NCBI GenBank assembly: GCA_017429165.1
Contig: JAFRPL010000014.1
Coordinates: 66,113 to 130,112 of the forward strand
Length of the DNA stretch: 64,000 bases
Source of the DNA: Clostridia bacterium
GTDB lineage: Bacteria > Bacillota > Clostridia > Oscillospirales > CAG-382
Reading direction: 5' to 3'
The notes under the pieces are model-generated. The model was not told the origin of the DNA. It saw nothing but the letters and a program-made list of their open reading frames with translations, and made no database searches. The position numbers and the translations under genes were made by a program. Below are positions 1 through 64,000 of this stretch, in pieces. The first letter of the stretch is position 1. Each line of letters begins with the position of its first letter.

Positions 1-1215
1 GTGCGATTTTTTGACCGCCGGAAGCAGCGAATTGGTTGTGGAAAGCAGCGATATGAATATTATCCCCAGCGAAAGTATGCGCAATCCGTTGGCCGCGATA
101 TCCACCGCCCAGAATTCAGCCCCGTTCCAGACGAACGAGCTGCCGCCCCACGCGGAACCGTAAAGGAATACCAGCACGGGGCGCGCCACCGCGAACATCA
201 AAAATGCGCACGGCATTCCTATTATTGCCGAAATGCGTATGGAAAGATTCATATATTCGCGCGCCTTTTTCACATCGCCCACCGTGAACGACTGGGTTAT
301 GGCGGGAAGTATGGAAATGGCTATGGGGTAAACGAATGTCGCGGGCAGCAGGTCGGAGACCGAAAGCGCGAGCGTGGTATACGCGGTGTAGAGTCTGCCT
401 GATATCGCTTCCGTGACTCCGGAGGCGATAAGTCCTTTTTTGATGACGATAGTATCGAGAAAATTAGAAAGATACAGCGCGGTGGAAGTCGCCGCCACGG
501 GCAGCGCCACCTTGAGCAGGTTCTTGTATACGGTGGGATAGTCGTCGCATTCGAGCGAAGATATCTCGCGGTGTTTCTTTTCGTATAAACGCTTGGCTAT
601 TATGAGGTATATAAGACCGGCGAGACTTCCGGCGGTTATGCCCAGTATGGCGAACGCCGCTTGGACCGGCGCGGAATAGTTGTGCGATACCGCGTAATAT
701 GCGGCGCCGAGCCCCACCGCCATTTTGAAAAACGATTCCAGCAGATGATAGATCGCCGTGGGCATCATTATGCGGTGGCCCTGGAAGAATCCCCGCAGCG
801 ACGACGACACGCAGACCAGGGGCAGACAGGGCGCCACGAGCCGTATGGCGAGCGCCGCGTCGGCGTGTTCGGAATAATCGGCTATGACGTTTGCGCCGAG
901 CAGCATTGCGAGCATGAGCACGGCGCCTATGGATCCGAAAAGCAAAGTGCCCGCCCAGAAAACGCGGCCTTCTTCTTTTTTACGTCCCTTTGCCGCCGCC
1001 ACGGCCACCGCACGCGAAAGCGCCACGGGCAGCCCGGCGTTGGAAAGCATAAACAGCATGGCGTATACCGAATATGCCGCGGTGAACATTTCCATATTGT
1101 TCTGCAGCATGTTCCCCAGCGGGATCTTGAACACCACGCCTATCACTTTGGATATGAGGTTCGAAACGGAAATTATGAGCGCTTCGGTGAGAAACGTTCC
1201 CGTATTCTTTTTCAT
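1..1215 (-). CDS. SpoVB/YtgP-family polysaccharide (lipid II-like) flippase, 3' end outside window
   Basis: Reading the minus strand from the ATG at 1213-1215 gives an open frame that runs off the left edge (405 codons seen). The N-terminus begins MKKNTGTFLTEALIISVSNL and continues with alternating hydrophobic helices, including a segment like KIPLGNMLQNNMEMFTAAYS that is typical of the MATE-like SpoVB/YtgP/MurJ group of multidrug/oligosaccharidyl-lipid/polysaccharide flippases. Members move undecaprenyl-linked precursors across the membrane; SpoVB itself is needed for spore cortex synthesis. An AAGGAAG ribosome site lies 9 bases before the ATG. It follows hemZ by 24 bases, so it is probably the last visible gene of the long minus-strand operon. 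Family call is firm; which paralogue (SpoVB, YtgP or MurJ role) is not decidable. Confidence 0.85.
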   Translation of the reverse strand, partial: MKKNTGTFLTEALIISVSNLISKVIGVVFKIPLGNMLQNNMEMFTAAYSVYAMLFMLSNAGLPVALSRAVAVAAAKGRKKEEGRVFWAGTLLFGSIGAVLMLAMLLGANVIADYSEHADAALAIRLVAPCLPLVCVSSSLRGFFQGHRIMMPTAIYHLLESFFKMAVGLGAAYYAVSHNYSAPVQAAFAILGITAGSLAGLIYLIIAKRLYEKKHREISSLECDDYPTVYKNLLKVALPVAATSTALYLSNFLDTIVIKKGLIASGVTEAISGRLYTAYTTLALSVSDLLPATFVYPIAISILPAITQSFTVGDVKKAREYMNLSIRISAIIGMPCAFLMFAVARPVLVFLYGSAWGGSSFVWNGAEFWAVDIAANGLRILSLGIIFISLLSTTNSLLPAVKKSH

Positions 1216-1239
1216 CAGGTCTGACTTCCTTAAACGTAT

Positions 1240-2718
1240 TTATCTTTGCTTTTCGAAAAAGCGGCGTATAGCGTCTTCGCCCACGTTTTCTTCCCTTTCG
1301 AGATATTCGTAAGGGTACTTGGGGAACGCTATGCGGCATATCTTTTCACCGTCCGGGGAAACGAGTTTGGTTATGGCGCCCGCGCCGCAGGCGAACACGG
1401 TGGAAGATTCCTCCATCATCATAACGTTATAAACGCTTTCGTGCCCGGCAAGCGAAAAGCCGGTGTTTTCGCCGTTGCCCACGGTGCGTTTCTGGCGGTA
1501 GAGGTAGTAAGGCGCGTAGCCGTGCGCGCCGAGAGTTTCGCCCGCGTACGAAACGCAGTTCCGCGCAAGCTCGCCCACCGGATCGAACACGCCGTTATCG
1601 TTTTTGATCTCGGAAGCGTTCTTGATGGAAAGCGTGTGCACGGTTATGTTTTCGAACCCCAGCGCCATGACGTCTTCCAGCGTTTTGGCGAAAGTCTCGC
1701 GCGTGTCGCGCGGGAGCCCCGCGATAAGATCGGTGTTGATAGTGGCGAATCCGCATTTTGCCGCCGCTTCGGCGCTTTGGAAGAACTGCTCGACGGTATG
1801 CTTTCTGCCTATGGCGTCGAGCACGCACTGGCAGGTGGATTGCGGGTTGACCGATATCCTGTCCGGTCCGCCGGCGCGGATGAGCGCGAGCTTCGGCGGC
1901 GTGAGCGTATCGGGTCTGCCGCCTTCGAACGAATACTCGGTGACCTGCGACATGGGGATGTTCTTTTCAATGGCGCGGAATATATCGCAAAGCTGTCCGT
2001 CGCTTAAAAACGACGGCGTGCCGCCGCCTATGTAAACGGCTTTGGGGACAAACCCCGTTTTTCGGATGATATCGCCGGTGCGCTCTATATCGCGGCAGAG
2101 GCGTTCGACGTACTGCGGTATGAGCGAGAACAGTTTTTTGTTGGAATACGAAACGAACGAGCAGTAATCGCACCGCGTGGGACAGAACGGTACGGAAATA
2201 TACACACCGCAATGCTCTGGCGTTATTCCGGAAAGCATCTCGGTCTCTTTGCGGGCGGTGGCTATGGAAAGCCGGGTCTTTTCCTCGCTTACGTCGTAAT
2301 CGTTGGTGAAAAGCCGCGTGACGCGGTTTTCGCCGAAACCGCGTTCCAGGTAATACCGTGCGCGCTTGACGGGGCGGAGCCCGGTGAGATATCCCCACGG
2401 CGGAACGAATCCGAACAGCTTTTTGCCGGCGTTGAGCATCGCCTTGCCGGTTATGGCGGCGGCTATTGATTCGTCGTCGGCAGGGACGGTGAAGACTATG
2501 TCTTTTTCATAGCTTTCACCGAAAGATTCGCCCTGCGGCGAATGCAGGAACGCCGACGCGTACAGCGTGCCGTCGGGCAGGCGTTCGAGCGTGAAATCCG
2601 CCGAATAGGGCGAAGGGTCGTTCGTCGGGAATTTGGCCTGCGGAAAATACAGCAGACAAAGCGAACGGAAATGGTATTCGTTAAGGAATTCCGTTTTGTT
2701 TATTACGTTTACTCTCAT
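1240..2718 (-). CDS. hemZ: Coproporphyrinogen dehydrogenase HemZ-type radical SAM protein
   Basis: A 492-residue protein of the HemN-like radical SAM superfamily. The iron-sulfur motif is CPTRCDYC with cysteines at residues 179, 183 and 186, preceded by ISVPF, followed by a glycine-rich SAM segment (YIGGGTPS) and the FEGGRPDTLT stretch. The N-terminal 165 residues before the radical SAM core, including GFVPPWGYLTGLRPVK, are the hallmark of clostridial HemZ as opposed to HemN/HemW. Named members oxidise coproporphyrinogen III without oxygen, but many clostridia carry HemZ without a full heme pathway, so the substrate here is uncertain. The gene starts 8 bases after dtd ends, with an AAGGGA ribosome site, and belongs to the same operon. 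Confidence 0.88.
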   Translation of the reverse strand: MRVNVINKTEFLNEYHFRSLCLLYFPQAKFPTNDPSPYSADFTLERLPDGTLYASAFLHSPQGESFGESYEKDIVFTVPADDESIAAAITGKAMLNAGKKLFGFVPPWGYLTGLRPVKRARYYLERGFGENRVTRLFTNDYDVSEEKTRLSIATARKETEMLSGITPEHCGVYISVPFCPTRCDYCSFVSYSNKKLFSLIPQYVERLCRDIERTGDIIRKTGFVPKAVYIGGGTPSFLSDGQLCDIFRAIEKNIPMSQVTEYSFEGGRPDTLTPPKLALIRAGGPDRISVNPQSTCQCVLDAIGRKHTVEQFFQSAEAAAKCGFATINTDLIAGLPRDTRETFAKTLEDVMALGFENITVHTLSIKNASEIKNDNGVFDPVGELARNCVSYAGETLGAHGYAPYYLYRQKRTVGNGENTGFSLAGHESVYNVMMMEESSTVFACGAGAITKLVSPDGEKICRIAFPKYPYEYLEREENVGEDAIRRFFEKQR

Positions 2719-2726
2719 TATATCCC

Positions 2727-3170
2727 TTAAAGCTCCGAACTGTCTATCACGAGGGTGACGGGGCCGTCGTTCTGAGCGTCGATATGCATGTGCGCGCCGA
2801 AAACGCCCGACTGCACCGGCATATACGCCGAAAGTTCGCGCTTGAAAAGTTCAAAATATTCGTTCGCGCGTTCCGCGGGGCAGGCGCGCATAAAATCCGG
2901 GCGGTTGGAATGCTTTACCCTGCCGTAGAGCGTAAAATTTGAAATGACCAGAGCGCCGCCCGAAACGTCGGAGACCGATTTGTTTATCTTGCCGTTTTCG
3001 TCGCGGAAAATGCGCAGCCGTCCGATCTTGCGGGCGACTTTGACTACGTCGGGTTCGGAATCCTCGCCGCAGAAACCCGCGAATATGAGGAGCCCCGTGC
3101 CGACCTCGCCGGTTATTTCGCCGTCGACGCGGCAGACCGCGCCGTTTACGCGGCATACTACTGCTTTCAT
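2727..3170 (-). CDS. dtd: D-aminoacyl-tRNA deacylase
   Basis: 147 residues, full family length. DTD removes D-amino acids (and glycine mischarged on tRNA-Ala) from tRNA. The C-terminal NDGPVTL motif with the Gly-cisPro pair is intact. The other signature, normally SQFTL, reads SNFTLY here, so the glutamine is replaced by asparagine; the aspartate usually seen in GxFGADM is also changed (GVFGAHM). The gene begins one base after the relA stop with a GAGGTAA ribosome site inside the end of relA, implying coupled translation; the relA-dtd pairing is common in Firmicutes. Confidence 0.9.
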   Translation of the reverse strand: MKAVVCRVNGAVCRVDGEITGEVGTGLLIFAGFCGEDSEPDVVKVARKIGRLRIFRDENGKINKSVSDVSGGALVISNFTLYGRVKHSNRPDFMRACPAERANEYFELFKRELSAYMPVQSGVFGAHMHIDAQNDGPVTLVIDSSEL

Positions 3171-3171
3171 A

Positions 3172-5385
3172 CTATTTGTTACCTCGCGTCACGTCGCGCA
3201 CGCCCTGGATACGTTTGAGCGACTTTAATATGTTGTGAAGATGCTCGATATTGCTGCATTTCACCACAAGGTGGAGTATCATATCGTCGCCGTTTTCACG
3301 CGTGGTGAGCGATACAAGCGCCACTTTGAGATCGGTCAGCGCTATGGTGATATCGGCTATTATGCGCTGCGAATAGACGGCGTAGACGTTGATGCCCGCT
3401 TCGAAATCGCCGAATTCCTGTTTTTCAACGGCCTCCGCCCACGAAGCGACCACCCATCTGTCCTTGTCCTCGGGGCGCTTGAGCCCCGCCACGACGTTTT
3501 CGCAGTCGTATTTGTGTATGGAAACTCCGTAGCCCTTGGTGATAAAACCTATTATGCTGTCGCCGGGCAGCGGATTGCAGCATTTGGCGAACTTGACTTC
3601 GCACCCCGAAACGCTGTCGATTATGACGGACTGCGATTTATCTCCGCCGGCGCGGCGCTGAGCGATCTTGGCCTGCTTTTCCTGCTGCTTTGACGCCAGC
3701 TCCTCGGCGGTGACCGGGTTGACCACGCGGTCGAATTCGTCGCGCAGCTTGGCGGATATGCGCGATATGGCGATACCGCCGTAACCGATGTTGTTATACA
3801 GATCATCGGCGTCCGCCATCATCATGCGCTCGGCGATGTTTTTTACTATTTCGTCCTTCTGCGCCTCGGTGAACGGTCTGCCGTAACGCCTGAGCTCGCG
3901 GTCGATCTCGTACTTGCCGACGATGATATTTTCGGACCGCATTTCTTTTTTGAAGAACTGGCGTATCTTGTTGCGCGCCTCGCCCGAACGGACCATCTTG
4001 AGCCAGTCGCGGCTTGGTCCCTTGGAGGCGGAAGACGTGAGTATTTCGACGATCTGACCGTTTTCGAGCACATAATCTATGGGGACGATGTTGCCGTTGA
4101 CCTTGGCGCCGACCATCTTGTTGCCGACCGCCGAATGTATGGCGTAAGCGAAATCTATGGGGTTGGAACCCGCCGGCAGCGAAACGACATCGCCCTGCGG
4201 AGTGAACACGAACGTCTCGTCGTCGAACAGGTCGATCTTGAGCGGACGGAAGAATTCGTCGGCGTCGTCGGGGTCTCTTTCGGTCTCGAGCAGAGTGCGG
4301 ATCCACTTGAGCTTTTTATCCACCAACTCTTTCGCCTGTTCGCCGCTCTTGTATTTCCAGTGCGCCGCAAGGCCGTATTCGGCGACCTCGTGCATTTCCT
4401 CGGTGCGGATCTGGACTTCGAACGGTATGCCGTCGTGCCCTATGACCGTGGTGTGCAGCGAACGGTACATATTCGCCTTCGGCGTGGAGATGTAATCCTT
4501 GAACCTGCCCGGCATCGACTTGAATTTTTCGTGTATAACGCCCAGCACCGAATAGCATTCCATTTCGGTCTTGACTATTATGCGTATGGCGTAAAAGTCG
4601 TAGATCTCGTCGAACGTCTTGTTCTGATTATACATCTTGCGGTAGATGCTGTATATGGATTTAACGCGGCCTTCGAGACGGTAGCTTATCTTCTGTTCGG
4701 TCAGACTTTCGGCTATGGTCTCCTTGGCGTTCTGCAGGAATCCTTCGTTTTCGGAAAGCCGCTGTTCTATCGAACGGCTGATCTCGTCATACCCGACGGG
4801 GTCGAGATACCTGAGCGCCAGCGTTTCGAGCTCCTGCTTTATCATCTGGATCCCCAGACGGTGCGCCAGCGGCGCGTAGACGTGCATTGTCTCGAGCGCG
4901 ATGGAGCGCTGTTTCTGCTCGGAACGGTATTCCAGCGTGCGCATATTGTGAAGCCTGTCGGCGAGCTTTATGAAAATGACGCGCAGATCCTTGGACATTG
5001 CAAGGAACATCTTGCGCAGGTTTTCTATGGATTCGTCCTGCTTCTTTTCAAAGGGTATGTGCACCAGCTTGGTCACGCCGTCCACGAGATTGGCGACTTC
5101 GTTGCCGAACGATTTGCGAATAATGGAAATATCGGCCTTGTCGCCGCAGTCTTCGACCGTGTCGTGAAGCAGCGCCGCGCATATGGAATCTGTGTCGAGC
5201 TGCAGGTCGGCGACGATCTGCGCCACCGCGATGGGGTGCGTTATGTAAGGCTCGCCCGATATGCGTTTCTGCCCCGAATGGCATTTTTCGGCAAAATCGT
5301 AGGCGCGCCTTATTTTGTCGAGATCGTAATACATCGGACCTTTTTCCGATATCGATCTGTAGAGTTGTTCAAAAGTCTCTGCCAC
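3172..5385 (-). CDS. relA: Bifunctional (p)ppGpp synthetase/hydrolase, RelA/SpoT family
   Basis: 737 residues with the full long-RSH layout. The N-terminal hydrolase domain has the HD pair at residues 74-75 (ALLHDTVED) and an upstream histidine (THPIAVA, residue 50). The synthetase domain shows RFKDYISTPK and EVQIRTEEMHEVAEYGLAAHW. A TGS domain follows (FVFTPQGDVVSLPAGSNPID), and an ACT domain closes the protein. Both catalytic halves look intact, so it should make and degrade the stringent alarmone. The start is GTG at 5383-5385, chosen because AAGGAGCT lies 9 bases upstream. It sits between recJ and dtd in the long operon. Confidence 0.95.
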   Translation of the reverse strand: MAETFEQLYRSISEKGPMYYDLDKIRRAYDFAEKCHSGQKRISGEPYITHPIAVAQIVADLQLDTDSICAALLHDTVEDCGDKADISIIRKSFGNEVANLVDGVTKLVHIPFEKKQDESIENLRKMFLAMSKDLRVIFIKLADRLHNMRTLEYRSEQKQRSIALETMHVYAPLAHRLGIQMIKQELETLALRYLDPVGYDEISRSIEQRLSENEGFLQNAKETIAESLTEQKISYRLEGRVKSIYSIYRKMYNQNKTFDEIYDFYAIRIIVKTEMECYSVLGVIHEKFKSMPGRFKDYISTPKANMYRSLHTTVIGHDGIPFEVQIRTEEMHEVAEYGLAAHWKYKSGEQAKELVDKKLKWIRTLLETERDPDDADEFFRPLKIDLFDDETFVFTPQGDVVSLPAGSNPIDFAYAIHSAVGNKMVGAKVNGNIVPIDYVLENGQIVEILTSSASKGPSRDWLKMVRSGEARNKIRQFFKKEMRSENIIVGKYEIDRELRRYGRPFTEAQKDEIVKNIAERMMMADADDLYNNIGYGGIAISRISAKLRDEFDRVVNPVTAEELASKQQEKQAKIAQRRAGGDKSQSVIIDSVSGCEVKFAKCCNPLPGDSIIGFITKGYGVSIHKYDCENVVAGLKRPEDKDRWVVASWAEAVEKQEFGDFEAGINVYAVYSQRIIADITIALTDLKVALVSLTTRENGDDMILHLVVKCSNIEHLHNILKSLKRIQGVRDVTRGNK

Positions 5386-5414
5386 TTGAAAAAGCTCCTT
5401 TTAAGCGTTTGATC

Positions 5415-7499
5415 TCAGTTGGCCCTCTTCTTTATACGGCGCAGTATCTCGCTCTTTTCGAGGTCTATCTTGGCGGAATACGGCATCAGCTTGATTTCGA
5501 TAATATCGTTGCCGCGCACGTGCGTGGTCTCGGCGAGTCCGAACTCGTTCATCACGTCGATGACGATCTTTATCGCGCAAAGGTCTATATCGGCGTTTTC
5601 GGTGGAGGCGAGCTTGTGTTTGAGATAGCGCACCGACACGCATTTGCGTTCGTTTTCGAGCTCGCGCTTGAGCAGACGGAACACCTCGCGGAAATCGTTG
5701 ACCGTGGGGAGCGCCGAAAACGGCACGGGCGAAAAGTCGGTCGTGCTGCACACGCTGGCGTATATCTCGCGCGAGCGCTTGACGCGTTTGCTTTCTTCCT
5801 CGCAGGGGCGCACCGCGCGTACAAGAAGCTGCGGCGATACCACTCCGCGGTATTCGTTGAGACCCAGCGTACAGGCGAGTTCGCATTCGTCGCCGCGCAC
5901 GAACGGGAATTCGCAATGACTCATACCGAAATAAACGGCGTTGACTTCGCGGCGCGTGCGGCGGTCGCGCAGTTTGATACGTATGTTTTTATCCGCGGAA
6001 ATAGGCGTGATCTCGCTTATCGTCACCCTGCGCACTATGAACTGCGGCACCGCGTTGGTGAGCCCGAACGGTTCGAGCAGCTGCAGTTCGGCGGCGTTTT
6101 CGGACGTGATCTCGTCGAAGAACAGCTCGCAGTCGATGTTGAGCGGCTGTATCGTATCGATATGTTCGAGTTTCTCGCGCGAAAGTTTTTCAAACCTTTC
6201 AATAAAAGCGTCCAGGTTTTTGCGTTCGATCGAAAGCCCCGCGGCGAGCTCGTGGCCGCCGTATTCTATGAGCAGGTCGGAGCATTCGGCGAGCAGGTCG
6301 GTGAGATTGAGCCCTTTGACCGATCTTCCGCTTCCCTTGCCTATATCGCCGTCGAACGAAAACAGTATGGCGGGCAGCGAATAGCGTTCGGATATCTTGC
6401 TGGCGACGACTCCCACCACGCCCTGATGCCAGTTGTCGGAATGGAGTATATAGCTATATCTGTCGCCGCGGAACGCGCCGATCATCTGAGTGGCTTCTTT
6501 ATATATGCGCTGCTCGGTGGTCTGGCGGCACACGTTGATCTCGCAAAGCTCGGTCGCCATTGCCTTGGCTTTTTCGTAATCGGTCTCGAGCAGCAGATCG
6601 AGCGATTTGCGCGCCGACGCGATACGCCCGGCGGCGTTGAGGCGGGGAGCCAGGACGTAACCGACGGTGGAAGTGAACACCTTCTTTTTGCCGTTGCTTT
6701 CGCCCACGCCGGTGCAGTCCATCAGCGCGCGCAGGCCCACGCGGCGGGTGTCCGCCAGCTGCTTGAGCCCTTTATCCACTATGAGCCGGTTTTCGTCGGT
6801 TATCGGCATAACGTCGGCTACCGTGCCGATCGCCACGATATCGGCGTATTCTTCAAAGATCTTTTCGCTGTCGCCTTCGAGCGCGCAGAGCAGTTTGAAC
6901 ACCACGCCCACTCCGGCGAGCGCCTTGAACGGATAATCGCAGTCTTCGCGCCGGGGGTTGACGACCGCGCAGGCGTCGGGAAGCTCTTCGCGGCAGTTGT
7001 GGTGGTCGGTGACGATGACGTCCACGCCCAGACTGCGCGCGTATTCTATCTCTTCCCTGGCGGTTATGCCCGTGTCGACCGTGATGATGAGGTCGGTGTC
7101 GCGCGCGATATCGCCTATGGCGGCTTTATTGAGCCCGTAACCTTCGGAAAGGCGTTCGGGGATAAAGCATCTGCACCTGGCTCCGCGCCCGGTGAGATAC
7201 AGATACAGCGCGGTCGTGGAAGTCACGCCGTCCACGTCGTAATCGCCGTAAATGCATACCGACTGATTTTCGTCGATGGCTTTTCTGATCCTCTCGCACG
7301 CTTTGTCCATATCCTTGAGCAGCATGGGATCGTGCAGTTTGAGATCACTCTTGTTCAAAAAGCTGCGCGCGGAATCGGGCGTGTCGTACCCGCGCGCGAC
7401 GAGGACGCGCGCCGTGAGCCGGCTTATGCCCAGCGCATCTGAAAGAGATTCTTCTTTTCTTTTATCTGTTTCGGAAACGAACCAGTTTTCACCCAACAA
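5415..7499 (-). CDS. recJ: Single-stranded-DNA-specific exonuclease RecJ
   Basis: About 694 residues. The DHH phosphoesterase core is clear: CIYGDYDVDGVTST (motif I), VTDHH (DHH motif) and a DHHA1 domain with GGHELAAGLS. RecJ degrades single-stranded DNA 5' to 3' in recombination and mismatch or base-excision repair. There is no ATG at the expected N-terminus; the best start is TTG at 7497-7499 (a second TTG follows directly). An in-frame ATG at 7533-7535 is cut off by a TGA at 7506-7508. The C-terminal region beyond the OB fold is long, as in clostridial RecJ. It lies between cdaR and relA. Confidence 0.93.
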   Translation of the reverse strand: MLGENWFVSETDKRKEESLSDALGISRLTARVLVARGYDTPDSARSFLNKSDLKLHDPMLLKDMDKACERIRKAIDENQSVCIYGDYDVDGVTSTTALYLYLTGRGARCRCFIPERLSEGYGLNKAAIGDIARDTDLIITVDTGITAREEIEYARSLGVDVIVTDHHNCREELPDACAVVNPRREDCDYPFKALAGVGVVFKLLCALEGDSEKIFEEYADIVAIGTVADVMPITDENRLIVDKGLKQLADTRRVGLRALMDCTGVGESNGKKKVFTSTVGYVLAPRLNAAGRIASARKSLDLLLETDYEKAKAMATELCEINVCRQTTEQRIYKEATQMIGAFRGDRYSYILHSDNWHQGVVGVVASKISERYSLPAILFSFDGDIGKGSGRSVKGLNLTDLLAECSDLLIEYGGHELAAGLSIERKNLDAFIERFEKLSREKLEHIDTIQPLNIDCELFFDEITSENAAELQLLEPFGLTNAVPQFIVRRVTISEITPISADKNIRIKLRDRRTRREVNAVYFGMSHCEFPFVRGDECELACTLGLNEYRGVVSPQLLVRAVRPCEEESKRVKRSREIYASVCSTTDFSPVPFSALPTVNDFREVFRLLKRELENERKCVSVRYLKHKLASTENADIDLCAIKIVIDVMNEFGLAETTHVRGNDIIEIKLMPYSAKIDLEKSEILRRIKKRAN

Positions 7500-7545
7500 T
7501 ACAATTCACCGCTTTTCGTAATTCTTGTTCTTCATATAAAGCCGG

Positions 7546-8844
7546 TCATTCATCGGCTGCGCTTGTGATTATCTTGATATCGTAATCGCCGGCGACGTAT
7601 ATCCCCGCGAAGATGTCGTTCCACGCGGCGAAACCGATTTCCACCGGAACCGAATATTCCTGGCCGGGTTTGAGATCGATATACGAAAGGTCGGCTTCGA
7701 GCGCGAAATCTTCAAATGTGAGCAGAGCCAGCGCCGCGGGCGGGCCGAACACCGTGACGTTTATCACCGGATCGGCGGGGACGACAGATATGGAATCGGG
7801 TTTTCCGGTAAAGACGCACAGATCGGTATACAGACTCAGCTTGCGATGGACCATATCGTTGAAGACGATGGTCGCGGTGACGTCGGTCACGCCGTCCGCA
7901 GACTGTATGCCGCCCGGGAAAACGATCTTTTTGACAATGTTTATTTTGTTTTCGGGATCGGGAACGAGCGTGTTTTCCGCCACGTCGATCCTGATCTCGT
8001 CGAGACGGTCGACGTCTTCGGCAAGCCCCTTGACTTTGATATAGTCGCTGGAAAGCGTTATCGTCGCCGATTCGGTGCTGTAATAGCCGCCCACGAAATG
8101 CACGCGCACCGGGACGTCTTTGGTCTTGTAGACCGGCACCGAAACTTCGACCGACGGGTCGAGCAGCACGATATAGCTGTTATTGATGACCGCGTTGGAC
8201 GAGGAGCGCAGCGAGACCGAGGCGTTGGATTTTACCGAGCCGCTGATCTCTCCCGGCACAATGCTCGCATAAGCGTATTCGATGTTGGCGAGCACGCTTT
8301 CGGGTCCTTCCACCGTGACGGTAGTGGGATTTATGGTGTAGTCGCCCAGCGTGAGGTCGGCGGAAAGCGTATAATCGGTTATCTGCACGCGGACGGGGAT
8401 CTCCGCCGCGATGCACCGGTCGATGAAAACGACGGCGCTTTCGACGCTCTTGGAAGCGACCGCGAGTTTGTTTTCGTTAGGCAGCACCACGTATATGGGG
8501 AGCGAATTGTTGCCCGCCTGGGTGACGCCCGAAACGTCTATATACGCCTTTATGTCGTCGGCGCGGAGCATGTTTACTTCGGACTGAGGCCCGGACACCG
8601 TCACTTTTATATTGAAGCCGAAATCCGAAACGACGGTGTAGCCCTTTTCGGCGCGCAGCTCGCTTTCGCCTTCGGCTGTGACGGCGACGTTGAATTCTTT
8701 TTCGTAATTCGGCGAATCGTACCCCAGCACGTAAAGCCAGAGCACTATGGCCGAAAGCACCGCGATCACTATCACGAACAGGGTGAACGCCCTGCTCTTG
8801 GTCTTTTTGGCGCCGGCGGGAGCGGAGGAAAGGGAGTTAAGCAT
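7546..8844 (-). CDS. cdaR: CdaA regulatory protein, YbbR domains
   Basis: 432 residues from the ATG at 8842-8844, which is preceded by GGAGGG at good spacing and overlaps the end of cdaA by 8 bases. An N-terminal membrane helix (AFTLFVIVIAVLSAIVLW) is followed by several repeated extracytoplasmic YbbR units, recognisable by recurring patterns such as VTVSGP, VTVEGP, IKVKGL and VTVFGP. CdaR proteins sit outside the membrane and modulate the diadenylate cyclase CdaA. In most Firmicutes glmM follows; here recJ does instead. Confidence 0.9.
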   Translation of the reverse strand: MLNSLSSAPAGAKKTKSRAFTLFVIVIAVLSAIVLWLYVLGYDSPNYEKEFNVAVTAEGESELRAEKGYTVVSDFGFNIKVTVSGPQSEVNMLRADDIKAYIDVSGVTQAGNNSLPIYVVLPNENKLAVASKSVESAVVFIDRCIAAEIPVRVQITDYTLSADLTLGDYTINPTTVTVEGPESVLANIEYAYASIVPGEISGSVKSNASVSLRSSSNAVINNSYIVLLDPSVEVSVPVYKTKDVPVRVHFVGGYYSTESATITLSSDYIKVKGLAEDVDRLDEIRIDVAENTLVPDPENKINIVKKIVFPGGIQSADGVTDVTATIVFNDMVHRKLSLYTDLCVFTGKPDSISVVPADPVINVTVFGPPAALALLTFEDFALEADLSYIDLKPGQEYSVPVEIGFAAWNDIFAGIYVAGDYDIKIITSAADE

Positions 8845-9715
8845 CGAAACCGCCCTCCTCTTCGTCGTCCTGTTCGGGATCGCGCAAACTGAAGAAGCGC
8901 TGTTTGAAGCTCTTTTTGATCTTAGGATCGATAAGCAGCGCCTGCAGGTATTTTTCGAGTTCCGCGCCGGTGAAGCCGCGCTTGAGTTCGCCGTTTTCGG
9001 CAATGCTCACGGTGCCGGTCTCTTCGCTGACGATTATGACGGTGGCGTCGCTGTTTTCGGAAATGCCTATGCCGGCTCTGTGCCGCGTGCCCAGATCCTT
9101 GATGATATCGGGATTGGTGGAAAGCGGCAGGAAGCAGCCCGCGGCGAGTATGCGCAGACCGCGTATGATGACGGCTCCGTCGTGGAGCGGCGCTTTATTG
9201 AAGAATATATTGCCCAAAAGGAACGAGCTGATCTGGGCGTCGATGACCGTACCAGTCTTTATGACGTCGCCCAGCTTGGTGGAACCTTCTATAACGATGA
9301 GCGCGCCGGTCTTGCTTTCGGAAAGGCGGTCGACCGCGGCGGTGAGTTCGCCTATGGCGGCGCGGTATTCGGTCACCGCGGAATTATTGAGCTTGCCGCG
9401 GAATCCCTTGAGAGGTTCGCTGCCCATTTTTTCGAGCATGCTGCGCAGTTCCGGCTGGAACACTATGAGCAGCGCGATCAACCCTACGTTGACCACGTTT
9501 TTGAGTATAAAATACGTTGCGCGCATATTGGCGAGCTCGCTTATGAACAGCATGACGATAAGGAACAGCACGCCGATGGCGAGCTTGCCCGCTCGGCGTT
9601 CGCGTACGAATTTGAAGAGATAGTAAAACACGAACGCGACGATGATGATATCGAACACGTCGGCTATCCCCACGGATCCCAACTGATTCAAAATGTAATT
9701 GAAATCGAAATACAT
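8837..9715 (-). CDS. cdaA: Membrane diadenylate cyclase (c-di-AMP synthase)
   Basis: 292 residues. Three hydrophobic segments lie in roughly residues 18-35, 46-60 and 72-86. The DAC (DisA_N) domain follows, with LHDGAVIIRG (DGA at residues 179-181) and RHRAGIG (RHR at 211-213), the metal/ATP-binding signatures. The enzyme condenses two ATP into cyclic di-AMP, an essential regulator of potassium and osmolyte transport and of cell-wall homeostasis. It overlaps cdaR, its usual regulator. The ATG at 9713-9715 is preceded by AAGGAGTTG. Confidence 0.95.
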   Translation of the reverse strand: MYFDFNYILNQLGSVGIADVFDIIIVAFVFYYLFKFVRERRAGKLAIGVLFLIVMLFISELANMRATYFILKNVVNVGLIALLIVFQPELRSMLEKMGSEPLKGFRGKLNNSAVTEYRAAIGELTAAVDRLSESKTGALIVIEGSTKLGDVIKTGTVIDAQISSFLLGNIFFNKAPLHDGAVIIRGLRILAAGCFLPLSTNPDIIKDLGTRHRAGIGISENSDATVIIVSEETGTVSIAENGELKRGFTGAELEKYLQALLIDPKIKKSFKQRFFSLRDPEQDDEEEGGFDA

Positions 9716-9778
9716 ACGGTCAACTCCTTAACTTACTTTTATGCCGTCTGCGAAACCGCGCTTTTTGAAAAGATACGG

Positions 9779-10375
9779 TTATTCTTTGAAAAACAGTTTT
9801 GCGAAACCGCGCACCGCGCTGCCGCGGTGGCTGACGGCGCATTTTTCGCTTTGAGTCATTTCGGCGAACGTCTTGCCCGCGGGCGGATAGTAGAAAACGG
9901 GATCGTAGCCGAAATCGTCGAATCCGCGCCGCTCGAACAGGATGCTGCCTTCGCATTCGCCGCGCGCCGAAAGAGTTCCGCCGTCCGGGAACACGGCGCA
10001 GAACACCGCCACGAAACGCGCGGTGCGTTTTTCTGCCGGGACGTCTTTGAGCTCCGAAAGCAGAAGCGATATCTGCTCGTCGTCGGTGTCCAGCCCGCCG
10101 TAACGCGCCGAATACACGCCGGGACGTCCGTCAAGCGCGTCCACGCACAGCCCGGAATCATCGGCGAAAGTGATCTTGCCGGTGGCGCGGCACACCGTGC
10201 TCGCCTTGATGAAGGCGTTTTCTTCAAAAGTCGTGCCGGTCTCTTCTATTTCGCCGTCAAATCCCGCTTCGCGCATGGATATGAGCTCGTACTTCCCCGC
10301 CGTGAACGGGGCGAGCATTTCTTTGATTTCAGAAACTTTGTGTTTGTTTCCGGTGGCGATGACTATGGTTTCCAT
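9779..10375 (-). CDS. rdgB: XTP/dITP diphosphatase, HAM1/RdgB family
   Basis: 198 residues, normal family length. The N-terminal IVIATGNKHKVSEI, the central TFADDSGLCVDALDGRPGVYSARY and the C-terminal FGYDPVF and SHRG elements are all present. The enzyme hydrolyses non-canonical purine nucleoside triphosphates (ITP, XTP, dITP) to monophosphates. The ATG at 10373-10375 has a GGAGGCG ribosome site. The gene lies 16 bases after ftsY and 63 bases before cdaA. Confidence 0.95.
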   Translation of the reverse strand: METIVIATGNKHKVSEIKEMLAPFTAGKYELISMREAGFDGEIEETGTTFEENAFIKASTVCRATGKITFADDSGLCVDALDGRPGVYSARYGGLDTDDEQISLLLSELKDVPAEKRTARFVAVFCAVFPDGGTLSARGECEGSILFERRGFDDFGYDPVFYYPPAGKTFAEMTQSEKCAVSHRGSAVRGFAKLFFKE

Positions 10376-10391
10376 ATAACGGCGCCTCCGT

Positions 10392-11297
10392 TTATTCTTC
10401 GAACATGGCGTTCACGAAATCGCGCCCGCTGAAACTCTGCAGGTCCTCGGGGCCTTCGCCAACGCCTATGAGCTTTACGGGGATGCCGAGCGAACTGCGT
10501 ATGGCGAGCACGATCCCGCCCTTGGCGGTGCCGTCGAGCTTGGTGAGCACTATGCCGTTGACGTCGGCGGCTTTAGTGAATTCGCGCGCCTGCGAAAGTC
10601 CGTTCTGCCCCGTGACCGCGTCAAGCACGAGCAGCGTTTCGCGGTGAGCTTCCGGATATTCGCGGCTTATCACGCGGTTTATTTTTGAAAGCTCGTCAAT
10701 AAGGTTCTTTTTGTTGTGCAGTCTTCCGGCGGTGTCGACGATGAGCACGTCGATCCCCTGCTTTTTGGCGGCGGCGCACGCGTCGAACACCACGGCGGCG
10801 GGATCGGCGCCTTCGGCCTGACTGATCATGGGCACCGAGGCGCGTTCGCCCCAGACCGCGAGCTGTTCTATCGCCGCGGCGCGGAACGTGTCGGCTCCGC
10901 ACAACATGACTTTTTTGCCCTGCCGCCTGAGCATCAGCGCGATCTTGCCTATGGAGGTGGTCTTGCCCACGCCGTTGACGCCCACGACGAGTATCACGGT
11001 CTTGCCGGAAACGTCGAGCGGCACGTCTTCGCCTATCATTTCGTCGAGTATCTGCCTGAATTCCTCTTTTGCGGGAGCAGTCTCTTTTATCTTCTTTTCT
11101 TTAAGGCGTGCGCGCAGTTTTTCGGTTATTTCGTCCGAAGCTTCCACGCCCACGTCTGAAGAGACGAGCAGATCGAACAGCTCTTCGTAAAAATCGTCAT
11201 CTACCTTATCGGTGGACGAAAACAGCGAATTCACGGGTTTTATGAGCAGATCGCGCGTCTTTTTGAGCCCCGCCTTGAGTTTATCGAAAAATCCCAT
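10392..11297 (-). CDS. ftsY: Signal recognition particle receptor FtsY
   Basis: 301 residues, a short FtsY without the long acidic A domain. The N domain is followed by the G domain with GVNGVGKTTSIGKIA (residues about 106-120), DTFRAAA, DTAGR and TKLDGTAKGG. FtsY docks SRP-bound ribosomes at the membrane and, with Ffh, hydrolyses GTP. The start at 11295-11297 uses AAGGAG, which overlaps the smc stop. The rnc-smc-ftsY order is the Bacillus/Clostridium arrangement, here with a radical SAM gene inserted between rnc and smc. Confidence 0.96.
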   Translation of the reverse strand: MGFFDKLKAGLKKTRDLLIKPVNSLFSSTDKVDDDFYEELFDLLVSSDVGVEASDEITEKLRARLKEKKIKETAPAKEEFRQILDEMIGEDVPLDVSGKTVILVVGVNGVGKTTSIGKIALMLRRQGKKVMLCGADTFRAAAIEQLAVWGERASVPMISQAEGADPAAVVFDACAAAKKQGIDVLIVDTAGRLHNKKNLIDELSKINRVISREYPEAHRETLLVLDAVTGQNGLSQAREFTKAADVNGIVLTKLDGTAKGGIVLAIRSSLGIPVKLIGVGEGPEDLQSFSGRDFVNAMFEE

Positions 11298-11299
11298 TT

Positions 11300-14200
11300 T
11301 TACTCCTTGCCGTCTGTGTAATCCTTGAATCTTTCACCCAGCGTATCGAGATCCAGTTTAAGGAATTCCGAAACGCCTTTTTCGCGCATCGTTATGCCGT
11401 AAAGCGTATCCGCGCGTTCCATAGTCCCTCTGCGGTGGGTGATGAGCAGGTACTGCGTCTTGCCGCAATGGGCTTTTATGTAATCCATAAGCTTGGCCTG
11501 GTTGACTTCGTCCAGCGCCGATTCGATCTCGTCGAGTATGCAGAACGGCGCAGGGTTGATCTCCTGCAGCGCGAGATAAAGCGCTATCGCCGCAAACGAC
11601 TGCTCGCCGCCCGAAAGCAGGCTTATGGACCGCACCGATTTTCCGGGCGGACGCAGGATGATATCTATTCCGCAGCCGAGAGGGTCGGAAGGATCGGTGA
11701 GTTCGACGCGGGCGCTGCCGCCGCCGAACAGCTCGGTGAACACCCTGCCGAACGCGCTGTTGATGCGCGCGAACGTGTCGAGGAACACGTCTTTCATTTT
11801 GGTGTCGAGCCGCGAAAGTTCGTTGTCGAGCTTGCGCCGCGTGCGGTCGAGGTCGTCGATCTGCGCTTTGAGGAAATCGTAGCGCTCCTTGAGTTCGCGG
11901 TATTCATCGACCGCTTTGACGTTTATCACGCCCATGGCGCGGATCTTTGCCTTTACGCTGTTTAAGCGGGTAGGCATCTTTTCGCGCTCTTCCACGGGCA
12001 GACGGAACGCTTCGGCGTCGGAATAAGTGAGCTCGTATTCGTCCCACAATTTGCCGGAAACGGAATCGTACTCGTCCTGAGCCGCCTGCTTGCCGCTTTC
12101 CAGCCGCGTGTGGCTCTGGAACGCCTGCTCGCGCCGGATCTGCGCCTCACGCAGGCGCATTTTCCGTTCGGGAACGGTCTTTTCGCGCTCTTCGAGCTCT
12201 TTGTCTATATCTTTCTTTTCGGCGCTTATCGCCGTCTTTTCGTTTTCTATGTCGGCGAGCTTGCGCAGGTTGGTCTCGAACGTTTCGGCGCCCGTGCGTA
12301 TAGCGGATTCGCATTCTTCGGTCTCGGAAGCGATCTCGGCGAGCTTTTCTTCGTCCTCGCGCACGCGGCCGAGTACGGTATCGAGTTTATCCTGTTCGGC
12401 TTCTCTGCGCGCGCCGAGCGTGACCAGCTGCATATTCACGTCGGCGATGGAAGCGCGGATGTCTTCGCTCGCGGCGTTGGCTTTGGCTATGGCTTCTTCC
12501 GCCGCTATGACGTTCATTTCGCTTACGTTCTTGGCTTTTCTGATCCCGGCTTCTTCCGCCTCGAGCTCTTTGAGTTCCGACGCAAGCGTCTGTTTTTCTT
12601 CGTCGTTGCGGCGGTCTGATTCGAGCATTCCGGTGAGTTTGCTCTCTTCCTCGCCGCGGGTGGCTTCGGCGAACGAAAGATCCGTGCGCGCCTGTTCCGC
12701 CTGAGCGGAAAGCTCCTCGGCTCTTGCGCTTTGACGTGCCAGCTCTTCTTTGAGCGAATCGAGCCGTTTTTCGGCGCTGCGCTTGCCCAGTTCCGCCTGC
12801 ATGAGCGCGGTGTTGAGCTCGGATATCTCGGCGTCGAGTTTATCGATATCGGCGCTGCGGGTGAACAGGCCGACTTTCTTTTGCGGCGAGCCGCCGGTGT
12901 AGGAGCCGCCGGCGTTGATGATCTGCCCGTCCTTGGTGACTATTTTGACCGAATAGCCGCATTTCGCCGCCATTACCGAGGCTTTGTCCAGATCCTCGGC
13001 GATGACCGTCCTGCCGAGCAGTTCGTCGGCTATGCATTTATATTCCTTGTCGCAGATGATGAGATCCGAAGCGACGCCGACAAAGCCGTCACAGTCTTTG
13101 ATGCGCGAAACGTCGCATCTTCTTCCCTTTACCGTGTCGAGCGGGAGCACGGTTATCCTGCCGCCGCCGGTGGTCTTGAGATGATTGATGGCGGCTTTGG
13201 CGTCTTTTTCGGAACCCGATACTATGAACTGGACCGAAGCGCCCAGCGCCGTTTCCATGGCGACTACGTATTCGCCTTCGGCGGAAAGGAGCGAAGCGAC
13301 CGTACCGCGCAGGTCGATTGGCCTGCCCTGGCATTTGATGCGGCCTTCGGACGCCTGGCGCATCACTGTCTTGACGGAATCGGAATAACCTTCAAACAGC
13401 CGTTCGAGCCTGAGCAGCGATTCGCGTTCCTGTTCGGCGGCAGCCGACCTTATGTTGGCTTTGTTGACGAGGGACACGTGTTTTTCGCGCTCGGATTCGG
13501 TCTTGGCTATGGAATCGTTTATTTCGTTTATGCGCGCGCGCACGTTTGAAAGGTCGTTCGTTATCTCTTTTTCGCACGCGGAAAGCGCGTCGCGGCGGGA
13601 GGTGAGTTCATCAAGGCGCGCGCGGCTTTCTTCGACGAGTCCGGTATTGTCGCCGCCGCGTTTTTCGGCGGAGGCGATGAGCGCGCGGCACGATGAGGTG
13701 CGCTTGATGATCTCGGTGAGGCGGTCGTTGGCGGCGGAAATGGCGGCGGTTTCTTTTGCGCGCTCTTCTTCCGCACTTCTTGCGGGCTCCATTATGCGCT
13801 CGCGCTCGCGCTCGAACTCATCGCCCTTTTTCTTAAGCTGTTCCGCCGCCGAAGCGATATCTTCCATCGCCTTGCGGCAGACCGCGGCGAGTTCTTCGGA
13901 AGCGGCTTTTCTGCCCGAAACGAGCGCAGATTCGCGCGCGTTGCTTTCGATCTTTTCGCGATAATGTCTGGATTCGGTCTCGAACACGGCGTTGCTCTGA
14001 GTAAGCACCGCGGATTCCTCAGAAAGCTGTACCGAACGTTCGTCCAGCGCGGAACGGCGCTGGAGCAGCGCGTAGCCGTGGTTGTTGAACTCGTCTTCCT
14101 CGTGCTGGACGGCGTCGAGCTCGTCGCCCGCAAGGTCAAGCTCCAGTTTGGAAGAAGCCAGTGCTTTTTCGGCGCTTTCCAGGTCGCCGCGCAGCATATC

Positions 14201-14962
14201 TATTCGCTCGAGCCATATGGTGACTTCGAGCTTTTTCTTTTCTTCGCTCAGAGCTATGAATCTGCCGGCGTTTTCAGCCTCTTTGCGGAGCGGCTCCACG
14301 CGGGATTCGACTTCGGCGAAGATGTCGCGCACGCGGTCGAGGTTTGAATCGGTATCGCGCAGTTTGCGCTCGGTCTCGGTCTTCTTTATGCGGAATTTGC
14401 TTATGCCCGAGGCCTCTTCAAAAATACTGCGGCGCTCGTCGCCCTTGACCGAAAGCACTTCGGCGATCTTGCCCTGGCCTATGACCGAATAACCCTCGCG
14501 GCCTATGCCGGTATCGTAGAAGAATTCGTATATATCCTTTAAGCGGACCTGTTTTTTGTTTATATAATATTCGCTTTCGCCCGAGCGGTAGTATTTGCGC
14601 GTGATGACGGCTTCTTCGGCGTCCCAGACGCGCTGGCGCGGGGTGAGTCCCGATTCCTCGGGCTCGTCCGCTATCACTCCGCGGTGCGCCATATATTCTT
14701 CGGAAGTGTCCAGAAACAGCGAGACCACCGCGTAGTTGGCGGCGGGACGCTTGGGCGTTCCGTTGAATATGACGTCTTCCATTCGCGCGCCGCGCAGGCT
14801 CTTTGCCGACATTTCGCCGAGCACCCAGCGTATGGAATCGCTTATGTTGCTCTTTCCGCTCCCGTTGGGGCCGATGATGGCGGTCATACCGCCCTCGAAA
14901 GTCATTTTGGTGCGTTCGGGGAACGACTTGAAGCCCTGCATTTCAATAGCTCGTAATTTCAC
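11300..14962 (-). CDS. smc: Chromosome segregation protein SMC
   Basis: 1220 residues. Walker A (GPNGSGKSN, residues 31-39) lies in the N-terminal head; two long charged coiled-coil arms flank a hinge at roughly residues 510-640; the C-terminal head carries the LLSGGEQSFAA signature and the Walker B motif ILDEIESALD. SMC with ScpAB loops and segregates the chromosome. The start is GTG at 14960-14962, chosen because the family N-terminus (MKLRAIEMQGFKSF) begins there. It overlaps the preceding radical SAM gene by 20 bases. Confidence 0.96.
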   Translation of the reverse strand: MKLRAIEMQGFKSFPERTKMTFEGGMTAIIGPNGSGKSNISDSIRWVLGEMSAKSLRGARMEDVIFNGTPKRPAANYAVVSLFLDTSEEYMAHRGVIADEPEESGLTPRQRVWDAEEAVITRKYYRSGESEYYINKKQVRLKDIYEFFYDTGIGREGYSVIGQGKIAEVLSVKGDERRSIFEEASGISKFRIKKTETERKLRDTDSNLDRVRDIFAEVESRVEPLRKEAENAGRFIALSEEKKKLEVTIWLERIDMLRGDLESAEKALASSKLELDLAGDELDAVQHEEDEFNNHGYALLQRRSALDERSVQLSEESAVLTQSNAVFETESRHYREKIESNARESALVSGRKAASEELAAVCRKAMEDIASAAEQLKKKGDEFERERERIMEPARSAEEERAKETAAISAANDRLTEIIKRTSSCRALIASAEKRGGDNTGLVEESRARLDELTSRRDALSACEKEITNDLSNVRARINEINDSIAKTESEREKHVSLVNKANIRSAAAEQERESLLRLERLFEGYSDSVKTVMRQASEGRIKCQGRPIDLRGTVASLLSAEGEYVVAMETALGASVQFIVSGSEKDAKAAINHLKTTGGGRITVLPLDTVKGRRCDVSRIKDCDGFVGVASDLIICDKEYKCIADELLGRTVIAEDLDKASVMAAKCGYSVKIVTKDGQIINAGGSYTGGSPQKKVGLFTRSADIDKLDAEISELNTALMQAELGKRSAEKRLDSLKEELARQSARAEELSAQAEQARTDLSFAEATRGEEESKLTGMLESDRRNDEEKQTLASELKELEAEEAGIRKAKNVSEMNVIAAEEAIAKANAASEDIRASIADVNMQLVTLGARREAEQDKLDTVLGRVREDEEKLAEIASETEECESAIRTGAETFETNLRKLADIENEKTAISAEKKDIDKELEEREKTVPERKMRLREAQIRREQAFQSHTRLESGKQAAQDEYDSVSGKLWDEYELTYSDAEAFRLPVEEREKMPTRLNSVKAKIRAMGVINVKAVDEYRELKERYDFLKAQIDDLDRTRRKLDNELSRLDTKMKDVFLDTFARINSAFGRVFTELFGGGSARVELTDPSDPLGCGIDIILRPPGKSVRSISLLSGGEQSFAAIALYLALQEINPAPFCILDEIESALDEVNQAKLMDYIKAHCGKTQYLLITHRRGTMERADTLYGITMREKGVSEFLKLDLDTLGERFKDYTDGKE

Positions 14963-15968
14963 TTAATATCCTCACATCATATTTATTGAGTCCCTTGTAC
15001 CGGACGAAATTTATCTTTGCGCCGAATTCGGCTTCGAGCCGCTCGCGGTTGATCCCTTTATGCCCGATGCATTTGGAAAGCTCGCCGTACGGGACGACCG
15101 CCGTGAGCGAAGACGCGCGCGCGCCGGAAGACGCTATTTTTTCGCGTATTATCCCGTAATAGATCTCGCCTTCCGCAAGCTCGCCCAGCGCCGGATGGTT
15201 CGCGCCGAACGGCGCCTCCGAGAGATTCCCGGAAGAATGCAATCCTATGCGGAGTATCTCCACGCCCGAATCTATGAATACCCTCGCGCACGCGGCGGCG
15301 CGGCGGGCGGCTTCTTCGTTTGTGAGCGGCGTGTATTCGCCCGCAAGAGTCATTTCGTAAAGCGGAGTGTCTTTGAACACCACCATCGGATAGATGCGGC
15401 AGGTCGAAGCGCCGAACGCGACTATGTCGCGCGCGGTCTTTATTTCGCTTTGCTCGTTTGCGAGCGGCATGCCGACCATCATCTGACCGCCTAGTTCGAA
15501 ACCGTACCGTGCGAGCAGTTCGCACGCCTTTTCGCTCTGTGCGGCAGTATGCCCGCGCTTTGACGCGGCGAGCACCGCGTCGTCGGTGGACTGGATCCCC
15601 AGCTCGACGGACGTGACTCCGTTTTCTTTAAGGATGCCGCAGATGCGGCCGTCTATGTAGTCAGGCCGGGTGGAGCAGCGTATGCCTTTGATATTGCCGC
15701 CAAGATATTCCCGCGCGCATCTCAGGAACGCGATCATGCGCTCTTCGCCAATCCCCGTGAAGCTTCCGCCGAAAAACGCGATCTCCGCGTCGGAGCCGCC
15801 CAGTGTGGGTATCGCCTGTTCTACCGTCGCACGGATGCGGCGCAGTTCGCTTTCGAGATCCGGCTCCGCGCAGTCGACGCCGGTGATGGCGCGCTGGGAG
15901 CAGAACACGCAGGCGTTGCGGCAGCCCATATGCGGTATGAAGACCGCTATGTTTTTATGCGTTTTCAT
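14943..15968 (-). CDS. Elp3-like radical SAM protein
   Basis: 341 residues. The N-terminus carries a CRNACVFC cluster motif (Cys16, Cys20, Cys23) followed by FFGGSFTG and the Elp3-like elements STRPDYID, VELGIQSTDD and MMVGMP. It lacks the acetyltransferase domain of true Elp3. Clostridial genomes often carry this protein next to rnc and smc, and the context suggests a role in RNA modification or processing; the reaction is not known from sequence. It overlaps rnc by 14 bases and smc by 20, so translation of all three is probably coupled. Confidence 0.85.
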   Translation of the reverse strand: MKTHKNIAVFIPHMGCRNACVFCSQRAITGVDCAEPDLESELRRIRATVEQAIPTLGGSDAEIAFFGGSFTGIGEERMIAFLRCAREYLGGNIKGIRCSTRPDYIDGRICGILKENGVTSVELGIQSTDDAVLAASKRGHTAAQSEKACELLARYGFELGGQMMVGMPLANEQSEIKTARDIVAFGASTCRIYPMVVFKDTPLYEMTLAGEYTPLTNEEAARRAAACARVFIDSGVEILRIGLHSSGNLSEAPFGANHPALGELAEGEIYYGIIREKIASSGARASSLTAVVPYGELSKCIGHKGINRERLEAEFGAKINFVRYKGLNKYDVRILSEITSY

Positions 15969-16677
15969 CGACCGGGAAAAGCTTGAGCGCCTCTTTTGCC
16001 GCCATCTGCTCGGCTTCGCGCTTGCTGTGGCCGACGCCCGTGCCCAGCACGTTGGAATTGAGCCGGGCTTCCATGGTGAAGACGCGGTCGTGAGGAGGAC
16101 CCTTTTCGTCGACGAGCACGTATTCCAGAAGCTCTTCGGGAGTTTCCTGCGCGATCTGCTGCAGGCGGGACTTATAATCCTCGTTGCCCTTCTTCATTGT
16201 CTTGCGGATAGCGTTTTTGATCTTGGGAAGTATGAACTGTTCGGCGTTTTTGATGCCGCCGTCGAGATATATGGCGGCTATGACTGCCTCGAAGGCGTCC
16301 GACAAAATGGAAGGACGGCTGCGGCCGTTGGTGACGATCTCGCCGTGGCCGAGCTTGATGTAGCTGCCCAGGTCGATATCGCGTGCGAATTCCGCCAGCG
16401 TTTTTTCGCACACGACGGCGGCGCGCACCTTGGTGAGGTCGCCTTCGTCGAACGAGGAATAGTTTTTGTATATATGGTCCGAGACCACTATCGAAAGCAC
16501 CGAATCGCCCAGAAATTCCAACCTTTCGTTGGAAGAAGGCGCGCCTTCGGCGCCGCGCTTTTCGTTGCAGTACGAAGAATGCGTCAGCGCGTTTTCCAAA
16601 AGCGACTTGTCCTTGAATTCATAACCGATAACGCGTTCAAGTCCGCTCTGGTCTTTGTATTCATAACGGTCGTGCAT
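15955..16677 (-). CDS. rnc: Ribonuclease III
   Basis: 240 residues from the ATG at 16675-16677, preceded by AGAGGTG at 9-base spacing; a GTG 12 bases further out is less well placed. The catalytic domain has NERLEFLGDSVLS and the acidic helix SDAFEAVIAAIYLDGG. The C-terminal double-stranded RNA-binding domain ends with GVGHSKREAEQMAAKEAL. The enzyme cuts double-stranded RNA in rRNA, SRP RNA and mRNA processing. It follows topA by 36 bases. Confidence 0.95.
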   Translation of the reverse strand: MHDRYEYKDQSGLERVIGYEFKDKSLLENALTHSSYCNEKRGAEGAPSSNERLEFLGDSVLSIVVSDHIYKNYSSFDEGDLTKVRAAVVCEKTLAEFARDIDLGSYIKLGHGEIVTNGRSRPSILSDAFEAVIAAIYLDGGIKNAEQFILPKIKNAIRKTMKKGNEDYKSRLQQIAQETPEELLEYVLVDEKGPPHDRVFTMEARLNSNVLGTGVGHSKREAEQMAAKEALKLFPVDENA

Positions 16678-16713
16678 TGTGTGAAACACCTCTGATCTTA
16701 TACCGGTCTGCGT

Positions 16714-18975
16714 TCAGCCGTTCTTTTCAACGCCGTTTTCTTCGCGCCAGCCGCATTTCTGATTGCTGCAATACACTATATTGCGCGCTTTTTTCTTTAG
16801 CAGCATGGCTCCGCAGCGCGGGCATTTTTCGTCGAGCGGGATATCCCAGCACGAAAAATCGCACTTTGGATAATCCTCGCACGAATAGAACGTACGGCGG
16901 GTGCGCGTCTGTTTTATGAGCAAGCGTTTGCCGCACTTCGGACATTTTACGCCGCTGTCCTTGACGACCGGCATGGTGGTTTTGCATTTGGGATAGTTGC
17001 GGCAGGCGTAATACGGGCCGTACGTCCCCTTGCGCAGCACCATGTCGCCGCCGCAGTTGGGGCATTTTTCGTCGGCTATGACCTCGGGACCTTCGGGTAC
17101 CGGTTCGGGTTTCTTTTCGGTCTTGCCGTCGGGGGCGAGCCGTTTGGTGTTCTTGCATTCGGGGTAGTTGGGGCAGGCGGCGAATTTGCCGAACCGGCCT
17201 TCCTTGACGACCATTCTGGCGCCGCATTTGTCGCAGATTATATCGGTGTATTCGACCGGCTTTTCGTAGCTGACCCGATCGATATGCTCGCTTGCGTACG
17301 AAAGCTGCTTGACGAAATCCTTGTAAAAACCGTCTATGACTTTGAGATAATCCTCTTTGCCGGCCTCTATGGCGTCGAGATCGGTCTCCATATTGGCGGT
17401 GAAATCGTAATCGACTATTTTGGGGAAGCATTCCATCATCAGCCCGTTGGTGACTCTGCCCAGTTGAGTGGGCTCCAGGAATTTTCCGCTGTGCTGGACG
17501 TATTTGCGCGCGATGATTGTGCTTATAGTGGCGGCGAACGTGGAAGGTCTGCCTATACCCATATCCTCGAGCGCTTTGACGAGCGAGCCTTCGGTGTACC
17601 TTGCGGGCGGCAGAGTGAATTTTTGTTCCGGCACGAGCTTCTTTTCCACGAGTTTTTCGCCCTGGGAAAGCGCCGGCAGTTTGCCGTTTTCCTCCTCGTC
17701 TTCGTCGTCGGTGTAGCCGTAGACCGCCATATAACCCATAAACTTAACGGTCCTGCCCGAAGCCTTGAAGGTGTGGCCGCCCGCTTCGATATCGACGTTG
17801 ACGGTGTTGAGCTCGGCGCTCTTCATCTGGCTCGCGATAAAGCGTTCCCAGATAAGCTTATAGAGGCGGTACGCGTCGCCTGAAAGGCGCGAACGCACTT
17901 TTTCGGGGGTGAGCGAAGGATCGGAAGGACGGATCGCTTCGTGCGCGTCCTGTATTCCCTTTTTGGCTTTATATACGTTGGGGACCGGAGGATAGAACGA
18001 TTCGCCGTACTGCGAGATTATGAAATCCTTTGCAGCCGCGCGCGCCTCGTCCGAGATACGCACCGAATCGGTACGCATATAGCTGATAAGACCGTGGATC
18101 CCGCGTTCGCCCAGATTGACGCCTTCGTAGAGTTCCTGCGCGAGCATCATCGTGCGCTGCGAGGACATCGAAAGGCGGCGGTTGGATTCCTGCTGGAGCG
18201 TGGAGGTGTTGAACGGCGGCAGCGGGCGCTTGACCTTGACCGATTTTTTGACTGACGCCACGGTGTACGCCGCGCCTTTGACGGCGTCGAGCACCTTGCG
18301 CACGTCGGATTCGTTTTTGAGCTCGCGCTTTTTATCAGCCCTGCCGTAATAGCGCGCGGTGAATTCCTCGCCTTTTCCGTTGGCGAGCAGCGCGGTGAGG
18401 TTCCAATATTCCTCGGGAACGAAATCCTGTATTTCGTTTTCGCGTTCCACTATGATGCGGGTGGCGACGGACTGAACGCGCCCCGCCGAAAGACCGCTTT
18501 CGATCTTTTCCCACAAAAACGGCGATATCTTATAACCCACGAGACGGTCGAGTATGCGGCGCGTCTGCTGGGCGTTGACGAGATTCATATCTATTCCGCG
18601 CGGGTTCTTGAGCGCTTCGCGGAACGCCGACTTGGTCACCTCGCCGAACGTGATGCGCCTGGTCTTTGCGGGATCGAGCTCCAGCGCCTGTTCGAGGTGC
18701 CAGCTTATCGCCTCGCCTTCGCGGTCGGGGTCGGTCGCCAGATATACGATATCGGCTTTCTTGGCGTCCTTTTTGAGCTGGTTGATTATTTCGCCTTTGC
18801 CGCGTATGTTGATATACTGCGGCTCGTAGTTGTTTTCGATATCTATCCCCAGCTTGCTCTTGGGAAGGTCGCGCACGTGGCCTACCGAAGCGGCTACTTT
18901 GTAGCCCTTGCCTAAAAAGCTTTTTATTGCGGGGATCTTGTTGGGGGACTCGATGATGATGAGTGCGTTGTTCAT
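16714..18975 (-). CDS. topA: DNA topoisomerase I
   Basis: 753 residues from the ATG at 18973-18975, which has AGGAGT upstream. The Toprim domain (ALIIIESPNKIPAIKSFLG, then ATDPDREGEAISWH) is followed by the central domain with the active-site tyrosine in GLISYMRTDSVRIS. Four C-terminal zinc ribbons are visible, each with paired CxxC-type cysteines (starting CDKCGAR, CPNCGGD, CPKCGKR and CPRCGAM); the last is slightly atypical (CSNQKCGW). The enzyme relaxes negative supercoils. The dprA-topA order is common in Firmicutes. Confidence 0.96.
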   Translation of the reverse strand: MNNALIIIESPNKIPAIKSFLGKGYKVAASVGHVRDLPKSKLGIDIENNYEPQYINIRGKGEIINQLKKDAKKADIVYLATDPDREGEAISWHLEQALELDPAKTRRITFGEVTKSAFREALKNPRGIDMNLVNAQQTRRILDRLVGYKISPFLWEKIESGLSAGRVQSVATRIIVERENEIQDFVPEEYWNLTALLANGKGEEFTARYYGRADKKRELKNESDVRKVLDAVKGAAYTVASVKKSVKVKRPLPPFNTSTLQQESNRRLSMSSQRTMMLAQELYEGVNLGERGIHGLISYMRTDSVRISDEARAAAKDFIISQYGESFYPPVPNVYKAKKGIQDAHEAIRPSDPSLTPEKVRSRLSGDAYRLYKLIWERFIASQMKSAELNTVNVDIEAGGHTFKASGRTVKFMGYMAVYGYTDDEDEEENGKLPALSQGEKLVEKKLVPEQKFTLPPARYTEGSLVKALEDMGIGRPSTFAATISTIIARKYVQHSGKFLEPTQLGRVTNGLMMECFPKIVDYDFTANMETDLDAIEAGKEDYLKVIDGFYKDFVKQLSYASEHIDRVSYEKPVEYTDIICDKCGARMVVKEGRFGKFAACPNYPECKNTKRLAPDGKTEKKPEPVPEGPEVIADEKCPNCGGDMVLRKGTYGPYYACRNYPKCKTTMPVVKDSGVKCPKCGKRLLIKQTRTRRTFYSCEDYPKCDFSCWDIPLDEKCPRCGAMLLKKKARNIVYCSNQKCGWREENGVEKNG

Positions 18976-19018
18976 TAGATATACTCCTGTATTTGAGTGG
19001 AATGGGCTGCTTTTTATA

Positions 19019-20173
19019 TCAGACGAGCACGTAGCGCCCGTCGTTTTTCTGTGATACCACGCCGTAGACTTCAAGTACGGTGAGCGTGGACATCACCGTT
19101 CCCGCGTCCAGACCGCTGGCCGAGACGACTTCGTCTATGAAAAGCCCGCCTCCGGCGCCCTTGAGCGCGGTCACGACCGTCACTTCGTCCGGTTCGAGCT
19201 TGCCGATCTTTTCGTACGAATAACCGTCGTGGATCTCTTCCACGCCGGTCGCCGGCGAAACGCGGCTTTCGGCGCGGCGCGGCTGTACGCCGGTATCGTA
19301 CCGCTCGGTGCGGTAGGATTCGGCAGTGATGCGGATCTTGTCGGGATACATAAGCTCCGCGGTGGCAAGCACGTCGGAAGGCCTGTACGCCAGCCGCACG
19401 CCTTTCTGGAGCAGCGTATTGGTGCCGACCGACTGTTTGCTGCCCGAAAGGCCGGGAAGCGCGTAGACTTCTTTGCCCTGCATGATCGCGTCGTTGGCGG
19501 TGATCAGCGCGCCGGAACGTTCGCCCGCCTCGGTGACGAGCGTGGCGTTGGATATGCCCGCTATGAGCCGGTTGCGTTTGGGAAAGCAGTTGCGCGCATA
19601 AGCGCTGCCCGGCGCGTATTCGCTCAGCACGAGCCCTTTTCTTACGATGGTATCGTAAAGCCGGGCGTTTTCGGGCGGGTACGGGCGGTCGATCGCCGTG
19701 CCGAGTATGGCGACGGTGTAGCCCGATCTGCTCAGACATCCGCGGTGAGCCGCGGCGTCGATGCCGGAAGCCATGCCGCTGACCACCACCGCACCTGCGG
19801 CAGCGAATTCGCCCGCGAAATATTCGGTAATTTTGCCGCCGTATTCAGTCATCGAACGCGTGCCGACGACGGATACGAGGTATTCGGAATTGAGGTCTTT
19901 TATCACGCCGCGGTAATACAGCATCGCGGGCGGGGCGTTGATGGCGCGCAGCCGTTCGGGAAAGAACGGATCGCCGTAGCCGAGCACCTTGACGCCGGTG
20001 CGCTCGCATTTTTCGAGTATTGCGAGCGATTCGGTGAGATCCTTGTCACCGAGCACACGCCTCTGACGGTCCGACAGCCGCAGCTCGGACGGGTATTCGT
20101 CGAGCGAATATATCTCTTTGGCGCCGCTGTAACGGCGCAGCAGCTCGCCCGCCGCGCGCGTTCCCGTGCCCAA
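19019..20173 (-). CDS. dprA: DNA-processing protein DprA (Smf)
   Basis: 384 residues from the first usable start, TTG at 20171-20173. The Rossmann-like DNA-binding core has VSVVGTRSMTEYGG, VVSGMASGIDAAAHRG and ILGTAIDRPYPPEN, and a winged-helix-like domain ends the protein. DprA loads RecA on incoming single-stranded DNA during transformation. Family-like residues (YNIWLAQALG) continue in frame upstream of the TTG, back to the TAA of the preceding methyltransferase at 20210-20212, but no ATG, GTG or other TTG exists in that stretch. The true start may therefore be a rare codon such as ATA, or the N-terminus may be shortened. Confidence 0.9.
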   Translation of the reverse strand: MGTGTRAAGELLRRYSGAKEIYSLDEYPSELRLSDRQRRVLGDKDLTESLAILEKCERTGVKVLGYGDPFFPERLRAINAPPAMLYYRGVIKDLNSEYLVSVVGTRSMTEYGGKITEYFAGEFAAAGAVVVSGMASGIDAAAHRGCLSRSGYTVAILGTAIDRPYPPENARLYDTIVRKGLVLSEYAPGSAYARNCFPKRNRLIAGISNATLVTEAGERSGALITANDAIMQGKEVYALPGLSGSKQSVGTNTLLQKGVRLAYRPSDVLATAELMYPDKIRITAESYRTERYDTGVQPRRAESRVSPATGVEEIHDGYSYEKIGKLEPDEVTVVTALKGAGGGLFIDEVVSASGLDAGTVMSTLTVLEVYGVVSQKNDGRYVLV

Positions 20174-20209
20174 CGCTTGCGCGAGCCATATATTATATAA
20201 TAAACGTCG

Positions 20210-20989
20210 TTATTCACGGCAGCGTACCATTTCCCACATTATCACCGCCGAAGCGGCGGCGACGTTGAGACTTTCCGTCCTTCCGGACATGGGTATGATG
20301 ACTCGCGAGGTGCAGGCCGAAGCGAGCGGCCCGCTTATACCGGCGCCTTCGTTGCCGAAGACGAACGAATCTTCTTTTGAGATCGGGAACGTGCCGAGAA
20401 CGCGCGTTTCGCCGTAAAGGCAGGCGGCGTAGACGTTTTTGCCGGAGCTCACCATTGCATCGACCGCCGATACGGCGTCGTCGAGCACGACGATTTCGCT
20501 TGTGAACAGCGCGCCCATTGAAGCGCGCACCGTTTTATACGAATAAATATCGGCGCAGTCGCGCGTGACCGCCACGCAGTTTATCCCCAGCGCGGCGGCG
20601 GTGCGGATCATTCCGCCCAGATTGCCCGCGTCGCGCACGGATTCGAGTATGACGCTGCCGGCGGGCGGGACGGTGTTCTCTTTTACGTTATCAAGATATT
20701 CCGCAACGCAGAATATCCCCTGCGGAGCGCGCTCGGCGGAAAGGCGCGAATATACGCTTTCGCTCACAAGAGTGACTACGCCGGCGCAGGGCGCGAAAAC
20801 CGCGCCGTATTTTTGCAGCGCTTCGCGCGTGACGAACACCTCACAGGGAGTCTTGCCGCTTTTTAAATATTCCTCCAGCAGATGCACTCCTTCAAAGCAG
20901 AACCGGCGTTTTTGTTCGCGTTCCCGCCGTTCCGCAAGGAAGGCCGCCTGCTTGATCCGCTCGTTTGCGCGGGAAACGATCTCTTCCAT
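20210..20989 (-). CDS. TrmH/SpoU-family RNA 2'-O-methyltransferase
   Basis: 259 residues with an N-terminal substrate-binding domain (RRFCFEGVHLLEEYL) and a C-terminal SPOUT knot. The three SpoU motifs are visible: VRDAGNLGGMIRTA, FVFGNEGAGIS and IPMSGRTESLNVAAA. It should methylate a ribose in rRNA or tRNA; the site cannot be inferred. One oddity is DAGNLG where most members have DPGNLG. The ATG at 20987-20989 has GGAG 8 bases upstream. It is the first gene after a strong promoter at 21045-21073. Confidence 0.9.
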   Translation of the reverse strand: MEEIVSRANERIKQAAFLAERREREQKRRFCFEGVHLLEEYLKSGKTPCEVFVTREALQKYGAVFAPCAGVVTLVSESVYSRLSAERAPQGIFCVAEYLDNVKENTVPPAGSVILESVRDAGNLGGMIRTAAALGINCVAVTRDCADIYSYKTVRASMGALFTSEIVVLDDAVSAVDAMVSSGKNVYAACLYGETRVLGTFPISKEDSFVFGNEGAGISGPLASACTSRVIIPMSGRTESLNVAAASAVIMWEMVRCRE

Positions 20990-21044
20990 TTTTATTCTCC
21001 GCGTCCGCGCCCGAAGCGCGGACTGAAAAAAGCACTACTATAAT

Positions 21045-21073
21045 ATAATAGTATGCTTTTTTGCTCTTGTCAA
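21045..21073 (-). promoter_or_regulatory. Sigma-A promoter for the methyltransferase-dprA-topA block
   Basis: On the minus strand TTGACA (21068-21073) and TATTAT (21045-21050) are separated by exactly 17 bases, 56 bases before the methyltransferase ATG. The -35 box overlaps the last codons of prmC. No terminator-like hairpin was seen between here and the left edge, so it may feed the whole downstream block. Confidence 0.85.
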
Positions 21074-21921
21074 TATTTTTTGCCTAAAATTACGCGTTCT
21101 ATACCGTTAAAATCTTTTACGGCGGCGGTCTTGTAGCCATGCGACGCCATTATGGCGGAAACGTCACCCGCCTGACCGTAACCGATCTCGTAAAGAAGCG
21201 TGCCGTGAGGCTTGAGCAGCAGCCCGGCGTATCCGGTGACGGCGCGGTAATAGCGCAGTCCGTCTTCGCCGCCGTCGAGCGCGGTGCGCGGTTCGTACTG
21301 GATCTGCTGCTGCAGAAAATCTATTTCGCTTTCGCGTATATACGGCGGATTGCAGACTATGACGTCGATCCCTTCGGGGACGCGTTCGCGCAGAGCGCGG
21401 TAGTCGTCCTCGTCGAGCGCGTCGAAGCGCATCACTTCCACACCCGGGAATTCTTCGGTATTGCGTTCGGTATAGGGCAGCGCCTTGTACGAAAGCTCGA
21501 GCGCGTATCCTTTCGCGTCCTTACGGGACGCGGCTATGGCGGCGGAAATACATCCGCTGCCCGAACAAATATCGGCGAATACGCCGTTTTGCGGGATACA
21601 GGGCAGAGCCGCCTGAACGAGCGTTTCGGTATCGGCGCGCGGGATGAAGCAGCCCTTGCCGACGTATATCTTTTGCCCGTAGAACCAGCAGTTGCCTATT
21701 ATGTACTGAACGGGCACGCCGTAGCCGAGCTGATTCACCGCGTCGTTCATCTTGAAGATGATATCCTCCGGCAGTTCCTCGTCCGCCTTGAGTATAAGCT
21801 CGGACTTGTCGACGTTCATATAATGGCACATCAGGATGTCGCACAGAGGCGGCGCCTCTTCGCCGAACAGCTGTTTTAGATTGTTCTGCGTGCTTATGCG
21901 GTATTCACCTATCGTCGTCAT
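21070..21921 (-). CDS. prmC: Release factor glutamine methyltransferase PrmC
   Basis: 283 residues. The N-terminal helical domain is followed by a class I methyltransferase fold with DICSGSGCISAAIAA (SAM loop) and CNPPYI, the NPPY motif that positions the glutamine of the release factor GGQ loop. It methylates RF1/RF2. It overlaps the upstream DUF1385 gene by 17 bases. In many Firmicutes the order is DUF1385-prmC-prfA; prfA is not found next to it here, the downstream gene being the TrmH-type methyltransferase. Confidence 0.93.
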   Translation of the reverse strand: MTTIGEYRISTQNNLKQLFGEEAPPLCDILMCHYMNVDKSELILKADEELPEDIIFKMNDAVNQLGYGVPVQYIIGNCWFYGQKIYVGKGCFIPRADTETLVQAALPCIPQNGVFADICSGSGCISAAIAASRKDAKGYALELSYKALPYTERNTEEFPGVEVMRFDALDEDDYRALRERVPEGIDVIVCNPPYIRESEIDFLQQQIQYEPRTALDGGEDGLRYYRAVTGYAGLLLKPHGTLLYEIGYGQAGDVSAIMASHGYKTAAVKDFNGIERVILGKKY

Positions 21922-22945
21922 CGGTATCTCCGTTTTCGGTATTTTCAGCCGGATTTTCTTCGGATGTTTTTTCTTCTTCTTTTGTTTCGTAAGGGATCTC
22001 GAAATCGGCGAAATCCGTATCGTGAAGCGCAGATTTGACCGAGACTATGGCGACTTCTATCATACTGTCGTCGGGTTCTTTGGTGGTGATGCGCTGCATC
22101 CAGAGCCCAGGCGCCGAAAGAATGCGTGTGAGGATGTTTTCGTGCCTGCCGGCGTAGCGGATGAATTCATAGCCGAGCCCCACCACGGGGAGCAGCACCG
22201 CCAGCTTGAGCAGCACGCGTATATAGCCGATATCGTGCGGAATGAACGAGCCGGCGAGTATGGAAAGCGCGAGCAGCACGAATATGAACGAAGTCCCGCA
22301 GCGCGGATGGAAGCGCTTTTGGGCGCGCACGTTTTCTACGTTTAGCTCGAGCCCTTTTTCGTAGCAGAAAATGGATTTGTGCTCGGCGCCGTGATACATA
22401 AACAGCCGCTTTATATCAGGCATGAGCGAAACGAGCGCCAGATAAGTTATGAATATGGCTATCTTGAACACGCCTTCGACCAGCGAAAACGCCCAGCCCA
22501 GACTTACTACGTAGTTATCTATGAGCTTTGCCAGCCACATAGGGACGAACATGAACAGAAGCAGCGCAAGCGCCACGCCCAGCACTCCGCCTATGACGCC
22601 GACGATGGTGAGCATATGCTTGCCGAAATGCTTATCCACCCATTTATCGAACTTGGATTCGGATTCTATTTTGTCGAGCCCGGCCATTTCCATAGACGAA
22701 GTGAGCGTTGAATACGAAAGGATGAGCATTTCTATGAAATTGACCACGCCTCGTATGACCGGCCAGCCGAACGGCTTGAATTTGTCTTTTGCGGCCTTGA
22801 CTTTTTTTGTACGCACCACTATGCTGCCTTTTTCGTTGCGCACCGCTATGGCCATATCGGAACGCGATTTCATCATTACGCCTTCCATTACCGCCTGGCC
22901 GCCGACCGTTCCCAGCCGGCAATTCTTGTTTTTATCTTTACTCAT
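21905..22945 (-). CDS. DUF1385 (YqhQ-family) membrane protein
   Basis: 346 residues. The N-terminus has the family signature GGQAVMEGVMMKS followed by several membrane segments and the conserved MYHGAEHKSIFCYE and HPRCGTSF motifs, in which histidine, glutamate and cysteine could bind metal. The C-terminal 40 residues are acidic and low-complexity. The biochemical role of the family is unknown; frequent linkage to prmC and prfA is the main clue. The ATG at 22943-22945 has GGGGGT upstream. Confidence 0.88.
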   Translation of the reverse strand: MSKDKNKNCRLGTVGGQAVMEGVMMKSRSDMAIAVRNEKGSIVVRTKKVKAAKDKFKPFGWPVIRGVVNFIEMLILSYSTLTSSMEMAGLDKIESESKFDKWVDKHFGKHMLTIVGVIGGVLGVALALLLFMFVPMWLAKLIDNYVVSLGWAFSLVEGVFKIAIFITYLALVSLMPDIKRLFMYHGAEHKSIFCYEKGLELNVENVRAQKRFHPRCGTSFIFVLLALSILAGSFIPHDIGYIRVLLKLAVLLPVVGLGYEFIRYAGRHENILTRILSAPGLWMQRITTKEPDDSMIEVAIVSVKSALHDTDFADFEIPYETKEEEKTSEENPAENTENGDTDDDDR

Positions 22946-23055
22946 GCGTTTACCCCCTTGAAATGTTCACAATTTAGTATTATAATACATCCGTAGAAAA
23001 AAGTACAGTATAATTTGTAAACATTTTCAACTTATTATATTTAATTCGGAGAAAA
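22946..23055. promoter_or_regulatory. Divergent promoter region, DUF1385 gene and RNHCP gene
   Basis: An AT-rich spacer between divergent genes. On the minus strand TATAAT (22979-22984) faces the DUF1385 gene, with only a weak -35 (around 23002-23008). On the plus strand TTGTAA (23015-23020) and TATTTA (23038-23043) are 17 bases apart before the RNHCP gene. Both are weaker than the other promoters in the window. Confidence 0.4.
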
Positions 23056-23409
23056 ATGGAAAACACTCTTTTTACGAAAAAAGACGAATCGTTCGTGTGC
23101 GCCAACTGCGGGCGTAAAGTCCCGGAACTCGGGTACTCTTCGCGCAACCACTGCCCCTACTGCCTGTGCTCGCTGCACGTGGACGTAAACCCCGGCGACC
23201 GCGCGAGCGGGTGCCGCGGGATAATGGATCCGGTCGGCGTGACGGTGGACGGAAAGAAGGGGTTCGTCATAACGCACAGATGCCGCGCGTGCGGATTCGT
23301 GCGCAACAACAAATACCAGAAGGACGACGACGTCGATCTGCTCATAAAGCTTACGAACCCTTACAACGTGACGGAGAAAAAATATGAAAAAGCCAAAGGT
23401 AGACATTAA
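23056..23409 (+). CDS. RNHCP-domain zinc-ribbon protein
   Basis: 117 residues dominated by the RNHCP domain: FVCANCGRKV, then RNHCPYCLCSLHVD, GDRASGCRGIMDP and a final CRACG. The paired cysteines suggest one or two zinc sites. The family is widespread in bacteria and has no established function. The start is preceded by CGGAG. The 3' end overlaps the next gene by 26 bases, so the two are probably translated together. Confidence 0.88.
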   Translation: MENTLFTKKDESFVCANCGRKVPELGYSSRNHCPYCLCSLHVDVNPGDRASGCRGIMDPVGVTVDGKKGFVITHRCRACGFVRNNKYQKDDDVDLLIKLTNPYNVTEKKYEKAKGRH

Positions 23410-24385
23410 AGACATCAAATATTATGTAAACGTCGTGCTGATGTGCCTGCTCGCGTTCGCGGCGGGTTACGTCGTTTCGCCGCACATGGGAAAATACAGT
23501 TCGTTTTTGCTTCTGATCCCAATTGCGGCGGCGAGCGGATTTGTGCGGACAAACGTGCTTGCAAAGGCCGCTGTCTTTGCGGCGTGTGCATATCTGCTCA
23601 GCAGCCTGTACGGCGGAACGCCGCTTCGGTGCGCGCTCTGCGCGGCGCTGTGCGCCGTATGCGCAGTCGCATGTCACTATGCGGCCGAGCTCATACTCGC
23701 AAAAAAAGCTCTGCTCGCGCTCGCGGGCGTTATAATAATTATGTTGACTGTCGTCCCGCACGTGTTCGTGCTCGGCTCACCGTTCGAAGCCGCCGAAAGC
23801 GACAGGAGCATAAACGAATACTTCGCCGCGAATTACGACGCCGATGAATACCGGCTTTCCGAGCTTCAGTTCGATTTTTCGAGCCGCCGTTTTTACGCCC
23901 AGATAACGCCCGAATACGATCTTTCGGTAAAATTCCCCGTATGGTATTCCCGCGCGGGGCTGACCGACGAATGCCTGGACTATCTGAAAGCGCGCGCTAT
24001 GAACGACGCCCGTATCAGGATCGTAACCGCGCTTCGTGCGAAATACCCCGACGGCAGGTACGAAGTGGTCGCCGAAAAAGCGGTTAACGTTTTTGAAAAC
24101 GGTCTGCAGCCCGGGAATATGGTGTTTTCGATCTATATAAGCGCTTACGTCACCGACGCCGAATTCGTGCGGCTGGCGCGCGCGTACACCGCCGCGGCGA
24201 AAGACGCCGGCGCTGATTTCGCTTATCTGGTCTTTTACGGCGGACACGCGGGCAGTTATTACCGCACTCTGACGCTGCGCGGAGAGCCGGAATTCGAAAA
24301 ATGCACGCCGGAATTCATATCGCCGCTGGTGCCCACGCGTTTCTTCGAGAAGTTCGCGGGGCCGAAACTTGCCGATCTGAGCTGA
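23384..24385 (+). CDS. Membrane protein with large C-terminal domain, unknown
   Basis: 333 residues. Four to five hydrophobic segments fill the first 130 residues (from about residue 15), then a soluble domain of about 200 residues follows that is probably extracytoplasmic. No known motif was recognised. The ATG has GGAG at suitable spacing inside the end of the RNHCP gene, with which it overlaps by 26 bases; that coupling is the only functional hint. Confidence 0.75.
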   Translation: MKKPKVDIKDIKYYVNVVLMCLLAFAAGYVVSPHMGKYSSFLLLIPIAAASGFVRTNVLAKAAVFAACAYLLSSLYGGTPLRCALCAALCAVCAVACHYAAELILAKKALLALAGVIIIMLTVVPHVFVLGSPFEAAESDRSINEYFAANYDADEYRLSELQFDFSSRRFYAQITPEYDLSVKFPVWYSRAGLTDECLDYLKARAMNDARIRIVTALRAKYPDGRYEVVAEKAVNVFENGLQPGNMVFSIYISAYVTDAEFVRLARAYTAAAKDAGADFAYLVFYGGHAGSYYRTLTLRGEPEFEKCTPEFISPLVPTRFFEKFAGPKLADLS

Positions 24386-24467
24386 GTCCGGAGCGCCCGT
24401 ACGCATAAAAAAATGTAATATATATGCAGATTTGTTCAATTTTTCTTAACTTTTTTGCGATATACTC

Positions 24468-24496
24468 TTGACATTTTGAGGTCGTTGTGTTAGAAT
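24468..24496 (+). promoter_or_regulatory. Sigma-A promoter for the SEEP-repeat surface protein
   Basis: TTGACA (24468-24473) and TAGAAT (24491-24496) with a 17-base spacer. Transcription should start near 24503, giving an unusually long leader of about 140 bases that contains the stem-loop at 24519-24573. Confidence 0.85.
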
Positions 24497-24518
24497 ACGT
24501 CATGTATAGACGGCGTAC

Positions 24519-24573
24519 CGTATGTTTTTGCGCGTCTTACACGGCGTCATGACCTGACGCGCGGTAACATACG
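24519..24573 (+). promoter_or_regulatory. Long stem-loop in the 5' leader of the SEEP-repeat protein gene
   Basis: CGTATGTT (24519-24526) pairs perfectly with AACATACG (24566-24573), and GCGCGTC (24530-24536) with GACGCGC (24556-24562). The three bases between the arms form two G-U pairs and one mismatch, so an almost continuous 18-pair stem closes a 19-base loop. No T-run follows, so it does not look like a simple terminator. It could stabilise the mRNA or act as a regulatory leader. Confidence 0.65.
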
Positions 24574-24642
24574 CTGCTCCGTTCGTACAGTCATTTCAAA
24601 TAATAAACTCAAAAAAAAAATAAAAGAAATGGAGTTTTGAAA

Positions 24643-25491
24643 ATGAAGAAAATCCTTTCCCTTGTCATTGCGTTCGCTCTCGTTCTGAGCGCGATCTGCA
24701 CGCTCGTCGTTTCTGCGGAAGGCGATCCTTATACCGTAGAAGCCGACAATGACGCTGTCGATCCCGGCGATACCGTTGTGATCTCCGTTATCTTCAACAA
24801 TGTCACCGTTAAAGCCGCCGGCGTCAAAGCCGTGGTTCCCGAAGGCCTTACGTTTGTAAAAGGCAACCTCGTCAACGGAACCATTACTTTCGGTGATCCG
24901 GATGAAGACGATTACATCGAACCCATCGTCAAGACCAATATGACTCTGAACGGCGACAAGATCGATGCTGCCGGTTTCACTTATGCCGAAGCTCAGGTCG
25001 TCAACGGCACCGTCCTTAAGCTCACCCTCACCGCAGGCGAAAACCCCGGCACTTACACCGTGAACATCACCGTCAGCAACGAAGGTGAAGATCCCGTTGA
25101 ATTCCCCGTTGAAATAACCATCAACGGCGAAGTTGAATCTTCCGAAGAACCCTCTGATGAACCTTCTGAAGAACCCTCCGAAGAACCCTCTGAAGAACCT
25201 TCTGAAGAACCCTCCGAAGAACCCTCCGAAGAACCCTCTGAAGAACCCTCCGAAGAACCCTCCGAAGAACCCTCCGAAGAGCCCTCTGAAGAACCTTCCG
25301 AACCCATTGAAGAATCTTCCGAACCCGTTGAAGAGTCTTCCGAACCCGTTGAAGAATCCTCTGAACCCGAACCCGATGAATCCGAAGAATCGGTTCCCGT
25401 TCCTCCGACCGGCGATGCAGGCCTCATAGCTCTTGCGTTCGCTACCGTCATCGCTCTCGGCGCTACCGTTATCGTTAAGAAATCCAAATAA
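24643..25491 (+). CDS. Secreted cohesin-like protein with SEEP repeats and membrane anchor tail
   Basis: 282 residues from the ATG at 24643, which has GGAG at 24631-24634; a TTG six bases upstream is poorly placed. A signal peptide (cut probably after VSA, residue 24) is followed by a beta-rich domain resembling cohesin folds (VDPGDTVVISVIFNN, then VVNGTVLKLTLTA). Next comes a Ser-Glu-Glu-Pro repeat tract and a tail with VPPTGDAG, a hydrophobic helix and KKSK. VPPTG resembles a sortase LPxTG signal with valine for leucine. Very regular codons (GAA, TCC, CCC) and a strong promoter, long leader and terminator suggest high expression. Ligand unknown. Confidence 0.8.
   Translation: MKKILSLVIAFALVLSAICTLVVSAEGDPYTVEADNDAVDPGDTVVISVIFNNVTVKAAGVKAVVPEGLTFVKGNLVNGTITFGDPDEDDYIEPIVKTNMTLNGDKIDAAGFTYAEAQVVNGTVLKLTLTAGENPGTYTVNITVSNEGEDPVEFPVEITINGEVESSEEPSDEPSEEPSEEPSEEPSEEPSEEPSEEPSEEPSEEPSEEPSEEPSEEPSEPIEESSEPVEESSEPVEESSEPEPDESEESVPVPPTGDAGLIALAFATVIALGATVIVKKSK
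25141..25305 (+). repeat. Twelve-base tandem repeat coding for Ser-Glu-Glu-Pro
   Basis: A near-perfect 12-base unit (tcc/tct gaa gaa/gag ccc/cct) is repeated more than ten times, with third-position changes only, apart from one Asp codon in the second unit. It encodes the acidic, proline-rich stalk of the surface protein. Because the period is a multiple of three, copy-number change would alter stalk length without breaking the frame. Confidence 0.9.
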
Positions 25492-25525
25492 TTTACGGTA
25501 GCCTTTAAAGCAAACATATGAGCAC

Positions 25526-25562
25526 CGCCCCGGACTCCGCATAGAGTCCGGGGCGTTTTTTT
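25526..25562 (+). terminator. Rho-independent terminator after the SEEP-repeat gene
   Basis: CGCCCCGGACTC (25526-25537) pairs perfectly with GAGTCCGGGGCG (25544-25555) across a six-base loop and is followed by seven T. Confidence 0.95.
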
Positions 25563-25606
25563 GCCTTTTTGCGGCAAAAAGCGGTAAAAGATAACGACGA
25601 ATCATA

Positions 25607-25635
25607 TTGACAACGCGGCGTCGGTATGGTAAAAT
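25607..25635 (+). promoter_or_regulatory. Sigma-A promoter for the second secreted protein
   Basis: TTGACA (25607-25612) and TAAAAT (25630-25635) with a 17-base spacer, 42 bases before the start codon. Confidence 0.85.
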
Positions 25636-25677
25636 CCAGTTAGGCAAAAACTTATTATAAAAAAGAGGTAATTATTT

Positions 25678-26295
25678 ATGAAACGTACAGCTGTTATCAC
25701 GGCGCTCGCTCTGGCGGCGCTATTATGCGTGTTTTCCGTATTCGCGGCGGGCGGATTCAGCGCTCCCGAAGAGATACGCGCAACTAAGGGCGAAACGGTC
25801 AAAATCGTTTACAGCGCCGAAAACGCCGCAGTCAATTCGCTCGGCGTAAAATACATACCCGCCGAAGGATTCGAATTCAAAGACGGCGACTGGGCGTTCG
25901 AAGACAAAGAGCTTTCCCCCGAACTCAAAATGGGCATCGAGCAGGACGGCGAAACTCTTCACCCCGCGGTATGCGCTTTTTCGGAGCTGACCACCGTCAA
26001 CGGCGCTTTCTTCGAGCTTGAACTCGTTCCGCTCGAAAACGCCAAAACCGAGACCGATATCGAAGTTCAGCTTTCGTATCTCGACGATAATATGGAAAAT
26101 CAGCGCGAAACGATCACAGTCAAAGTGGTGCTCGGCGACGAGGGCGAAAATCCCGAAGATTCCGCCGCTGAAGGATCGCAAGCCGGCGAAAAGGACGGCA
26201 GCGGCAGCACCTGGATCTGGATCGCCATAGCCGCGGCCGTGGTCGTCTGCGCGGTCTGCGCGGTCCTGTTCATACGCAAAAAGAAGAGTAAATAA
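25678..26295 (+). CDS. Secreted membrane-anchored protein, cohesin-like
   Basis: 205 residues. An N-terminal signal peptide (cut near FAA, residue 24) is followed by a beta-rich domain with the same pattern as its upstream neighbour (KGETVKIVYSAENAAVNSLG, later LTTVNGAFFELEL). A short Ser/Glu/Gly linker leads to a C-terminal helix and KKKSK, but no TG sortase-like motif is present. GAGGT precedes the ATG. No terminator separates it from the oxidoreductase gene 26 bases downstream, so they may share a transcript. Confidence 0.78.
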   Translation: MKRTAVITALALAALLCVFSVFAAGGFSAPEEIRATKGETVKIVYSAENAAVNSLGVKYIPAEGFEFKDGDWAFEDKELSPELKMGIEQDGETLHPAVCAFSELTTVNGAFFELELVPLENAKTETDIEVQLSYLDDNMENQRETITVKVVLGDEGENPEDSAAEGSQAGEKDGSGSTWIWIAIAAAVVVCAVCAVLFIRKKKSK

Positions 26296-26320
26296 CGAAT
26301 AAACGCGGAGGGTCATCCAA

Positions 26321-27361
26321 ATGGAAAAGCTGAGAATAGGCGTGGTCGGCGCGGGCAATATTTCGTGCAACGCGCATCTTCCCGCATATCAGAACGTCCC
26401 CAACGCCGCAGTATGCGCCATAGCCGACCTCGATATAGAGCGCGCGCGCAAAGCCGCGGAAAAGTTCAACATCCCCAAGTATTACGGCAGCGTTGAAGAA
26501 ATGCTCGCCGCCGAAGACATAGACGCGGTGGACGTATGCACCTGGAACAGCGGTCATGCGCCCGTGAGCGTGGCCGCCGCTAACGCCGGCAAGCACGTCA
26601 TATGCGAAAAGCCGCTCACCGTAAGCGTTGAAGAAGGCCTGCGCATAAAGAACGCCGTGGAAAAATCGGGCGTGAAATTCATGCTCGCGGTCCCCGGCAG
26701 ATTCGGCAAAGCCAATATGTACGTGCACGATATGCTCGTACGCGGCGAACTGGGCGAAGTTTACTGCGCCAAGACCGCTTACGTGCGCCGCCGCGGGACA
26801 CCCAGCGGCTGGTTCACCGATATGAAGACCGCCGGCGGCGGTCCGGTCATCGACATAGGCGTGCACGGCATAGACGCCGCGTGGTACCTTATGGGCTGCC
26901 CCAAGCCCGTCAGCGTTTCGGCCTGCACATACAGCTATATAGGCGATTATCAGACCAAGGGCGTCGACCGCTGGCACGGCACCCGGTGCCCCGACAACAA
27001 GTTCGACACCGAGGATTCCGGCAACGGCATCATCCGCTTTGAAAACGGAGCTTCCCTGCTCTTTGAAGCGAGCTGGGCGATCAACGGCGCGCCGCATTCC
27101 GACACACAGATCTTCGGCTCCAAAGCGGGCGTATCGCTCTCGCCGCTCACCGTTTACGGCGAACGCAACGGCTTCCTTTCGGACGACGTCATCACCGTGG
27201 GACCCGAAGGCAGCAAGTTCGAACGCGAGCTGTATCATTTCTGCGACTGCGTGCTGAACGGCAAAGACGTGGTCTACCCCATAGATCAGGCGGTAATGAT
27301 GCAGAAGATGCTCAACGGCATCTACGATTCCGCAAAGAGCGGCGGCGAGGTATTGCTGTAA
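26321..27361 (+). CDS. Gfo/Idh/MocA-family oxidoreductase
   Basis: 346 residues. The Rossmann motif IGVVGAGNIS is at the N-terminus, the family EKP motif appears as CEKPLT, and the C-terminal domain has GGGPVIDIGVHGIDAAWYLMG. Such enzymes oxidise or reduce sugars, inositols and related polyols with NAD(P). The stop overlaps the ATG of the next gene by one base, linking it to a sugar isomerase/epimerase. Substrate not predictable. Confidence 0.9.
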   Translation: MEKLRIGVVGAGNISCNAHLPAYQNVPNAAVCAIADLDIERARKAAEKFNIPKYYGSVEEMLAAEDIDAVDVCTWNSGHAPVSVAAANAGKHVICEKPLTVSVEEGLRIKNAVEKSGVKFMLAVPGRFGKANMYVHDMLVRGELGEVYCAKTAYVRRRGTPSGWFTDMKTAGGGPVIDIGVHGIDAAWYLMGCPKPVSVSACTYSYIGDYQTKGVDRWHGTRCPDNKFDTEDSGNGIIRFENGASLLFEASWAINGAPHSDTQIFGSKAGVSLSPLTVYGERNGFLSDDVITVGPEGSKFERELYHFCDCVLNGKDVVYPIDQAVMMQKMLNGIYDSAKSGGEVLL

Positions 27362-28242
27362 TGAAGACCTGTATTTCGACATATTCGTTCTGGCGCACGA
27401 TGCGCGACGGCTGGACTATGTTCGACGTCATGGACAAAGTCAAAGAGCTGGGCGCCGACGGCGTGGAATTCGTGCTGGACGACACCGTGCCCGAAGGATC
27501 GACGCTTGAAGAACGCGCGATAAAGCTTGCGGAATACGCGCGCAGCTTAGGGCTGGAAACGCCTATTTATACCACGGGCGCAAACTTCTTCCAAAAGGAT
27601 CCCTCGGCCGAGATAAAGCGCGTGGAGCGCCACGTGGACGCCGCTTCCGCCGCGGGGATAAAACTCATGCGGCATGACATAACCGCGGGGTTTTACGCCG
27701 GTTACGAAGGTCTGCAGACCTTTGACGCGGTGCTGCCCACGGTTTCCGCCGCCATACGCGAAGTCGCGTCATACGCACAGAGCAAAGGCGTGACCACCTG
27801 TTCCGAAAACCACGGCAGACTGGTCCAGGACAGCGACAGGATGCTAGCCGTGTTCAACGCGGTGGCGCATCCGAACTACAAATATCTGTGCGACATAGGC
27901 AATTTCGGCGGAGTGGATGAAGACTGCGCAAAAGCGGTTTCCAAGCTGCTTCCCTTCATAGCGCACGTCCACGCCAAAGACTGTTTCTGGCGTTCGGGCA
28001 AAGAACGCGACCCGGGATTCGGCTGGAACAGGACGCGCGCCGGGAATTTCCGCCGCGCCACCATCTACGGCCAGGGCGACGTTCCCGTGTTCCAGATCCT
28101 TTACAACATACGCGCTTCGGGTTACGACGGGTTCGTATCGCTGGAGTTCGAAGGCATAGAAGAAAACGTCATGGGCGTTACGCAGAGCTTTGCGAACTTA
28201 AAGCGCGATATTGCAGAGATCAATTCGGTATTCGACAAATAA
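27361..28242 (+). CDS. Sugar phosphate isomerase/epimerase-type TIM-barrel protein
   Basis: 293 residues of the xylose isomerase-like (AP endonuclease 2) TIM-barrel family. Visible elements are VKELGADGVEFV, TTCSENHGR, LCDIGNFGG, HVHAKDCFW and FVSLEFEG, whose Glu, Asp and His residues build the usual divalent metal site. It starts at the overlapping TAATG of the upstream oxidoreductase gene, so the two probably act on the same sugar or cyclitol. A strong bidirectional terminator follows. Confidence 0.88.
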   Translation: MKTCISTYSFWRTMRDGWTMFDVMDKVKELGADGVEFVLDDTVPEGSTLEERAIKLAEYARSLGLETPIYTTGANFFQKDPSAEIKRVERHVDAASAAGIKLMRHDITAGFYAGYEGLQTFDAVLPTVSAAIREVASYAQSKGVTTCSENHGRLVQDSDRMLAVFNAVAHPNYKYLCDIGNFGGVDEDCAKAVSKLLPFIAHVHAKDCFWRSGKERDPGFGWNRTRAGNFRRATIYGQGDVPVFQILYNIRASGYDGFVSLEFEGIEENVMGVTQSFANLKRDIAEINSVFDK

Positions 28243-28254
28243 AACAAAAAAGAA

Positions 28255-28292
28255 AACGGCTTTCCGCATCTTTTGCGGAAAGCCGTTGTTTT
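28255..28292. terminator. Bidirectional terminator between convergent sugar genes
   Basis: AACGGCTTTCCGCA (28255-28268) pairs with TGCGGAAAGCCGTT (28274-28287), with a T-rich tract on the plus side and A-rich sequence on the left that serves the minus-strand gene. Confidence 0.92.
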
Positions 28293-28308
28293 TATGCTTT
28301 TTTCGGGA

Positions 28309-29445
28309 TCAGATCTCGGTGATGACTATCTCGACTTCGCGGCCGAGTTTCGCGCTCTTGTTGATGCCGTCGATTATCGCCTGGTTGTAGAGTATCTGCG
28401 ACGTGGGGACCGGGGCGGGAAGGCCCTGGCGGGCGGCGTCTACGAACGAACGGATCTTCATTTCGAAAAGTCCTTTGCGGGTATGAACGAGCGGTATGAC
28501 CGTCTGCGCCTGTTCGCCGCATATATCATGGTACAGGATCATCGGGCCGCCGACCGAGCCGTTCCAGCAATCGGTAGACGGGATGCGGAGCGCGCCTTCT
28601 TTACCGAAGATGAGCGTGTCGCCGGGGGTGTCGGGATGCATCGCCCACGCTATTCTGAAATCGAGTATTATGCCGCCTTCAAGACGGACGAACGCGGCGC
28701 CGAAATCGTCGACCGAGAAGCGCTTTGCGTCCGCGCCGTTGTATTTGGGGTTTTTGCCGAAGAAATCGGAAACGTAGCCCGAGACCGTGAGGGGCTTGGG
28801 ATATCCCACGGCGTTGAGCACCATATCGAGCGAATAGCAGCCGATATCGCCGAGCGCGCCGATGCCGCCGGTCTTGTCTTCGATAAACGTGGAGCCCGGT
28901 ATTCCCCTGCGGCGGCCGCCGCCGGTCTGGATGTAGTAAACTTCGCCCAGAGCGCCGGATTCTACGATCTTTTTGATCATCTTCATATTCTCGTCGAATC
29001 TGGGTTGGAAGCCGAGCGAGACGAACGCCTTGCTCTTCTTTTCGGCGCGGCAGATCTCGACCGCCTCATCGAGCGTGACGGTGAACGGCTTTTCAAGAAG
29101 TACGTGGATATTCCTTTCGAGCGCGTATATAGTGGGATCCTTATGCTGCCGGTTGTACGTGCAGACGGAAACGCCGTCGAGCTCTTCGTTATCTATAAGC
29201 TCTTGGTGCGATTCGTAGCAGCGGACGTTCGTAAGACCGTAATGATCGAGTTTTGCTCTCGCCTTGCCGGGGATGATATCCGCGGCGGCGACGATCTCGA
29301 CGTCGGGCTGACTCATATAGCTTTCGATATGGGATTCGGCTATCCAGCCGGTGCCGATGATGCCTACTTTGAACTTTTTGCCCTCGCCCGATACGGCTTT
29401 TTCTTTTTCGGGCTGTTTGAATTGACTGAGAACTGCGTCTGACAT
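28309..29445 (-). CDS. Gfo/Idh/MocA-family oxidoreductase, second copy
   Basis: 378 residues. After a 25-residue polar extension the Rossmann motif VGIIGTGWIAESH appears, then LEKPFTVTLDEA and TGGIGALGDIGCYSLDMVL. It is clearly a paralogue of the family but quite different from the copy at 26321. It faces that operon across a shared terminator and has its own promoter. Substrate is likely a sugar or inositol derivative. Confidence 0.9.
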   Translation of the reverse strand: MSDAVLSQFKQPEKEKAVSGEGKKFKVGIIGTGWIAESHIESYMSQPDVEIVAAADIIPGKARAKLDHYGLTNVRCYESHQELIDNEELDGVSVCTYNRQHKDPTIYALERNIHVLLEKPFTVTLDEAVEICRAEKKSKAFVSLGFQPRFDENMKMIKKIVESGALGEVYYIQTGGGRRRGIPGSTFIEDKTGGIGALGDIGCYSLDMVLNAVGYPKPLTVSGYVSDFFGKNPKYNGADAKRFSVDDFGAAFVRLEGGIILDFRIAWAMHPDTPGDTLIFGKEGALRIPSTDCWNGSVGGPMILYHDICGEQAQTVIPLVHTRKGLFEMKIRSFVDAARQGLPAPVPTSQILYNQAIIDGINKSAKLGREVEIVITEI

Positions 29446-29540
29446 TGTTTTTTTCCGCCTTTCGTATTTGAATGATTATGATTCGCGGCGCTTGGAAATA
29501 CGCCGTGAATGCGGGAGATGCGGTTTTTTCTCACATGTTG

Positions 29541-29570
29541 ATTATACCATTTCGAGGCGGCGTTTGTCAA
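29541..29570 (-). promoter_or_regulatory. Sigma-A promoter for the second oxidoreductase
   Basis: Minus strand TTGACA (29565-29570) and TATAAT (29541-29546), 18-base spacer, about 95 bases before the ATG. Confidence 0.85.
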
Positions 29571-29592
29571 TACCGCGGCGCATAAACACGCA

Positions 29593-29626
29593 GCCGCGGA
29601 CCCGTTTTTTTTCGCAGGTCCGCGGC
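29593..29626 (-). terminator. Terminator-like hairpin after the solute-binding protein gene
   Basis: GCCGCGGACC (29593-29602) pairs perfectly with GGTCCGCGGC (29617-29626) around a T-rich 14-base loop. The T-run on the minus strand after the stem is short, so it may be a weak terminator. Confidence 0.6.
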
Positions 29627-29673
29627 GTTTGACGGAATATTAGTTTACGTGTTTAACAGCGGAAGGAACTGCG

Positions 29674-31266
29674 TCAGTTACTTTCGTTGAAGACGCTGAT
29701 GATCTCGTCTATGCTTTCCTTGAAACGCGCCTCGTTCTGGTCGTAAAGCGCGGTGAGGCCTTCGGTGCGCTTTGCGCTCATAAGCTGGTTCAATATATCG
29801 TAGACAGTGTTGCCGCTGCCGCCGATCTTGCCGATCTGATAAATGGCGCCGGTCTCGCACCCCGCGGTGTTGAAGATGAGGTCGATCATCTTTTCGCTCT
29901 CTTCATCGGTGAGTTTCTGGCTCTTGAGCACTATCTCGTAATAGTTGAAAGCCAGCGAGTTGGGATAATCTTTCCAGCTCAAGTACCCCAGCGTGTCGAG
30001 CACGCTTCCTATATAATGCAGTTCGCTTTCGGGCTGGTTTGCGGCTATGGCTATGGCGTTGGCGCCGAAACTGTTGAGCAGACTGTAATACTGACCCTGA
30101 TCGGCGTCGTACATAGGCGCCGGCACTATGGCGAAGCTGTCTTCCATATCGCTGAGCTTGAAAATGTATTCCACTATGGCGGCGTAGAAGATATGTCTGC
30201 CGTGTTTGAAATTGTCGAACAGCGCAAGCATGGGCTCGTTGGGCCAGGGGGTCTTGTTCCAAAGATCGTTGCCGCTGATGTAATGCTCATTATCGACCAT
30301 AAAGCGCAGTACTTTGTTGACGACTTCCTCTGTCTTTTCGCTGTAGAAAGTCAGTTCGGGCAGCCCCTGCTTGTCGGTGCCGAGTATGCGTATCCCCGAA
30401 CCGTAAAGCATAAGCGCCATATCGTCGTACTGTCCCGCCCAGCCGATGCGGTCGAGATAATCCATGCCGTCTTCGTTGATATCTTCCGAAAGACTGCGCG
30501 AGATCTCTATGCATTTGTCGATGGTCCACTGATAATTGATCGCGAGCTGAACGGGATCCTCGGTCCCGAGACGTTCGCACAGCGAACGGTTATAGATTAT
30601 GCAGGTGACGGCGTTCTTTGTACGGAACGCGATATCGCCGTTGGTGAAATACAGTTTGCCGAACATTTCGACGCTGTCGTTGAAAGTCTGGTCCCACCAG
30701 GGGTTGGTAGGTTCAAGTCCGGGGACGTCGTACAGGTCGTAGAGCTCGCCTCCGAGCGAAAGCGTGCCGCAGTCGTAAAGCGCTATGTTGACCGCCTGGA
30801 ATTCGTCGGACCCGCCTTCAATAGCGCTGCGCACCTTGGCAAGCGAGGTGTTCCAGCGGCGCGAGATATCGCAGTGATATATCTCTTTGAGCTCCACGCC
30901 CAGCCGCGCGCGCAGCAGGTTCTGCCGTTCGAGCAGCGCGTTGTTGATGGCGTCGGGGAACGCTTCGTCGCCGGTCAGCCCGGTATTGTAAACGATATCC
31001 GAAGGCGGATCGACGTCGTTATCGGAACTGAAAATCGTAAAAGTTCTCCCCTCGTAATCGTCGCCGGTGTAAAGATCGTAGATCTCTTCGGGAGTAAGAC
31101 TTTCTTCACGGCTTTCGGGTCCGGCGGAAGATTCGGGCGCGTCGGATACCGCGCCGCTCTGATCGGCCGCGGAAGAGCCCGCATCGTCGGAAGCATTAGT
31201 GCAGGAAACCAGAAGCGCGAGCAATATGACGAGCGCCATACACGCCGCGATTATTTTTCTTGACAT
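29674..31266 (-). CDS. Extracellular solute-binding lipoprotein
   Basis: 530 residues. A lipoprotein signal peptide ends in LLVSC (Cys22). A Ser/Ala/Glu-rich linker is followed by a family 1-like substrate-binding fold, with an aromatic-rich NPWWDQTFNDS region and EMFGKLYFTNGDIAF, common in carbohydrate or oligosaccharide binders. No ABC permease or ATPase gene is nearby, so its transporter must be encoded elsewhere. The neighbouring sugar oxidoreductases suggest a sugar ligand. It has its own promoter. Confidence 0.82.
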   Translation of the reverse strand: MSRKIIAACMALVILLALLVSCTNASDDAGSSAADQSGAVSDAPESSAGPESREESLTPEEIYDLYTGDDYEGRTFTIFSSDNDVDPPSDIVYNTGLTGDEAFPDAINNALLERQNLLRARLGVELKEIYHCDISRRWNTSLAKVRSAIEGGSDEFQAVNIALYDCGTLSLGGELYDLYDVPGLEPTNPWWDQTFNDSVEMFGKLYFTNGDIAFRTKNAVTCIIYNRSLCERLGTEDPVQLAINYQWTIDKCIEISRSLSEDINEDGMDYLDRIGWAGQYDDMALMLYGSGIRILGTDKQGLPELTFYSEKTEEVVNKVLRFMVDNEHYISGNDLWNKTPWPNEPMLALFDNFKHGRHIFYAAIVEYIFKLSDMEDSFAIVPAPMYDADQGQYYSLLNSFGANAIAIAANQPESELHYIGSVLDTLGYLSWKDYPNSLAFNYYEIVLKSQKLTDEESEKMIDLIFNTAGCETGAIYQIGKIGGSGNTVYDILNQLMSAKRTEGLTALYDQNEARFKESIDEIISVFNESN

Positions 31267-31294
31267 GGTATACTGCCCCTTTCTTTTTGCATAT

Positions 31295-31323
31295 ATTATA
31301 CATTACGGCGGAGTTGTTGTCAA
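31295..31323 (-). promoter_or_regulatory. Sigma-A promoter for the solute-binding protein
   Basis: Minus strand TTGACA (31318-31323) and TATAAT (31295-31300): both consensus boxes with a 17-base spacer. Confidence 0.9.
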
Positions 31324-31344
31324 TATGCAAAAGCGCAAACAACA

Positions 31345-31382
31345 AAAGACCGCAGGCGCGTTTTGCGCGTTCCGCGGTCTTT
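31345..31382 (-). terminator. Terminator after the CofE-like gene
   Basis: AAAGACCGC (31345-31353) pairs with GCGGTCTTT (31374-31382), with an inner CGCG/CGCG stem. On the minus strand it is followed by TTTGTTG-like sequence. Confidence 0.75.
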
Positions 31383-31395
31383 GCGTTTTGAAAAG

Positions 31396-32586
31396 TCACA
31401 TTGTATAATTATCGAAATAACCCTGGATCCATACAATGGGCGTACCCTTGTCGCCCGAGCCGGAGGTGAGGTCGCACAGCGAACCGATAAGGTCGGTGAG
31501 ACGGCGCGGCGTGGTCCCCTGCGAAACCATCTTGCCGACGAGGTCGGCGTCCTTGTGGCTTATGCGGTCTTTGATCGCCTCTTTGAGCGCTTCGCCCGAA
31601 AGGCCGGCAAAGTCGTTATCGGCAAGGTATTTGAGCTTGAGCTCATTGGGCTTGCCTTCGAGCCCTTCGGTATATGCGGGCGAAACGACGGGATCCGCGA
31701 GCTCCCAGATCTTGCCGACGGGATCTTTGAACGCGCCGTCGCCGTAGATCATGACTTCTATGTTTTTGCCGGTGGCGGTTCTGAGCTTCGCGGCGATGTC
31801 CGCAACGACTTCTTCGCAATTGCGCGGGAACAGTTTTACGGTGTCTTCGGTGGCTTTGTTGCTGCCCAAAAGCCCGAATTTATCGTTATATCCGCTGCCG
31901 TCGACCGGCGCGGTCATTATCTCGTCGAGGCAATACACAGTCGCGGCGCCGGCTTCTTTGAGCAGACGCTTGGTGCGCGCGCGCGTGTGGATATCGCAGC
32001 AAAGGACGTTTTTGGTATATTCGAGTATGCTGCGGCAATCGTTGGCGAGTATGACTTCAACTTCGCAGCCGCAGGAGCTGATAAGATCGCGGTAAAACTC
32101 AACGTAATCGACCCCCGTGAACGGATGCCTGACTATGCCGAAATACTCGCGGTACTGTTTTTCGGTAAGGACGTCGCTCCAGGGGTTGACTCCCTTGGCG
32201 TCGAGCGAATCCATATCTATAAGGTGGTTGCCCACTTCATCCGAAGGATAGCTGAGCATAAGGTATATCTTTTTTGCGCCGCTCGCTATGCCCTTTAAGC
32301 ATACGGAAAATCGGTTGCGCGAAAGTATGGGGAAAATGACGGCGAATTCGCCCGACGGGAACTTGGCGCGGATATCCTTTGCTATCTGCGAAGTGTTCGC
32401 GTAGTTGCCCTGGGAACGCGCCACGACCGCTTCGGTAACGGCGACGACGTCTTTATCCCTGAACGGGATGTTTTCGGACTCGGCGGCTTTGAGAACGCTT
32501 TCCGCAACTATGGAGGCGATATCGTCCCCGGCGCGTATGATAGGCGCGCGGACGCCGCGAGAAACTGTGCCAATGAGTCTTTCCAT
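31396..32586 (-). CDS. Coenzyme F420-0:L-glutamate ligase-like (CofE family) protein
   Basis: 396 residues from the ATG at 32584-32586 (AAGGGG upstream); longer readings extend into an AT-rich promoter region. Family features are the early VAVTEAVVARSQGN segment, NRFSVCLKGIA, and IMIYGDGAF-like (VMIYGDGAFKDP) and DEIMTAPVD stretches. True CofE adds glutamate to F420-0 using GTP. No other F420 gene (cofC, cofD, fbiC) is in this window, and most gut clostridia lack F420, so it may be a gamma-glutamyl ligase with another substrate. Confidence 0.8.
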   Translation of the reverse strand: MERLIGTVSRGVRAPIIRAGDDIASIVAESVLKAAESENIPFRDKDVVAVTEAVVARSQGNYANTSQIAKDIRAKFPSGEFAVIFPILSRNRFSVCLKGIASGAKKIYLMLSYPSDEVGNHLIDMDSLDAKGVNPWSDVLTEKQYREYFGIVRHPFTGVDYVEFYRDLISSCGCEVEVILANDCRSILEYTKNVLCCDIHTRARTKRLLKEAGAATVYCLDEIMTAPVDGSGYNDKFGLLGSNKATEDTVKLFPRNCEEVVADIAAKLRTATGKNIEVMIYGDGAFKDPVGKIWELADPVVSPAYTEGLEGKPNELKLKYLADNDFAGLSGEALKEAIKDRISHKDADLVGKMVSQGTTPRRLTDLIGSLCDLTSGSGDKGTPIVWIQGYFDNYTM

Positions 32587-32623
32587 AAAAAATGCCCCTT
32601 TCGTGCAATAAAAATTACATTTA

Positions 32624-32652
32624 ATTATAACGCTGCTCAAAGTGCGTGTCAA
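32624..32652 (-). promoter_or_regulatory. Sigma-A promoter for the CofE-like gene
   Basis: Minus strand TTGACA (32647-32652) and TATAAT (32624-32629): both consensus boxes with a 17-base spacer. Confidence 0.9.
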
Positions 32653-32729
32653 TAGTTTTTTTGCAATTTGCTTTGTGCAAAGTTCCATTATTATTATACG
32701 CATTGCGTGATTTTTGTAGATTTTTCCGC

Positions 32730-32758
32730 TTGAAATGAGCGGCTTTCGGGAATATAAT
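32730..32758 (+). promoter_or_regulatory. Sigma-A promoter for the antiporter gene, with a leader hairpin
   Basis: TTGAAA (32730-32735) and TATAAT (32753-32758), 17-base spacer. The leader holds an eight-pair inverted repeat, AAGCGCCG (32782-32789) and CGGCGCTT (32811-32818), whose role is unknown. Confidence 0.8.
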
Positions 32759-32846
32759 AAAAATAATAACAGTCAAAATGCAAGCGCCGGAAAGTCTTAA
32801 TTCGACAAAGCGGCGCTTTAAATACGAATAAAGAGAGATTTTTGCC

Positions 32847-34133
32847 ATGGAAATATTGCTTTCGATAGCTGTCGCGCTGCTGGCGGGGCTTCTGGTATCG
32901 AGACTCACCAAGCTCATAGGCCTGCCCGACGTCACCGCGTATCTTATAGCCGGCGTGCTCGTAGGGCCGTTCTGCCTGGGACTTCTTGGCGTGAACGGGC
33001 TCGGATTCATATCGTTTGAAAACGTAAAACAGCTCGACGTGATATCCAACGTCGCGCTCGGGTTCATAGCTTTCGCCATGGGCAACGAATTCCGCTTGAA
33101 GCAGCTGCGCGCCATAGGACGGCAGGCGGTGGTCGTGGCGGTGTTCCAGGCGGTAGCCGCTACCCTGTTCGTGGATATCGCGCTCGTGGCGCTCCACTTC
33201 GCCATTCCCGAAACGCTCACGCTCGAAGCCGCGATAACGCTCGGCGCCATAGCCGCGGCGACAGCTCCGGCGGCGACTCTGATGGTCGTGCGGCAGTATA
33301 AGGCGCAGGGCCCGCTGACCGGCATGCTTTTGCCGGTAGTCGCGCTGGACGACGCGGTGGGGCTCGTCATATTCGCGGTGTCGTACGGCATAGCCGAATC
33401 CATGACTTCCGGCGTGGTGAGCGCCGCTTCGATGATACTCGAGCCGATCGCCGAAATTACGCTTTCGCTGCTTCTGGGCGCGGCGCTGGGGTTTGCGTTT
33501 TCGTATGCGGAGCGGCTGTTCCATTCGAATTCCAAGCGCCTTGCCATATCTATAACGTTCGTCATACTGACCGTGGGCATATCGCTCCTGAAATTCGATC
33601 TCGGCGGGTTCAGGATATCGTTTTCGCCGCTGCTTTCGTGTATGATGCTCGGCACGGTGTTCTGCAATATCTGCGATTTTTCGGAAGAGCTCATGGAACG
33701 CTGCGACAAATGGACTTCCCCGCTGTTTGTGCTGTTCTTCGTGATAAGCGGCGCTGAGCTGGAGCTTGACGTGATAGCGCAGCTCGCCGTCGTGGGCGTG
33801 GGCGTTGTGTATATACTCGCGCGGTCGCTCGGCAAATACCTGGGCGCGGATATTTCGTGCAACTTCATGAAATGCGGACCGACGGTGCGCAAATACCTGG
33901 GGATAACGCTTCTTCCGCAGGCGGGCGTGGCGCTGGGCATGACGATAACCGCGCAGAACCTGCCGGGCAGCGGTTCGCTGATACGCAACGTAGTGCTGTT
34001 TTCGGTGCTCGTTTACGAAATAGTCGGCCCCGCGCTGACCAAGATGGCTCTTCTTAAAGCGGGCGAGATATCGCCCAAGCCCGAATCGGTACGGAACAAG
34101 GTAAAGACCGAAATAAGGCCCAACGCAAAATAA
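32847..34133 (+). CDS. CPA2-type cation:proton antiporter
   Basis: 428 residues with about 12 membrane helices. The Na_H_Exchanger core shows LIGLPDVTAYLIAGVLVGP near the N-terminus, LGAIAAATAPAATLMV in the middle and the paired aspartates of VVALDDAVGLVIFA, expected to carry ions. No TrkA-N or TrkA-C regulatory domain follows, unlike Kef systems. It should exchange Na+ or K+ for H+ at the membrane. The ATG at 32847 follows AAAGAGAG. Since c-di-AMP controls such antiporters in related bacteria, regulation by CdaA is possible but not shown. Confidence 0.88.
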   Translation: MEILLSIAVALLAGLLVSRLTKLIGLPDVTAYLIAGVLVGPFCLGLLGVNGLGFISFENVKQLDVISNVALGFIAFAMGNEFRLKQLRAIGRQAVVVAVFQAVAATLFVDIALVALHFAIPETLTLEAAITLGAIAAATAPAATLMVVRQYKAQGPLTGMLLPVVALDDAVGLVIFAVSYGIAESMTSGVVSAASMILEPIAEITLSLLLGAALGFAFSYAERLFHSNSKRLAISITFVILTVGISLLKFDLGGFRISFSPLLSCMMLGTVFCNICDFSEELMERCDKWTSPLFVLFFVISGAELELDVIAQLAVVGVGVVYILARSLGKYLGADISCNFMKCGPTVRKYLGITLLPQAGVALGMTITAQNLPGSGSLIRNVVLFSVLVYEIVGPALTKMALLKAGEISPKPESVRNKVKTEIRPNAK

Positions 34134-34139
34134 AAAACG

Positions 34140-34175
34140 CGGTGCGTTCCGTTTGGAACGCACCGTTTGTTTTAT
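34140..34175. terminator. Bidirectional terminator after the antiporter
   Basis: GGTGCGTTCC (34141-34150) pairs with GGAACGCACC (34155-34164) over a four-base loop, followed by GTTTGTTTT; A-rich sequence on the left serves the convergent gene. Confidence 0.88.
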
Positions 34176-34188
34176 GAATGGCTTACGA

Positions 34189-34695
34189 TTATTTCTTGTC
34201 CTTTATAAGTTTGGGGATGAAGAACAGGACTGCGGTCAGTGCGAACACGCCGAGCATGATGTACCAGGCGGCGCCGAGGGTTATGCCTCTGACAACGATA
34301 GCGCCGATGAATACGAACAGCTGGCCGAGGCAGTAAATGCCGAGGAAGACGAGCATAACGATCTTTTTGACGGCGGAAGGAATGCCCATATCGATTATGC
34401 AGGAAACGGCGTAGAAAGCATAAACGCCGAGAGCAATCATAAGGAACACTTTGGCAACGCCGAACAGCGCATGGAGCTTGAACGCTTCGAAAGAAAGGAG
34501 CGTAGCGTTGGGGTCAATAGTGGGAAGGAATACGAACAGAGCAAGGACGCTCGCAAGAATGAAAACGATCCTTTCACGGTAAGTAAGATGCTTGAATTCT
34601 TCTTTGGGAGCGGCGGCAGCGCCGAGCTTTGCTCCGCAGTTTGCGCAGAATTCAGCGTTATCGGGCAACTGAGTGCCGCATTTCGGACAGAACAT
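34189..34695 (-). CDS. Zinc-ribbon membrane protein
   Basis: 168 residues. The N-terminus is a classic zinc ribbon, MFCPKCGTQL then FCANCGAKL, followed after a short linker by four hydrophobic segments between about residues 40 and 165. Such double-domain proteins are common in clostridia and have no defined role. The ribosome site is a near-perfect AGGAGGT. It has its own promoter, divergent from the cyclophilin gene. Confidence 0.85.
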   Translation of the reverse strand: MFCPKCGTQLPDNAEFCANCGAKLGAAAAPKEEFKHLTYRERIVFILASVLALFVFLPTIDPNATLLSFEAFKLHALFGVAKVFLMIALGVYAFYAVSCIIDMGIPSAVKKIVMLVFLGIYCLGQLFVFIGAIVVRGITLGAAWYIMLGVFALTAVLFFIPKLIKDKK

Positions 34696-34724
34696 AATAT
34701 AACCTCCTAATTTAAGTTACCTAT

Positions 34725-34753
34725 ATCTTAACACATTTTTTTTGAATTGTAAA
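34725..34753 (-). promoter_or_regulatory. Sigma-A promoter for the zinc-ribbon gene
   Basis: Minus strand TTTACA (34748-34753) and TAAGAT (34725-34730), 17-base spacer. Confidence 0.75.
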
Positions 34754-34774
34754 TAGGTTTTGAATAAAATTTTA

Positions 34775-34803
34775 TTGACACGCCGTTTTTTTGATGATAA
34801 AAT
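34775..34803 (+). promoter_or_regulatory. Sigma-A promoter for the cyclophilin lipoprotein
   Basis: TTGACA (34775-34780) and TAAAAT (34798-34803), 17-base spacer. The -35 lies 22 bases from the divergent zinc-ribbon promoter's -35. Confidence 0.88.
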
Positions 34804-34826
34804 GACTGCGAAAGGAAGAATTGATT

Positions 34827-35531
34827 ATGAAAAAGATCGCATTATGTCTGGCGCTCGCAACGCTCATGTGCGTCGTCCTCGGCGCCTGCTCCAAACCTCA
34901 GGAAGACGCCGGTTCAAGCGAGCCCGAAAGTGCTGCCGAAGAAAGCGGCATGGATTTCAACGCGGAAGGAAATGAAACGGAAATGAAACAGTACGAAACT
35001 TCAAACCCCGTCGTCGCCATTAAAATAAAAGACTACGGCGTAGTCGTCGCCGAGCTTTACCCCGATATCGCTCCCCAGACCGTATACAACTTCATATATC
35101 TCATCAAAAACGGTTTTTACGATAACAACACCATCCACCGCATGCTGCCCGGATTTATGCTTCAGGGCGGCGACCCCAGAGGCAACGGCACCGGCGGTCC
35201 CGGCTACTGCATCAAAGGCGAATTTACCGCCAACGGGTTCGAAAACAACTTAAAGCACACTCCCGGCGTGCTTTCGATGGCGCGCGCCACGCCGTATGAC
35301 AGCGCGGGCAGTCAGTTCTTCATTATGTTAGGGAACGCCGACTGGCTCGACGGCAGCTACGCCGCGTTCGGCAAAGTCATAGAAGGTATGGAAGTCTGCC
35401 GCGAGATAGAAAAGATACCCTATTACAACACCAAATCCGGCAAGCTTACGGAAAACCTGACCATAGAAAAGGTCGTTGTCGACACCAAAGGAGTCGACTA
35501 CCCCGAGCCCGAAAAATTGCCCGAATACTGA
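34827..35531 (+). CDS. Cyclophilin-type peptidyl-prolyl isomerase, lipoprotein
   Basis: 234 residues from the ATG at 34827 (AAAGGAAG upstream; a TTG six bases earlier is worse placed). A lipoprotein signal ends in VVLGAC. After a Ser/Glu linker the cyclophilin domain shows FIYLIKNGFYDNNTIHRMLP, FMLQGGDPRGNGTGGPGY, and SAGSQFFIML, containing the catalytic arginine and the Gln/Phe pair. It should catalyse proline isomerisation during folding of exported proteins outside the membrane. Confidence 0.93.
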   Translation: MKKIALCLALATLMCVVLGACSKPQEDAGSSEPESAAEESGMDFNAEGNETEMKQYETSNPVVAIKIKDYGVVVAELYPDIAPQTVYNFIYLIKNGFYDNNTIHRMLPGFMLQGGDPRGNGTGGPGYCIKGEFTANGFENNLKHTPGVLSMARATPYDSAGSQFFIMLGNADWLDGSYAAFGKVIEGMEVCREIEKIPYYNTKSGKLTENLTIEKVVVDTKGVDYPEPEKLPEY

Positions 35532-35550
35532 TATAACGAAAAAACATAAA

Positions 35551-35582
35551 CCGCCTCATACCGGAGTATGAGGCGGCTTTTT
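35551..35582. terminator. Bidirectional terminator between the cyclophilin gene and recR
   Basis: CCGCCTCATAC (35551-35561) pairs perfectly with GTATGAGGCGG (35566-35576) over a CGGA loop, with six T after a C; A-rich sequence on the left serves recR. Confidence 0.93.
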
Positions 35583-35594
35583 TAGTTTTGTTTT

Positions 35595-36182
35595 TCAGAC
35601 CTCGGTCCTGCCTTCGAACGCTTTGGAAAGCGTTACGCTGTCGGCGTATTCGAGCGTAGCGCCCACGGGGAGTCCGTACGCCAGCCTGGTGACCTTTACG
35701 CCGAACGGTTTCATGAGCCGGGCGATATACAGCCCGGTGGCTTCGCCTTCGACGCTGGGGTTGGTGGCGACGATGACTTCCTTTACGCCGCCGTCTATGC
35801 GGGCGAGCAGCTCTTTAATTTTGAGATGCTCGGGCGTTATGCCGTCCATGGGCGATATGACACCGTGAAGCACGTGGTACACGCCTTTGAATTCGTGCAG
35901 CTCTTCTATGGCGCTCGCCGAGCGGGGATCTTCGACCACGCATATGACGGACTTGTCGCGTTCGGGCGAAGAGCATATGCGGCAGGTTTCGGATTCGCAG
36001 AAATTCTGGCACACGGGGCAGAGGCGGAGCGACTTTTTGGCTTCGGATATCGACTTGACAAGGTCGTCCACCGCGGGCTGTTCCATGGAAACGATATGGT
36101 ACGCCAGCCGCATGGCGGATTTTCTGCCTATGCCGGGCAGCGAATTGAGCTTTGAAGCGAGTTTTTCGAGCGATGGAGTCAT
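35595..36182 (-). CDS. recR: Recombination mediator RecR
   Basis: 195 residues, normal length. The N-terminal helix-hairpin-helix (LPGIGRKSAMRLAYH) is followed by the four-cysteine zinc finger CPVCQNFCESETCRIC and a Toprim domain (ICVVEDPRSASAIEEL) with the Walker-like C-terminal segment. RecR works with RecO and RecF to load RecA at gaps. It follows ybaB by four bases, in the classical dnaX-ybaB-recR operon. Confidence 0.96.
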   Translation of the reverse strand: MTPSLEKLASKLNSLPGIGRKSAMRLAYHIVSMEQPAVDDLVKSISEAKKSLRLCPVCQNFCESETCRICSSPERDKSVICVVEDPRSASAIEELHEFKGVYHVLHGVISPMDGITPEHLKIKELLARIDGGVKEVIVATNPSVEGEATGLYIARLMKPFGVKVTRLAYGLPVGATLEYADSVTLSKAFEGRTEV

Positions 36183-36186
36183 AATA

Positions 36187-36534
36187 TCAGAACAGGCCCG
36201 GCATCCCTGCGGCGCCGGTAACTTTTGCCATGGCTTCGGCGTTGGCGGATTCGACCGTCTTGAGCGCCTCGTTGACGCCGGCGGTGACTATATCCTGCAG
36301 CGTTTCGACGTCGTCGGGATCGACGATCTGCGGATCGACGGTTATGGACTTGATCTCGTTATTGCCCATTATGCACACGGTGACCATGCCGCCGCCCGCC
36401 TGAACGGTGTATTCGCGGGTGTCGAGCTCGGCGCGGGTCTCTTCCATTTCCTGCTGCATCTTCTGCGCCTGTTTTATCATCGCGTTCATATCCTGAGGGC
36501 CGCCGCCCACACCTTTGGGAAGTCTTACTTTCAT
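36187..36534 (-). CDS. YbaB/EbfC nucleoid-associated protein
   Basis: 115 residues. The family pattern is clear: MNAMIKQAQKMQQEMEETRA, then VQAGGGMVTVCIMGNNEIKS and ETLQDIVTAGVNEALKTVES. These dimeric proteins bind DNA with a tweezer-like fold. A glycine-rich N-terminal extension (PKGVGGGPQD) is typical of clostridial members. Flanked by dnaX and recR. Confidence 0.94.
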   Translation of the reverse strand: MKVRLPKGVGGGPQDMNAMIKQAQKMQQEMEETRAELDTREYTVQAGGGMVTVCIMGNNEIKSITVDPQIVDPDDVETLQDIVTAGVNEALKTVESANAEAMAKVTGAAGMPGLF

Positions 36535-36539
36535 TTTTT

Positions 36540-38108
36540 TTATTCCTCCTGCAATTCGTTGACTAAGCTCGGCGCGCTTTCGCGGACGCGCGGGCCGGTG
36601 ACGGTGACCGCGTAATCGCGGCCGGTGGCAGCTCGTGCAGCCGCTCCTATCTGTTCGGCGTTCGCGACATCCGAAAGTATGGATTGCGCGAACGGATTGT
36701 TGCTGTGTATTATGAGCAGGCCGCCCTGCACGCCGAGTTCTGAAGATTCGATAAGCTTGCGTATATCGGAACGGTTGGAAAGATGCTCGCAGAGTTCCGA
36801 AACGAATTCGAACGGTTTTTCTTCGGGCTCGGCAGCGCGAGCGGGGGGCGTTTCGGGCGACTTTTCGGCGGGTTCCTTTTTATGCGGCGTTTCCTGCGGA
36901 GCGGGCTTTGCCGGCGCGGGCGCCGGGGCGGGGGCAGGCTTTACGCTTTGAGACGCCGAACCCGACGCGAGCGCTTTTTCGAGCGCGGTGACGCGGGCGG
37001 CGAGCGCCTGAGGCGAATCCGAAAAACGCGCGTCGCACAGTTTTACCAGAGCGAGCTCGGTTATGAGCCGCTTGTTCATCGCATAGCCGACGAGCCGGTT
37101 GCGCGCCTCTTCGGCGACCGACGCGAAATAGGCGAGCCGGTCGTTTTCGAACGACGACGCGAGTTCTTTGATTTCCGCCGCGTCGGAATTGGACATAAGC
37201 CCTTCGGCTTTGCCGCCCTGCTTGACGTAAAGCATATCGCGCACGGCGGCGAGCATATCGTCGAGCAGCACGGTGAGCGATTTTGCGGAAGCGTAGTATT
37301 CGTCGAGCAGCGAGAGGCAAGCGAGTATATCGCGGGAAGCGACCGCTTTGAAGAGCTTGACCATGGTGCGGTCTTCGGCGAGCCCCAGCTGAGACGCCAC
37401 GATTCCTTTATCTATAACGCCGCCGTTCGCCGCCTCCACGCACGATTCGAGCAGCGAAAGCCCGTCGCGCACGGATCCGTCTGCAAGCCGCGATATGAGC
37501 ATTGCGGCTTCGAAATCGAGCATAAGGTTTTCGCTCCTGCTGACGTACATAAGCCGTTCGGCGATGTCGCGCGCGGGGACGCGCCTGAATTCAAATCGCT
37601 GACAGCGCGAAAGTATGGTGGGCGGTATCTTATTAAGTTCGGTCGTGGCGAGCACGAACACCACGTGTTCGGGCGGCTCCTCGAGCGTCTTGAGCAGCGC
37701 GTTGTAAGCGCTGGCGGTGAGCATATGGACTTCGTCGATTATATACACGCGACGCTTGAGCGAGGCGGGCGGATAAATGAGCTCGTCGCAGATGGAACGG
37801 ATATCGTCGACCTTGTTGTTGGAGGCGGCGTCGAGTTCCAGCACGTCCGTGGCGGTGCCGTTTTCTATGGAAAGGCAGGCGGAGCATTTTCCGCAGGGTT
37901 CGCCGTTTTGCAAATCCAGACAGTTCACGGCCTTGGCGAGTATCTTTGCCGAAGTCGTCTTGCCGGTGCCGCGGGTGCCGCAGAACAGGTAGGCGTGGGA
38001 AATACGCCCGGTCTCGCACTGGCGCTTGAGCACGGTGCGCACGTGGTCCTGACCTATGACGTCCGAAAACGTCTGCGGACGGTATTTGCGGTACAGCGCT
38101 TTATACAT
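36540..38108 (-). CDS. dnaX: DNA polymerase III subunit gamma/tau
   Basis: 522 residues. The N-terminal AAA+ module has FCGTRGTGKTTSAKILAKA (Walker A), the zinc finger CLDLQNGEPCGKCSAC and the DEVHMLT Walker B motif. A clamp-loader lid and collar follow, then an Ala/Pro-rich linker (around residues 385-430) and a short C-terminal domain. It loads the sliding clamp. No obvious slippage A-run for an internal gamma product was noted. The ATG at 38106-38108 follows AAGGGAG, directly downstream of the SRP RNA gene. Confidence 0.95.
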   Translation of the reverse strand: MYKALYRKYRPQTFSDVIGQDHVRTVLKRQCETGRISHAYLFCGTRGTGKTTSAKILAKAVNCLDLQNGEPCGKCSACLSIENGTATDVLELDAASNNKVDDIRSICDELIYPPASLKRRVYIIDEVHMLTASAYNALLKTLEEPPEHVVFVLATTELNKIPPTILSRCQRFEFRRVPARDIAERLMYVSRSENLMLDFEAAMLISRLADGSVRDGLSLLESCVEAANGGVIDKGIVASQLGLAEDRTMVKLFKAVASRDILACLSLLDEYYASAKSLTVLLDDMLAAVRDMLYVKQGGKAEGLMSNSDAAEIKELASSFENDRLAYFASVAEEARNRLVGYAMNKRLITELALVKLCDARFSDSPQALAARVTALEKALASGSASQSVKPAPAPAPAPAKPAPQETPHKKEPAEKSPETPPARAAEPEEKPFEFVSELCEHLSNRSDIRKLIESSELGVQGGLLIIHSNNPFAQSILSDVANAEQIGAAARAATGRDYAVTVTGPRVRESAPSLVNELQEE

Positions 38109-38136
38109 CTTTACCGACTCCCTTCTTTTTTTATAA

Positions 38137-38445
38137 AACGGCTGAAATACATAATACGGTCATACATTCCGGCATTGTGCGGCAAACACACACGGGAATA
38201 CGGTTTCCGCCTCGGGACAGGCGCTCTTGCGGCACATCCGCCTGCTTGCTTAATGCTGCTTGATCCCTCACCTGACATGATTCACAAGAGCAGATCGCAC
38301 AAGACCCATCCTTCAACGGCTTCCGCCGTACGCAGCTGCACGGTTGCCGACCTCTGCCGGCATTTGACCCCTGCTGCAGCGGATTGCAGGTAACAGGGCA
38401 CCGCTGACTCCCCGGCAAGCATGACCGTATTACGTATTTCAGCAC
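38137..38445 (-). ncRNA. ffs: Signal recognition particle RNA, large bacterial type
   Basis: Minus-strand RNA of about 305-310 bases. The 5' Alu-domain sequence contains GCCGGGGAG, AGCGGTGCCCTGTTACC and GCAATCCGCT, characteristic of clostridial SRP RNA. The S-domain core reads GTCAGG-TGA-GGGA-TCA-AGCAGCA, i.e. the conserved asymmetric loop with a GGGA (GNRA) tetraloop on a UGA/UCA stem. The two ends (38421-38443 and 38141-38163) pair over 23 positions with one G-U, forming a very long helix 1, and a short T-run follows. It scaffolds Ffh and elongation-arrest activity. Position upstream of dnaX matches Bacillus scr. Confidence 0.92.
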
Positions 38446-38450
38446 CACGC

Positions 38451-38479
38451 ATTATATCACAAACGCGCAAGGTTTTCAA
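38451..38479 (-). promoter_or_regulatory. Sigma-A promoter for the SRP RNA
   Basis: Minus strand TTGAAA (38474-38479) and TATAAT (38451-38456), 17-base spacer, placing the RNA start near 38445. dnaX may be transcribed by read-through from here. Confidence 0.88.
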
Positions 38480-38531
38480 TACCAAAATATAAATAATATA
38501 ACGGCGCGGCAAAAAATGGACTGGTATGGTA

Positions 38532-38560
38532 TTGCATAAGAGGGTAAAACGTGGTATAAT
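38532..38560 (+). promoter_or_regulatory. Sigma-A promoter for the island lipoprotein
   Basis: TTGCAT (38532-38537) and TATAAT (38555-38560), 17-base spacer. The transcript would begin with a perfect hairpin, ATGCATTA-TCGG-TAATGCAT (38561-38580), whose right arm is the start of the 52-base repeat. Confidence 0.8.
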
Positions 38561-38572
38561 ATGCATTATCGG

Positions 38573-38624
38573 TAATGCATACGGTTGCCGCATTACCTTC
38601 TTACAAAAAAGCAACCGATCCATT
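38573..38624 (+). repeat. 52-base repeat, copy A (left side of island)
   Basis: Matches 40915-40966 at 50 of 52 positions in the same orientation. The unit starts TAATGCATACGG and ends CAACCGATCCATT, and contains internal inverted repeats (CGGTTGC/GCAACCG and TAATGC/GCATTA). This copy is in the 5' leader of the lipoprotein gene. Confidence 0.92.
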
Positions 38625-38654
38625 TTTAGTTAAATATGAAAAGGAGGAGTAATA

Positions 38655-39701
38655 ATGAGAAACAACAGTTTTGTTTTGGTATTAATGGTTTTGGCGTTGG
38701 TTGCCGGGGCGCTGACTTCGTGCGGCGCCGACACCGGTATTGGATCACATTCGAGCGTTGAGGTTCCAGAGACTTCGAGCGTTTCCGATACGCAGTCGAT
38801 ATCTTCGGAGACGCCTTCACAGGAGCTCAGCGTTCCGGCTGCTGAAAGCAAGACGGAAAGTGAAGCAGCTACTTCTGTTTTGCTGGGGATTTCCGTTATC
38901 GATGACGGTACGAAAGAATATGCCGTGACGGTCGAAGATAACAAAGTCTTTGTGACCGCTGAACCGTTGCGCGGCGTCGCGGATATTTCGCCTTACGGCG
39001 ATCTTAGCGCGATTCTCGTGACTACCGATACCGGCGTATATGTAATTGACCGGCAAGGCAACGAGCTGTTCGACGCCTCGAATTATCGATCTGTAGAAAG
39101 GGCGCTTTACGGCGCCGATTATATCGTGACTTCGCGCATCGAACCGGAAAATAAATATATTATCGACAGCAAGGGAAAAATCATAGCAGGCCCGTATCCG
39201 GTGATTTTCCCCGTATATCTTCCCGACGTGTACTGTGTTTCAGCGGAGCACGACGGTAAATATGAGGCGATCGCCATAACGGAAAAAAATCCGGCCGAAG
39301 CCGTTTATATCGCGGATCCGGACGTGATCGCAGCATATATCCCGGCGCTCGACGGCGCTCTTGCAGATTTTGCGAAAAAGCTCGCCGCAAATAAAGCATC
39401 GACGTTCAAAGAGCTGTGGGGCGAAGCAAGATACGAAGCCGCCGAAAACGCGAACTCGAAGCTTGCCGAGGATTGCGATCCCGACGAGCTTGACGGAGCG
39501 GACAGGGACGCGTATATCATGCGCAGACTGCTTGCGCAGTCCGCCGGCGAGTGGCGTTTTCACGAGGCGGAAGAGTTGATCCTGTGCGAAAGCTACAGCA
39601 CTTGTTTTACGGCTGACGGCGGCGGATTGAGAATGAGCATAAACGCAATATACCGCAACGGGACGTTTGTCGTCACGGATGTTTATTATTTGGATTATTG
39701 A
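38655..39701 (+). CDS. Lipoprotein with beta-propeller-like region, unknown
   Basis: 348 residues. The lipoprotein signal peptide ends in LTSC (Cys23), followed by a Ser/Thr/Glu-rich linker to about residue 75. The remainder contains repeated short beta patterns (YAVTVEDNKVFVTAEP, AILVTTDTGVYVIDRQGNEL, KYIIDSKGKIIAGPYP) suggesting KWG- or WG-type blades. The C-terminal part (from about residue 240) looks helical. AAGGAGGAG precedes the ATG. It lies in the island between 52-base repeats. Confidence 0.72.
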   Translation: MRNNSFVLVLMVLALVAGALTSCGADTGIGSHSSVEVPETSSVSDTQSISSETPSQELSVPAAESKTESEAATSVLLGISVIDDGTKEYAVTVEDNKVFVTAEPLRGVADISPYGDLSAILVTTDTGVYVIDRQGNELFDASNYRSVERALYGADYIVTSRIEPENKYIIDSKGKIIAGPYPVIFPVYLPDVYCVSAEHDGKYEAIAITEKNPAEAVYIADPDVIAAYIPALDGALADFAKKLAANKASTFKELWGEARYEAAENANSKLAEDCDPDELDGADRDAYIMRRLLAQSAGEWRFHEAEELILCESYSTCFTADGGGLRMSINAIYRNGTFVVTDVYYLDY

Positions 39702-39802
39702 TTTAAGTAAATCCTTACTATGTCGAATAAGAATAGATAGTCTTAAGATGGTTGCGAATAAGCCCTTTAGTAGCATTAGCACTATATTAACGGAGGTGCT
39801 TC

Positions 39803-40825
39803 ATGAAAAAGAGCCGAACAGTTATGGTTTTAGTAATTTTTTTAATATGTATTGTAATGCTTATTTGTTTTATTCCCTTCGGAAAAATTACCGAACTAAA
39901 GACCACACCACAACCGATAAACGAGATAAATTATAATAATTATTTAGAGGACAATCGCTTTGATTATAAAGGCGATTCCATGGCTTGGAATGGTTCGAGT
40001 TTGTTCAAATCGCTCCTTACAGTTTGTATGGGAAATAATGAGCAATTAGAACTTGACGGCGTTTGTGCTCCTTTTCAGTTAGCGGACGGCGGCGTTGTAT
40101 ATCGTAAAGATCATACGTTGATGTATGTTGATATTGATACCAAAAAACACAATCATATCGCCGATGGCGTCAATGGATTTATGGTGTATAACGATTTGAT
40201 TATTTACAGTACTGTTTCTGACGAGTCGAAAGATTTTCGGAATGAGTTGCGTAAATATGACATGTCGCTGAAGACGGATATGCTTATTTATGAAGGCGTA
40301 GCGGATGAAAGCGTAGCGGAATTTTACATCCACGGTGAATCACTGTTCGCGGTGGATGAAAACGCTGTGCTTATAAAAATACCGCTTGATCGTGATGAAT
40401 CAAAAGAAATTATTCGCTTGCCGATCAAAGCGTATCCACTCTTCTTTATGCCATTGGGAGATAAACTGCTGTATGAGTTTGCCGGCAGTATGTTCATTCT
40501 TGATATTAGTACTGGAATAGAAGAACGAGTCATAATAAATGAAAGCACTTACGTTAATGATAAAGTGAGGTTTATTTGCAACGACAGCCATATTTACGTT
40601 TCATTCCAGGCGACGAAAACGAATGGATCGATAGTTCAAAATATCGATGATGAAAATAACGGTTTGTGGTCTATAAATCCCACAACGCTTCAAAAGAACA
40701 AGATATGTTCTGAAGTGTTCGACCGCCTGTATCTGTTCGGCGATAATTTGCTGTTTGGCACGATAAATGATGATCTTTACAGTATTGATACCGCTTCGAA
40801 GCATATTGCAAAGATAACAGAATAA
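39803..40825 (+). CDS. Membrane-anchored beta-propeller-like protein, unknown
   Basis: 340 residues. One N-terminal membrane helix (VMVLVIFLICIVMLICFIPF) is followed by an extracytoplasmic region of repeated blades such as MYVDIDTKKHNHIADG, NELRKYDMSLKTDMLIYEG, SMFILDISTGIEERVI and LYSIDTASKHIAKITE, resembling the DUF5050 class of propellers. GGAGGTG precedes the ATG. Base composition is clearly more AT-rich than in neighbouring genes, a sign of different origin. Confidence 0.72.
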   Translation: MKKSRTVMVLVIFLICIVMLICFIPFGKITELKTTPQPINEINYNNYLEDNRFDYKGDSMAWNGSSLFKSLLTVCMGNNEQLELDGVCAPFQLADGGVVYRKDHTLMYVDIDTKKHNHIADGVNGFMVYNDLIIYSTVSDESKDFRNELRKYDMSLKTDMLIYEGVADESVAEFYIHGESLFAVDENAVLIKIPLDRDESKEIIRLPIKAYPLFFMPLGDKLLYEFAGSMFILDISTGIEERVIINESTYVNDKVRFICNDSHIYVSFQATKTNGSIVQNIDDENNGLWSINPTTLQKNKICSEVFDRLYLFGDNLLFGTINDDLYSIDTASKHIAKITE

Positions 40826-40830
40826 AACAA

Positions 40831-40919
40831 TGCGGCATGTACTTCCGTTACAACGCCGACGGTGTGAGGACGTACAAGAGTCATTACGATCATAACAAGC
40901 TTCACACAAGTCGATAATG
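40831..40919 (+). pseudogene. Probable RHS/YD-repeat protein remnant
   Basis: In one frame this stretch reads CGMYFRYNADGVRTYKS and about a dozen further residues before a TAA at 40917-40919. YxYNADGxRT-K is the typical YD-repeat signature of RHS proteins. There is no start codon or ribosome site of its own, so it looks like the 3' scrap of an RHS gene left by rearrangement. Short match; moderate certainty. Confidence 0.45.
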
Positions 40920-40966
40920 CATACGGTTGCCGCATTACCCTCTTATAAAAAAGCAACCGATCCATT
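40915..40966 (+). repeat. 52-base repeat, copy B (right side of island)
   Basis: Same orientation as 38573-38624 with two differences (a T/C in the ACC-TC stretch and a C/T before the A-run). It begins within the last bases of the RHS-like remnant and is followed by a small TGTCCT-AA-AGGACA hairpin (40974-40987). Confidence 0.92.
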
Positions 40967-40997
40967 CGCGAGGTGTCCTAAAGGACAGTTTATAAAA

Positions 40998-41042
40998 AAC
41001 CGGCTGAGGCAAGGATCATTCCTGACTTCAGTCGGTTTTTTT
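40998..41042 (+). terminator. Terminator at the right end of the island
   Basis: AACCGGCTGA (40998-41007) pairs with TCAGTCGGTT (41028-41037) with one G-U, enclosing a second AGGA/TCCT stem, and seven T's end the element. It would stop plus-strand transcripts from the island. Confidence 0.85.
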
Positions 41043-41077
41043 GTCGCATATCGGTGCAAGCAGGACGTTTGTGTGCC

Positions 41078-41300
41078 TTCCGTCCGGAAAAAGTGATGTT
41101 TGCCCTGCGGGCAAGTGATGAAGTTCGCTTTGCGAACAATGATGTTTTGCTGCTTTGCCGCAAAATGATGTGATGTGTTCCGCTCACGCGCCGAAGGCGC
41201 ACATCATGCCCGAAGGGCACATCATTCGGCGCAGCCGTACATCACGTTCCGCTGTCAGCGGAACACATCGTTCGCCGAGTGTCCTTAAGAACACTCGGCG
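41078..41300. repeat. Array of about ten short hairpins with TGATG/CATCA linkers
   Basis: Hairpins with 3-8 base loops follow each other: TTCCG/CGGAA (41078), TTGCCC/GGGCAA (41100), GTTCGC/GCGAAC (41123), TTTTGC/GCAAAA (41145), GCGCC/GGCGC (41188), TGCCC/GGGCA (41207), CGGC/GCCG (41227), GTTCCGCT/AGCGGAAC (41246) and CGCCGAGTGT/ACACTCGGCG (41273). Linkers are TGATG (five times) in the left part and CATCA or CATC (four times) in the right part. A 13-base inverted repeat, GATGTGTTCCGCT (41172-41184) and AGCGGAACACATC (41257-41269), encloses the middle. It resembles REP/BIME clusters of other bacteria. No coding sequence is evident. Confidence 0.85.
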
Positions 41301-41313
41301 TTCCCGACAGTAG

Positions 41314-41712
41314 TTATTTTATCAGCTTATATCCGGTGAATTCCGCTTCCGCCACTCTCACTCCCGCGTCGTCTTCCACGCGCACGCGGTAAAAGCAGGT
41401 GTGCCCGCCGTCTTTTATGCATTCAGCGCGGGCGATAAGTTCTTTTCCCTTTGGCTGCGCGAGGAACGAAATGCTTGAAGAAAGCGACATTGTGTATGGC
41501 TTATCCAGCCCGTTGGACGCCACCGCGTAGGCGAAATCGCACAGCGTGAACACCACGCCGCCCATAGTGCCGCCCATGGCGTTCTGGTGCCTTCGGTCAA
41601 GCGTCATGCGGCATTCCGCAAAGCAGTCTTCGGCCTTTGTTATGACGATCCCTGCCGCTTCGACAGCGAAAAGGTCTTTTGAAAAGCGTTCTCTTATTTT
41701 TTCAAGTTCCAT
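41314..41712 (-). CDS. PaaI-type hotdog thioesterase
   Basis: 132 residues. The hotdog fold is recognisable by RRHQNAMGGTMGGVVFTLCD, with the Asn/Gly/Asp region around the active site of PaaI-like acyl-CoA thioesterases, followed by SSISFLAQPKGKELIARAEC and a final VAEAEFTGYKL strand. It probably hydrolyses an acyl- or aryl-CoA; the substrate is open. Its own promoter lies upstream, and its 3' end abuts the hairpin array. Confidence 0.88.
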   Translation of the reverse strand: MELEKIRERFSKDLFAVEAAGIVITKAEDCFAECRMTLDRRHQNAMGGTMGGVVFTLCDFAYAVASNGLDKPYTMSLSSSISFLAQPKGKELIARAECIKDGGHTCFYRVRVEDDAGVRVAEAEFTGYKLIK

Positions 41713-41740
41713 AAACGGTATCCCCTTTCTTTACGCTCAT

Positions 41741-41769
41741 ATTATAGCGGCTTTTTTTGTAATAATCAA
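41741..41769 (-). promoter_or_regulatory. Sigma-A promoter for the thioesterase
   Basis: Minus strand TTGATT (41764-41769) and TATAAT (41741-41746), 17-base spacer. Confidence 0.75.
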
Positions 41770-41828
41770 CACTTTTGCGCACAGCGGATCCATTATTTTG
41801 CCAAGAAGCGGAAAATATTAAAAATCTG

Positions 41829-41857
41829 TTGACAGAGCGTAAATCTTGTGTTATAAT
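41829..41857 (+). promoter_or_regulatory. Sigma-A promoter for the second repeat-tailed surface protein
   Basis: TTGACA (41829-41834) and TATAAT (41852-41857): both consensus boxes with a 17-base spacer, 58 bases before the ATG. Confidence 0.92.
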
Positions 41858-41915
41858 CACAACGTGATATTCTATCGCGTGTCAATATCAAATATAAAAA
41901 CGAAAGGACTTTACC

Positions 41916-42800
41916 ATGAAAAGAATCGCACTTTTCCTCGCACTCGTTATGGTTCTTTCTCTGCTGACCGTATTCGTCAGCGCGGAAGCAGCCCCCGAAT
42001 GCGACCTCAGACCCGTTGAAGTCGACGCGACCAACGCAAAAGTCGAAGTTGACGGCGCAACCATCGAGACCGACGCAAACGGCACCGCAAGAGTCACTCT
42101 TACCAGCGCGGTAGCTACCGTCAAGATCATCTTCAAAGACGCCGAAGGCACCTACGAAGAACTCAAAGCCAACATCAGAGACGAACAGAAGTACATAAGA
42201 TATTACTTCGATCTCGGCGACGGCATAACCAACGTAGAGATCCACGGCCATTATGTCCGCGGCGACAAGGACAACGCCGACCTCTATCTTTCCGGTATGC
42301 AGAACGCTCCCACTTATTTCGTGCTCGGCGGCGCAGCCACCGACAACTACGGCGTTTGGGATATTTCCAAATACCTGCTTGACAGAGCCGACAGAGGCTA
42401 CGTCCCCGAAGACGGCTGCATCCAGTTCACCGACAACGAATACCGTATAGAAGGTTCCGTCGGCAGCGTGTTCACCATTTATTACTACGATCTTGCTGAC
42501 GATTACGACGAGGACGAATTCGGCCGCGTACCTCCTGATGATAACGTCATCGAGATTTCCGAAGAAGAATCCACCTCCGCCGAGGAATCCACTCCCGCCG
42601 AGGAATCCACTCCTGCCGAGGAGTCCACCCCCGCTGAAGAATCCAAACCCGCGGAGGAATCCACCCCCGCCGAAGAATCCAAACCCGCTGAAGAATCCAA
42701 ACCCGCCACCCCGACCACCGGCGACGCAGGCATCATCGCTCTCGCAGTCGTTTCCGTGCTCGCTCTCGGCGGCGCAGTCGTTATAAAGAAGAGCAAATAA
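41916..42800 (+). CDS. Secreted protein with (S/K)PAEE repeats and xPxTGDAG anchor tail
   Basis: 294 residues. A signal peptide (cut near VSA, residue 23) is followed by a unique domain to about residue 205 with many aromatic and acidic residues. A tract of ESTPAEE/ESKPAEE repeats then leads to TPTTGDAG, a hydrophobic helix and KKSK. The last 30 residues match the tail of the SEEP protein (24643-25491) at about 19 positions, although the N-terminal domains differ. TPTTG may be a variant sortase signal. Consensus promoter and perfect terminator suggest strong expression as a single-gene unit. Confidence 0.8.
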   Translation: MKRIALFLALVMVLSLLTVFVSAEAAPECDLRPVEVDATNAKVEVDGATIETDANGTARVTLTSAVATVKIIFKDAEGTYEELKANIRDEQKYIRYYFDLGDGITNVEIHGHYVRGDKDNADLYLSGMQNAPTYFVLGGAATDNYGVWDISKYLLDRADRGYVPEDGCIQFTDNEYRIEGSVGSVFTIYYYDLADDYDEDEFGRVPPDDNVIEISEEESTSAEESTPAEESTPAEESTPAEESKPAEESTPAEESKPAEESKPATPTTGDAGIIALAVVSVLALGGAVVIKKSK

Positions 42801-42820
42801 TAAAGTTTGAGCTTTCCAAG

Positions 42821-42851
42821 GTCCGCAGGCAAAACGCCTGCGGACTTTTTT
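42821..42851 (+). terminator. Terminator after the second surface protein gene
   Basis: GTCCGCAGGC (42821-42830) pairs perfectly with GCCTGCGGAC (42836-42845) over AAAAC, followed by six T. Confidence 0.95.
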
Positions 42852-42864
42852 GCATTTTTGCGCA

Positions 42865-42893
42865 TTGACATGAAAACGCGCGTGTGTTAGAAT
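42865..42893 (+). promoter_or_regulatory. Sigma-A promoter for the YgiQ-type gene
   Basis: TTGACA (42865-42870) and TAGAAT (42888-42893), 17-base spacer. The expected start of transcription near 42900 is only about 10 bases before the ATG, so the mRNA leader would be very short. Confidence 0.85.
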
Positions 42894-42909
42894 ATAGGCG
42901 GTGATTTAT

Positions 42910-44769
42910 ATGAGCTTTTTTCCCGTGACCAAAGCCGAGGCGGCAGACCGCGGCTGGGAAACGCCCGATTTTGTAATAGTGACCGGCGACGCGTACGTGG
43001 ACCATCCCTCGTTCGGGACCGCGGTCGTTTCACGCGTGCTGGAAGCCGAAGGCTACAGCGTGTGCGTCATACCGCAGCCGGACTGGCGCGACACGCGCGA
43101 TTTTACGCGTTTCGGCAGACCGCGGCTGGCTTTTCTTGTAAACAGCGGCAACGTTGACAGCATGGTGGCGCATTACACCGCCGCCAAAAAGCCGCGCTCT
43201 TCGGATTATTATTCGCCCGGCGGAAAAGCGGGCCTGCGCCCCGACCGCGCTGTGATAGTTTACTGCAACCGTGTGCGCGAAGCGTACGGCGACGTGCCGC
43301 TGATCATAGGCGGCGTGGAAGCCAGCACGCGCAGGTTCGCGCACTACGATTACTGGACCGACTCGGTGCGCAGATCCATACTAATAGATTCCCGCGCGGA
43401 TCTCATTTCCTACGGCATGGGCGAATCGTCGCTCAGGCGCATAGCGTTCCTTCTGGACAAAGGAGTTCCTGTTAAAAAGATATGCGACGTGCGCGGCACC
43501 TGTTTTATGACAGACGACCTTGAAAACGTGCACTTCGATGCCGAAGACATAGGCGATTACGATATCCTGAAGACCGACAAAGCGGCGTTCGCGCGCGCTT
43601 TCAAGCTGCAGCACGAAAACCAGGACAGCGTCTACGGCAAGGCGCTTGTGGAAAAATACGGCTCGCGGTACTGCGTACAGAATCCCCCTATGCCGCCGCT
43701 CACGCGCAATCAGCTCGATTTTGTGTATTCCCTTCCGTATATGCGCGCGTGGCATCCCTGTTACGACGCCGCGGGCGGCGTGCCCGCAATTGAGGAAGTG
43801 AAGTTTTCCATCACTCATTGCCGCGGATGTTTCGGCGGCTGCAATTTCTGCTCCATAACGTTTCTCCAGGGGCGCACGGTCACGTCAAGGAGCATCGCTT
43901 CGGTGGTCGAAGAGGCAAAGCTCATAGCGTCCATGCCCGATTTCAAGGGATATATCCACGACGTGGGCGGCCCTACCGCCAATTTCCGCCACGCATCGTG
44001 CGAAAAGCAGAAGACGCAGGGCGTGTGCAAAAACCGCCAGTGCCTTTTCCCCGCCCCGTGCCCAAACATAAACGCCGACCACAGCGAATATCTGGAGCTG
44101 CTCGAACAGGTCGAGGCCGTTCCCGGAGTCAAGAAGGTGTTCGTCCGTTCCGGCATACGCTACGACTATATCCTGTGCGGCAAAAACGACAAATTTTTAA
44201 GACATCTCGTGTCGCACAACGTCAGCGGTCAGCTCAAGGTCGCGCCCGAGCATATATGCGACGGAGTGCTTTATCAGATGGGCAAGCCGGGCGCCGGCAT
44301 GTATGAAAAATTTGTAAAAAAGTTCTTTGAATATTCGCGCGCGTGCGGCAAAGAACAATATATAGTCCCTTATCTCATGTCGTCGCATCCCGGCTCGACG
44401 CTCGACGACGCGATAGAGCTTGCGCTTTATTTGAAGAAAAACAAGCTCAATCCCGAACAGGTGCAGGATTTTTACCCGACTCCCGGCACCGCTTCCACCT
44501 GTATGTACCACACGGGGATCGATCCTTTCACCGGAAAAAACGTATACGTCGCGCGCGACTACGCTTCCAAGCAGGCGCAAAGGGCGCTTTTGCAGTTTTA
44601 TAAAAAAGAAAACCACGCGCTTATAAGGCGCGTGCTCGCCGAACACGGCAGAGCCGACCTTATCGGCTTCGGCGAAGACAAGCTCGTGCCGCCCGCCGTA
44701 CGTTCCGGAGCGCCGAAAAACGCCGGCGCGCAAAAAAAGCATAAAAATAATGGAATAAAACACAGATAA
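42910..44769 (+). CDS. YgiQ-family radical SAM protein
   Basis: 619 residues from the ATG at 42910 (AGGCGGTG just upstream; a GTG at 42901 overlaps that site). The UPF0313 N-terminal domain starts FFPVTKAEAADRGWE and has GDAYVDHPSFGTAVV and IIGGVEASTRRFAHYD. The radical SAM motif is CRGCFGGCNFC in the middle, followed by SRSIASVVEEAK. The C-terminal part has PAPCPNINADHSEY and YPTPGTASTCMYHTG. The reaction catalysed by YgiQ proteins is unknown. The basic tail (KKHKNNGIKHR) is not part of the core. Confidence 0.92.
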   Translation: MSFFPVTKAEAADRGWETPDFVIVTGDAYVDHPSFGTAVVSRVLEAEGYSVCVIPQPDWRDTRDFTRFGRPRLAFLVNSGNVDSMVAHYTAAKKPRSSDYYSPGGKAGLRPDRAVIVYCNRVREAYGDVPLIIGGVEASTRRFAHYDYWTDSVRRSILIDSRADLISYGMGESSLRRIAFLLDKGVPVKKICDVRGTCFMTDDLENVHFDAEDIGDYDILKTDKAAFARAFKLQHENQDSVYGKALVEKYGSRYCVQNPPMPPLTRNQLDFVYSLPYMRAWHPCYDAAGGVPAIEEVKFSITHCRGCFGGCNFCSITFLQGRTVTSRSIASVVEEAKLIASMPDFKGYIHDVGGPTANFRHASCEKQKTQGVCKNRQCLFPAPCPNINADHSEYLELLEQVEAVPGVKKVFVRSGIRYDYILCGKNDKFLRHLVSHNVSGQLKVAPEHICDGVLYQMGKPGAGMYEKFVKKFFEYSRACGKEQYIVPYLMSSHPGSTLDDAIELALYLKKNKLNPEQVQDFYPTPGTASTCMYHTGIDPFTGKNVYVARDYASKQAQRALLQFYKKENHALIRRVLAEHGRADLIGFGEDKLVPPAVRSGAPKNAGAQKKHKNNGIKHR

Positions 44770-44862
44770 TTCATCACGCGGCGCACCCACATAAAAGCCC
44801 GCCTTCTGCGCAGAATAAATGCGGCCGTGCAAATAAGCGCGGCACGAAGGCAGGAATGGAAA

Positions 44863-45897
44863 ATGGAATTCAAAAAGCGAGTTTGGGCATTTTTTCTGCT
44901 TTGCGCCATTCTGTTCGCCGTATGCGCTTTCACGCCTTACGGTTCGCTCAATCCTCTGGCCGCGCCCGCGGCGCGTCCCGTGCTGCTGCCCGGCGGAACT
45001 CCGTTCGGCGTCAAATTCTTTACGCGCGGAGTGATAGTCGTCGGGGTCACCGATATCGAAAGCTACGACGGCGTTGCGTCGCCCGCCAAAGACGCGGGGA
45101 TACGGACCGGAGACGTCATAACCGCAGTAAACGGGATGCAGGTCAACACCACCGAGGAGCTCGCCGAAGCGGTCAACGCGAGCAAGGGCGCCGACACGGT
45201 CCTGACCGTGCTGCGCGGCGAGGAACAGTTTACGGTGACGGTGAAGCCGAAACGTTCGGTTTCGGATAACCTTTACCGTTCCGGACTGTGGGTGCGCGAT
45301 TCCACCGCGGGCATAGGCACCGTGACGTACGTGGACCCTTCCAGCGGGCGGTTCGGAGGTCTGGGGCATGGGATCTGCGATCCCGACACCGGCAATCCGC
45401 TGCCGATGCTGAAAGGAGTGGTCTGCGAAGTAACCGTGACCGGAGTGATCAAAGGCAGGCGCAGCGAGCCGGGCGAGCTGACAGGTAAGTTTTCGCTCAA
45501 AACTCTGGGCGCGCTGGACAAAAACACCGAATGCGGCGTTTTCGGCGTGCTTGACGATACCGGAGCGTTTGCTTTTTCCCCTATGGAGATATGCTATTCC
45601 GGCGAGATGAAGACCGGCAAAGCGCAGATACTCACCACGGTTGAAGGCGTAGCGCCGCGGCTTTACGAGATACGTATAGTGCGTATTTACGAAAACAGCG
45701 GCTGCACCAAGAATTTTCTTCTGGAAGTGACCGACAAAGCGCTGCTCGAAAAGACCGGCGGTATCGTCCAGGGGATGTCGGGTTCGCCGGTCATACAGAA
45801 CGGCCGCATCTGCGGCGCCGTCACGCACGTTATGATAAGCGATCCTGCGCGCGGGTATGGCATTTTCATAGAAAATATGCTCGATTCCCAGGAGTAA
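44863..45897 (+). CDS. spoIVB: SpoIVB serine peptidase
   Basis: 344 residues. One N-terminal membrane helix (VWAFFLLCAILFAVCAF) is followed by a PDZ domain (SPAKDAGIRTGDVITAVNG) and the S55 peptidase domain with GGLGHGICDPDTG (catalytic histidine) and IVQGMSGSPVIQNGRICGAVTHV (catalytic serine). SpoIVB is made in the forespore and cuts SpoIVFA to trigger sigma-K in the mother cell. Its presence argues strongly for endospore formation. The usual neighbours recN and spo0A are not adjacent. The start ATG at 44863 has AGGAATGG upstream. Confidence 0.93.
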   Translation: MEFKKRVWAFFLLCAILFAVCAFTPYGSLNPLAAPAARPVLLPGGTPFGVKFFTRGVIVVGVTDIESYDGVASPAKDAGIRTGDVITAVNGMQVNTTEELAEAVNASKGADTVLTVLRGEEQFTVTVKPKRSVSDNLYRSGLWVRDSTAGIGTVTYVDPSSGRFGGLGHGICDPDTGNPLPMLKGVVCEVTVTGVIKGRRSEPGELTGKFSLKTLGALDKNTECGVFGVLDDTGAFAFSPMEICYSGEMKTGKAQILTTVEGVAPRLYEIRIVRIYENSGCTKNFLLEVTDKALLEKTGGIVQGMSGSPVIQNGRICGAVTHVMISDPARGYGIFIENMLDSQE

Positions 45898-45904
45898 AAC
45901 AAAA

Positions 45905-45934
45905 AACGCGGAGCGCGAAGCTCCGCGTTTTTTT
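45905..45934. terminator. Bidirectional terminator between spoIVB and the ROK kinase
   Basis: AACGCGGAGC (45905-45914) pairs with GCTCCGCGTT (45920-45929) and is followed by a T-run; a run of A on the left serves the minus strand. Confidence 0.92.
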
Positions 45935-45938
45935 GCGT

Positions 45939-46865
45939 TCATCTCAACGAAAGATAGTATTTTTTGAACTTCCACAAAAGCGCGGCGCCTATGACGCCCG
46001 CGTCGCCGTGAAGCGTGGTGACGCCCACTTTCTGCGGATGCAGCAGGTACGGGCGCAGGAATTTGAGCACAACGTCGCCCTGATTCATTATGCCGCCCGC
46101 AAGCGATATGTACTGCGGCGCAAAGATGAAATCCAGCCCGTTTATGCCGGTCGCGAGGTTCTTTGCGAACCGCCTCAGCACGCGTTTCGCCACGGGGCAT
46201 CCTTTTGCGTACGCGTTGAAGACGGTGCGGCCGTCCACGCCGTTTGCGCATTCCCGCGCAAGTACGGAACCGGGGTCGGATTCCGCCGCTTTGCGCGTCA
46301 TTTTGATGAGCGCGGTGGCGGAAGCGAATCTTTCAAAACAGCCCTTTTGCCCGCACGGGCATTTTTCGCCGCGCGGATCTATTACGAAATGCCCCAGCTC
46401 GCCCGCGTCGTTGGTCACGCCGCGCATAAGGTCGCCGTTGACCACGCAGCCGCCGCCGATGCCGGTGCCGACGGTGATCTCGACCATATCGGTGCATCCC
46501 TTGCCCGCGCCGGCGTGCCAGTCGGCGATCAACGCGCAGCTGCCGTCGTTTTCGAGATACACCTCCACGCCGAAGCGCTTTTGCAGAATATCGACAATGG
46601 GCAGGTTGTAAAACGGCAGGTTCCCCGCCGTGACGATGCTCACGTTGGCGTCGTCTTTGTCGCCGGGACATCCCACGCCTATGCATTCTATTTTATACAT
46701 ACCGAAAATGCGCGCGCATTCCGATATGATATCGTCGATTATCGCCTGTTCGCCGTCGGCGGAACGGGTGCGGAACGAATTTTTGTAAACGAGTTTGTGC
46801 GTCGCCGAAAGCACGCCCGATTTTATGTTTGTGCCGCCTATGTCGAGGCCGAGATAATATTTCAT
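45939..46865 (-). CDS. ROK-family glucokinase
   Basis: 308 residues from the ATG at 46863-46865, seven bases after GGAG; earlier ATGs are too close to it. The phosphate loop LGLDIGGTNIKSGV, the DNDGSCA-like loop (ENDGSCALIADWHAG), VGTGIGGGCVVNG and the zinc motif CPCGQKGCFE identify an ROK sugar kinase. It probably phosphorylates glucose. No HTH domain, so it is an enzyme rather than a repressor. A divergent promoter pair separates it from coaW. Confidence 0.92.
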   Translation of the reverse strand: MKYYLGLDIGGTNIKSGVLSATHKLVYKNSFRTRSADGEQAIIDDIISECARIFGMYKIECIGVGCPGDKDDANVSIVTAGNLPFYNLPIVDILQKRFGVEVYLENDGSCALIADWHAGAGKGCTDMVEITVGTGIGGGCVVNGDLMRGVTNDAGELGHFVIDPRGEKCPCGQKGCFERFASATALIKMTRKAAESDPGSVLARECANGVDGRTVFNAYAKGCPVAKRVLRRFAKNLATGINGLDFIFAPQYISLAGGIMNQGDVVLKFLRPYLLHPQKVGVTTLHGDAGVIGAALLWKFKKYYLSLR

Positions 46866-46888
46866 ATACATGCTCCTTCCACCTGAAA

Positions 46889-46917
46889 ATGATACAACAA
46901 ACCGAGGCAAAAGTCAA
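46889..46917 (-). promoter_or_regulatory. Sigma-A promoter for the ROK kinase
   Basis: Minus strand TTGACT (46912-46917) and TATCAT (46889-46894), 17-base spacer; back to back with the coaW promoter. Confidence 0.75.
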
Positions 46918-46928
46918 GAGCATAACTA

Positions 46929-46957
46929 TTGACAAAGAGTCAAAAAAGATATAAAAT
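46929..46957 (+). promoter_or_regulatory. Sigma-A promoter for coaW
   Basis: TTGACA (46929-46934) and TAAAAT (46952-46957), 17-base spacer. Confidence 0.88.
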
Positions 46958-46996
46958 ATAAGCGCATAACAAGCATCACTGCAAGGAGGGTGCGCA

Positions 46997-47842
46997 ATGG
47001 CCATAATAATAGGCATAGACGTAGGCGGAAGCACCACGAAAATAGTAGGGTTCCGTGACGGCGAACTGCTTGAACCCATGCTCGTAAAAGCCACGGATCC
47101 GGTAGCTTCGGTATACGGAGCTTTCGGAAAATTTACCAGCGAACGCGGAATAGACATACCGTTGGTCGAACGCGTAATGATAACCGGGGTCGGCTCGACC
47201 TACATCACCGGCAATATTTACGGCATACCGACCGTCCACGTGGACGAGTTCGCGGCGATAGGCCGCGGCGGGCTGTATCTTTCGGCGCTGGAGGAAGCCA
47301 TAATCGTAAGCATGGGCACCGGCACGGCGCTGGTATACGCAAAGCAGAAACGCGCCGAATATCTGGGCGGCACCGGCGTGGGCGGCGGCACCATGATAGG
47401 CCTTTCCAAGGCGCTGCTGCATATGCAGGATCCGGGTCAGATATCCGAGCTCGCGCAGAACGGCGACCTTGAAAACATAGATTTGAAGATCCACGACATA
47501 ACGTCCAAAAACATCATACCCACCCTTTCGGCGCAGGCGACGGCTTCCAACTTCGGCAAAGTTTCGGAGATCGCCACCAACGGCGACTACGCGCTGGGTA
47601 TAATCAATATGATATGCGAGACAATAGGTATGATGGCTGTCTTCGCGGCGCGCGCCAAAAAGATAACCAGCATAGTGCTTACGGGCAACCTTTCCACGCT
47701 CGAGCAGGCGCCGCGCCTTTACAGCGGTATGGGCGTGATGTTCGGAATGGATTTCATCATACCCAAAAACAGCGAATACGCCACGGTCATAGGCGCGGCG
47801 CTGCTGTATTTCGACAAATCGGCGAAAGAGGGCAAAAAATGA
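46997..47842 (+). CDS. coaW: Type II pantothenate kinase
   Basis: 281 residues of the Fumble/PanK-II family. Key parts are IIIGIDVGGSTTKIVGF (phosphate loop), TGVGSTYI, SMGTGTALV, GGTGVGGGTMIGL and VLTGNLSTLEQAP. It phosphorylates pantothenate at the first step of coenzyme A synthesis and, unlike type I, tends to resist CoA feedback. AAGGAGGG precedes the ATG. The stop overlaps the next ATG (ATGA), coupling it to a lipoprotein gene. Confidence 0.92.
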   Translation: MAIIIGIDVGGSTTKIVGFRDGELLEPMLVKATDPVASVYGAFGKFTSERGIDIPLVERVMITGVGSTYITGNIYGIPTVHVDEFAAIGRGGLYLSALEEAIIVSMGTGTALVYAKQKRAEYLGGTGVGGGTMIGLSKALLHMQDPGQISELAQNGDLENIDLKIHDITSKNIIPTLSAQATASNFGKVSEIATNGDYALGIINMICETIGMMAVFAARAKKITSIVLTGNLSTLEQAPRLYSGMGVMFGMDFIIPKNSEYATVIGAALLYFDKSAKEGKK

Positions 47843-48384
47843 AAAGGACTCTTTTGATACTGCTTTGCGCGCTCGCCGTATTCTGCTTCGCCGCGTGCGG
47901 CGGAAACGAAAGCGCGGGCAAAATAAAACAGCCGGATCAAATAGATACGGCGGCGCTTTTGGATACGCTTATAAATGAATTCAACGCGGGCGCGGGCGAA
48001 AAATACTGTTCGGAACCGTTTGAAAACGCGTATCTTTTCGACGACGACATACTCGCCGGCAAATACGGCGACCTGGTTTCGGATTATCCCGACCCCGAAA
48101 CGATGGTCAGATACTGCGCGTTCTTTTCGGACGAGCCGTACGGACCCGAGTTCGGCGTGTTCGTTTTTGCTGCCGAAACAGACGCTGCCGATATGCAGAA
48201 ATATGTGGAAAACCGCATAGCCGCGCTCAAACGCAACGCCAAAAACTACCCTTCCGTGGACACTTCGCTCATAGACAGCGCGTACGCAGCGGCGCGCGGC
48301 TGCGTGTTTTACTACTGCGCTCTTAACGATACGGATAAACGGTTCGAAAAAACGGTGCTCGACTCCGTTACGGAAAGTGAATAA
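47839..48384 (+). CDS. Lipoprotein resembling the DUF4358 family
   Basis: 181 residues. The lipoprotein signal peptide ends in CFAAC (Cys20). The mature part has the pattern MQKYVENRIAALKRNAKNYP then DSAYAAARGCVFYYCALND, which recalls DUF4358 lipoproteins common in clostridia. Function unknown. It starts within the coaW stop and is followed after eight bases by an HTH gene, so all three share a transcript. Confidence 0.78.
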   Translation: MKRTLLILLCALAVFCFAACGGNESAGKIKQPDQIDTAALLDTLINEFNAGAGEKYCSEPFENAYLFDDDILAGKYGDLVSDYPDPETMVRYCAFFSDEPYGPEFGVFVFAAETDAADMQKYVENRIAALKRNAKNYPSVDTSLIDSAYAAARGCVFYYCALNDTDKRFEKTVLDSVTESE

Positions 48385-48392
48385 GAGGTCGT

Positions 48393-48776
48393 ATGTTTTC
48401 TAAGAAGATATTTTCAATGCTTTTGGAAAAAGCCAAAGGTCCGCGTTCGTGGCGCCAGTTCGCCGCAGACTGCGATATAAGTTACGTCCAGATGCGCAAG
48501 CTCGTTCAGGGCGAGCAGGAAAACCCTCCCCGCCCCAAGCTCATACGCAAGCTTGCCGACCACGCTTTTGACGACGTGGATCTTGAAGATTTTATGTTCG
48601 CCGCCGGAATGGTGCGCGACGACGCCTCGTTCATTGTGCGAGAAAGCACGAAGCAGGACGCCTTTTACGCCGATTACCGCGCGCTTTCGCAAAAGGACAA
48701 GAACACGGTGAACGAATTCATAAAGTTCCTGTCTTCGCGTTCCAAACGCGCGGCGGAAGGTTCAGAAGAACAGTAA
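48393..48776 (+). CDS. XRE-like helix-turn-helix protein
   Basis: 127 residues. The first half resembles a Cro/C1 helix-turn-helix: SWRQFAADCDISYVQMRKLVQGEQ, then PRPKLIRKLADHA. The second half is charged and helical, with SQKDKNTVNEFIKFL as seen at the ends of many XRE regulators. Probably a transcription factor of unknown target. Its 3' end overlaps the convergent small gene by 15 bases. Confidence 0.75.
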   Translation: MFSKKIFSMLLEKAKGPRSWRQFAADCDISYVQMRKLVQGEQENPPRPKLIRKLADHAFDDVDLEDFMFAAGMVRDDASFIVRESTKQDAFYADYRALSQKDKNTVNEFIKFLSSRSKRAAEGSEEQ

Positions 48777-49058
48777 CGCAAGTATAAACAGGACCAGTAT
48801 ATCGTTGCTTTCGCTGCCGTCGATCAGGATCAGCACACCTATCGCCGCAAGTATAAGGTCGTCCGTTTCGAGACGCCCCAGAGCGCCGCGGAACCTGTTT
48901 ATGAGTCCCGCGCCGGGCGGAGGTGCTTCGGGCGCCGGCGGCGGAGGAGGCGGCGGCTGGTTTTGCATATTGTAAAGCTGACCGTCGGAAACGACGGTGG
49001 GCCCGAAAGCGCCAGCGGGCGTTTCGGGCGAGGGGTCGCCGAAACTGCGCGTATACAT
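48762..49058 (-). CDS. Small proline-rich protein with C-terminal hydrophobic segment, unknown
   Basis: 98 residues from the ATG at 49056-49058, preceded by CGGAGTG. The N-terminal half contains NQPPPPPPPAPEAPPPGAG; a basic segment (NRFRGALGRL) is followed by about 35 hydrophobic residues (DLILAAIGVLILIDGSE, then DILVLFILALLFF) that could form two short membrane segments. No family recognised. It is the last gene of a three-gene minus-strand set (49600 to 48762). Confidence 0.65.
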   Translation of the reverse strand: MYTRSFGDPSPETPAGAFGPTVVSDGQLYNMQNQPPPPPPPAPEAPPPGAGLINRFRGALGRLETDDLILAAIGVLILIDGSESNDILVLFILALLFF

Positions 49059-49062
49059 CGTA

Positions 49063-49353
49063 TCACTCCGTTTTGTGTTTTTTATAGCTGCCGAGAATTT
49101 CGGCAAAAACGAGCGCGTTTTGCAAAGCGTCTATTTTATGCCGCTTTTCTTCGCGCAGCAGCGGCTTGAGCGCCGCAAGGAACGCGGCGCGGTCGTCGCG
49201 CGGGGGCTGTGCGGCGGGGACGGACGGCGCAGCCGGTGCCGGAGCGGGAGACTGCTCTTTGCTCTGCAGAGCCGAAGCCATTGCGCTTATCTTTTCCATT
49301 GCCTCGGCGTCGCTTAATATCTGCCGGAGTTTTGCGCCGAAATCACTTTCCAT
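49063..49353 (-). CDS. Small charged protein, unknown
   Basis: 96 residues. A helical, acidic N-terminus (FGAKLRQILSDAEAMEKISA) and a helical basic C-terminus (LKPLLREEKRHKIDALQNAL) flank an Ala/Pro-rich linker. No known domain. It overlaps the preceding gene by 11 bases and ends four bases before the proline-rich gene, so all three are likely co-translated. The ATG lies within the upstream gene's last codons. Confidence 0.6.
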   Translation of the reverse strand: MESDFGAKLRQILSDAEAMEKISAMASALQSKEQSPAPAPAAPSVPAAQPPRDDRAAFLAALKPLLREEKRHKIDALQNALVFAEILGSYKKHKTE

Positions 49354-49600
49354 ATCCGTTTTTGCGCAGCGCGTCCATTATGGCTTCGCTCTTGCCGCGG
49401 CCTGCGCGTCTGAGCAGCGATTCGGCTTTGGAAACGCTCATCCCCGCGAGCGCCTTTTTGAATTCGGGAGCGTCGGCCGAAAGTTCGCGCACGCGTTTTT
49501 CGTCGCCCCCGGCGGCGCGCGCGATCTCGGCGACGAGCGACGCGAAAGACGCGTCGTCCATGGCGAGTATGCGCTCGAGATCTTTGTCGTTCAAAGGCAT
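49343..49600 (-). CDS. Small helical protein, unknown
   Basis: 85 residues, predicted helical throughout (MPLNDKDLERILAMDDASFA, then KAESLLRRAGRGKSEAIMDAL). AAAGGATGG lies 9 bases before the ATG at 49598-49600. First gene of the three-gene set; no family recognised. The set sits between an HTH gene and a SpoIID-like protein, which could hint at sporulation, but there is no direct evidence. Confidence 0.6.
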   Translation of the reverse strand: MPLNDKDLERILAMDDASFASLVAEIARAAGGDEKRVRELSADAPEFKKALAGMSVSKAESLLRRAGRGKSEAIMDALRKNGYGK

Positions 49601-49667
49601 AAGATACCATCCTTTCGGTGATAATATATTCGTTGTTTGTCAGTTTTATATCTGGGAGGGAGCAAAA

Positions 49668-50186
49668 ATGATCAGATGCAAGCCGGAACGGAATCCGCGT
49701 CAGGCGGTGATCATTATCGTCTGCTGCGCGACGGCGTTCATTGCGGTCGCTGCGGCGGCGTGCATAATAGAAAGCTACAAATGGCTTATCGAACTTCTGC
49801 TTCTCGCGGTGACGGTCGCCGGCGTTTACGTCGCCTACCGCTTTTCGATGACCGAGATGGATTACGAGATCTGCGACGGAACTTTCACCGTATACAAGAA
49901 CGTGGGCCGCAAACGCACGGCGGCGTGTTCGCTGGACCTTTCGACCGCCGTGACGCTGCTGCCGAAGAACGAATTCGAATCCAAGCAGAAAAAACGCGAG
50001 CTGCCTTATATAAATACGCGGTTCAATTTCAATCAGAATATAAGATGCCCCGCTTCGTACGTTTACGTCTGTGAATTCAACGGCAGGAACATAGCCGTGG
50101 AATTCGAGCCGAATTCCATATTCGTGAACGCCATGCTCGAAGAGATCGAAAACAGCAAGCGCGGCGAAGGTGACGGCGATATCTGA
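49668..50186 (+). CDS. Two-TM membrane protein with PH-like domain, unknown
   Basis: 172 residues from the ATG at 49668 (GGGAGG upstream). Two adjacent membrane helices (residues about 14-35 and 40-57) precede a beta-rich cytoplasmic domain with ICDGTFTVYKNVGRKRTAAC and SYVYVCEFNGRNIAVEFEP, resembling bacterial PH-like domains. No specific function. Its stop abuts the stop of the convergent SpoIID-like gene. Confidence 0.7.
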   Translation: MIRCKPERNPRQAVIIIVCCATAFIAVAAAACIIESYKWLIELLLLAVTVAGVYVAYRFSMTEMDYEICDGTFTVYKNVGRKRTAACSLDLSTAVTLLPKNEFESKQKKRELPYINTRFNFNQNIRCPASYVYVCEFNGRNIAVEFEPNSIFVNAMLEEIENSKRGEGDGDI

Positions 50187-51968
50187 TCAGCCCGCGTCTT
50201 CCCGGCCGCCGGCGCCGGAGTATTCCGCGCCGAGACGCGCCCAAGTGAGCGGCCCCACGATCCCGTCCGGGACCAATCCGTAATACTTCTGGAACGCCTT
50301 GACCGCGTTTTCGGTCTTCGGGCCGTACATACCGTCGATATTCAGCGGCGGTATTTCTTTTACTCCCCGGCGGATCTCGTTGAGCGCGTTCTGTATATAT
50401 TTCACGTCTTCGCCCGTGCTGCCCGCTTTGAGCGGCCTGCCGGGATACGGCGGAAGCGAAGGCGGCAGTTCTTCCGCTATGTCGTAATAGACCGATACCA
50501 CGGCGTTCCAGGTGGATTCATCCACCTTTCCGCTGACGTCGACGCCGTAAAACCGCTGGAACGCGCTGACGGCGCGCCGCGTATCTTCGTCGTAAACGCC
50601 GTTAACGGTGACGGGAGGTATGGTGTCGGCGCCGAAATATCCGCTTATCTGCCGCAGATATATTTCCATGCGCAAAACGTCCAATCCGCGCATGCCTATA
50701 TCCAGTTCCCTGCCCGGAAAGCCCTCGTTGACCACCGTGAAGTTTTCGCTTTCGGTCTCGGCGAGCTTTTTTACGGCGGTGTAGATATATACGACGCGAT
50801 ACCACGTTTCTTCGTCGGTCCTTCCGGTCTCCGGCAGGCCGAAAATGCGCTGGAATTCCTTTACCGCGAGCGCGGTCTGCGCGTCGTAGACGCCGTCGGC
50901 TTTTTCTATGAACGGTATAGCGGGATAATCTATAGCTATGCGGTTGAGGCGGTACTGGAGCCGCGCCACCGATTCGGATTCGCTGCCCGTCTGCAGCACG
51001 CCGGGGAAAGATCCGGGTATGGCTTCCACCACGCGCGCCTCCTTGGTGAAAACGTCGTCGCCGTAATAATAGCGCAAAATATCGAGCGGCGTGTAATACT
51101 GTTCGGCGAGATCGACCGAGCCCCATTGCGAAAGACCTTCGCACTGGGAAATGTATCCGTCGCAGTAGCGCGAAAACACCGGCGCCAGACTCGTGGGCCG
51201 CGCGATATATTCGGTGAACGTTTCGTCCACCAGATCGTCGGTGACTTCGAAAGTCGAGCGGTTGTGGATATACGCCTGATCGTAGGCGGGCGAACTGGTT
51301 ATATCGAATCCGTACCCCTGCGAACGGTACCATTCGGTATATATGCGGTTGAGCGCCAGCGTGTTCTGAGCAAGCAGGTTGGCGCGCAGCGCCGATTCGG
51401 GCCACGTGGGGTAGATCTCGCTCGCCGCCACGCTTTTGAGGTATTCGGTGTAGGGGACGGTCACGTCGGGCGCGTTTGAATCCGGCGCGCCGAGATGGAC
51501 CGTTATGTTCTGCGGAATGAGCACTTCGCGCGCGGAAGGATATATCGCCGTCTGCAAAGCAGGCCCGGCGGCGTTTTTATCGCGGGCGCCGTAGAGGGCG
51601 TGCGGCGGGATATCGATAACGCGGACGCGGTTTTTGGGGTCGTCGCAAGTGCGCGTAAGAGTGCATTTCTGCACCGTGGTCACGCCGGGGAAGATCTGCA
51701 CGCCGCGGATTATCAAAGGTACGTACCCGGGCATTGAAACGCGGACGTCGTAAGTCGTGTAGGGCGCTTCGGCGCTGTCCGGCCGGCGCGAAGCGGCGTA
51801 AGAATGCGCGGGCAGCGCAAGGCGCGCGTCGCCGCGGATATCGGTATACGCGCCCGAGACCGCCCTGCCCGCGTGCGCGGTCTGCACCGAGGCGCCGCAG
51901 ACCGGAGTGTTACCGTTTTTGCGGTCGACGTGTAAAAAGAACGTTCCCATATTCATATCGTTTGCCAT
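50187..51968 (-). CDS. SpoIID-like protein with three peptidoglycan-binding domains
   Basis: 593 residues. An N-terminal carboxypeptidase-regulatory/Ig-like domain (about 1-110) precedes a SpoIID-type region (about 165-300) with TEYLKSVAASEIYPTWPESA, in which the glutamate matches the catalytic residue of SpoIID lytic transglycosylases, and later GLSQWGSVDLA. Three PG_binding_1 domains follow (roughly 325-400, 425-500, 510-585), each ending in a motif such as GVYDAQTALAVKEFQRIFGL. No signal peptide or membrane helix is present, so it may act inside the mother cell or be released otherwise. A role in cortex or wall remodelling is inferred. Confidence 0.82.
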   Translation of the reverse strand: MANDMNMGTFFLHVDRKNGNTPVCGASVQTAHAGRAVSGAYTDIRGDARLALPAHSYAASRRPDSAEAPYTTYDVRVSMPGYVPLIIRGVQIFPGVTTVQKCTLTRTCDDPKNRVRVIDIPPHALYGARDKNAAGPALQTAIYPSAREVLIPQNITVHLGAPDSNAPDVTVPYTEYLKSVAASEIYPTWPESALRANLLAQNTLALNRIYTEWYRSQGYGFDITSSPAYDQAYIHNRSTFEVTDDLVDETFTEYIARPTSLAPVFSRYCDGYISQCEGLSQWGSVDLAEQYYTPLDILRYYYGDDVFTKEARVVEAIPGSFPGVLQTGSESESVARLQYRLNRIAIDYPAIPFIEKADGVYDAQTALAVKEFQRIFGLPETGRTDEETWYRVVYIYTAVKKLAETESENFTVVNEGFPGRELDIGMRGLDVLRMEIYLRQISGYFGADTIPPVTVNGVYDEDTRRAVSAFQRFYGVDVSGKVDESTWNAVVSVYYDIAEELPPSLPPYPGRPLKAGSTGEDVKYIQNALNEIRRGVKEIPPLNIDGMYGPKTENAVKAFQKYYGLVPDGIVGPLTWARLGAEYSGAGGREDAG

Positions 51969-52070
51969 CGTATCACTCTCCGTTACCGATTTTATGCGAA
52001 ATAGCGCCGCCGTGCCACGCGCAGCGCGTTATTTTTGTGCAAAAAAAGCGCAAAAGAGTGAAGAAAAGTG

Positions 52071-52099
52071 TTGAAAAAAGGCGCAAAGTATGGTAAAAT
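52071..52099 (+). promoter_or_regulatory. Sigma-A promoter for typA
   Basis: TTGAAA (52071-52076) and TAAAAT (52094-52099), 17-base spacer, 25 bases before the ATG. Confidence 0.82.
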
Positions 52100-52123
52100 T
52101 CATATTTTGTGAGGAGATTTTTT

Positions 52124-53947
52124 ATGATAAGAAACGATTTGAGAAACATAGCCATAATAGCGCACGTCGACCACGGCAAGACCACGCTCGTCGACCAGAT
52201 GCTCAAGTACGGCGGTCTGTTCCGCGAAAACCAGCAGGTAGAGGAACGCGTGATGGATTCCAACGCGCTTGAGCGCGAACGCGGCATAACCATACTCGCC
52301 AAGAACACTTCCACCTTTTACAAGGGCGTAAAGATAAACATAGTCGATACGCCGGGCCACGCCGATTTCGGCGGCGAAGTGGAGCGCATACTCAAAATGG
52401 TCAACGGCGTGCTGCTGCTGGTGGACGCCGCGGAAGGCCCCATGCCCCAGACGCGCTTTGTGCTTAAAAAAGCCATAGAACTCAACCACCGCATTATTGT
52501 GGTGATAAACAAGATCGACCGCCCCGACGCGCGCGTTTACGAAGTGCCGGACGAAGTGCTTGAGCTTTTGATGGAGCTCGACGCTTCCAACGATCAGCTC
52601 GATTCGCCCGTTATATTCTGCTGCGGCAGAGGCGGCACCGCCTCGCTCACGCCCGAGGATCCCGGCACCGATCTGGCCCCGCTGTTCGACACCATACTCG
52701 AACACATCGCTCCGCCCGAAGGCGACGAGACCGCGCCCGCGCAGATGCTCGTTTCGTCGGTGGACTACAATGATTACGTCGGCAAGATCGCCATAGGCCG
52801 CATAGAGCGCGGCACGTTCCGGCTCAAGCAGGAAATTTCCGTGTGCGACTGGCACGACAAGAGCGTAAACAGAAGATCGCGCATCACTTCCCTGTTCCAG
52901 ATAGACGGACTTGGCAGGACTCCGGTGGAAGAGGCGAAAATAGGCGACATAGTGTGCCTTTCCGGCCTTGACGACATAAATATAGGCAACACCATTACCG
53001 ATAAAGATTTCCCCGAACCGCTGCCGTTCGTAAAGATAGGCGAGCCCACCATGGAAATGACTTTTTCGGTAAACAATTCGCCGTTCGCGGGGCAGGAGGG
53101 CAAGTACGTCACCACCCGCCATATACGCGACTATCTGTTCAAGGAAGCCATGAAGGATATGTCGCTCAAGGTCTACGAGACCGATTCTTCCGACAGCTAC
53201 AACGTCTGCGGCAGAGGCGAGATGCACCTTTCCATTCTTATGGAAAACATGCGCCGCGAAGGGTACGAGTTCTGCGTTTCCACGCCGCGCATAATCTACC
53301 GCGAAATAGACGGCGTGAAATGTGAACCCGTTGAGCGCGCCGTGTTCGACGTGCCGTCGAACTGCGTTTCCACGGTCATGGAAAAAATGGGTTACCGCAA
53401 GGGCACGCTCGAGGTCATGCAGCCCAAGGGCGACAGGATGCACCTTGAATTCTTCATACCCACGCGCGGGCTTTTCGGGTACAAGACCGAATTCCTTTCC
53501 GACACCAAGGGCGAAGGCATCTTCTCGTCTGTATTCGAAGAATATCAGCCCGTAAAGGGCGAGATAGCGCGCCGCTTCACCGGCTCGCTCATAGCGTACG
53601 AAGAGGGCGAATGCACCAGCTACGGCATATTCAATTCCCAGGACCGCGGCCCCATGTTCGTCGTACCCGCCGAGCGCGTTTACGGCGGGCAGGTGGTGGG
53701 CATTTCCACCAAGGGCGACGATATAGTGGTGAACGTGTGCAAAAAGAAACACCTCACCGCCGTCCGCTCCACCGGCGCCGACGAGGCGCTGCGGCTTACC
53801 CCGGTAACAAGGTTTTCGCTGGAAGAGGCGCTGGAATTCATCGCCGACGACGAGCTTATAGAGATAACGCCCAAGAGCATGCGCATAAGAAAACGCATAC
53901 TCGACAATTCCCTGCGCATGAAAGAAAAAATGAAAGACAAGAAATAA
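52124..53947 (+). CDS. typA: Translational GTPase TypA/BipA
   Basis: 607 residues from the ATG at 52124 (GAGGAG eight bases upstream). GTPase motifs are [42 protein letters not shown] and NKIDRP. EF-G-like domains and the TypA C-terminal region ([15 protein letters not shown], then [17 protein letters not shown]) follow. TypA binds ribosomes and supports 50S assembly and stress or cold growth. Single-gene transcription unit. Confidence 0.96.
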
Positions 53948-53964
53948 CGTCGATAACCAAAACG

Positions 53965-53999
53965 CCCCCGCATACGGAATGATTTTCCGCATGCGGGGG
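53965..53999. terminator. Terminator hairpin between typA and the sigma4-partner gene
   Basis: CCCCCGCATACGGAA (53965-53979) pairs with TTCCGCATGCGGGGG (53985-53999) with one mismatch. A CGTTTTGG stretch on the minus side suggests it mainly serves the minus-strand gene; there is no T-run on the plus side. Confidence 0.75.
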
Positions 54000-54047
54000 T
54001 GAACGTTAATTGTGAATGCTTTTTAAGCATTCAACAAGAAATGAGCG

Positions 54048-55109
54048 TCAGTCGTATGTGTATTTCTCAGGTATGGCGATTATTCTTGCGTTGATATGTA
54101 TCTCGCCGCTTTCGTTTACTGCTTCTCCGATGAAATTATACACCGGCTGGAGGACAGTACATCCTTCGCTGTATTGATTCACATACAGCAGCTTGACTTG
54201 GTTTATGACAATACTATCCGCCTTTCCGGTATAATCAGGCGATCCTTTCCAATCGATAGAATATCCGTCCGGGTCCTTGACATTTTTCAGAGCGGTATTC
54301 AACGGTATCATATCCAAAGTGTCTATCTGTTCATAATCGAAAGCGGTTATTCTAAGTTGTTCAAGACCGTCGATGTTAAAATACATGTCAATACCGCCGT
54401 TGCCTACTACGCGCGTACCGTTTATCAAGCGGCAGAACGAAAGTCGCCGGCCCTGTATTTCCGGGCCGTTTGGTTTTGAAACGGTTTGCGTTGAGGTGAT
54501 CCCCACATATTCGTATTCCCCGTCAATGAACTGCAATTTACTGAATATCTCCCGGGCGGCAGACTCAAGCTCTTCCACGGTTTGCGTCATTTCCCGGCTT
54601 TCATAATGATTATCATTATTATACATATAAACCAATGTGGGTAATCCGATCTCGCCCAGCGTACAATATACGTCGATTTGTTTTCTGCCGCGGCTGATGT
54701 GAATACCTATCGAGTCTTTCACGTTAGTCACAGGCTCGACGCCGGTCACTCCAAAACATTCCGCCAAACGCTTTACGTCTTCCGCGTTGAATACATGCGG
54801 AGTTATCTTATATACAGGGAACGCAGTATCGAACGTATCTGTATTGTTCATTTCGATTTTTGTTGAACGAGAAACTATATCGCTCCAATCTTGACCGTCC
54901 CCGAGCGTTTGATCCCCGAAAGAGACGCGTTTATATATTTTTTGCGCATTTATAAAATAAATAACAGAAATCAGCGAGATGATAATTATAATGCCAAAAA
55001 TCAAAACAATGCGTTTTTTATTGAATACGGAACGGGAGGCGGATTCGGTTTCGCACAGCAGTTCTTCATCCACGTGCGCAAAAGAATCGTATAATTCCTT
55101 GCTGTTCAT
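54048..55109 (-). CDS. One-TM membrane protein, partner of the HTH-sigma4 regulator
   Basis: 353 residues. A short cytoplasmic N-terminus of about 30 residues precedes one membrane helix (IVLIFGIIIIISLISVIYFI) and an extracytoplasmic domain of about 300 residues with no recognised motif. The design, and the one-base TAATG overlap with the HTH-sigma4 gene, resemble anti-sigma or signal-sensing partners. The coding is more AT-rich than most of the window. Function inferred from arrangement only. Confidence 0.72.
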   Translation of the reverse strand: MNSKELYDSFAHVDEELLCETESASRSVFNKKRIVLIFGIIIIISLISVIYFINAQKIYKRVSFGDQTLGDGQDWSDIVSRSTKIEMNNTDTFDTAFPVYKITPHVFNAEDVKRLAECFGVTGVEPVTNVKDSIGIHISRGRKQIDVYCTLGEIGLPTLVYMYNNDNHYESREMTQTVEELESAAREIFSKLQFIDGEYEYVGITSTQTVSKPNGPEIQGRRLSFCRLINGTRVVGNGGIDMYFNIDGLEQLRITAFDYEQIDTLDMIPLNTALKNVKDPDGYSIDWKGSPDYTGKADSIVINQVKLLYVNQYSEGCTVLQPVYNFIGEAVNESGEIHINARIIAIPEKYTYD

Positions 55110-55555
55110 TATTTGCCCTCCAGATATTTTCTGTACTTTTTCCTCATCCGCGTCAACGCGGTGCGGACAGCGCCTTCGGTAATGCCGTAGATCGCGCCGA
55201 TCTCACCGGCGCTTTCGGAAAAATAATATCGGCGCACGAATATGCCGCGATCTTTTTCCTTGAGCGTACGCAGAAAAACGTTCAGCGCAGCGTACAGCTC
55301 CTCGTCCCTTAACGCGCACGTTCGCGGTACGCACCCCGAAAGCTCGTAAAGGATCTCTTCGTTTTCTTCGTAGAGCTCACCTATATCCGCGCCGAGCAGC
55401 GCCGCTATCTCGCCCGCGGTGCGCCTGTCGTAACGCCTGGCGTTCGTTTCCCATTTAGACACCGTCTCGCGCGAGACGTGGAGACGCTGTGCAAGCTGTT
55501 CCTGCGACATCCCGGCAGAAGCGCGCAGCCGTGCGAGTGCGGGCCCGTTGTTCAT
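55109..55555 (-). CDS. XRE helix-turn-helix fused to sigma-70 region 4
   Basis: 148 residues. Residues about 8-61 form a Cro/C1 HTH (MSQEQLAQRLHVSRETVSKW, then IAALLGADIGELY). Residues about 95-147 match region 4 of ECF-type sigma factors (LKEKDRGIFVRRYYF, SAGEIGAIYGITEGAVRTAL, RMRKKYRKYL). Region 2, needed for -10 recognition and core binding, is missing. It may bind DNA with both ends or bring a -35-like contact to promoters. Its stop overlaps the membrane partner's ATG. AAGGAG precedes the ATG at 55553-55555. Confidence 0.85.
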   Translation of the reverse strand: MNNGPALARLRASAGMSQEQLAQRLHVSRETVSKWETNARRYDRRTAGEIAALLGADIGELYEENEEILYELSGCVPRTCALRDEELYAALNVFLRTLKEKDRGIFVRRYYFSESAGEIGAIYGITEGAVRTALTRMRKKYRKYLEGK

Positions 55556-55589
55556 CAGATCAACTCCTTTGCAAGTTTGTCTGTAATAT

Positions 55590-55618
55590 ATTTAACCATA
55601 TCCGCAGAGTTTTGTAAA
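55590..55618 (-). promoter_or_regulatory. Sigma-A-like promoter for the HTH-sigma4 operon
   Basis: Minus strand TTTACA (55613-55618) and TTAAAT (55590-55595), 17-base spacer, 35 bases before the start codon. Confidence 0.65.
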
Positions 55619-55645
55619 GGTACAAATCGTTACATATGCAAAAAG

Positions 55646-55685
55646 CTCCCCCGTGCGCCGGGATCAAAGCCGGTACACGGGGGAG
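55646..55685 (-). terminator. Terminator after the ECF sigma operon
   Basis: On the minus strand CTCCCCCGTG-TA-CCGG pairs with CCGG-CG-CACGGGGGAG (55670-55685 with 55646-55661), two weak pairs inside, followed by CTTTTTG. Confidence 0.92.
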
Positions 55686-55742
55686 ATCCGTTCATAGGAG
55701 GTCGTGAAAAGAATATTACCTTTCCTTAATTGCTTGTGTGTT

Positions 55743-56561
55743 TTATTTATAGTAATTCTTCAGCGCTTCAATGAATTCTTCGCCGCAGATTCCTTCTTCG
55801 GCGCCTATCAGCGTTAAAATATTTTTGTGCTGTTCTTCGTCAAGAGGAATAAAAACGTACGCTGCAATCTGATAGTAATAATCCGCAACAGGAGTCAAAT
55901 CCAAAATATCAATGCCGTCTATGGTTTTCTGAAGGAAGAACGCATATTCTTTGCCTTCCTGCGGATAAATACCATCTTCGTTTATCCAGCGTGTTGACAA
56001 AGGAAACAGCGTTTTCGTTATTGTTCCTTCGCTGATCGAACCGGATCCTTTTATTATATCGTTCGCCCGGACAGTAAGCAACGAATAATAATTAGTGCAA
56101 GGCACGCCGTCATAAACATATGATACTTCTACCTCCTCGACTTTTTCTATGGTACCTATAAACACCTCCGCTTGATTTTTCAGTTTTTCCTCTGTTATAG
56201 GAGCCCATATTGATTCCTGCGATTTCGGCACGTCCAGCGGCTCCACGACGCGCACGACAAAGTCGCCGTTTTCGGAACGGTACAAGACGTTATCTTCAAC
56301 TTTTGCGCCGAAAGATCTGCGCACCGCCGGAACGGCGAATACCGCCGCGGCAACTATCACCAGCGCCAGTGCCGCCGCCGCGACTCGCGCCGCGCCGGAG
56401 CCGTACAAAAAGCTCAGGCGGCTTTTATCGGTCTTATTGATAAGCCGTTCCACACGGCGGGAATAATCTTCGGAATGCGCCGCGCCGTTTGCAAGGTACG
56501 GAGCTTCGTATTGAATTTCGCGCGATTTGCGCGCGGCTTGAATGAGTTTTTCGTTTTTCAT
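55743..56561 (-). CDS. One-TM membrane protein, probable anti-sigma factor of the ECF sigma
   Basis: 272 residues from the ATG at 56559-56561, which overlaps the sigma factor stop (ATGA). The N-terminal 80 residues are cytoplasmic and charged (KLIQAARKSREIQ, then DYSRRVERLINKTDKSR), one membrane helix follows (VAAAALALVIVAAAVFAVPA), and a beta-rich extracytoplasmic domain with VEVSYVYDGVPCTNYYSLLT completes it. No zinc anti-sigma HxxxCxxC motif was seen. The anti-sigma role rests on coupling to the sigma gene and topology. Confidence 0.75.
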   Translation of the reverse strand: MKNEKLIQAARKSREIQYEAPYLANGAAHSEDYSRRVERLINKTDKSRLSFLYGSGAARVAAAALALVIVAAAVFAVPAVRRSFGAKVEDNVLYRSENGDFVVRVVEPLDVPKSQESIWAPITEEKLKNQAEVFIGTIEKVEEVEVSYVYDGVPCTNYYSLLTVRANDIIKGSGSISEGTITKTLFPLSTRWINEDGIYPQEGKEYAFFLQKTIDGIDILDLTPVADYYYQIAAYVFIPLDEEQHKNILTLIGAEEGICGEEFIEALKNYYK

Positions 56562-57100
56562 AATTGAACACCCGGCTCCTCTTTCAATAATTTTATAAGT
56601 ATTTTCTTTCCGCGGGCGAGGCGCGTCTTGGCTGTCTCGCGTTTGAGCCCCAGCTCGCGGGCGACTGTTTTGACGTCTTTTCCGTCGGCGTAATGCAGTA
56701 TGAGCGCGTCGCGGTACAGCGGAGGGATTTTTTGCATTTGCGCAAAGATATCGTCGGCGCTCAGCCGGCTGTCTTCCGCCAGACGCTCTATCTCGGCGTC
56801 GCATTCCCCTATATCGCCCGCTTCCTCCAGCGGCGTTTCGGCGGCGAGCCGTTTTTGCCGCTTTTCATAAATCCCGTAAGCCCGGCTGCGGGCGGCGCGC
56901 CAGGCGTATGCCGCGCGCTGTGCGGGCTCAAGCCGGTCCACCACGTTAAAATCCCGCGCGATCGCCGCAAGAGCTTCGTACACGGCTTCTTCGGAATCGT
57001 GAAAATTATGCAGTATTTCGTCGGCGGCTTTGAACATGAGCTTTTCGTATTCGTTCACAAAAAGCTCGAACGCTCCGCCGCCGTCTTTGAGTCGCCGCAT
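56558..57100 (-). CDS. ECF-type RNA polymerase sigma factor
   Basis: 180 residues from the ATG at 57098-57100 (AAGGAG eight bases upstream; a GTG three codons earlier is inside that site's spacer). Region 2 covers about residues 10-75 (AFELFVNEYEKLMFKAADEI, with WRAARSRAYG further on). Region 4 is clear: IPPLYRDALILHYADGKDVK and TVARELGLKRETAKTRLARG. It should direct RNA polymerase to a small regulon, likely including its own promoter at 57218-57246. Confidence 0.9.
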   Translation of the reverse strand: MRRLKDGGGAFELFVNEYEKLMFKAADEILHNFHDSEEAVYEALAAIARDFNVVDRLEPAQRAAYAWRAARSRAYGIYEKRQKRLAAETPLEEAGDIGECDAEIERLAEDSRLSADDIFAQMQKIPPLYRDALILHYADGKDVKTVARELGLKRETAKTRLARGKKILIKLLKEEPGVQL

Positions 57101-57217
57101 CGGATCCACTCCTTTTGCAATTAATCTGCCCCGCGCACCTAAGCGCCGGACGCGAAAGGTCGACGTCGGGGGGCGAACAAAGGAACGCGCGCTTTCCTTT
57201 TTGCCCCTCTATATATA

Positions 57218-57246
57218 TAGACAGCCGTTTTTGCCGTTTGGGTTCA
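57218..57246 (-). promoter_or_regulatory. Probable ECF-sigma autoregulatory promoter
   Basis: Minus strand TGAACC (57241-57246) and TGTCTA (57218-57223), separated by 17 bases, resemble the AAC / CGTC pattern of ECF promoters rather than sigma-A boxes. It lies 118 bases before the sigma factor ATG. Confidence 0.55.
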
Positions 57247-57274
57247 ACTTTTGCAAAAAAAACAGAAAATTTTT

Positions 57275-57296
57275 CGGGGGACGCGTGCGTCCCCCG
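57275..57296 (-). terminator. Terminator after pepF
   Basis: CGGGGGACGC (57275-57284) pairs perfectly with GCGTCCCCCG (57287-57296); on the minus strand AAAAATTTT follows. Confidence 0.7.
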
Positions 57297-57313
57297 ATAT
57301 TTTATAAAATTGC

Positions 57314-59095
57314 TTAACCGACAAGCGTTTCCAGTTCGTCTATGAGCGAATCGAACACCTTGAGCGCTTCGGCTATGGGTTCGGGCGAATCCATATCCAC
57401 GCCCGCGCCGCGCAGCAGCGAGATGGGATCCTTGCGGCAGCCGGAAGAAAGGAATTCAAGATATTTTTTCACGGCGGGCTCGCCTTCCTTGAGCACCTTC
57501 GCCGAAAGCGCCATCGCCGCCGAAAAGCCGGTGGCGTACTGATAAACATAGTAGTTCATAAAGAAATGCGGTATGCGCGCCCATTCCATGGATATCTCTT
57601 TATCCACGACCATATCGTCGCCGTAATACTTTTTGTTGAGCGCGTAGTACATGTCGCAGAGCGCGTCCGCGGTGAGCGAGCCGCCGTTTTCGACGTATTC
57701 GTTCATCTGCATTTCGAATTCGGCGAACATCGTCTGCCGGTAAAGCGTGGTGCGGAACTGTTCCAGGAAATGGTTGATAAGGTACGCCTTTTGCTTTTTG
57801 TCGGTCGTGGTGCGCAGCAGATACTGCATGAGCAGCGATTCGTTGAACGTGGAAGCCACTTCCGCCACGAAGATGACGTAATCGGCGTATGCGGGCGACT
57901 GGTTGGCGTTGGAAAGATACGAATGTATTGCGTGCCCCATCTCGTGCACGAGCGTGAACGCCGAATCGAGCGTGTCGTTGTGGTTGAGCAGGACGTACGG
58001 ATGCACCGGCGTGCCGCACGAATAAGCGCCGCCGCGCTTGCCTTCGTTTTCGTAAACGTCTATCCAGCGGTTTTCGAACCCTTCTTTTATGTGCGAAAGA
58101 TATTCTTCGCCCAGCGGCGCGAGCGCTTTGAGCGCAAGCTCCTTGGCGTGTTCGAAGGTTATCTTTATATCGGCTTCGGGGATCAGCGGAGTGTAGATAT
58201 CGTACATATGCAGCTCGTCCACGCCCATTATCTTTTTGCGCAGGCGCATGAACTTGTGCATGGAATCCATGTGCTCGTTGACCGTGGCGACGAGGTTTTT
58301 ATAAACCGAAACGGGGACTTCGGTGCGGAACAGCGCGCGTTCCATGTTGTTGGCAAACCCGCGCGCCTTGGTATAGAACGAAAGCTGTTTGATCTGACCG
58401 TCGAACAGCGCAGCCATGGTGGCCTTGTATTTTTCGTAAGTTTCATAGACCGAAAGGAACGCTTTCCGGCGCGTTTCGACGTCGGGCGATTCCATAAGCG
58501 GGATAAACGAGCCCTGCGTTACCTTGCGGACGTTGCCTTCGGCGTCCGTTATATCCGGGAACTTCAGATCGGCGTTGCGGAACACCGAAGCCACGTTCGT
58601 GGGCACGCCCGAGATATCGCCCGCCATGGCGAGCAGTTTTTCTTCGGGCTCCGAAAGCGTGTGCGGTTTATATGCGCGCTGACGGTCGAGCAGGCGGCGG
58701 TAGTATTCCAGCCCCGGAGTTTCGGCATAGAATCTGTCGAGCGTTTCGTCGGGGATCGAAACGATCTCGGGGGTCTCGAACGCGAGCAGCGCGGAAACGC
58801 CGTTGAGCAGCGTGCGCGCCTTGCCCGTGAACGCCTGGTATTTGGAATTGGATTTGTCTTCGTCGCTCTTGAGCATGGCGTAGACGTAATAGCGTTCCAC
58901 CGTGCTGTTGAACGTTTCGCTTTGGCGCAGGTATTCGAGCAGGTCGGCGCCGCACGCCGAGATCTTGCCTTTGAACGAGGCGAGCCCGTTGGCTGTTTCG
59001 GTTATTTTCGCGCCTTCCGCTTCCCAGGCGGCGTCGTCGGCGTAAAGGGGCGTAAGGTCCCAGGTGTATTCGGTCTTGGCTTCGGATCTTTTCAT
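57314..59095 (-). CDS. pepF: Oligoendopeptidase F
   Basis: 593 residues, full M3B length. The zinc motif HEMGH appears in FTLVHEMGHAIHSYLSNANQ, with the downstream glutamate region EVASTFNESLLMQYLL. The N-terminal lobe begins EYTWDLTPLYADDAAWEAE, characteristic of PepF. It degrades peptides of about 7-17 residues in the cytoplasm. GGAGG precedes the ATG at 59093-59095. Confidence 0.95.
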   Translation of the reverse strand: MKRSEAKTEYTWDLTPLYADDAAWEAEGAKITETANGLASFKGKISACGADLLEYLRQSETFNSTVERYYVYAMLKSDEDKSNSKYQAFTGKARTLLNGVSALLAFETPEIVSIPDETLDRFYAETPGLEYYRRLLDRQRAYKPHTLSEPEEKLLAMAGDISGVPTNVASVFRNADLKFPDITDAEGNVRKVTQGSFIPLMESPDVETRRKAFLSVYETYEKYKATMAALFDGQIKQLSFYTKARGFANNMERALFRTEVPVSVYKNLVATVNEHMDSMHKFMRLRKKIMGVDELHMYDIYTPLIPEADIKITFEHAKELALKALAPLGEEYLSHIKEGFENRWIDVYENEGKRGGAYSCGTPVHPYVLLNHNDTLDSAFTLVHEMGHAIHSYLSNANQSPAYADYVIFVAEVASTFNESLLMQYLLRTTTDKKQKAYLINHFLEQFRTTLYRQTMFAEFEMQMNEYVENGGSLTADALCDMYYALNKKYYGDDMVVDKEISMEWARIPHFFMNYYVYQYATGFSAAMALSAKVLKEGEPAVKKYLEFLSSGCRKDPISLLRGAGVDMDSPEPIAEALKVFDSLIDELETLVG

Positions 59096-59137
59096 TTTTA
59101 TTCCTCCGTTAGGTGTAATAATGTATAATTATTTTTG

Positions 59138-59166
59138 TTGACTTTGGGGATGATATTTGTTAGAAT
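59138..59166 (+). promoter_or_regulatory. Sigma-A promoter for the YitT-family gene
   Basis: TTGACT (59138-59143) and TAGAAT (59161-59166), 17-base spacer, 28 bases before the ATG. Confidence 0.78.
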
Positions 59167-59193
59167 ATCAAGCGAAAGGTCAAGTGCAAAAAT

Positions 59194-60087
59194 ATGACGG
59201 ATATAAAGAAAAACAATATAATACAGCTTACAAAACGCCTTGCGATGATGTTCGTGGGCGCGATCATATACGCCGTCGGGGTAGCCTTCTTTTTGAACCC
59301 GCACGGCATAGCTCCGGGCGGACTCACCGGCGTTTCGGTCATGATAAATCACTTCTTCCCGCAGATAAACACCGGTATACTGGTGCTGCTCCTGAACGTG
59401 CCGCTTATGATCGCGGGGCTCATACGGTTCGGCAGGGATTTTCTGGTTTCGACTATATGGGCGACGGTGACTTCTTCGCTGCTCATATCGGGAATGGAAG
59501 ATATAATCGCGCATTATCAGCTCGTCCTCACGCAGAACATGATCCTTTCCGCTCTTGCGGGAGGCGCCCTTATGGGAGCCGGAATGGGTATGATATTCCG
59601 CCGCGGCGGAACGACCGGCGGTTCGGATATCGTAGTCAAGTTCCTGCGCCAGAAATACCGTCATCTTAAATCCGGCGTGCTCTTCATAATAATAGATTCG
59701 TCCATAGTCGCCGCCTCGGCCGTGGTTTACCGCGATATAGACATGGGGCTGCTCGCAGGCGTTACCGTAGCGGTATCGTCTTACGTCTTCAACACCATAC
59801 TCTACGGCAGCGATTCGGCGCGGCTTACGTTCATAATATCCAACAAGCCTGACCAAATAGTTTCGCGTCTGCTGGAAGAACTGAACATAGGCGCCTCGTA
59901 CGTCAACGGGCAGGGGGCGTTCACCGGGGCGGACAAGCGCATAATAATGTGCGCCGCCAAGAACCGCACCTTCCCGCTGGTAAAGCAGATAGTCCACGAG
60001 GAGGACCCGCACGCGTTCCTCATAGTTTCCTCCGCCAACGAGATATACGGCGAAGGGTTCAAGGTGTATTCGAATACCGAAATGTAA
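59194..60087 (+). CDS. YitT-family membrane protein
   Basis: 297 residues. Five to six membrane helices carry the family patterns VGVAFFLNPHGIAPGGLTGV and FRRGGTTGGSDIVVKFL. A C-terminal cytoplasmic DUF2179 domain (ASYVNGQGAFTGADKRIIMC, then EEDPHAFLIVSSANEIYGEG) is intact. Transported substrate unknown. It converges on hom, three bases apart. Confidence 0.9.
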   Translation: MTDIKKNNIIQLTKRLAMMFVGAIIYAVGVAFFLNPHGIAPGGLTGVSVMINHFFPQINTGILVLLLNVPLMIAGLIRFGRDFLVSTIWATVTSSLLISGMEDIIAHYQLVLTQNMILSALAGGALMGAGMGMIFRRGGTTGGSDIVVKFLRQKYRHLKSGVLFIIIDSSIVAASAVVYRDIDMGLLAGVTVAVSSYVFNTILYGSDSARLTFIISNKPDQIVSRLLEELNIGASYVNGQGAFTGADKRIIMCAAKNRTFPLVKQIVHEEDPHAFLIVSSANEIYGEGFKVYSNTEM

Positions 60088-60089
60088 AA

Positions 60090-61136
60090 TCAGATAAGTT
60101 CGTATTCCTCGCCGCCGAGCGTTACCGTTTCGGCGGCTTTCTTTTGTTTGCAGACCGCTTTTTTTGCGCTTGCAGGGCGCGGGAGCGGCCGCACGGACGC
60201 CGCTTCGACGATATCGCTGACCACCGCCGAAGCCGTGGCGGATCCGCCGGCGCCGTGGCCGTAATACGCCGTTTCGCCGACCAGGTCGCCTTTGACGCAA
60301 ATGCAGTTGAACACGCCGCTGACCGAATGCAGCAGGTTGGCCTGTCTTACCGCGCATGGGCGCACGCAAAGCAGCGCGCCGTTATCGGTGAGTTTCGCCG
60401 TGCCCACGAGTTTTATCTTCAATCCCTTTGCTTTGGCTTCGGCGACGCTTTGCGCCGTGACGTTCGTTATGCCGCGGATCTCGGCGCAGTCTTCCATACG
60501 GTACTTGCCGCTGAAAGCGCACGACGCGAGTATGCAGATCTTACGCGCGGCGTCGAGCCCTTCGATATCCGCCGAAGGGTCGCGTTCGGCGTAGCCCAGC
60601 GCCTGGGCTTCTTTGAGCGCAGTTTCATACGACGAGCCTTCGGTCTCCATTTTTTCGAGTATGTAATTTGTGGTGCCGTTGAGTATGCCGTTTATCTCGG
60701 TCACGGAGTTCACCGCGAGAGTGTCGCGCAGAGTGCGGATTATGGGGATGCCGCCGCCCACGGACGCTTCGTACAGATAGCTGACGCCGTTTTTGCGCGC
60801 GGCACGCTCGAGTTCGGCGCCGTGTTTTTCGACCACCAGTTTATTGGAAGTGACCACCGATTTTCCCGCGTTGATGCACGCCAGAGAAAAATCGAACGCC
60901 GGTCTGTCGCCGCCCATCGTCTCGGCGACGACCTTTACGCTTTTATCCTTTAAGATCACGCTTATGTCGTTCACCACGCGGCTTGCGAATTCGCTGCCCG
61001 AAAAATCGCGCTTATCCAGAATGTATTTTACTTTTATACCGCCGCAAAGGCGCTTGTAGATGCCGGCGTTTTTTTCAAGGGCGTCGTATACCGCGCCGCC
61101 CACCACGCCGAGTCCCATTATCGCAATGTTCGTCAT
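60090..61136 (-). CDS. hom: Homoserine dehydrogenase, short form
   Basis: 348 residues. The NAD(P)-binding motif IAIMGLGVVGGAVYDAL, TSNKLVVEKHG, the signature GILNGTTNYIL and ERDPSADIEGLDAARK (catalytic lysine region) are present. It reduces aspartate semialdehyde to homoserine for threonine and methionine. The C-terminal ACT domain of longer Firmicute enzymes is missing, so threonine feedback through it is unlikely. The ATG overlaps the stop of the Nif3-like gene (ATGA). Confidence 0.93.
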   Translation of the reverse strand: MTNIAIMGLGVVGGAVYDALEKNAGIYKRLCGGIKVKYILDKRDFSGSEFASRVVNDISVILKDKSVKVVAETMGGDRPAFDFSLACINAGKSVVTSNKLVVEKHGAELERAARKNGVSYLYEASVGGGIPIIRTLRDTLAVNSVTEINGILNGTTNYILEKMETEGSSYETALKEAQALGYAERDPSADIEGLDAARKICILASCAFSGKYRMEDCAEIRGITNVTAQSVAEAKAKGLKIKLVGTAKLTDNGALLCVRPCAVRQANLLHSVSGVFNCICVKGDLVGETAYYGHGAGGSATASAVVSDIVEAASVRPLPRPASAKKAVCKQKKAAETVTLGGEEYELI

Positions 61137-61909
61137 TTTACGTCGTCGGTGTAGGAATACACCTCTCCCGCTTCAAAATACTTTGTCTCTATGCCGGTCT
61201 CGCCGCCCGTGAGCCGCGCGAGATAAGACATTCCGTCGCGCTCGCTGCCTTCGTGCCCCAGCGTGATCACGGCGCATTCGAACCCCAGCTCGGCGGCGTC
61301 GCGCACGTATTCCAGACACTTCCATTCACATGTCTCGCCGCACACGACGAGCTGGACTTCGCCGCGCTGTATCGGTTCGTGGGTTATCGCCCCGCAGGCG
61401 CCGAGCATAAGGCAGATCCTGTCGGTGCTGAACGAAAGCGAACCCGTTACGCGGACGTGCTTTACGCCGCAGTTTTTTTCTATGAGCTCGGCGAGTTCAA
61501 ACGGCGTGAGCGGCTCGTCGAGGACCGCCATACGGCGTTCGTCCATGCGCCAGCCGATCCCGAGCTTATCGAGGAATCCGGCGTGGATGAGGTCGGGTTG
61601 AGCGGCGTGCGCGTGGTCGTGGTAGCGGAACACCGCCATCCCCGTGCTTTCCAGAAGCTCGCGCTTGGCGATCTCCACCTTATCGGAGGCGAAATTGTCG
61701 AAATGGTCGTGGTATGTCGGCTCGTGCGTTACAAGTACGTCGGCGCCCCACGCGTGCGCGTCGCGGATCACCCGAGGAGTGGCGATGAAACAGAACGCCG
61801 CCTTTTTGACGGTGCGTTCGGGGTCGCCCGCCTTGAAAGTGTCGACGGTGGGTTCGCAGGGATGAGCGGACAGAGATCTTAAAAACTGGAGCAGTTCAAC
61901 GGCTTTCAT
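61133..61909 (-). CDS. Nif3-like dinuclear metal-centre protein
   Basis: 258 residues from the ATG at 61907-61909, with GGAGG further upstream. Metal-binding motifs of the Nif3 fold are visible: TVDTFKAGDPE, LVTHEPTYHDHF, RYHDHAHA and, near the C-terminus, ITLGHEGSERDGM. Many family members are annotated GTP cyclohydrolase I type 2 without proof. Coupled to hom through an ATGA overlap; the functional link is unclear. Confidence 0.85.
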   Translation of the reverse strand: MKAVELLQFLRSLSAHPCEPTVDTFKAGDPERTVKKAAFCFIATPRVIRDAHAWGADVLVTHEPTYHDHFDNFASDKVEIAKRELLESTGMAVFRYHDHAHAAQPDLIHAGFLDKLGIGWRMDERRMAVLDEPLTPFELAELIEKNCGVKHVRVTGSLSFSTDRICLMLGACGAITHEPIQRGEVQLVVCGETCEWKCLEYVRDAAELGFECAVITLGHEGSERDGMSYLARLTGGETGIETKYFEAGEVYSYTDDVK

Positions 61910-61937
61910 AAAAGAATGCGCCTCCGGATCTTTTTTT

Positions 61938-61955
61938 GCGCGCCGCGCGGCGCGC
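61938..61955. repeat. Perfect 18-base GC palindrome in the Nif3-hom leader
   Basis: GCGCGCCGCGCGGCGCGC equals its own reverse complement. It lies in the 5' leader of the Nif3-hom transcript, 28 bases before the start codon, and is followed on the minus strand by seven A rather than T. It could be a protein-binding site or a leader stem-loop. Confidence 0.7.
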
Positions 61956-61974
61956 TTTTGCAAAATGTATATTT

Positions 61975-62003
61975 ATTATATACTTTTTCACGGCTCTTGT
62001 CAA
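61975..62003 (-). promoter_or_regulatory. Sigma-A promoter for the Nif3-hom operon
   Basis: Minus strand TTGACA (61998-62003) and TATAAT (61975-61980): both consensus boxes with a 17-base spacer. Confidence 0.92.
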
Positions 62004-62083
62004 CCGCGAAACGGCGGAGCGCGCCGCTTTTTTGCGCGTGCGCGCAATATTCGCACATAACGGCATTAAAATTTGAAAAGCTC

Positions 62084-62111
62084 TTTACTTTTTGACATTT
62101 TCGTGTATAAT
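62084..62111 (+). promoter_or_regulatory. Likely promoter for nagA
   Basis: TATAAT (62106-62111) with TTTACT (62084-62089) 16 bases upstream. A TTGACA at 62092 is only eight bases from the -10 and is probably not the -35. Confidence 0.6.
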
Positions 62112-62146
62112 TGAAACAGGTACAATTTTAAGAGAGGAAGTTTGAT

Positions 62147-63289
62147 ATGAAGTACATTGTCAACGGTCAGATCATACTCAAAGACAGGATCGTTCAGGGC
62201 ATGGCGCTGGCATATGAAGACGGCGTCATCAAAGGCGTGACCGACGCTCAGTCGGTTCCCGCGGGCGCCGATATCATCGACGCCGAAGGCGGTTACGTCG
62301 CCCCCGGTCTTATCGACGTGCATATCCACGGCTATCTCGGGAAAGACGTCTGCGACGGCGACCCCGAAGGTCTGCGCACCATAGCGGGCGGACTCGTTAA
62401 AAACGGCGTCACGGGCTTTTTGCCCACCACCATGACTGTGGATATGAAAGTCATCAACGCCGCGCTCGATTCCGTGCGCGCGGTCAAAAAAGAATCCGAA
62501 TCCTGGAACGGTTCCGCCATACTCGGCGTACACGCCGAAGGTCCGTTCATCAACCCCAAGAAAAAGGGCGCTCAGGAAGAACGCTTTATCTTGAAACCCG
62601 ACGCGAAATTCGTTACAGATAACTCCGACGTCATCAAATATATCACTCTCGCCCCCGAAATGGACGAAGATTTCGCCGCAATCCGCGAGATCACCGAAAA
62701 GACCAACGTTGTCGTTTCGATGGGTCACACCAATGCGGATTACGCCACGGCGTACGCTTCGGTAGACGCGGGCGTGCGTTCGACGACGCACCTGTTCAAC
62801 GCCATGTCGGCGCTTGGCCACCGCAATCCCGGCGTGGTGGGCGCCGCGCTAACCCGCGACGTTTACACCGAGCTCATAGTCGATACCTACCACGTCGACA
62901 AGGCCCTGTTCCCGATGATACTCAAGCTCAAGGGCAACCGCCTGGTCTTCATAACCGATTGCCTGCCCGCCGGCGGACTTCCCGAAGGCGAATACACGCT
63001 GGGCGGCCAGAAGGTGTTCTATTACGGCAACCTGTGCAAGCTTGAAGACGGCACCATCGCCGGCAGCGTGCTCAAGCTGAACAAGGGCGTGTGGAACGTT
63101 TACAAGAACAGCGACGCTCCGCTGTGGCAGTGCGTGCGCTGCGCTTCGCTCAACCCCGCCACTCTGCTCGGCATTCGGAACAGAAAGGGCTCGCTCGAAG
63201 TCGGCAAGGACGCCGATATCATGATCACCGACACCGAATTCAACGTTCAAAAAACCATCATAGGAGGCACAGTACGCTATGAAGCTTAA
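62147..63289 (+). CDS. nagA: N-acetylglucosamine-6-phosphate deacetylase
   Basis: 380 residues, amidohydrolase fold. Motifs: APGLIDVHIHGYLGKD (metal-binding HxH), GVHAEGPFINPKKKG, VSMGHTNADYATA, THLFNAMSAL and the catalytic aspartate in VFITDCLPAGGLPEG. It converts GlcNAc-6-phosphate to glucosamine-6-phosphate in amino-sugar recycling. AGAGGAAG precedes the ATG. nagB is not next to it; the gene overlaps the following kinase-like gene by 11 bases. Confidence 0.95.
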   Translation: MKYIVNGQIILKDRIVQGMALAYEDGVIKGVTDAQSVPAGADIIDAEGGYVAPGLIDVHIHGYLGKDVCDGDPEGLRTIAGGLVKNGVTGFLPTTMTVDMKVINAALDSVRAVKKESESWNGSAILGVHAEGPFINPKKKGAQEERFILKPDAKFVTDNSDVIKYITLAPEMDEDFAAIREITEKTNVVVSMGHTNADYATAYASVDAGVRSTTHLFNAMSALGHRNPGVVGAALTRDVYTELIVDTYHVDKALFPMILKLKGNRLVFITDCLPAGGLPEGEYTLGGQKVFYYGNLCKLEDGTIAGSVLKLNKGVWNVYKNSDAPLWQCVRCASLNPATLLGIRNRKGSLEVGKDADIMITDTEFNVQKTIIGGTVRYEA

Positions 63290-64000
63290 AGTTTTATCCG
63301 AACTCGACACTCAGTTCCAGCCCCTTGCGCTGGTCGTCCGCGAATTCCGCAAGAATACCAAGGGCAGAAAAGGCCAGGATCTCGTTATAGCCATCGAACG
63401 CAACAAGGGCTATATTTCGGCTTACAAGACACGCATCTACAAGGACGGCGAAGGCAAGGACGAAGTGAACTTCCGCTTTGTTGAACGCATAGTCAAAGCG
63501 CTTCTGTGGGTCAGAGGCGGCTATAAGATAATCATCGCCGGCAGCAAGACAGTGGGCGAAAAAATAAAAGAGGCTTACCAAAAAGGCGGCCTGCGCGATT
63601 TTGACAACGGATTTATGGCGCGCTGCTACGAGCATCCTTTTGAAGTCGTGGTGACCGATCTCGAGCACGCCCCCGTCACCGCCGAATCCGCCGCCCCCGT
63701 GGGCAGACATCTCGACGGCTGCCGCATAGGCTTCGACGCCGGCGGAAGCGACCGCAAAGTATCGGCGGTCATCAACGGCGAATCGGTGTATTCCGAAGAA
63801 GTCGTGTGGTTCCCCAAGATCAATTCCGACCCGATGTATCACTACAACGGCATACTCGAAGCCATGAAGACCGCCGCGAGCCATATGCCGCGCGTGGACG
63901 CCATAGGCGTTTCTTCGGCGGGCGTTTACGTGGACAACCGCATAATGATAGGTTCGCTGTTCCTGAAGATATCGGACGAGGACTTTGAAAAGCACGTCAA
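63279..64000 (+). CDS. ROK/BadF-like sugar kinase or ATPase, 3' end outside window
   Basis: About 240 codons seen, from the ATG at 63279 with AGGAGG upstream, running off the right edge. The first 145 residues form an N-terminal extension (LVIAIERNKGYISAYKTRIY, then WVRGGYKIIIAGSKTVGEK) and only then the actin-like phosphate loop appears (IGFDAGGSDRKVSAVING), followed by VDAIGVSSAGVYVDNR. Such extended ROK-like proteins accompany nagA in clostridia and may phosphorylate N-acetylhexosamines. Overlap with nagA by 11 bases supports a shared pathway. Confidence 0.75.
   Translation, partial: MKLKVLSELDTQFQPLALVVREFRKNTKGRKGQDLVIAIERNKGYISAYKTRIYKDGEGKDEVNFRFVERIVKALLWVRGGYKIIIAGSKTVGEKIKEAYQKGGLRDFDNGFMARCYEHPFEVVVTDLEHAPVTAESAAPVGRHLDGCRIGFDAGGSDRKVSAVINGESVYSEEVVWFPKINSDPMYHYNGILEAMKTAASHMPRVDAIGVSSAGVYVDNRIMIGSLFLKISDEDFEKHV

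What the first reader, a model, noticed from the sequence alone, without database searches (positions are those of the whole stretch)
41078..41300. Hairpin array whose linker motif flips orientation in the middle
About ten short, GC-rich hairpins with different stems are lined up in 223 bases. Linkers read TGATG on the left and CATCA on the right, so the array is mirror-like around about 41185, and a 13-base inverted repeat (41172-41184 and 41257-41269) encloses the centre. The outermost right arm of that repeat also pairs with its neighbour, so alternative folds compete. The stems vary but the linkers are conserved, the reverse of what is seen in simple repeats. It could be a REP/BIME-type cluster, a protein-docking DNA element or a structured RNA.
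Basis: partly seen in the sequence, partly recalled or inferred. Interest (0 to 1): 0.65.

Follow-up and report, generated by a model that had tools for sequence, protein, structure and literature searches.

The report
Mobile hairpin-array element with transfer-origin mimic
The hairpin array is real: it is the core of a 338-base mobile DNA repeat that sits inside gene-end hairpins in gut and rumen Clostridia, carries a copy of a conjugation start site, and explains what the database RNA family 'Gut-1' probably is.

Summary
Confirmed, and larger than reported. 41093-41272 is a structured array: three hairpins, a central arm, three hairpins and a terminal hairpin. It lies inside a ~338-bp dispersed repeat (40965-41302) with imperfect inverted ends. 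Copies 95-98% identical occur at five other places in this genome, in a sister species and in another family of the order. The linker flips because left linkers pair with right linkers (TGATG:CATCA, TGAAG:CTTCA). The 13-bp repeat and the terminal hairpin compete for one strand, and both pairings covary over 18 arrays. Most complete copies sit inside intrinsic-terminator hairpins (permutation p=1e-5). The element also carries a hairpin-plus-CCTGC motif; three conjugative-type loci have the same motif where an oriT belongs, upstream of NikA-like and relaxase genes. The array is exchangeable between copies; its GTGAAAT version is Rfam Gut-1. Gut-1 arrays are multi-copy, abut tRNA/tmRNA terminators (17/30) and often precede PF05635 four-helix-bundle genes. 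REP/RAYT is not supported: no Y1 transposase in this genome. Best reading: a non-autonomous, MITE-like mobilisable element whose array works as alternately folding DNA. Mobility, structure and target are well supported; oriT function is likely but untested; the protein's role is inferred.

The parts
40965..41302 (.). Complete dispersed repeat (MITE-like element), about 338 bp
   Evidence: BLAST boundaries shared by L002, L009, L010, L003 and others, unrelated flanks
40968..40988 (.). Left end, imperfect terminal inverted repeat GCGAGGTGTCCTAAAGGACAG
   Evidence: Alignment of copies
40994..41041 (.). Internal terminator-like hairpin (A-tract, 22-nt arms 82% complementary, T-tract)
   Evidence: present in nearly all copies
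41055..41085 (-). oriT-like motif: hairpin GGACGTTTG/CAAACGTCC next to CCTGCTTG. The right arm is mutated in this copy and intact in most others
   Evidence: Same motif upstream of NikA-like and relaxase genes in G000:C13, L075, L077
41093..41272 (.). Hairpin array (Gut-1-like)
41100..41114 (.). Left hairpin 1
   Evidence: Covarying helix 2
41123..41137 (.). Left hairpin 2
   Evidence: Covarying helix 4
41146..41164 (.). Left hairpin 3
   Evidence: Covarying helix 6
41172..41184 (.). Central arm; pairs long-range with 41257-41269
   Evidence: 93.6% paired, covariation 0.342 vs 0.069 shuffled
41188..41200 (.). Right hairpin 1
   Evidence: Covarying helix 8
41208..41218 (.). Right hairpin 2
   Evidence: Covarying helix 9
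41227..41237 (.). Right hairpin 3
   Evidence: Covarying helix 10
41246..41264 (.). Terminal hairpin; its 3' arm is also the partner of the central arm
   Evidence: Covarying helix 11, competing
41274..41299 (.). Right end: 26-bp palindrome GCCGAGTGTCCTTAAGAACACTCGGC, forming the inverted repeat with the left end

Best explanation
This is one copy of a non-autonomous, MITE-like mobile element of gut and rumen Clostridia. Order: left inverted repeat, bidirectional terminator, oriT-like hairpin, hairpin array, right palindrome. Shown by sequence: it is dispersed and near-identical across genera; complete copies mostly sit inside intrinsic-terminator hairpins; its array is an exchangeable module with a conserved branched fold and a conserved three-strand competition (central arm versus terminal hairpin); its oriT-like part matches the likely oriT of co-resident NikA/relaxase elements. 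Inferred: the array acts as DNA when single-stranded or extruded, bound in trans by the PF05635 four-helix-bundle protein encoded by related array-gene cassettes at tRNA terminators. Terminators are tolerated targets because the hairpin arms and the element's own terminator keep transcription stopping. A resident conjugative element's relaxase can nick the oriT mimic, which would explain near-identical copies in different families.
For: Dispersed copies with common ends and unrelated flanks; 40 further stretches in rumen Clostridia MAGs. Terminator arms flank 19 complete copies, mean score 8.8 vs 6.0 for mismatched pairs, permutation p=1e-5. The window copy's site is filled in G003 and free of the element in G001. 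Covariation of fold and alternative fold. G-T pairs 2.6% of standard pairs vs 7.0% in tRNA stems, p=8e-6. Motif upstream of NikA-like plus PF03432 genes in three loci; in other subfamilies the oriT stem changes compensatorily while CCTGC[CT]TG stays. Array exchange between like ends; Gut-1 at 72-77 bits inside such elements. PF05635 genes directly behind arrays.
Against: No autonomous element with these ends found; in the own genome the end palindrome occurs only with this repeat and one weak, degenerate match. Target-site duplications are not constant: a plausible 7-8 bp in L051 and L230, unclear in others. No nicking, binding or transfer was tested. The window copy is probably old: its flanks are not terminator arms (score 6, background level) and its oriT hairpin arm is mutated. 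About a third of PF05635 loci have no array. The tRNA control for G-T pairs is only a rough yardstick.
Confidence: 0.62

Rival explanations
1. It is a structured non-coding RNA, as Rfam files Gut-1, for instance a small RNA or a read-through 3' RNA of tRNA operons that switches between two folds and binds the four-helix-bundle protein.
For: Rfam Gut-1 matches (31.1 and 29.6 bits here; up to 91 bits in the order). Strong compensatory changes and two conserved competing folds. Arrays follow tRNAs on the same strand by about 33 nt. Relatives of PF05635 such as Avd act with RNA (PMC10053308 describes Avd as essential to retrohoming).
Against: A terminator separates array and tRNA, and the 4HB promoter-like TATAAT lies after the array. 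In the window element the array lies between an internal terminator and a palindrome, with no promoter-like site nearby. G-T pairs are rare. Both strands score equally as Gut-1. Being mobile does not exclude an RNA.
Confidence: 0.22
2. It is a REP/BIME-like cluster moved by a RAYT transposase.
For: Dispersed intergenic hairpins with a conserved word at their foot, in opposite orientation on the two sides.
Against: No PF01797 in the genome although the control search finds it in 5 of 14 controls. The unit is a 338-bp element with its own inverted ends. The linker word differs between arrays.
Confidence: 0.03
3. It is a transcription insulator or mRNA 3'-end stabiliser spread by recombination, with no mobility function of its own.
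For: Sits at terminators and contains terminator hairpins.
Against: Does not explain the oriT-like motif, the exchange of arrays, the competing folds, the PF05635 genes or the precise common ends.
Confidence: 0.08

Closest known systems
Gut-1 RNA (Rfam RF01706; Weinberg et al. 2010, PMC2864571)
   Same: Hairpins separated by one repeated word; the GTGAAAT arrays inside sister copies of this very element are Gut-1 at 72-77 bits
   Different: This array uses TGATG and scores 31 bits, below the gathering score of 50. Gut-1 covers only half of the array. The paper calls it a noncoding RNA known from human gut sequences only; here it is multi-copy, mobile and found in rumen and gut genomes of an order
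Bacterial MITEs (e.g. the Porphyromonas gingivalis MITE with an internal minisatellite, PMC4596501)
   Same: Short, non-coding, imperfect inverted ends, dispersed, internal repeat block
   Different: No parent transposase found, target is terminator hairpins, carries an oriT-like site, internal module is exchangeable and structurally conserved
23S rRNA intervening sequences with S23/IVP protein (PF05635; Coxiella IVS, PMC4990558)
   Same: Short element with complementary ends lodged in a hairpin; the same protein family is encoded by the related cassettes
   Different: Sits in terminators, not in rRNA helices; carries a hairpin array; this copy has no gene
oriT-bearing mobilisable elements lacking a relaxase (hitcher elements, reviewed in PMC11389934)
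   Same: Carries only the cis site and needs a helper relaxase
   Different: Far smaller, dispersed in several copies, lies in chromosomal terminators; transfer not tested
REP/BIME and pneumococcal BOX elements (PMC3049150 for BOX)
   Same: Modular intergenic hairpin repeats
   Different: Different units and no RAYT in this genome

Membership tests
Gut-1 (RF01706) | Score at or above Rfam gathering threshold (50 bits) | tested here: not met
   31.1 and 29.6 bits; sister arrays in the same element type reach 72-77
Gut-1 (RF01706) | Transcribed small RNA | not testable with these tools
   No RNA-seq available
MITE | Short non-coding dispersed copies with common ends | tested here: met
   338 bp, no gene, several copies
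MITE | Terminal inverted repeats | tested here: met
   Imperfect ~21-bp ends
MITE | Target-site duplication of fixed length | tested here: inconclusive
   7-8 bp in L051 and L230 by eye, not constant
MITE | Parent transposon with the same ends | tested here: not met
   In the own genome only this repeat carries the palindrome; two PF05635 loci (L201, L202) in other genomes share it
oriT of a MOBP/NikA-type element | Located upstream of accessory (NikA-like) and relaxase genes | tested here: met
   For the motif in G000:C13, L075, L077; the copy in the element itself has no such genes
oriT of a MOBP/NikA-type element | Inverted repeat next to a CCTG-C nic-like core | tested here: met
   Sequence and compensatory stem changes in other subfamilies; the similarity to MOBP nic sites is from my own knowledge
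oriT of a MOBP/NikA-type element | Nicked by the relaxase | not testable with these tools
   Needs a biochemical assay
REP/BIME with RAYT | RAYT (PF01797) in the genome | tested here: not met
   No match
23S rRNA IVS | Located in a 23S rRNA helix | tested here: not met
   Located between two protein genes
23S rRNA IVS | Encodes S23/IVP protein (PF05635) | tested here: not met
   Not in this copy; present behind related arrays

The most novel reading that the evidence does not exclude
A previously unrecognised class of mobile gene cassettes: hairpin array + PF05635 four-helix-bundle gene + variable cargo gene, inserting next to tRNA and tmRNA terminators and duplicating the terminator. The structured array serves as the DNA recombination site, each array has its own matching linker word, and small oriT-carrying derivatives such as the window element are spread between bacteria by conjugative relaxases. 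Rfam Gut-1 would be the footprint of this system.
Probability: 0.35. Interest if true: 0.88.

Novelty: new variant of a known kind. Interest (0 to 1): 0.72.

Why it matters
It gives an orphan 'RNA' family (Gut-1) a concrete context: a mobile DNA module with two conserved competing folds. It also links hairpin arrays to the widespread four-helix-bundle proteins of unknown function (PF05635), whose 23S rRNA form has long been suspected to be mobile. An oriT mimic on a dispersed 338-bp repeat would seed chromosomes with start points for conjugal transfer, which would matter for gene flow in gut and rumen communities. All of this is directly testable.

Tried and rejected
RAYT link: no PF01797. Named plasmids and phages: no match to the element, none in viral contigs. 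A weak plasmid match to the oriT region proved to lie in what looks like a restriction-modification gene region, with no relaxase beside it, so it was dropped. Literature: 'Gut-1 RNA' as a phrase gave nothing; RF01706 led to one paper; no paper found that ties four-helix-bundle genes to hairpin arrays. An autonomous transposon with the same ends was sought and not found. A linker register with the first left linker paired to the terminal strand was tested and is weaker, because the terminal strand covaries with the central arm. The plain hairpin count is not a good test: GC-rich coding stretches reach similar counts. The first tRNA control for G-T pairs was mis-indexed and was redone.

Full report
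OBSERVATION. The array proper is 41093-41272: left hairpins 41100-41114, 41123-41137, 41146-41164; a central arm 41172-41184; right hairpins 41188-41200, 41208-41218, 41227-41237; a terminal hairpin 41246-41264. It folds better than any of 200 dinucleotide shuffles, with DNA parameters z=-6.8 and RNA parameters z=-4.7.

IT IS A DISPERSED REPEAT. The own genome (2.16 Mb, 37 contigs) has five further near-identical copies, four of which end at contig ends, as expected for repeats that break assemblies. Comparing flanks fixes the unit at about 40965-41302, with imperfect inverted ends GCGAGGTGTCCTAAAGGACAG and CTGTCCTTAAGAACACTCGGC-like. A sister species has a 97-98% copy and several of about 78%, and a genome of another family of the order has a 97-98% copy. 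A pattern joining the internal terminator and the adjacent motif finds 40 stretches in rumen-type Clostridia MAGs. At the window site, G003 has the element while G001 lacks it next to the same thioesterase gene.

TARGET. The two flanks of complete copies are the two arms of an intrinsic terminator, with an A-tract on the left and a T-tract on the right. Over 19 complete copies the arm complementarity is 8.8 versus 6.0 for mismatched pairs, permutation p=1e-5. A clear case is AAAAAAGCACTGC-[element]-GCAGTGCTTTTTT in G039. The window copy itself no longer shows this (score 6). Target duplications are visible in a few copies only.

oriT-LIKE PART. Between terminator and array lies GCAAGCAGGACGTTTGTGTGCCAAACGTCC (consensus; the window copy reads CTTCCGTCC on the right). 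The same 19-mer core occurs in the own genome at one non-repeat place, C13:9283-9301, immediately upstream of a NikA-like gene (PF21983, 3.7e-12) and a MobA/VirD2 relaxase gene (PF03432, 2.5e-38), and downstream of an actin-like gene. Two further loci in other genomes, L075 and L077, have the same order with NikA-like and relaxase genes. In more distant elements of the same build (L228, L230, L236) the stem differs but stays complementary while CCTGC[CT]TG is kept. This is what an oriT copy would look like. That the CCTG-C core resembles MOBP nic sites is from my own knowledge. Function was not tested.

ARRAY STRUCTURE. Eighteen arrays from this element, from tRNA-linked arrays and from PF05635-linked arrays were aligned. 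The structure with left linkers paired to right linkers and local hairpins is formed in 90.6% of cells, with 36 of 64 pairs showing changes on both sides and a covariation score of 0.340 versus 0.133 shuffled; sliding the partners destroys it. The competing long-range helix, central arm to terminal strand, is formed in 93.6% of cells, score 0.342 versus 0.069. RNAalifold independently finds linker-to-linker pairing, 31 of 47 pairs with double changes. So the terminal strand has two conserved partners; all three segments change together (GTTCCGC, TTTGCCC, CTTGCC). The linker flip is simply the two sides of paired axes. G-T pairs make up 2.6% of standard pairs in the arrays versus 7.0% in tRNA stems from the same loci (Fisher p=8e-6), which points to DNA-level or two-strand constraint, though the control is rough.

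GUT-1. The window array matches Rfam Gut-1 on both strands, below the curated threshold. Copies of the same element in which the TGATG array is replaced by a GTGAAAT array score 72-77 bits. In 117 genomes of the order Gut-1 exceeds its threshold in 42, with up to 36 matches (E<=0.001) in one genome. Of 30 Gut-1 loci fetched, 17 have a tRNA or tmRNA on the same strand ending 30-42 nt upstream, the room of one terminator. The Rfam description as a noncoding RNA known only from human gut sequence (PMC2864571) is therefore incomplete.

FOUR-HELIX-BUNDLE GENES. Next to an array in the own genome lies a PF05635 gene (7.5e-27) with the order tRNA-Gln, terminator, array, PF05635 gene, overlapping histidine phosphatase gene, second copy of the terminator, remnant array. 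PF05635 passes its threshold in 54 of 117 genomes. By inspection about 19 of 29 fetched PF05635 loci have a hairpin array directly upstream; with a strict hairpin count, 14 of 27 have five or more upstream versus 4 downstream. Eleven of 29 have a tRNA or tmRNA on the same strand 233-401 nt upstream. A promoter-like TATAAT usually lies between array and gene, so the array need not be part of that mRNA. Downstream genes differ: histidine phosphatase and GNAT (Pfam), MazG-like and TetR-like by eye. L216 holds a 216-bp, 97% identical second copy of terminator end, array and gene start. Two PF05635 loci (L201, L202) carry the same end palindrome as the window element. The closest solved structure is 2RLD, an uncharacterised protein. 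I infer, but have not shown, that the window element is a gene-less derivative of such cassettes and that the protein acts on the array.

VERDICT. Mobile, structured and terminator-targeted: high confidence. oriT mimic: likely. DNA rather than RNA action: moderately likely. Four-helix-bundle protein as trans-acting partner: plausible. No autonomous partner, nicking, binding or transfer has been demonstrated.

Noticed in passing
L142 6217-6260 and 7421-7464: The tRNA-Gln terminator is present twice around the array-PF05635-phosphatase unit, and the second copy matches better as an inverted copy (97%) than as a direct copy (91%), as if the loop had been flipped.
   Followed up: partly
L216, 216 bp upstream of the PF05635 gene and again 752-967 bases after it: Tandem repeat of terminator end, array and start of the PF05635 gene (216 bp, 96.8%), suggesting stacked cassettes at one tRNA.
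   Followed up: partly
L190, L191, L192, L194, L195, L196, L209: PF05635 genes without hairpin arrays are instead often preceded by AT-rich imperfect short tandem repeats (e.g. GCATAATGCATAATTCA).
   Followed up: no
L228 and L230: Related elements carry an extra conserved stretch TTTTGAGATRGGTRAAAGGGTTTTAGGTTCTCCTAACAAGTG between array and oriT-like hairpin.
   Followed up: no
L144 8737-8765 and 8928-8956: The 3' end of a tRNA gene appears to be duplicated beside the terminator next to an array (29 bp, 93%).
   Followed up: no
L146 5583-5771 and 5833-6025: A 190-bp direct repeat (79%), motif GGAGAAGGTAGGACGCCGGGTATTT, of unknown nature.
   Followed up: no
window 38160-38424 (-): Bacterial large SRP RNA (144.8 bits), next to the dnaX-like gene.
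   Followed up: no
L126: Chimeric element: TGATG array with the terminal linker of the GTTATGA type, suggesting recombination between array modules.
   Followed up: no
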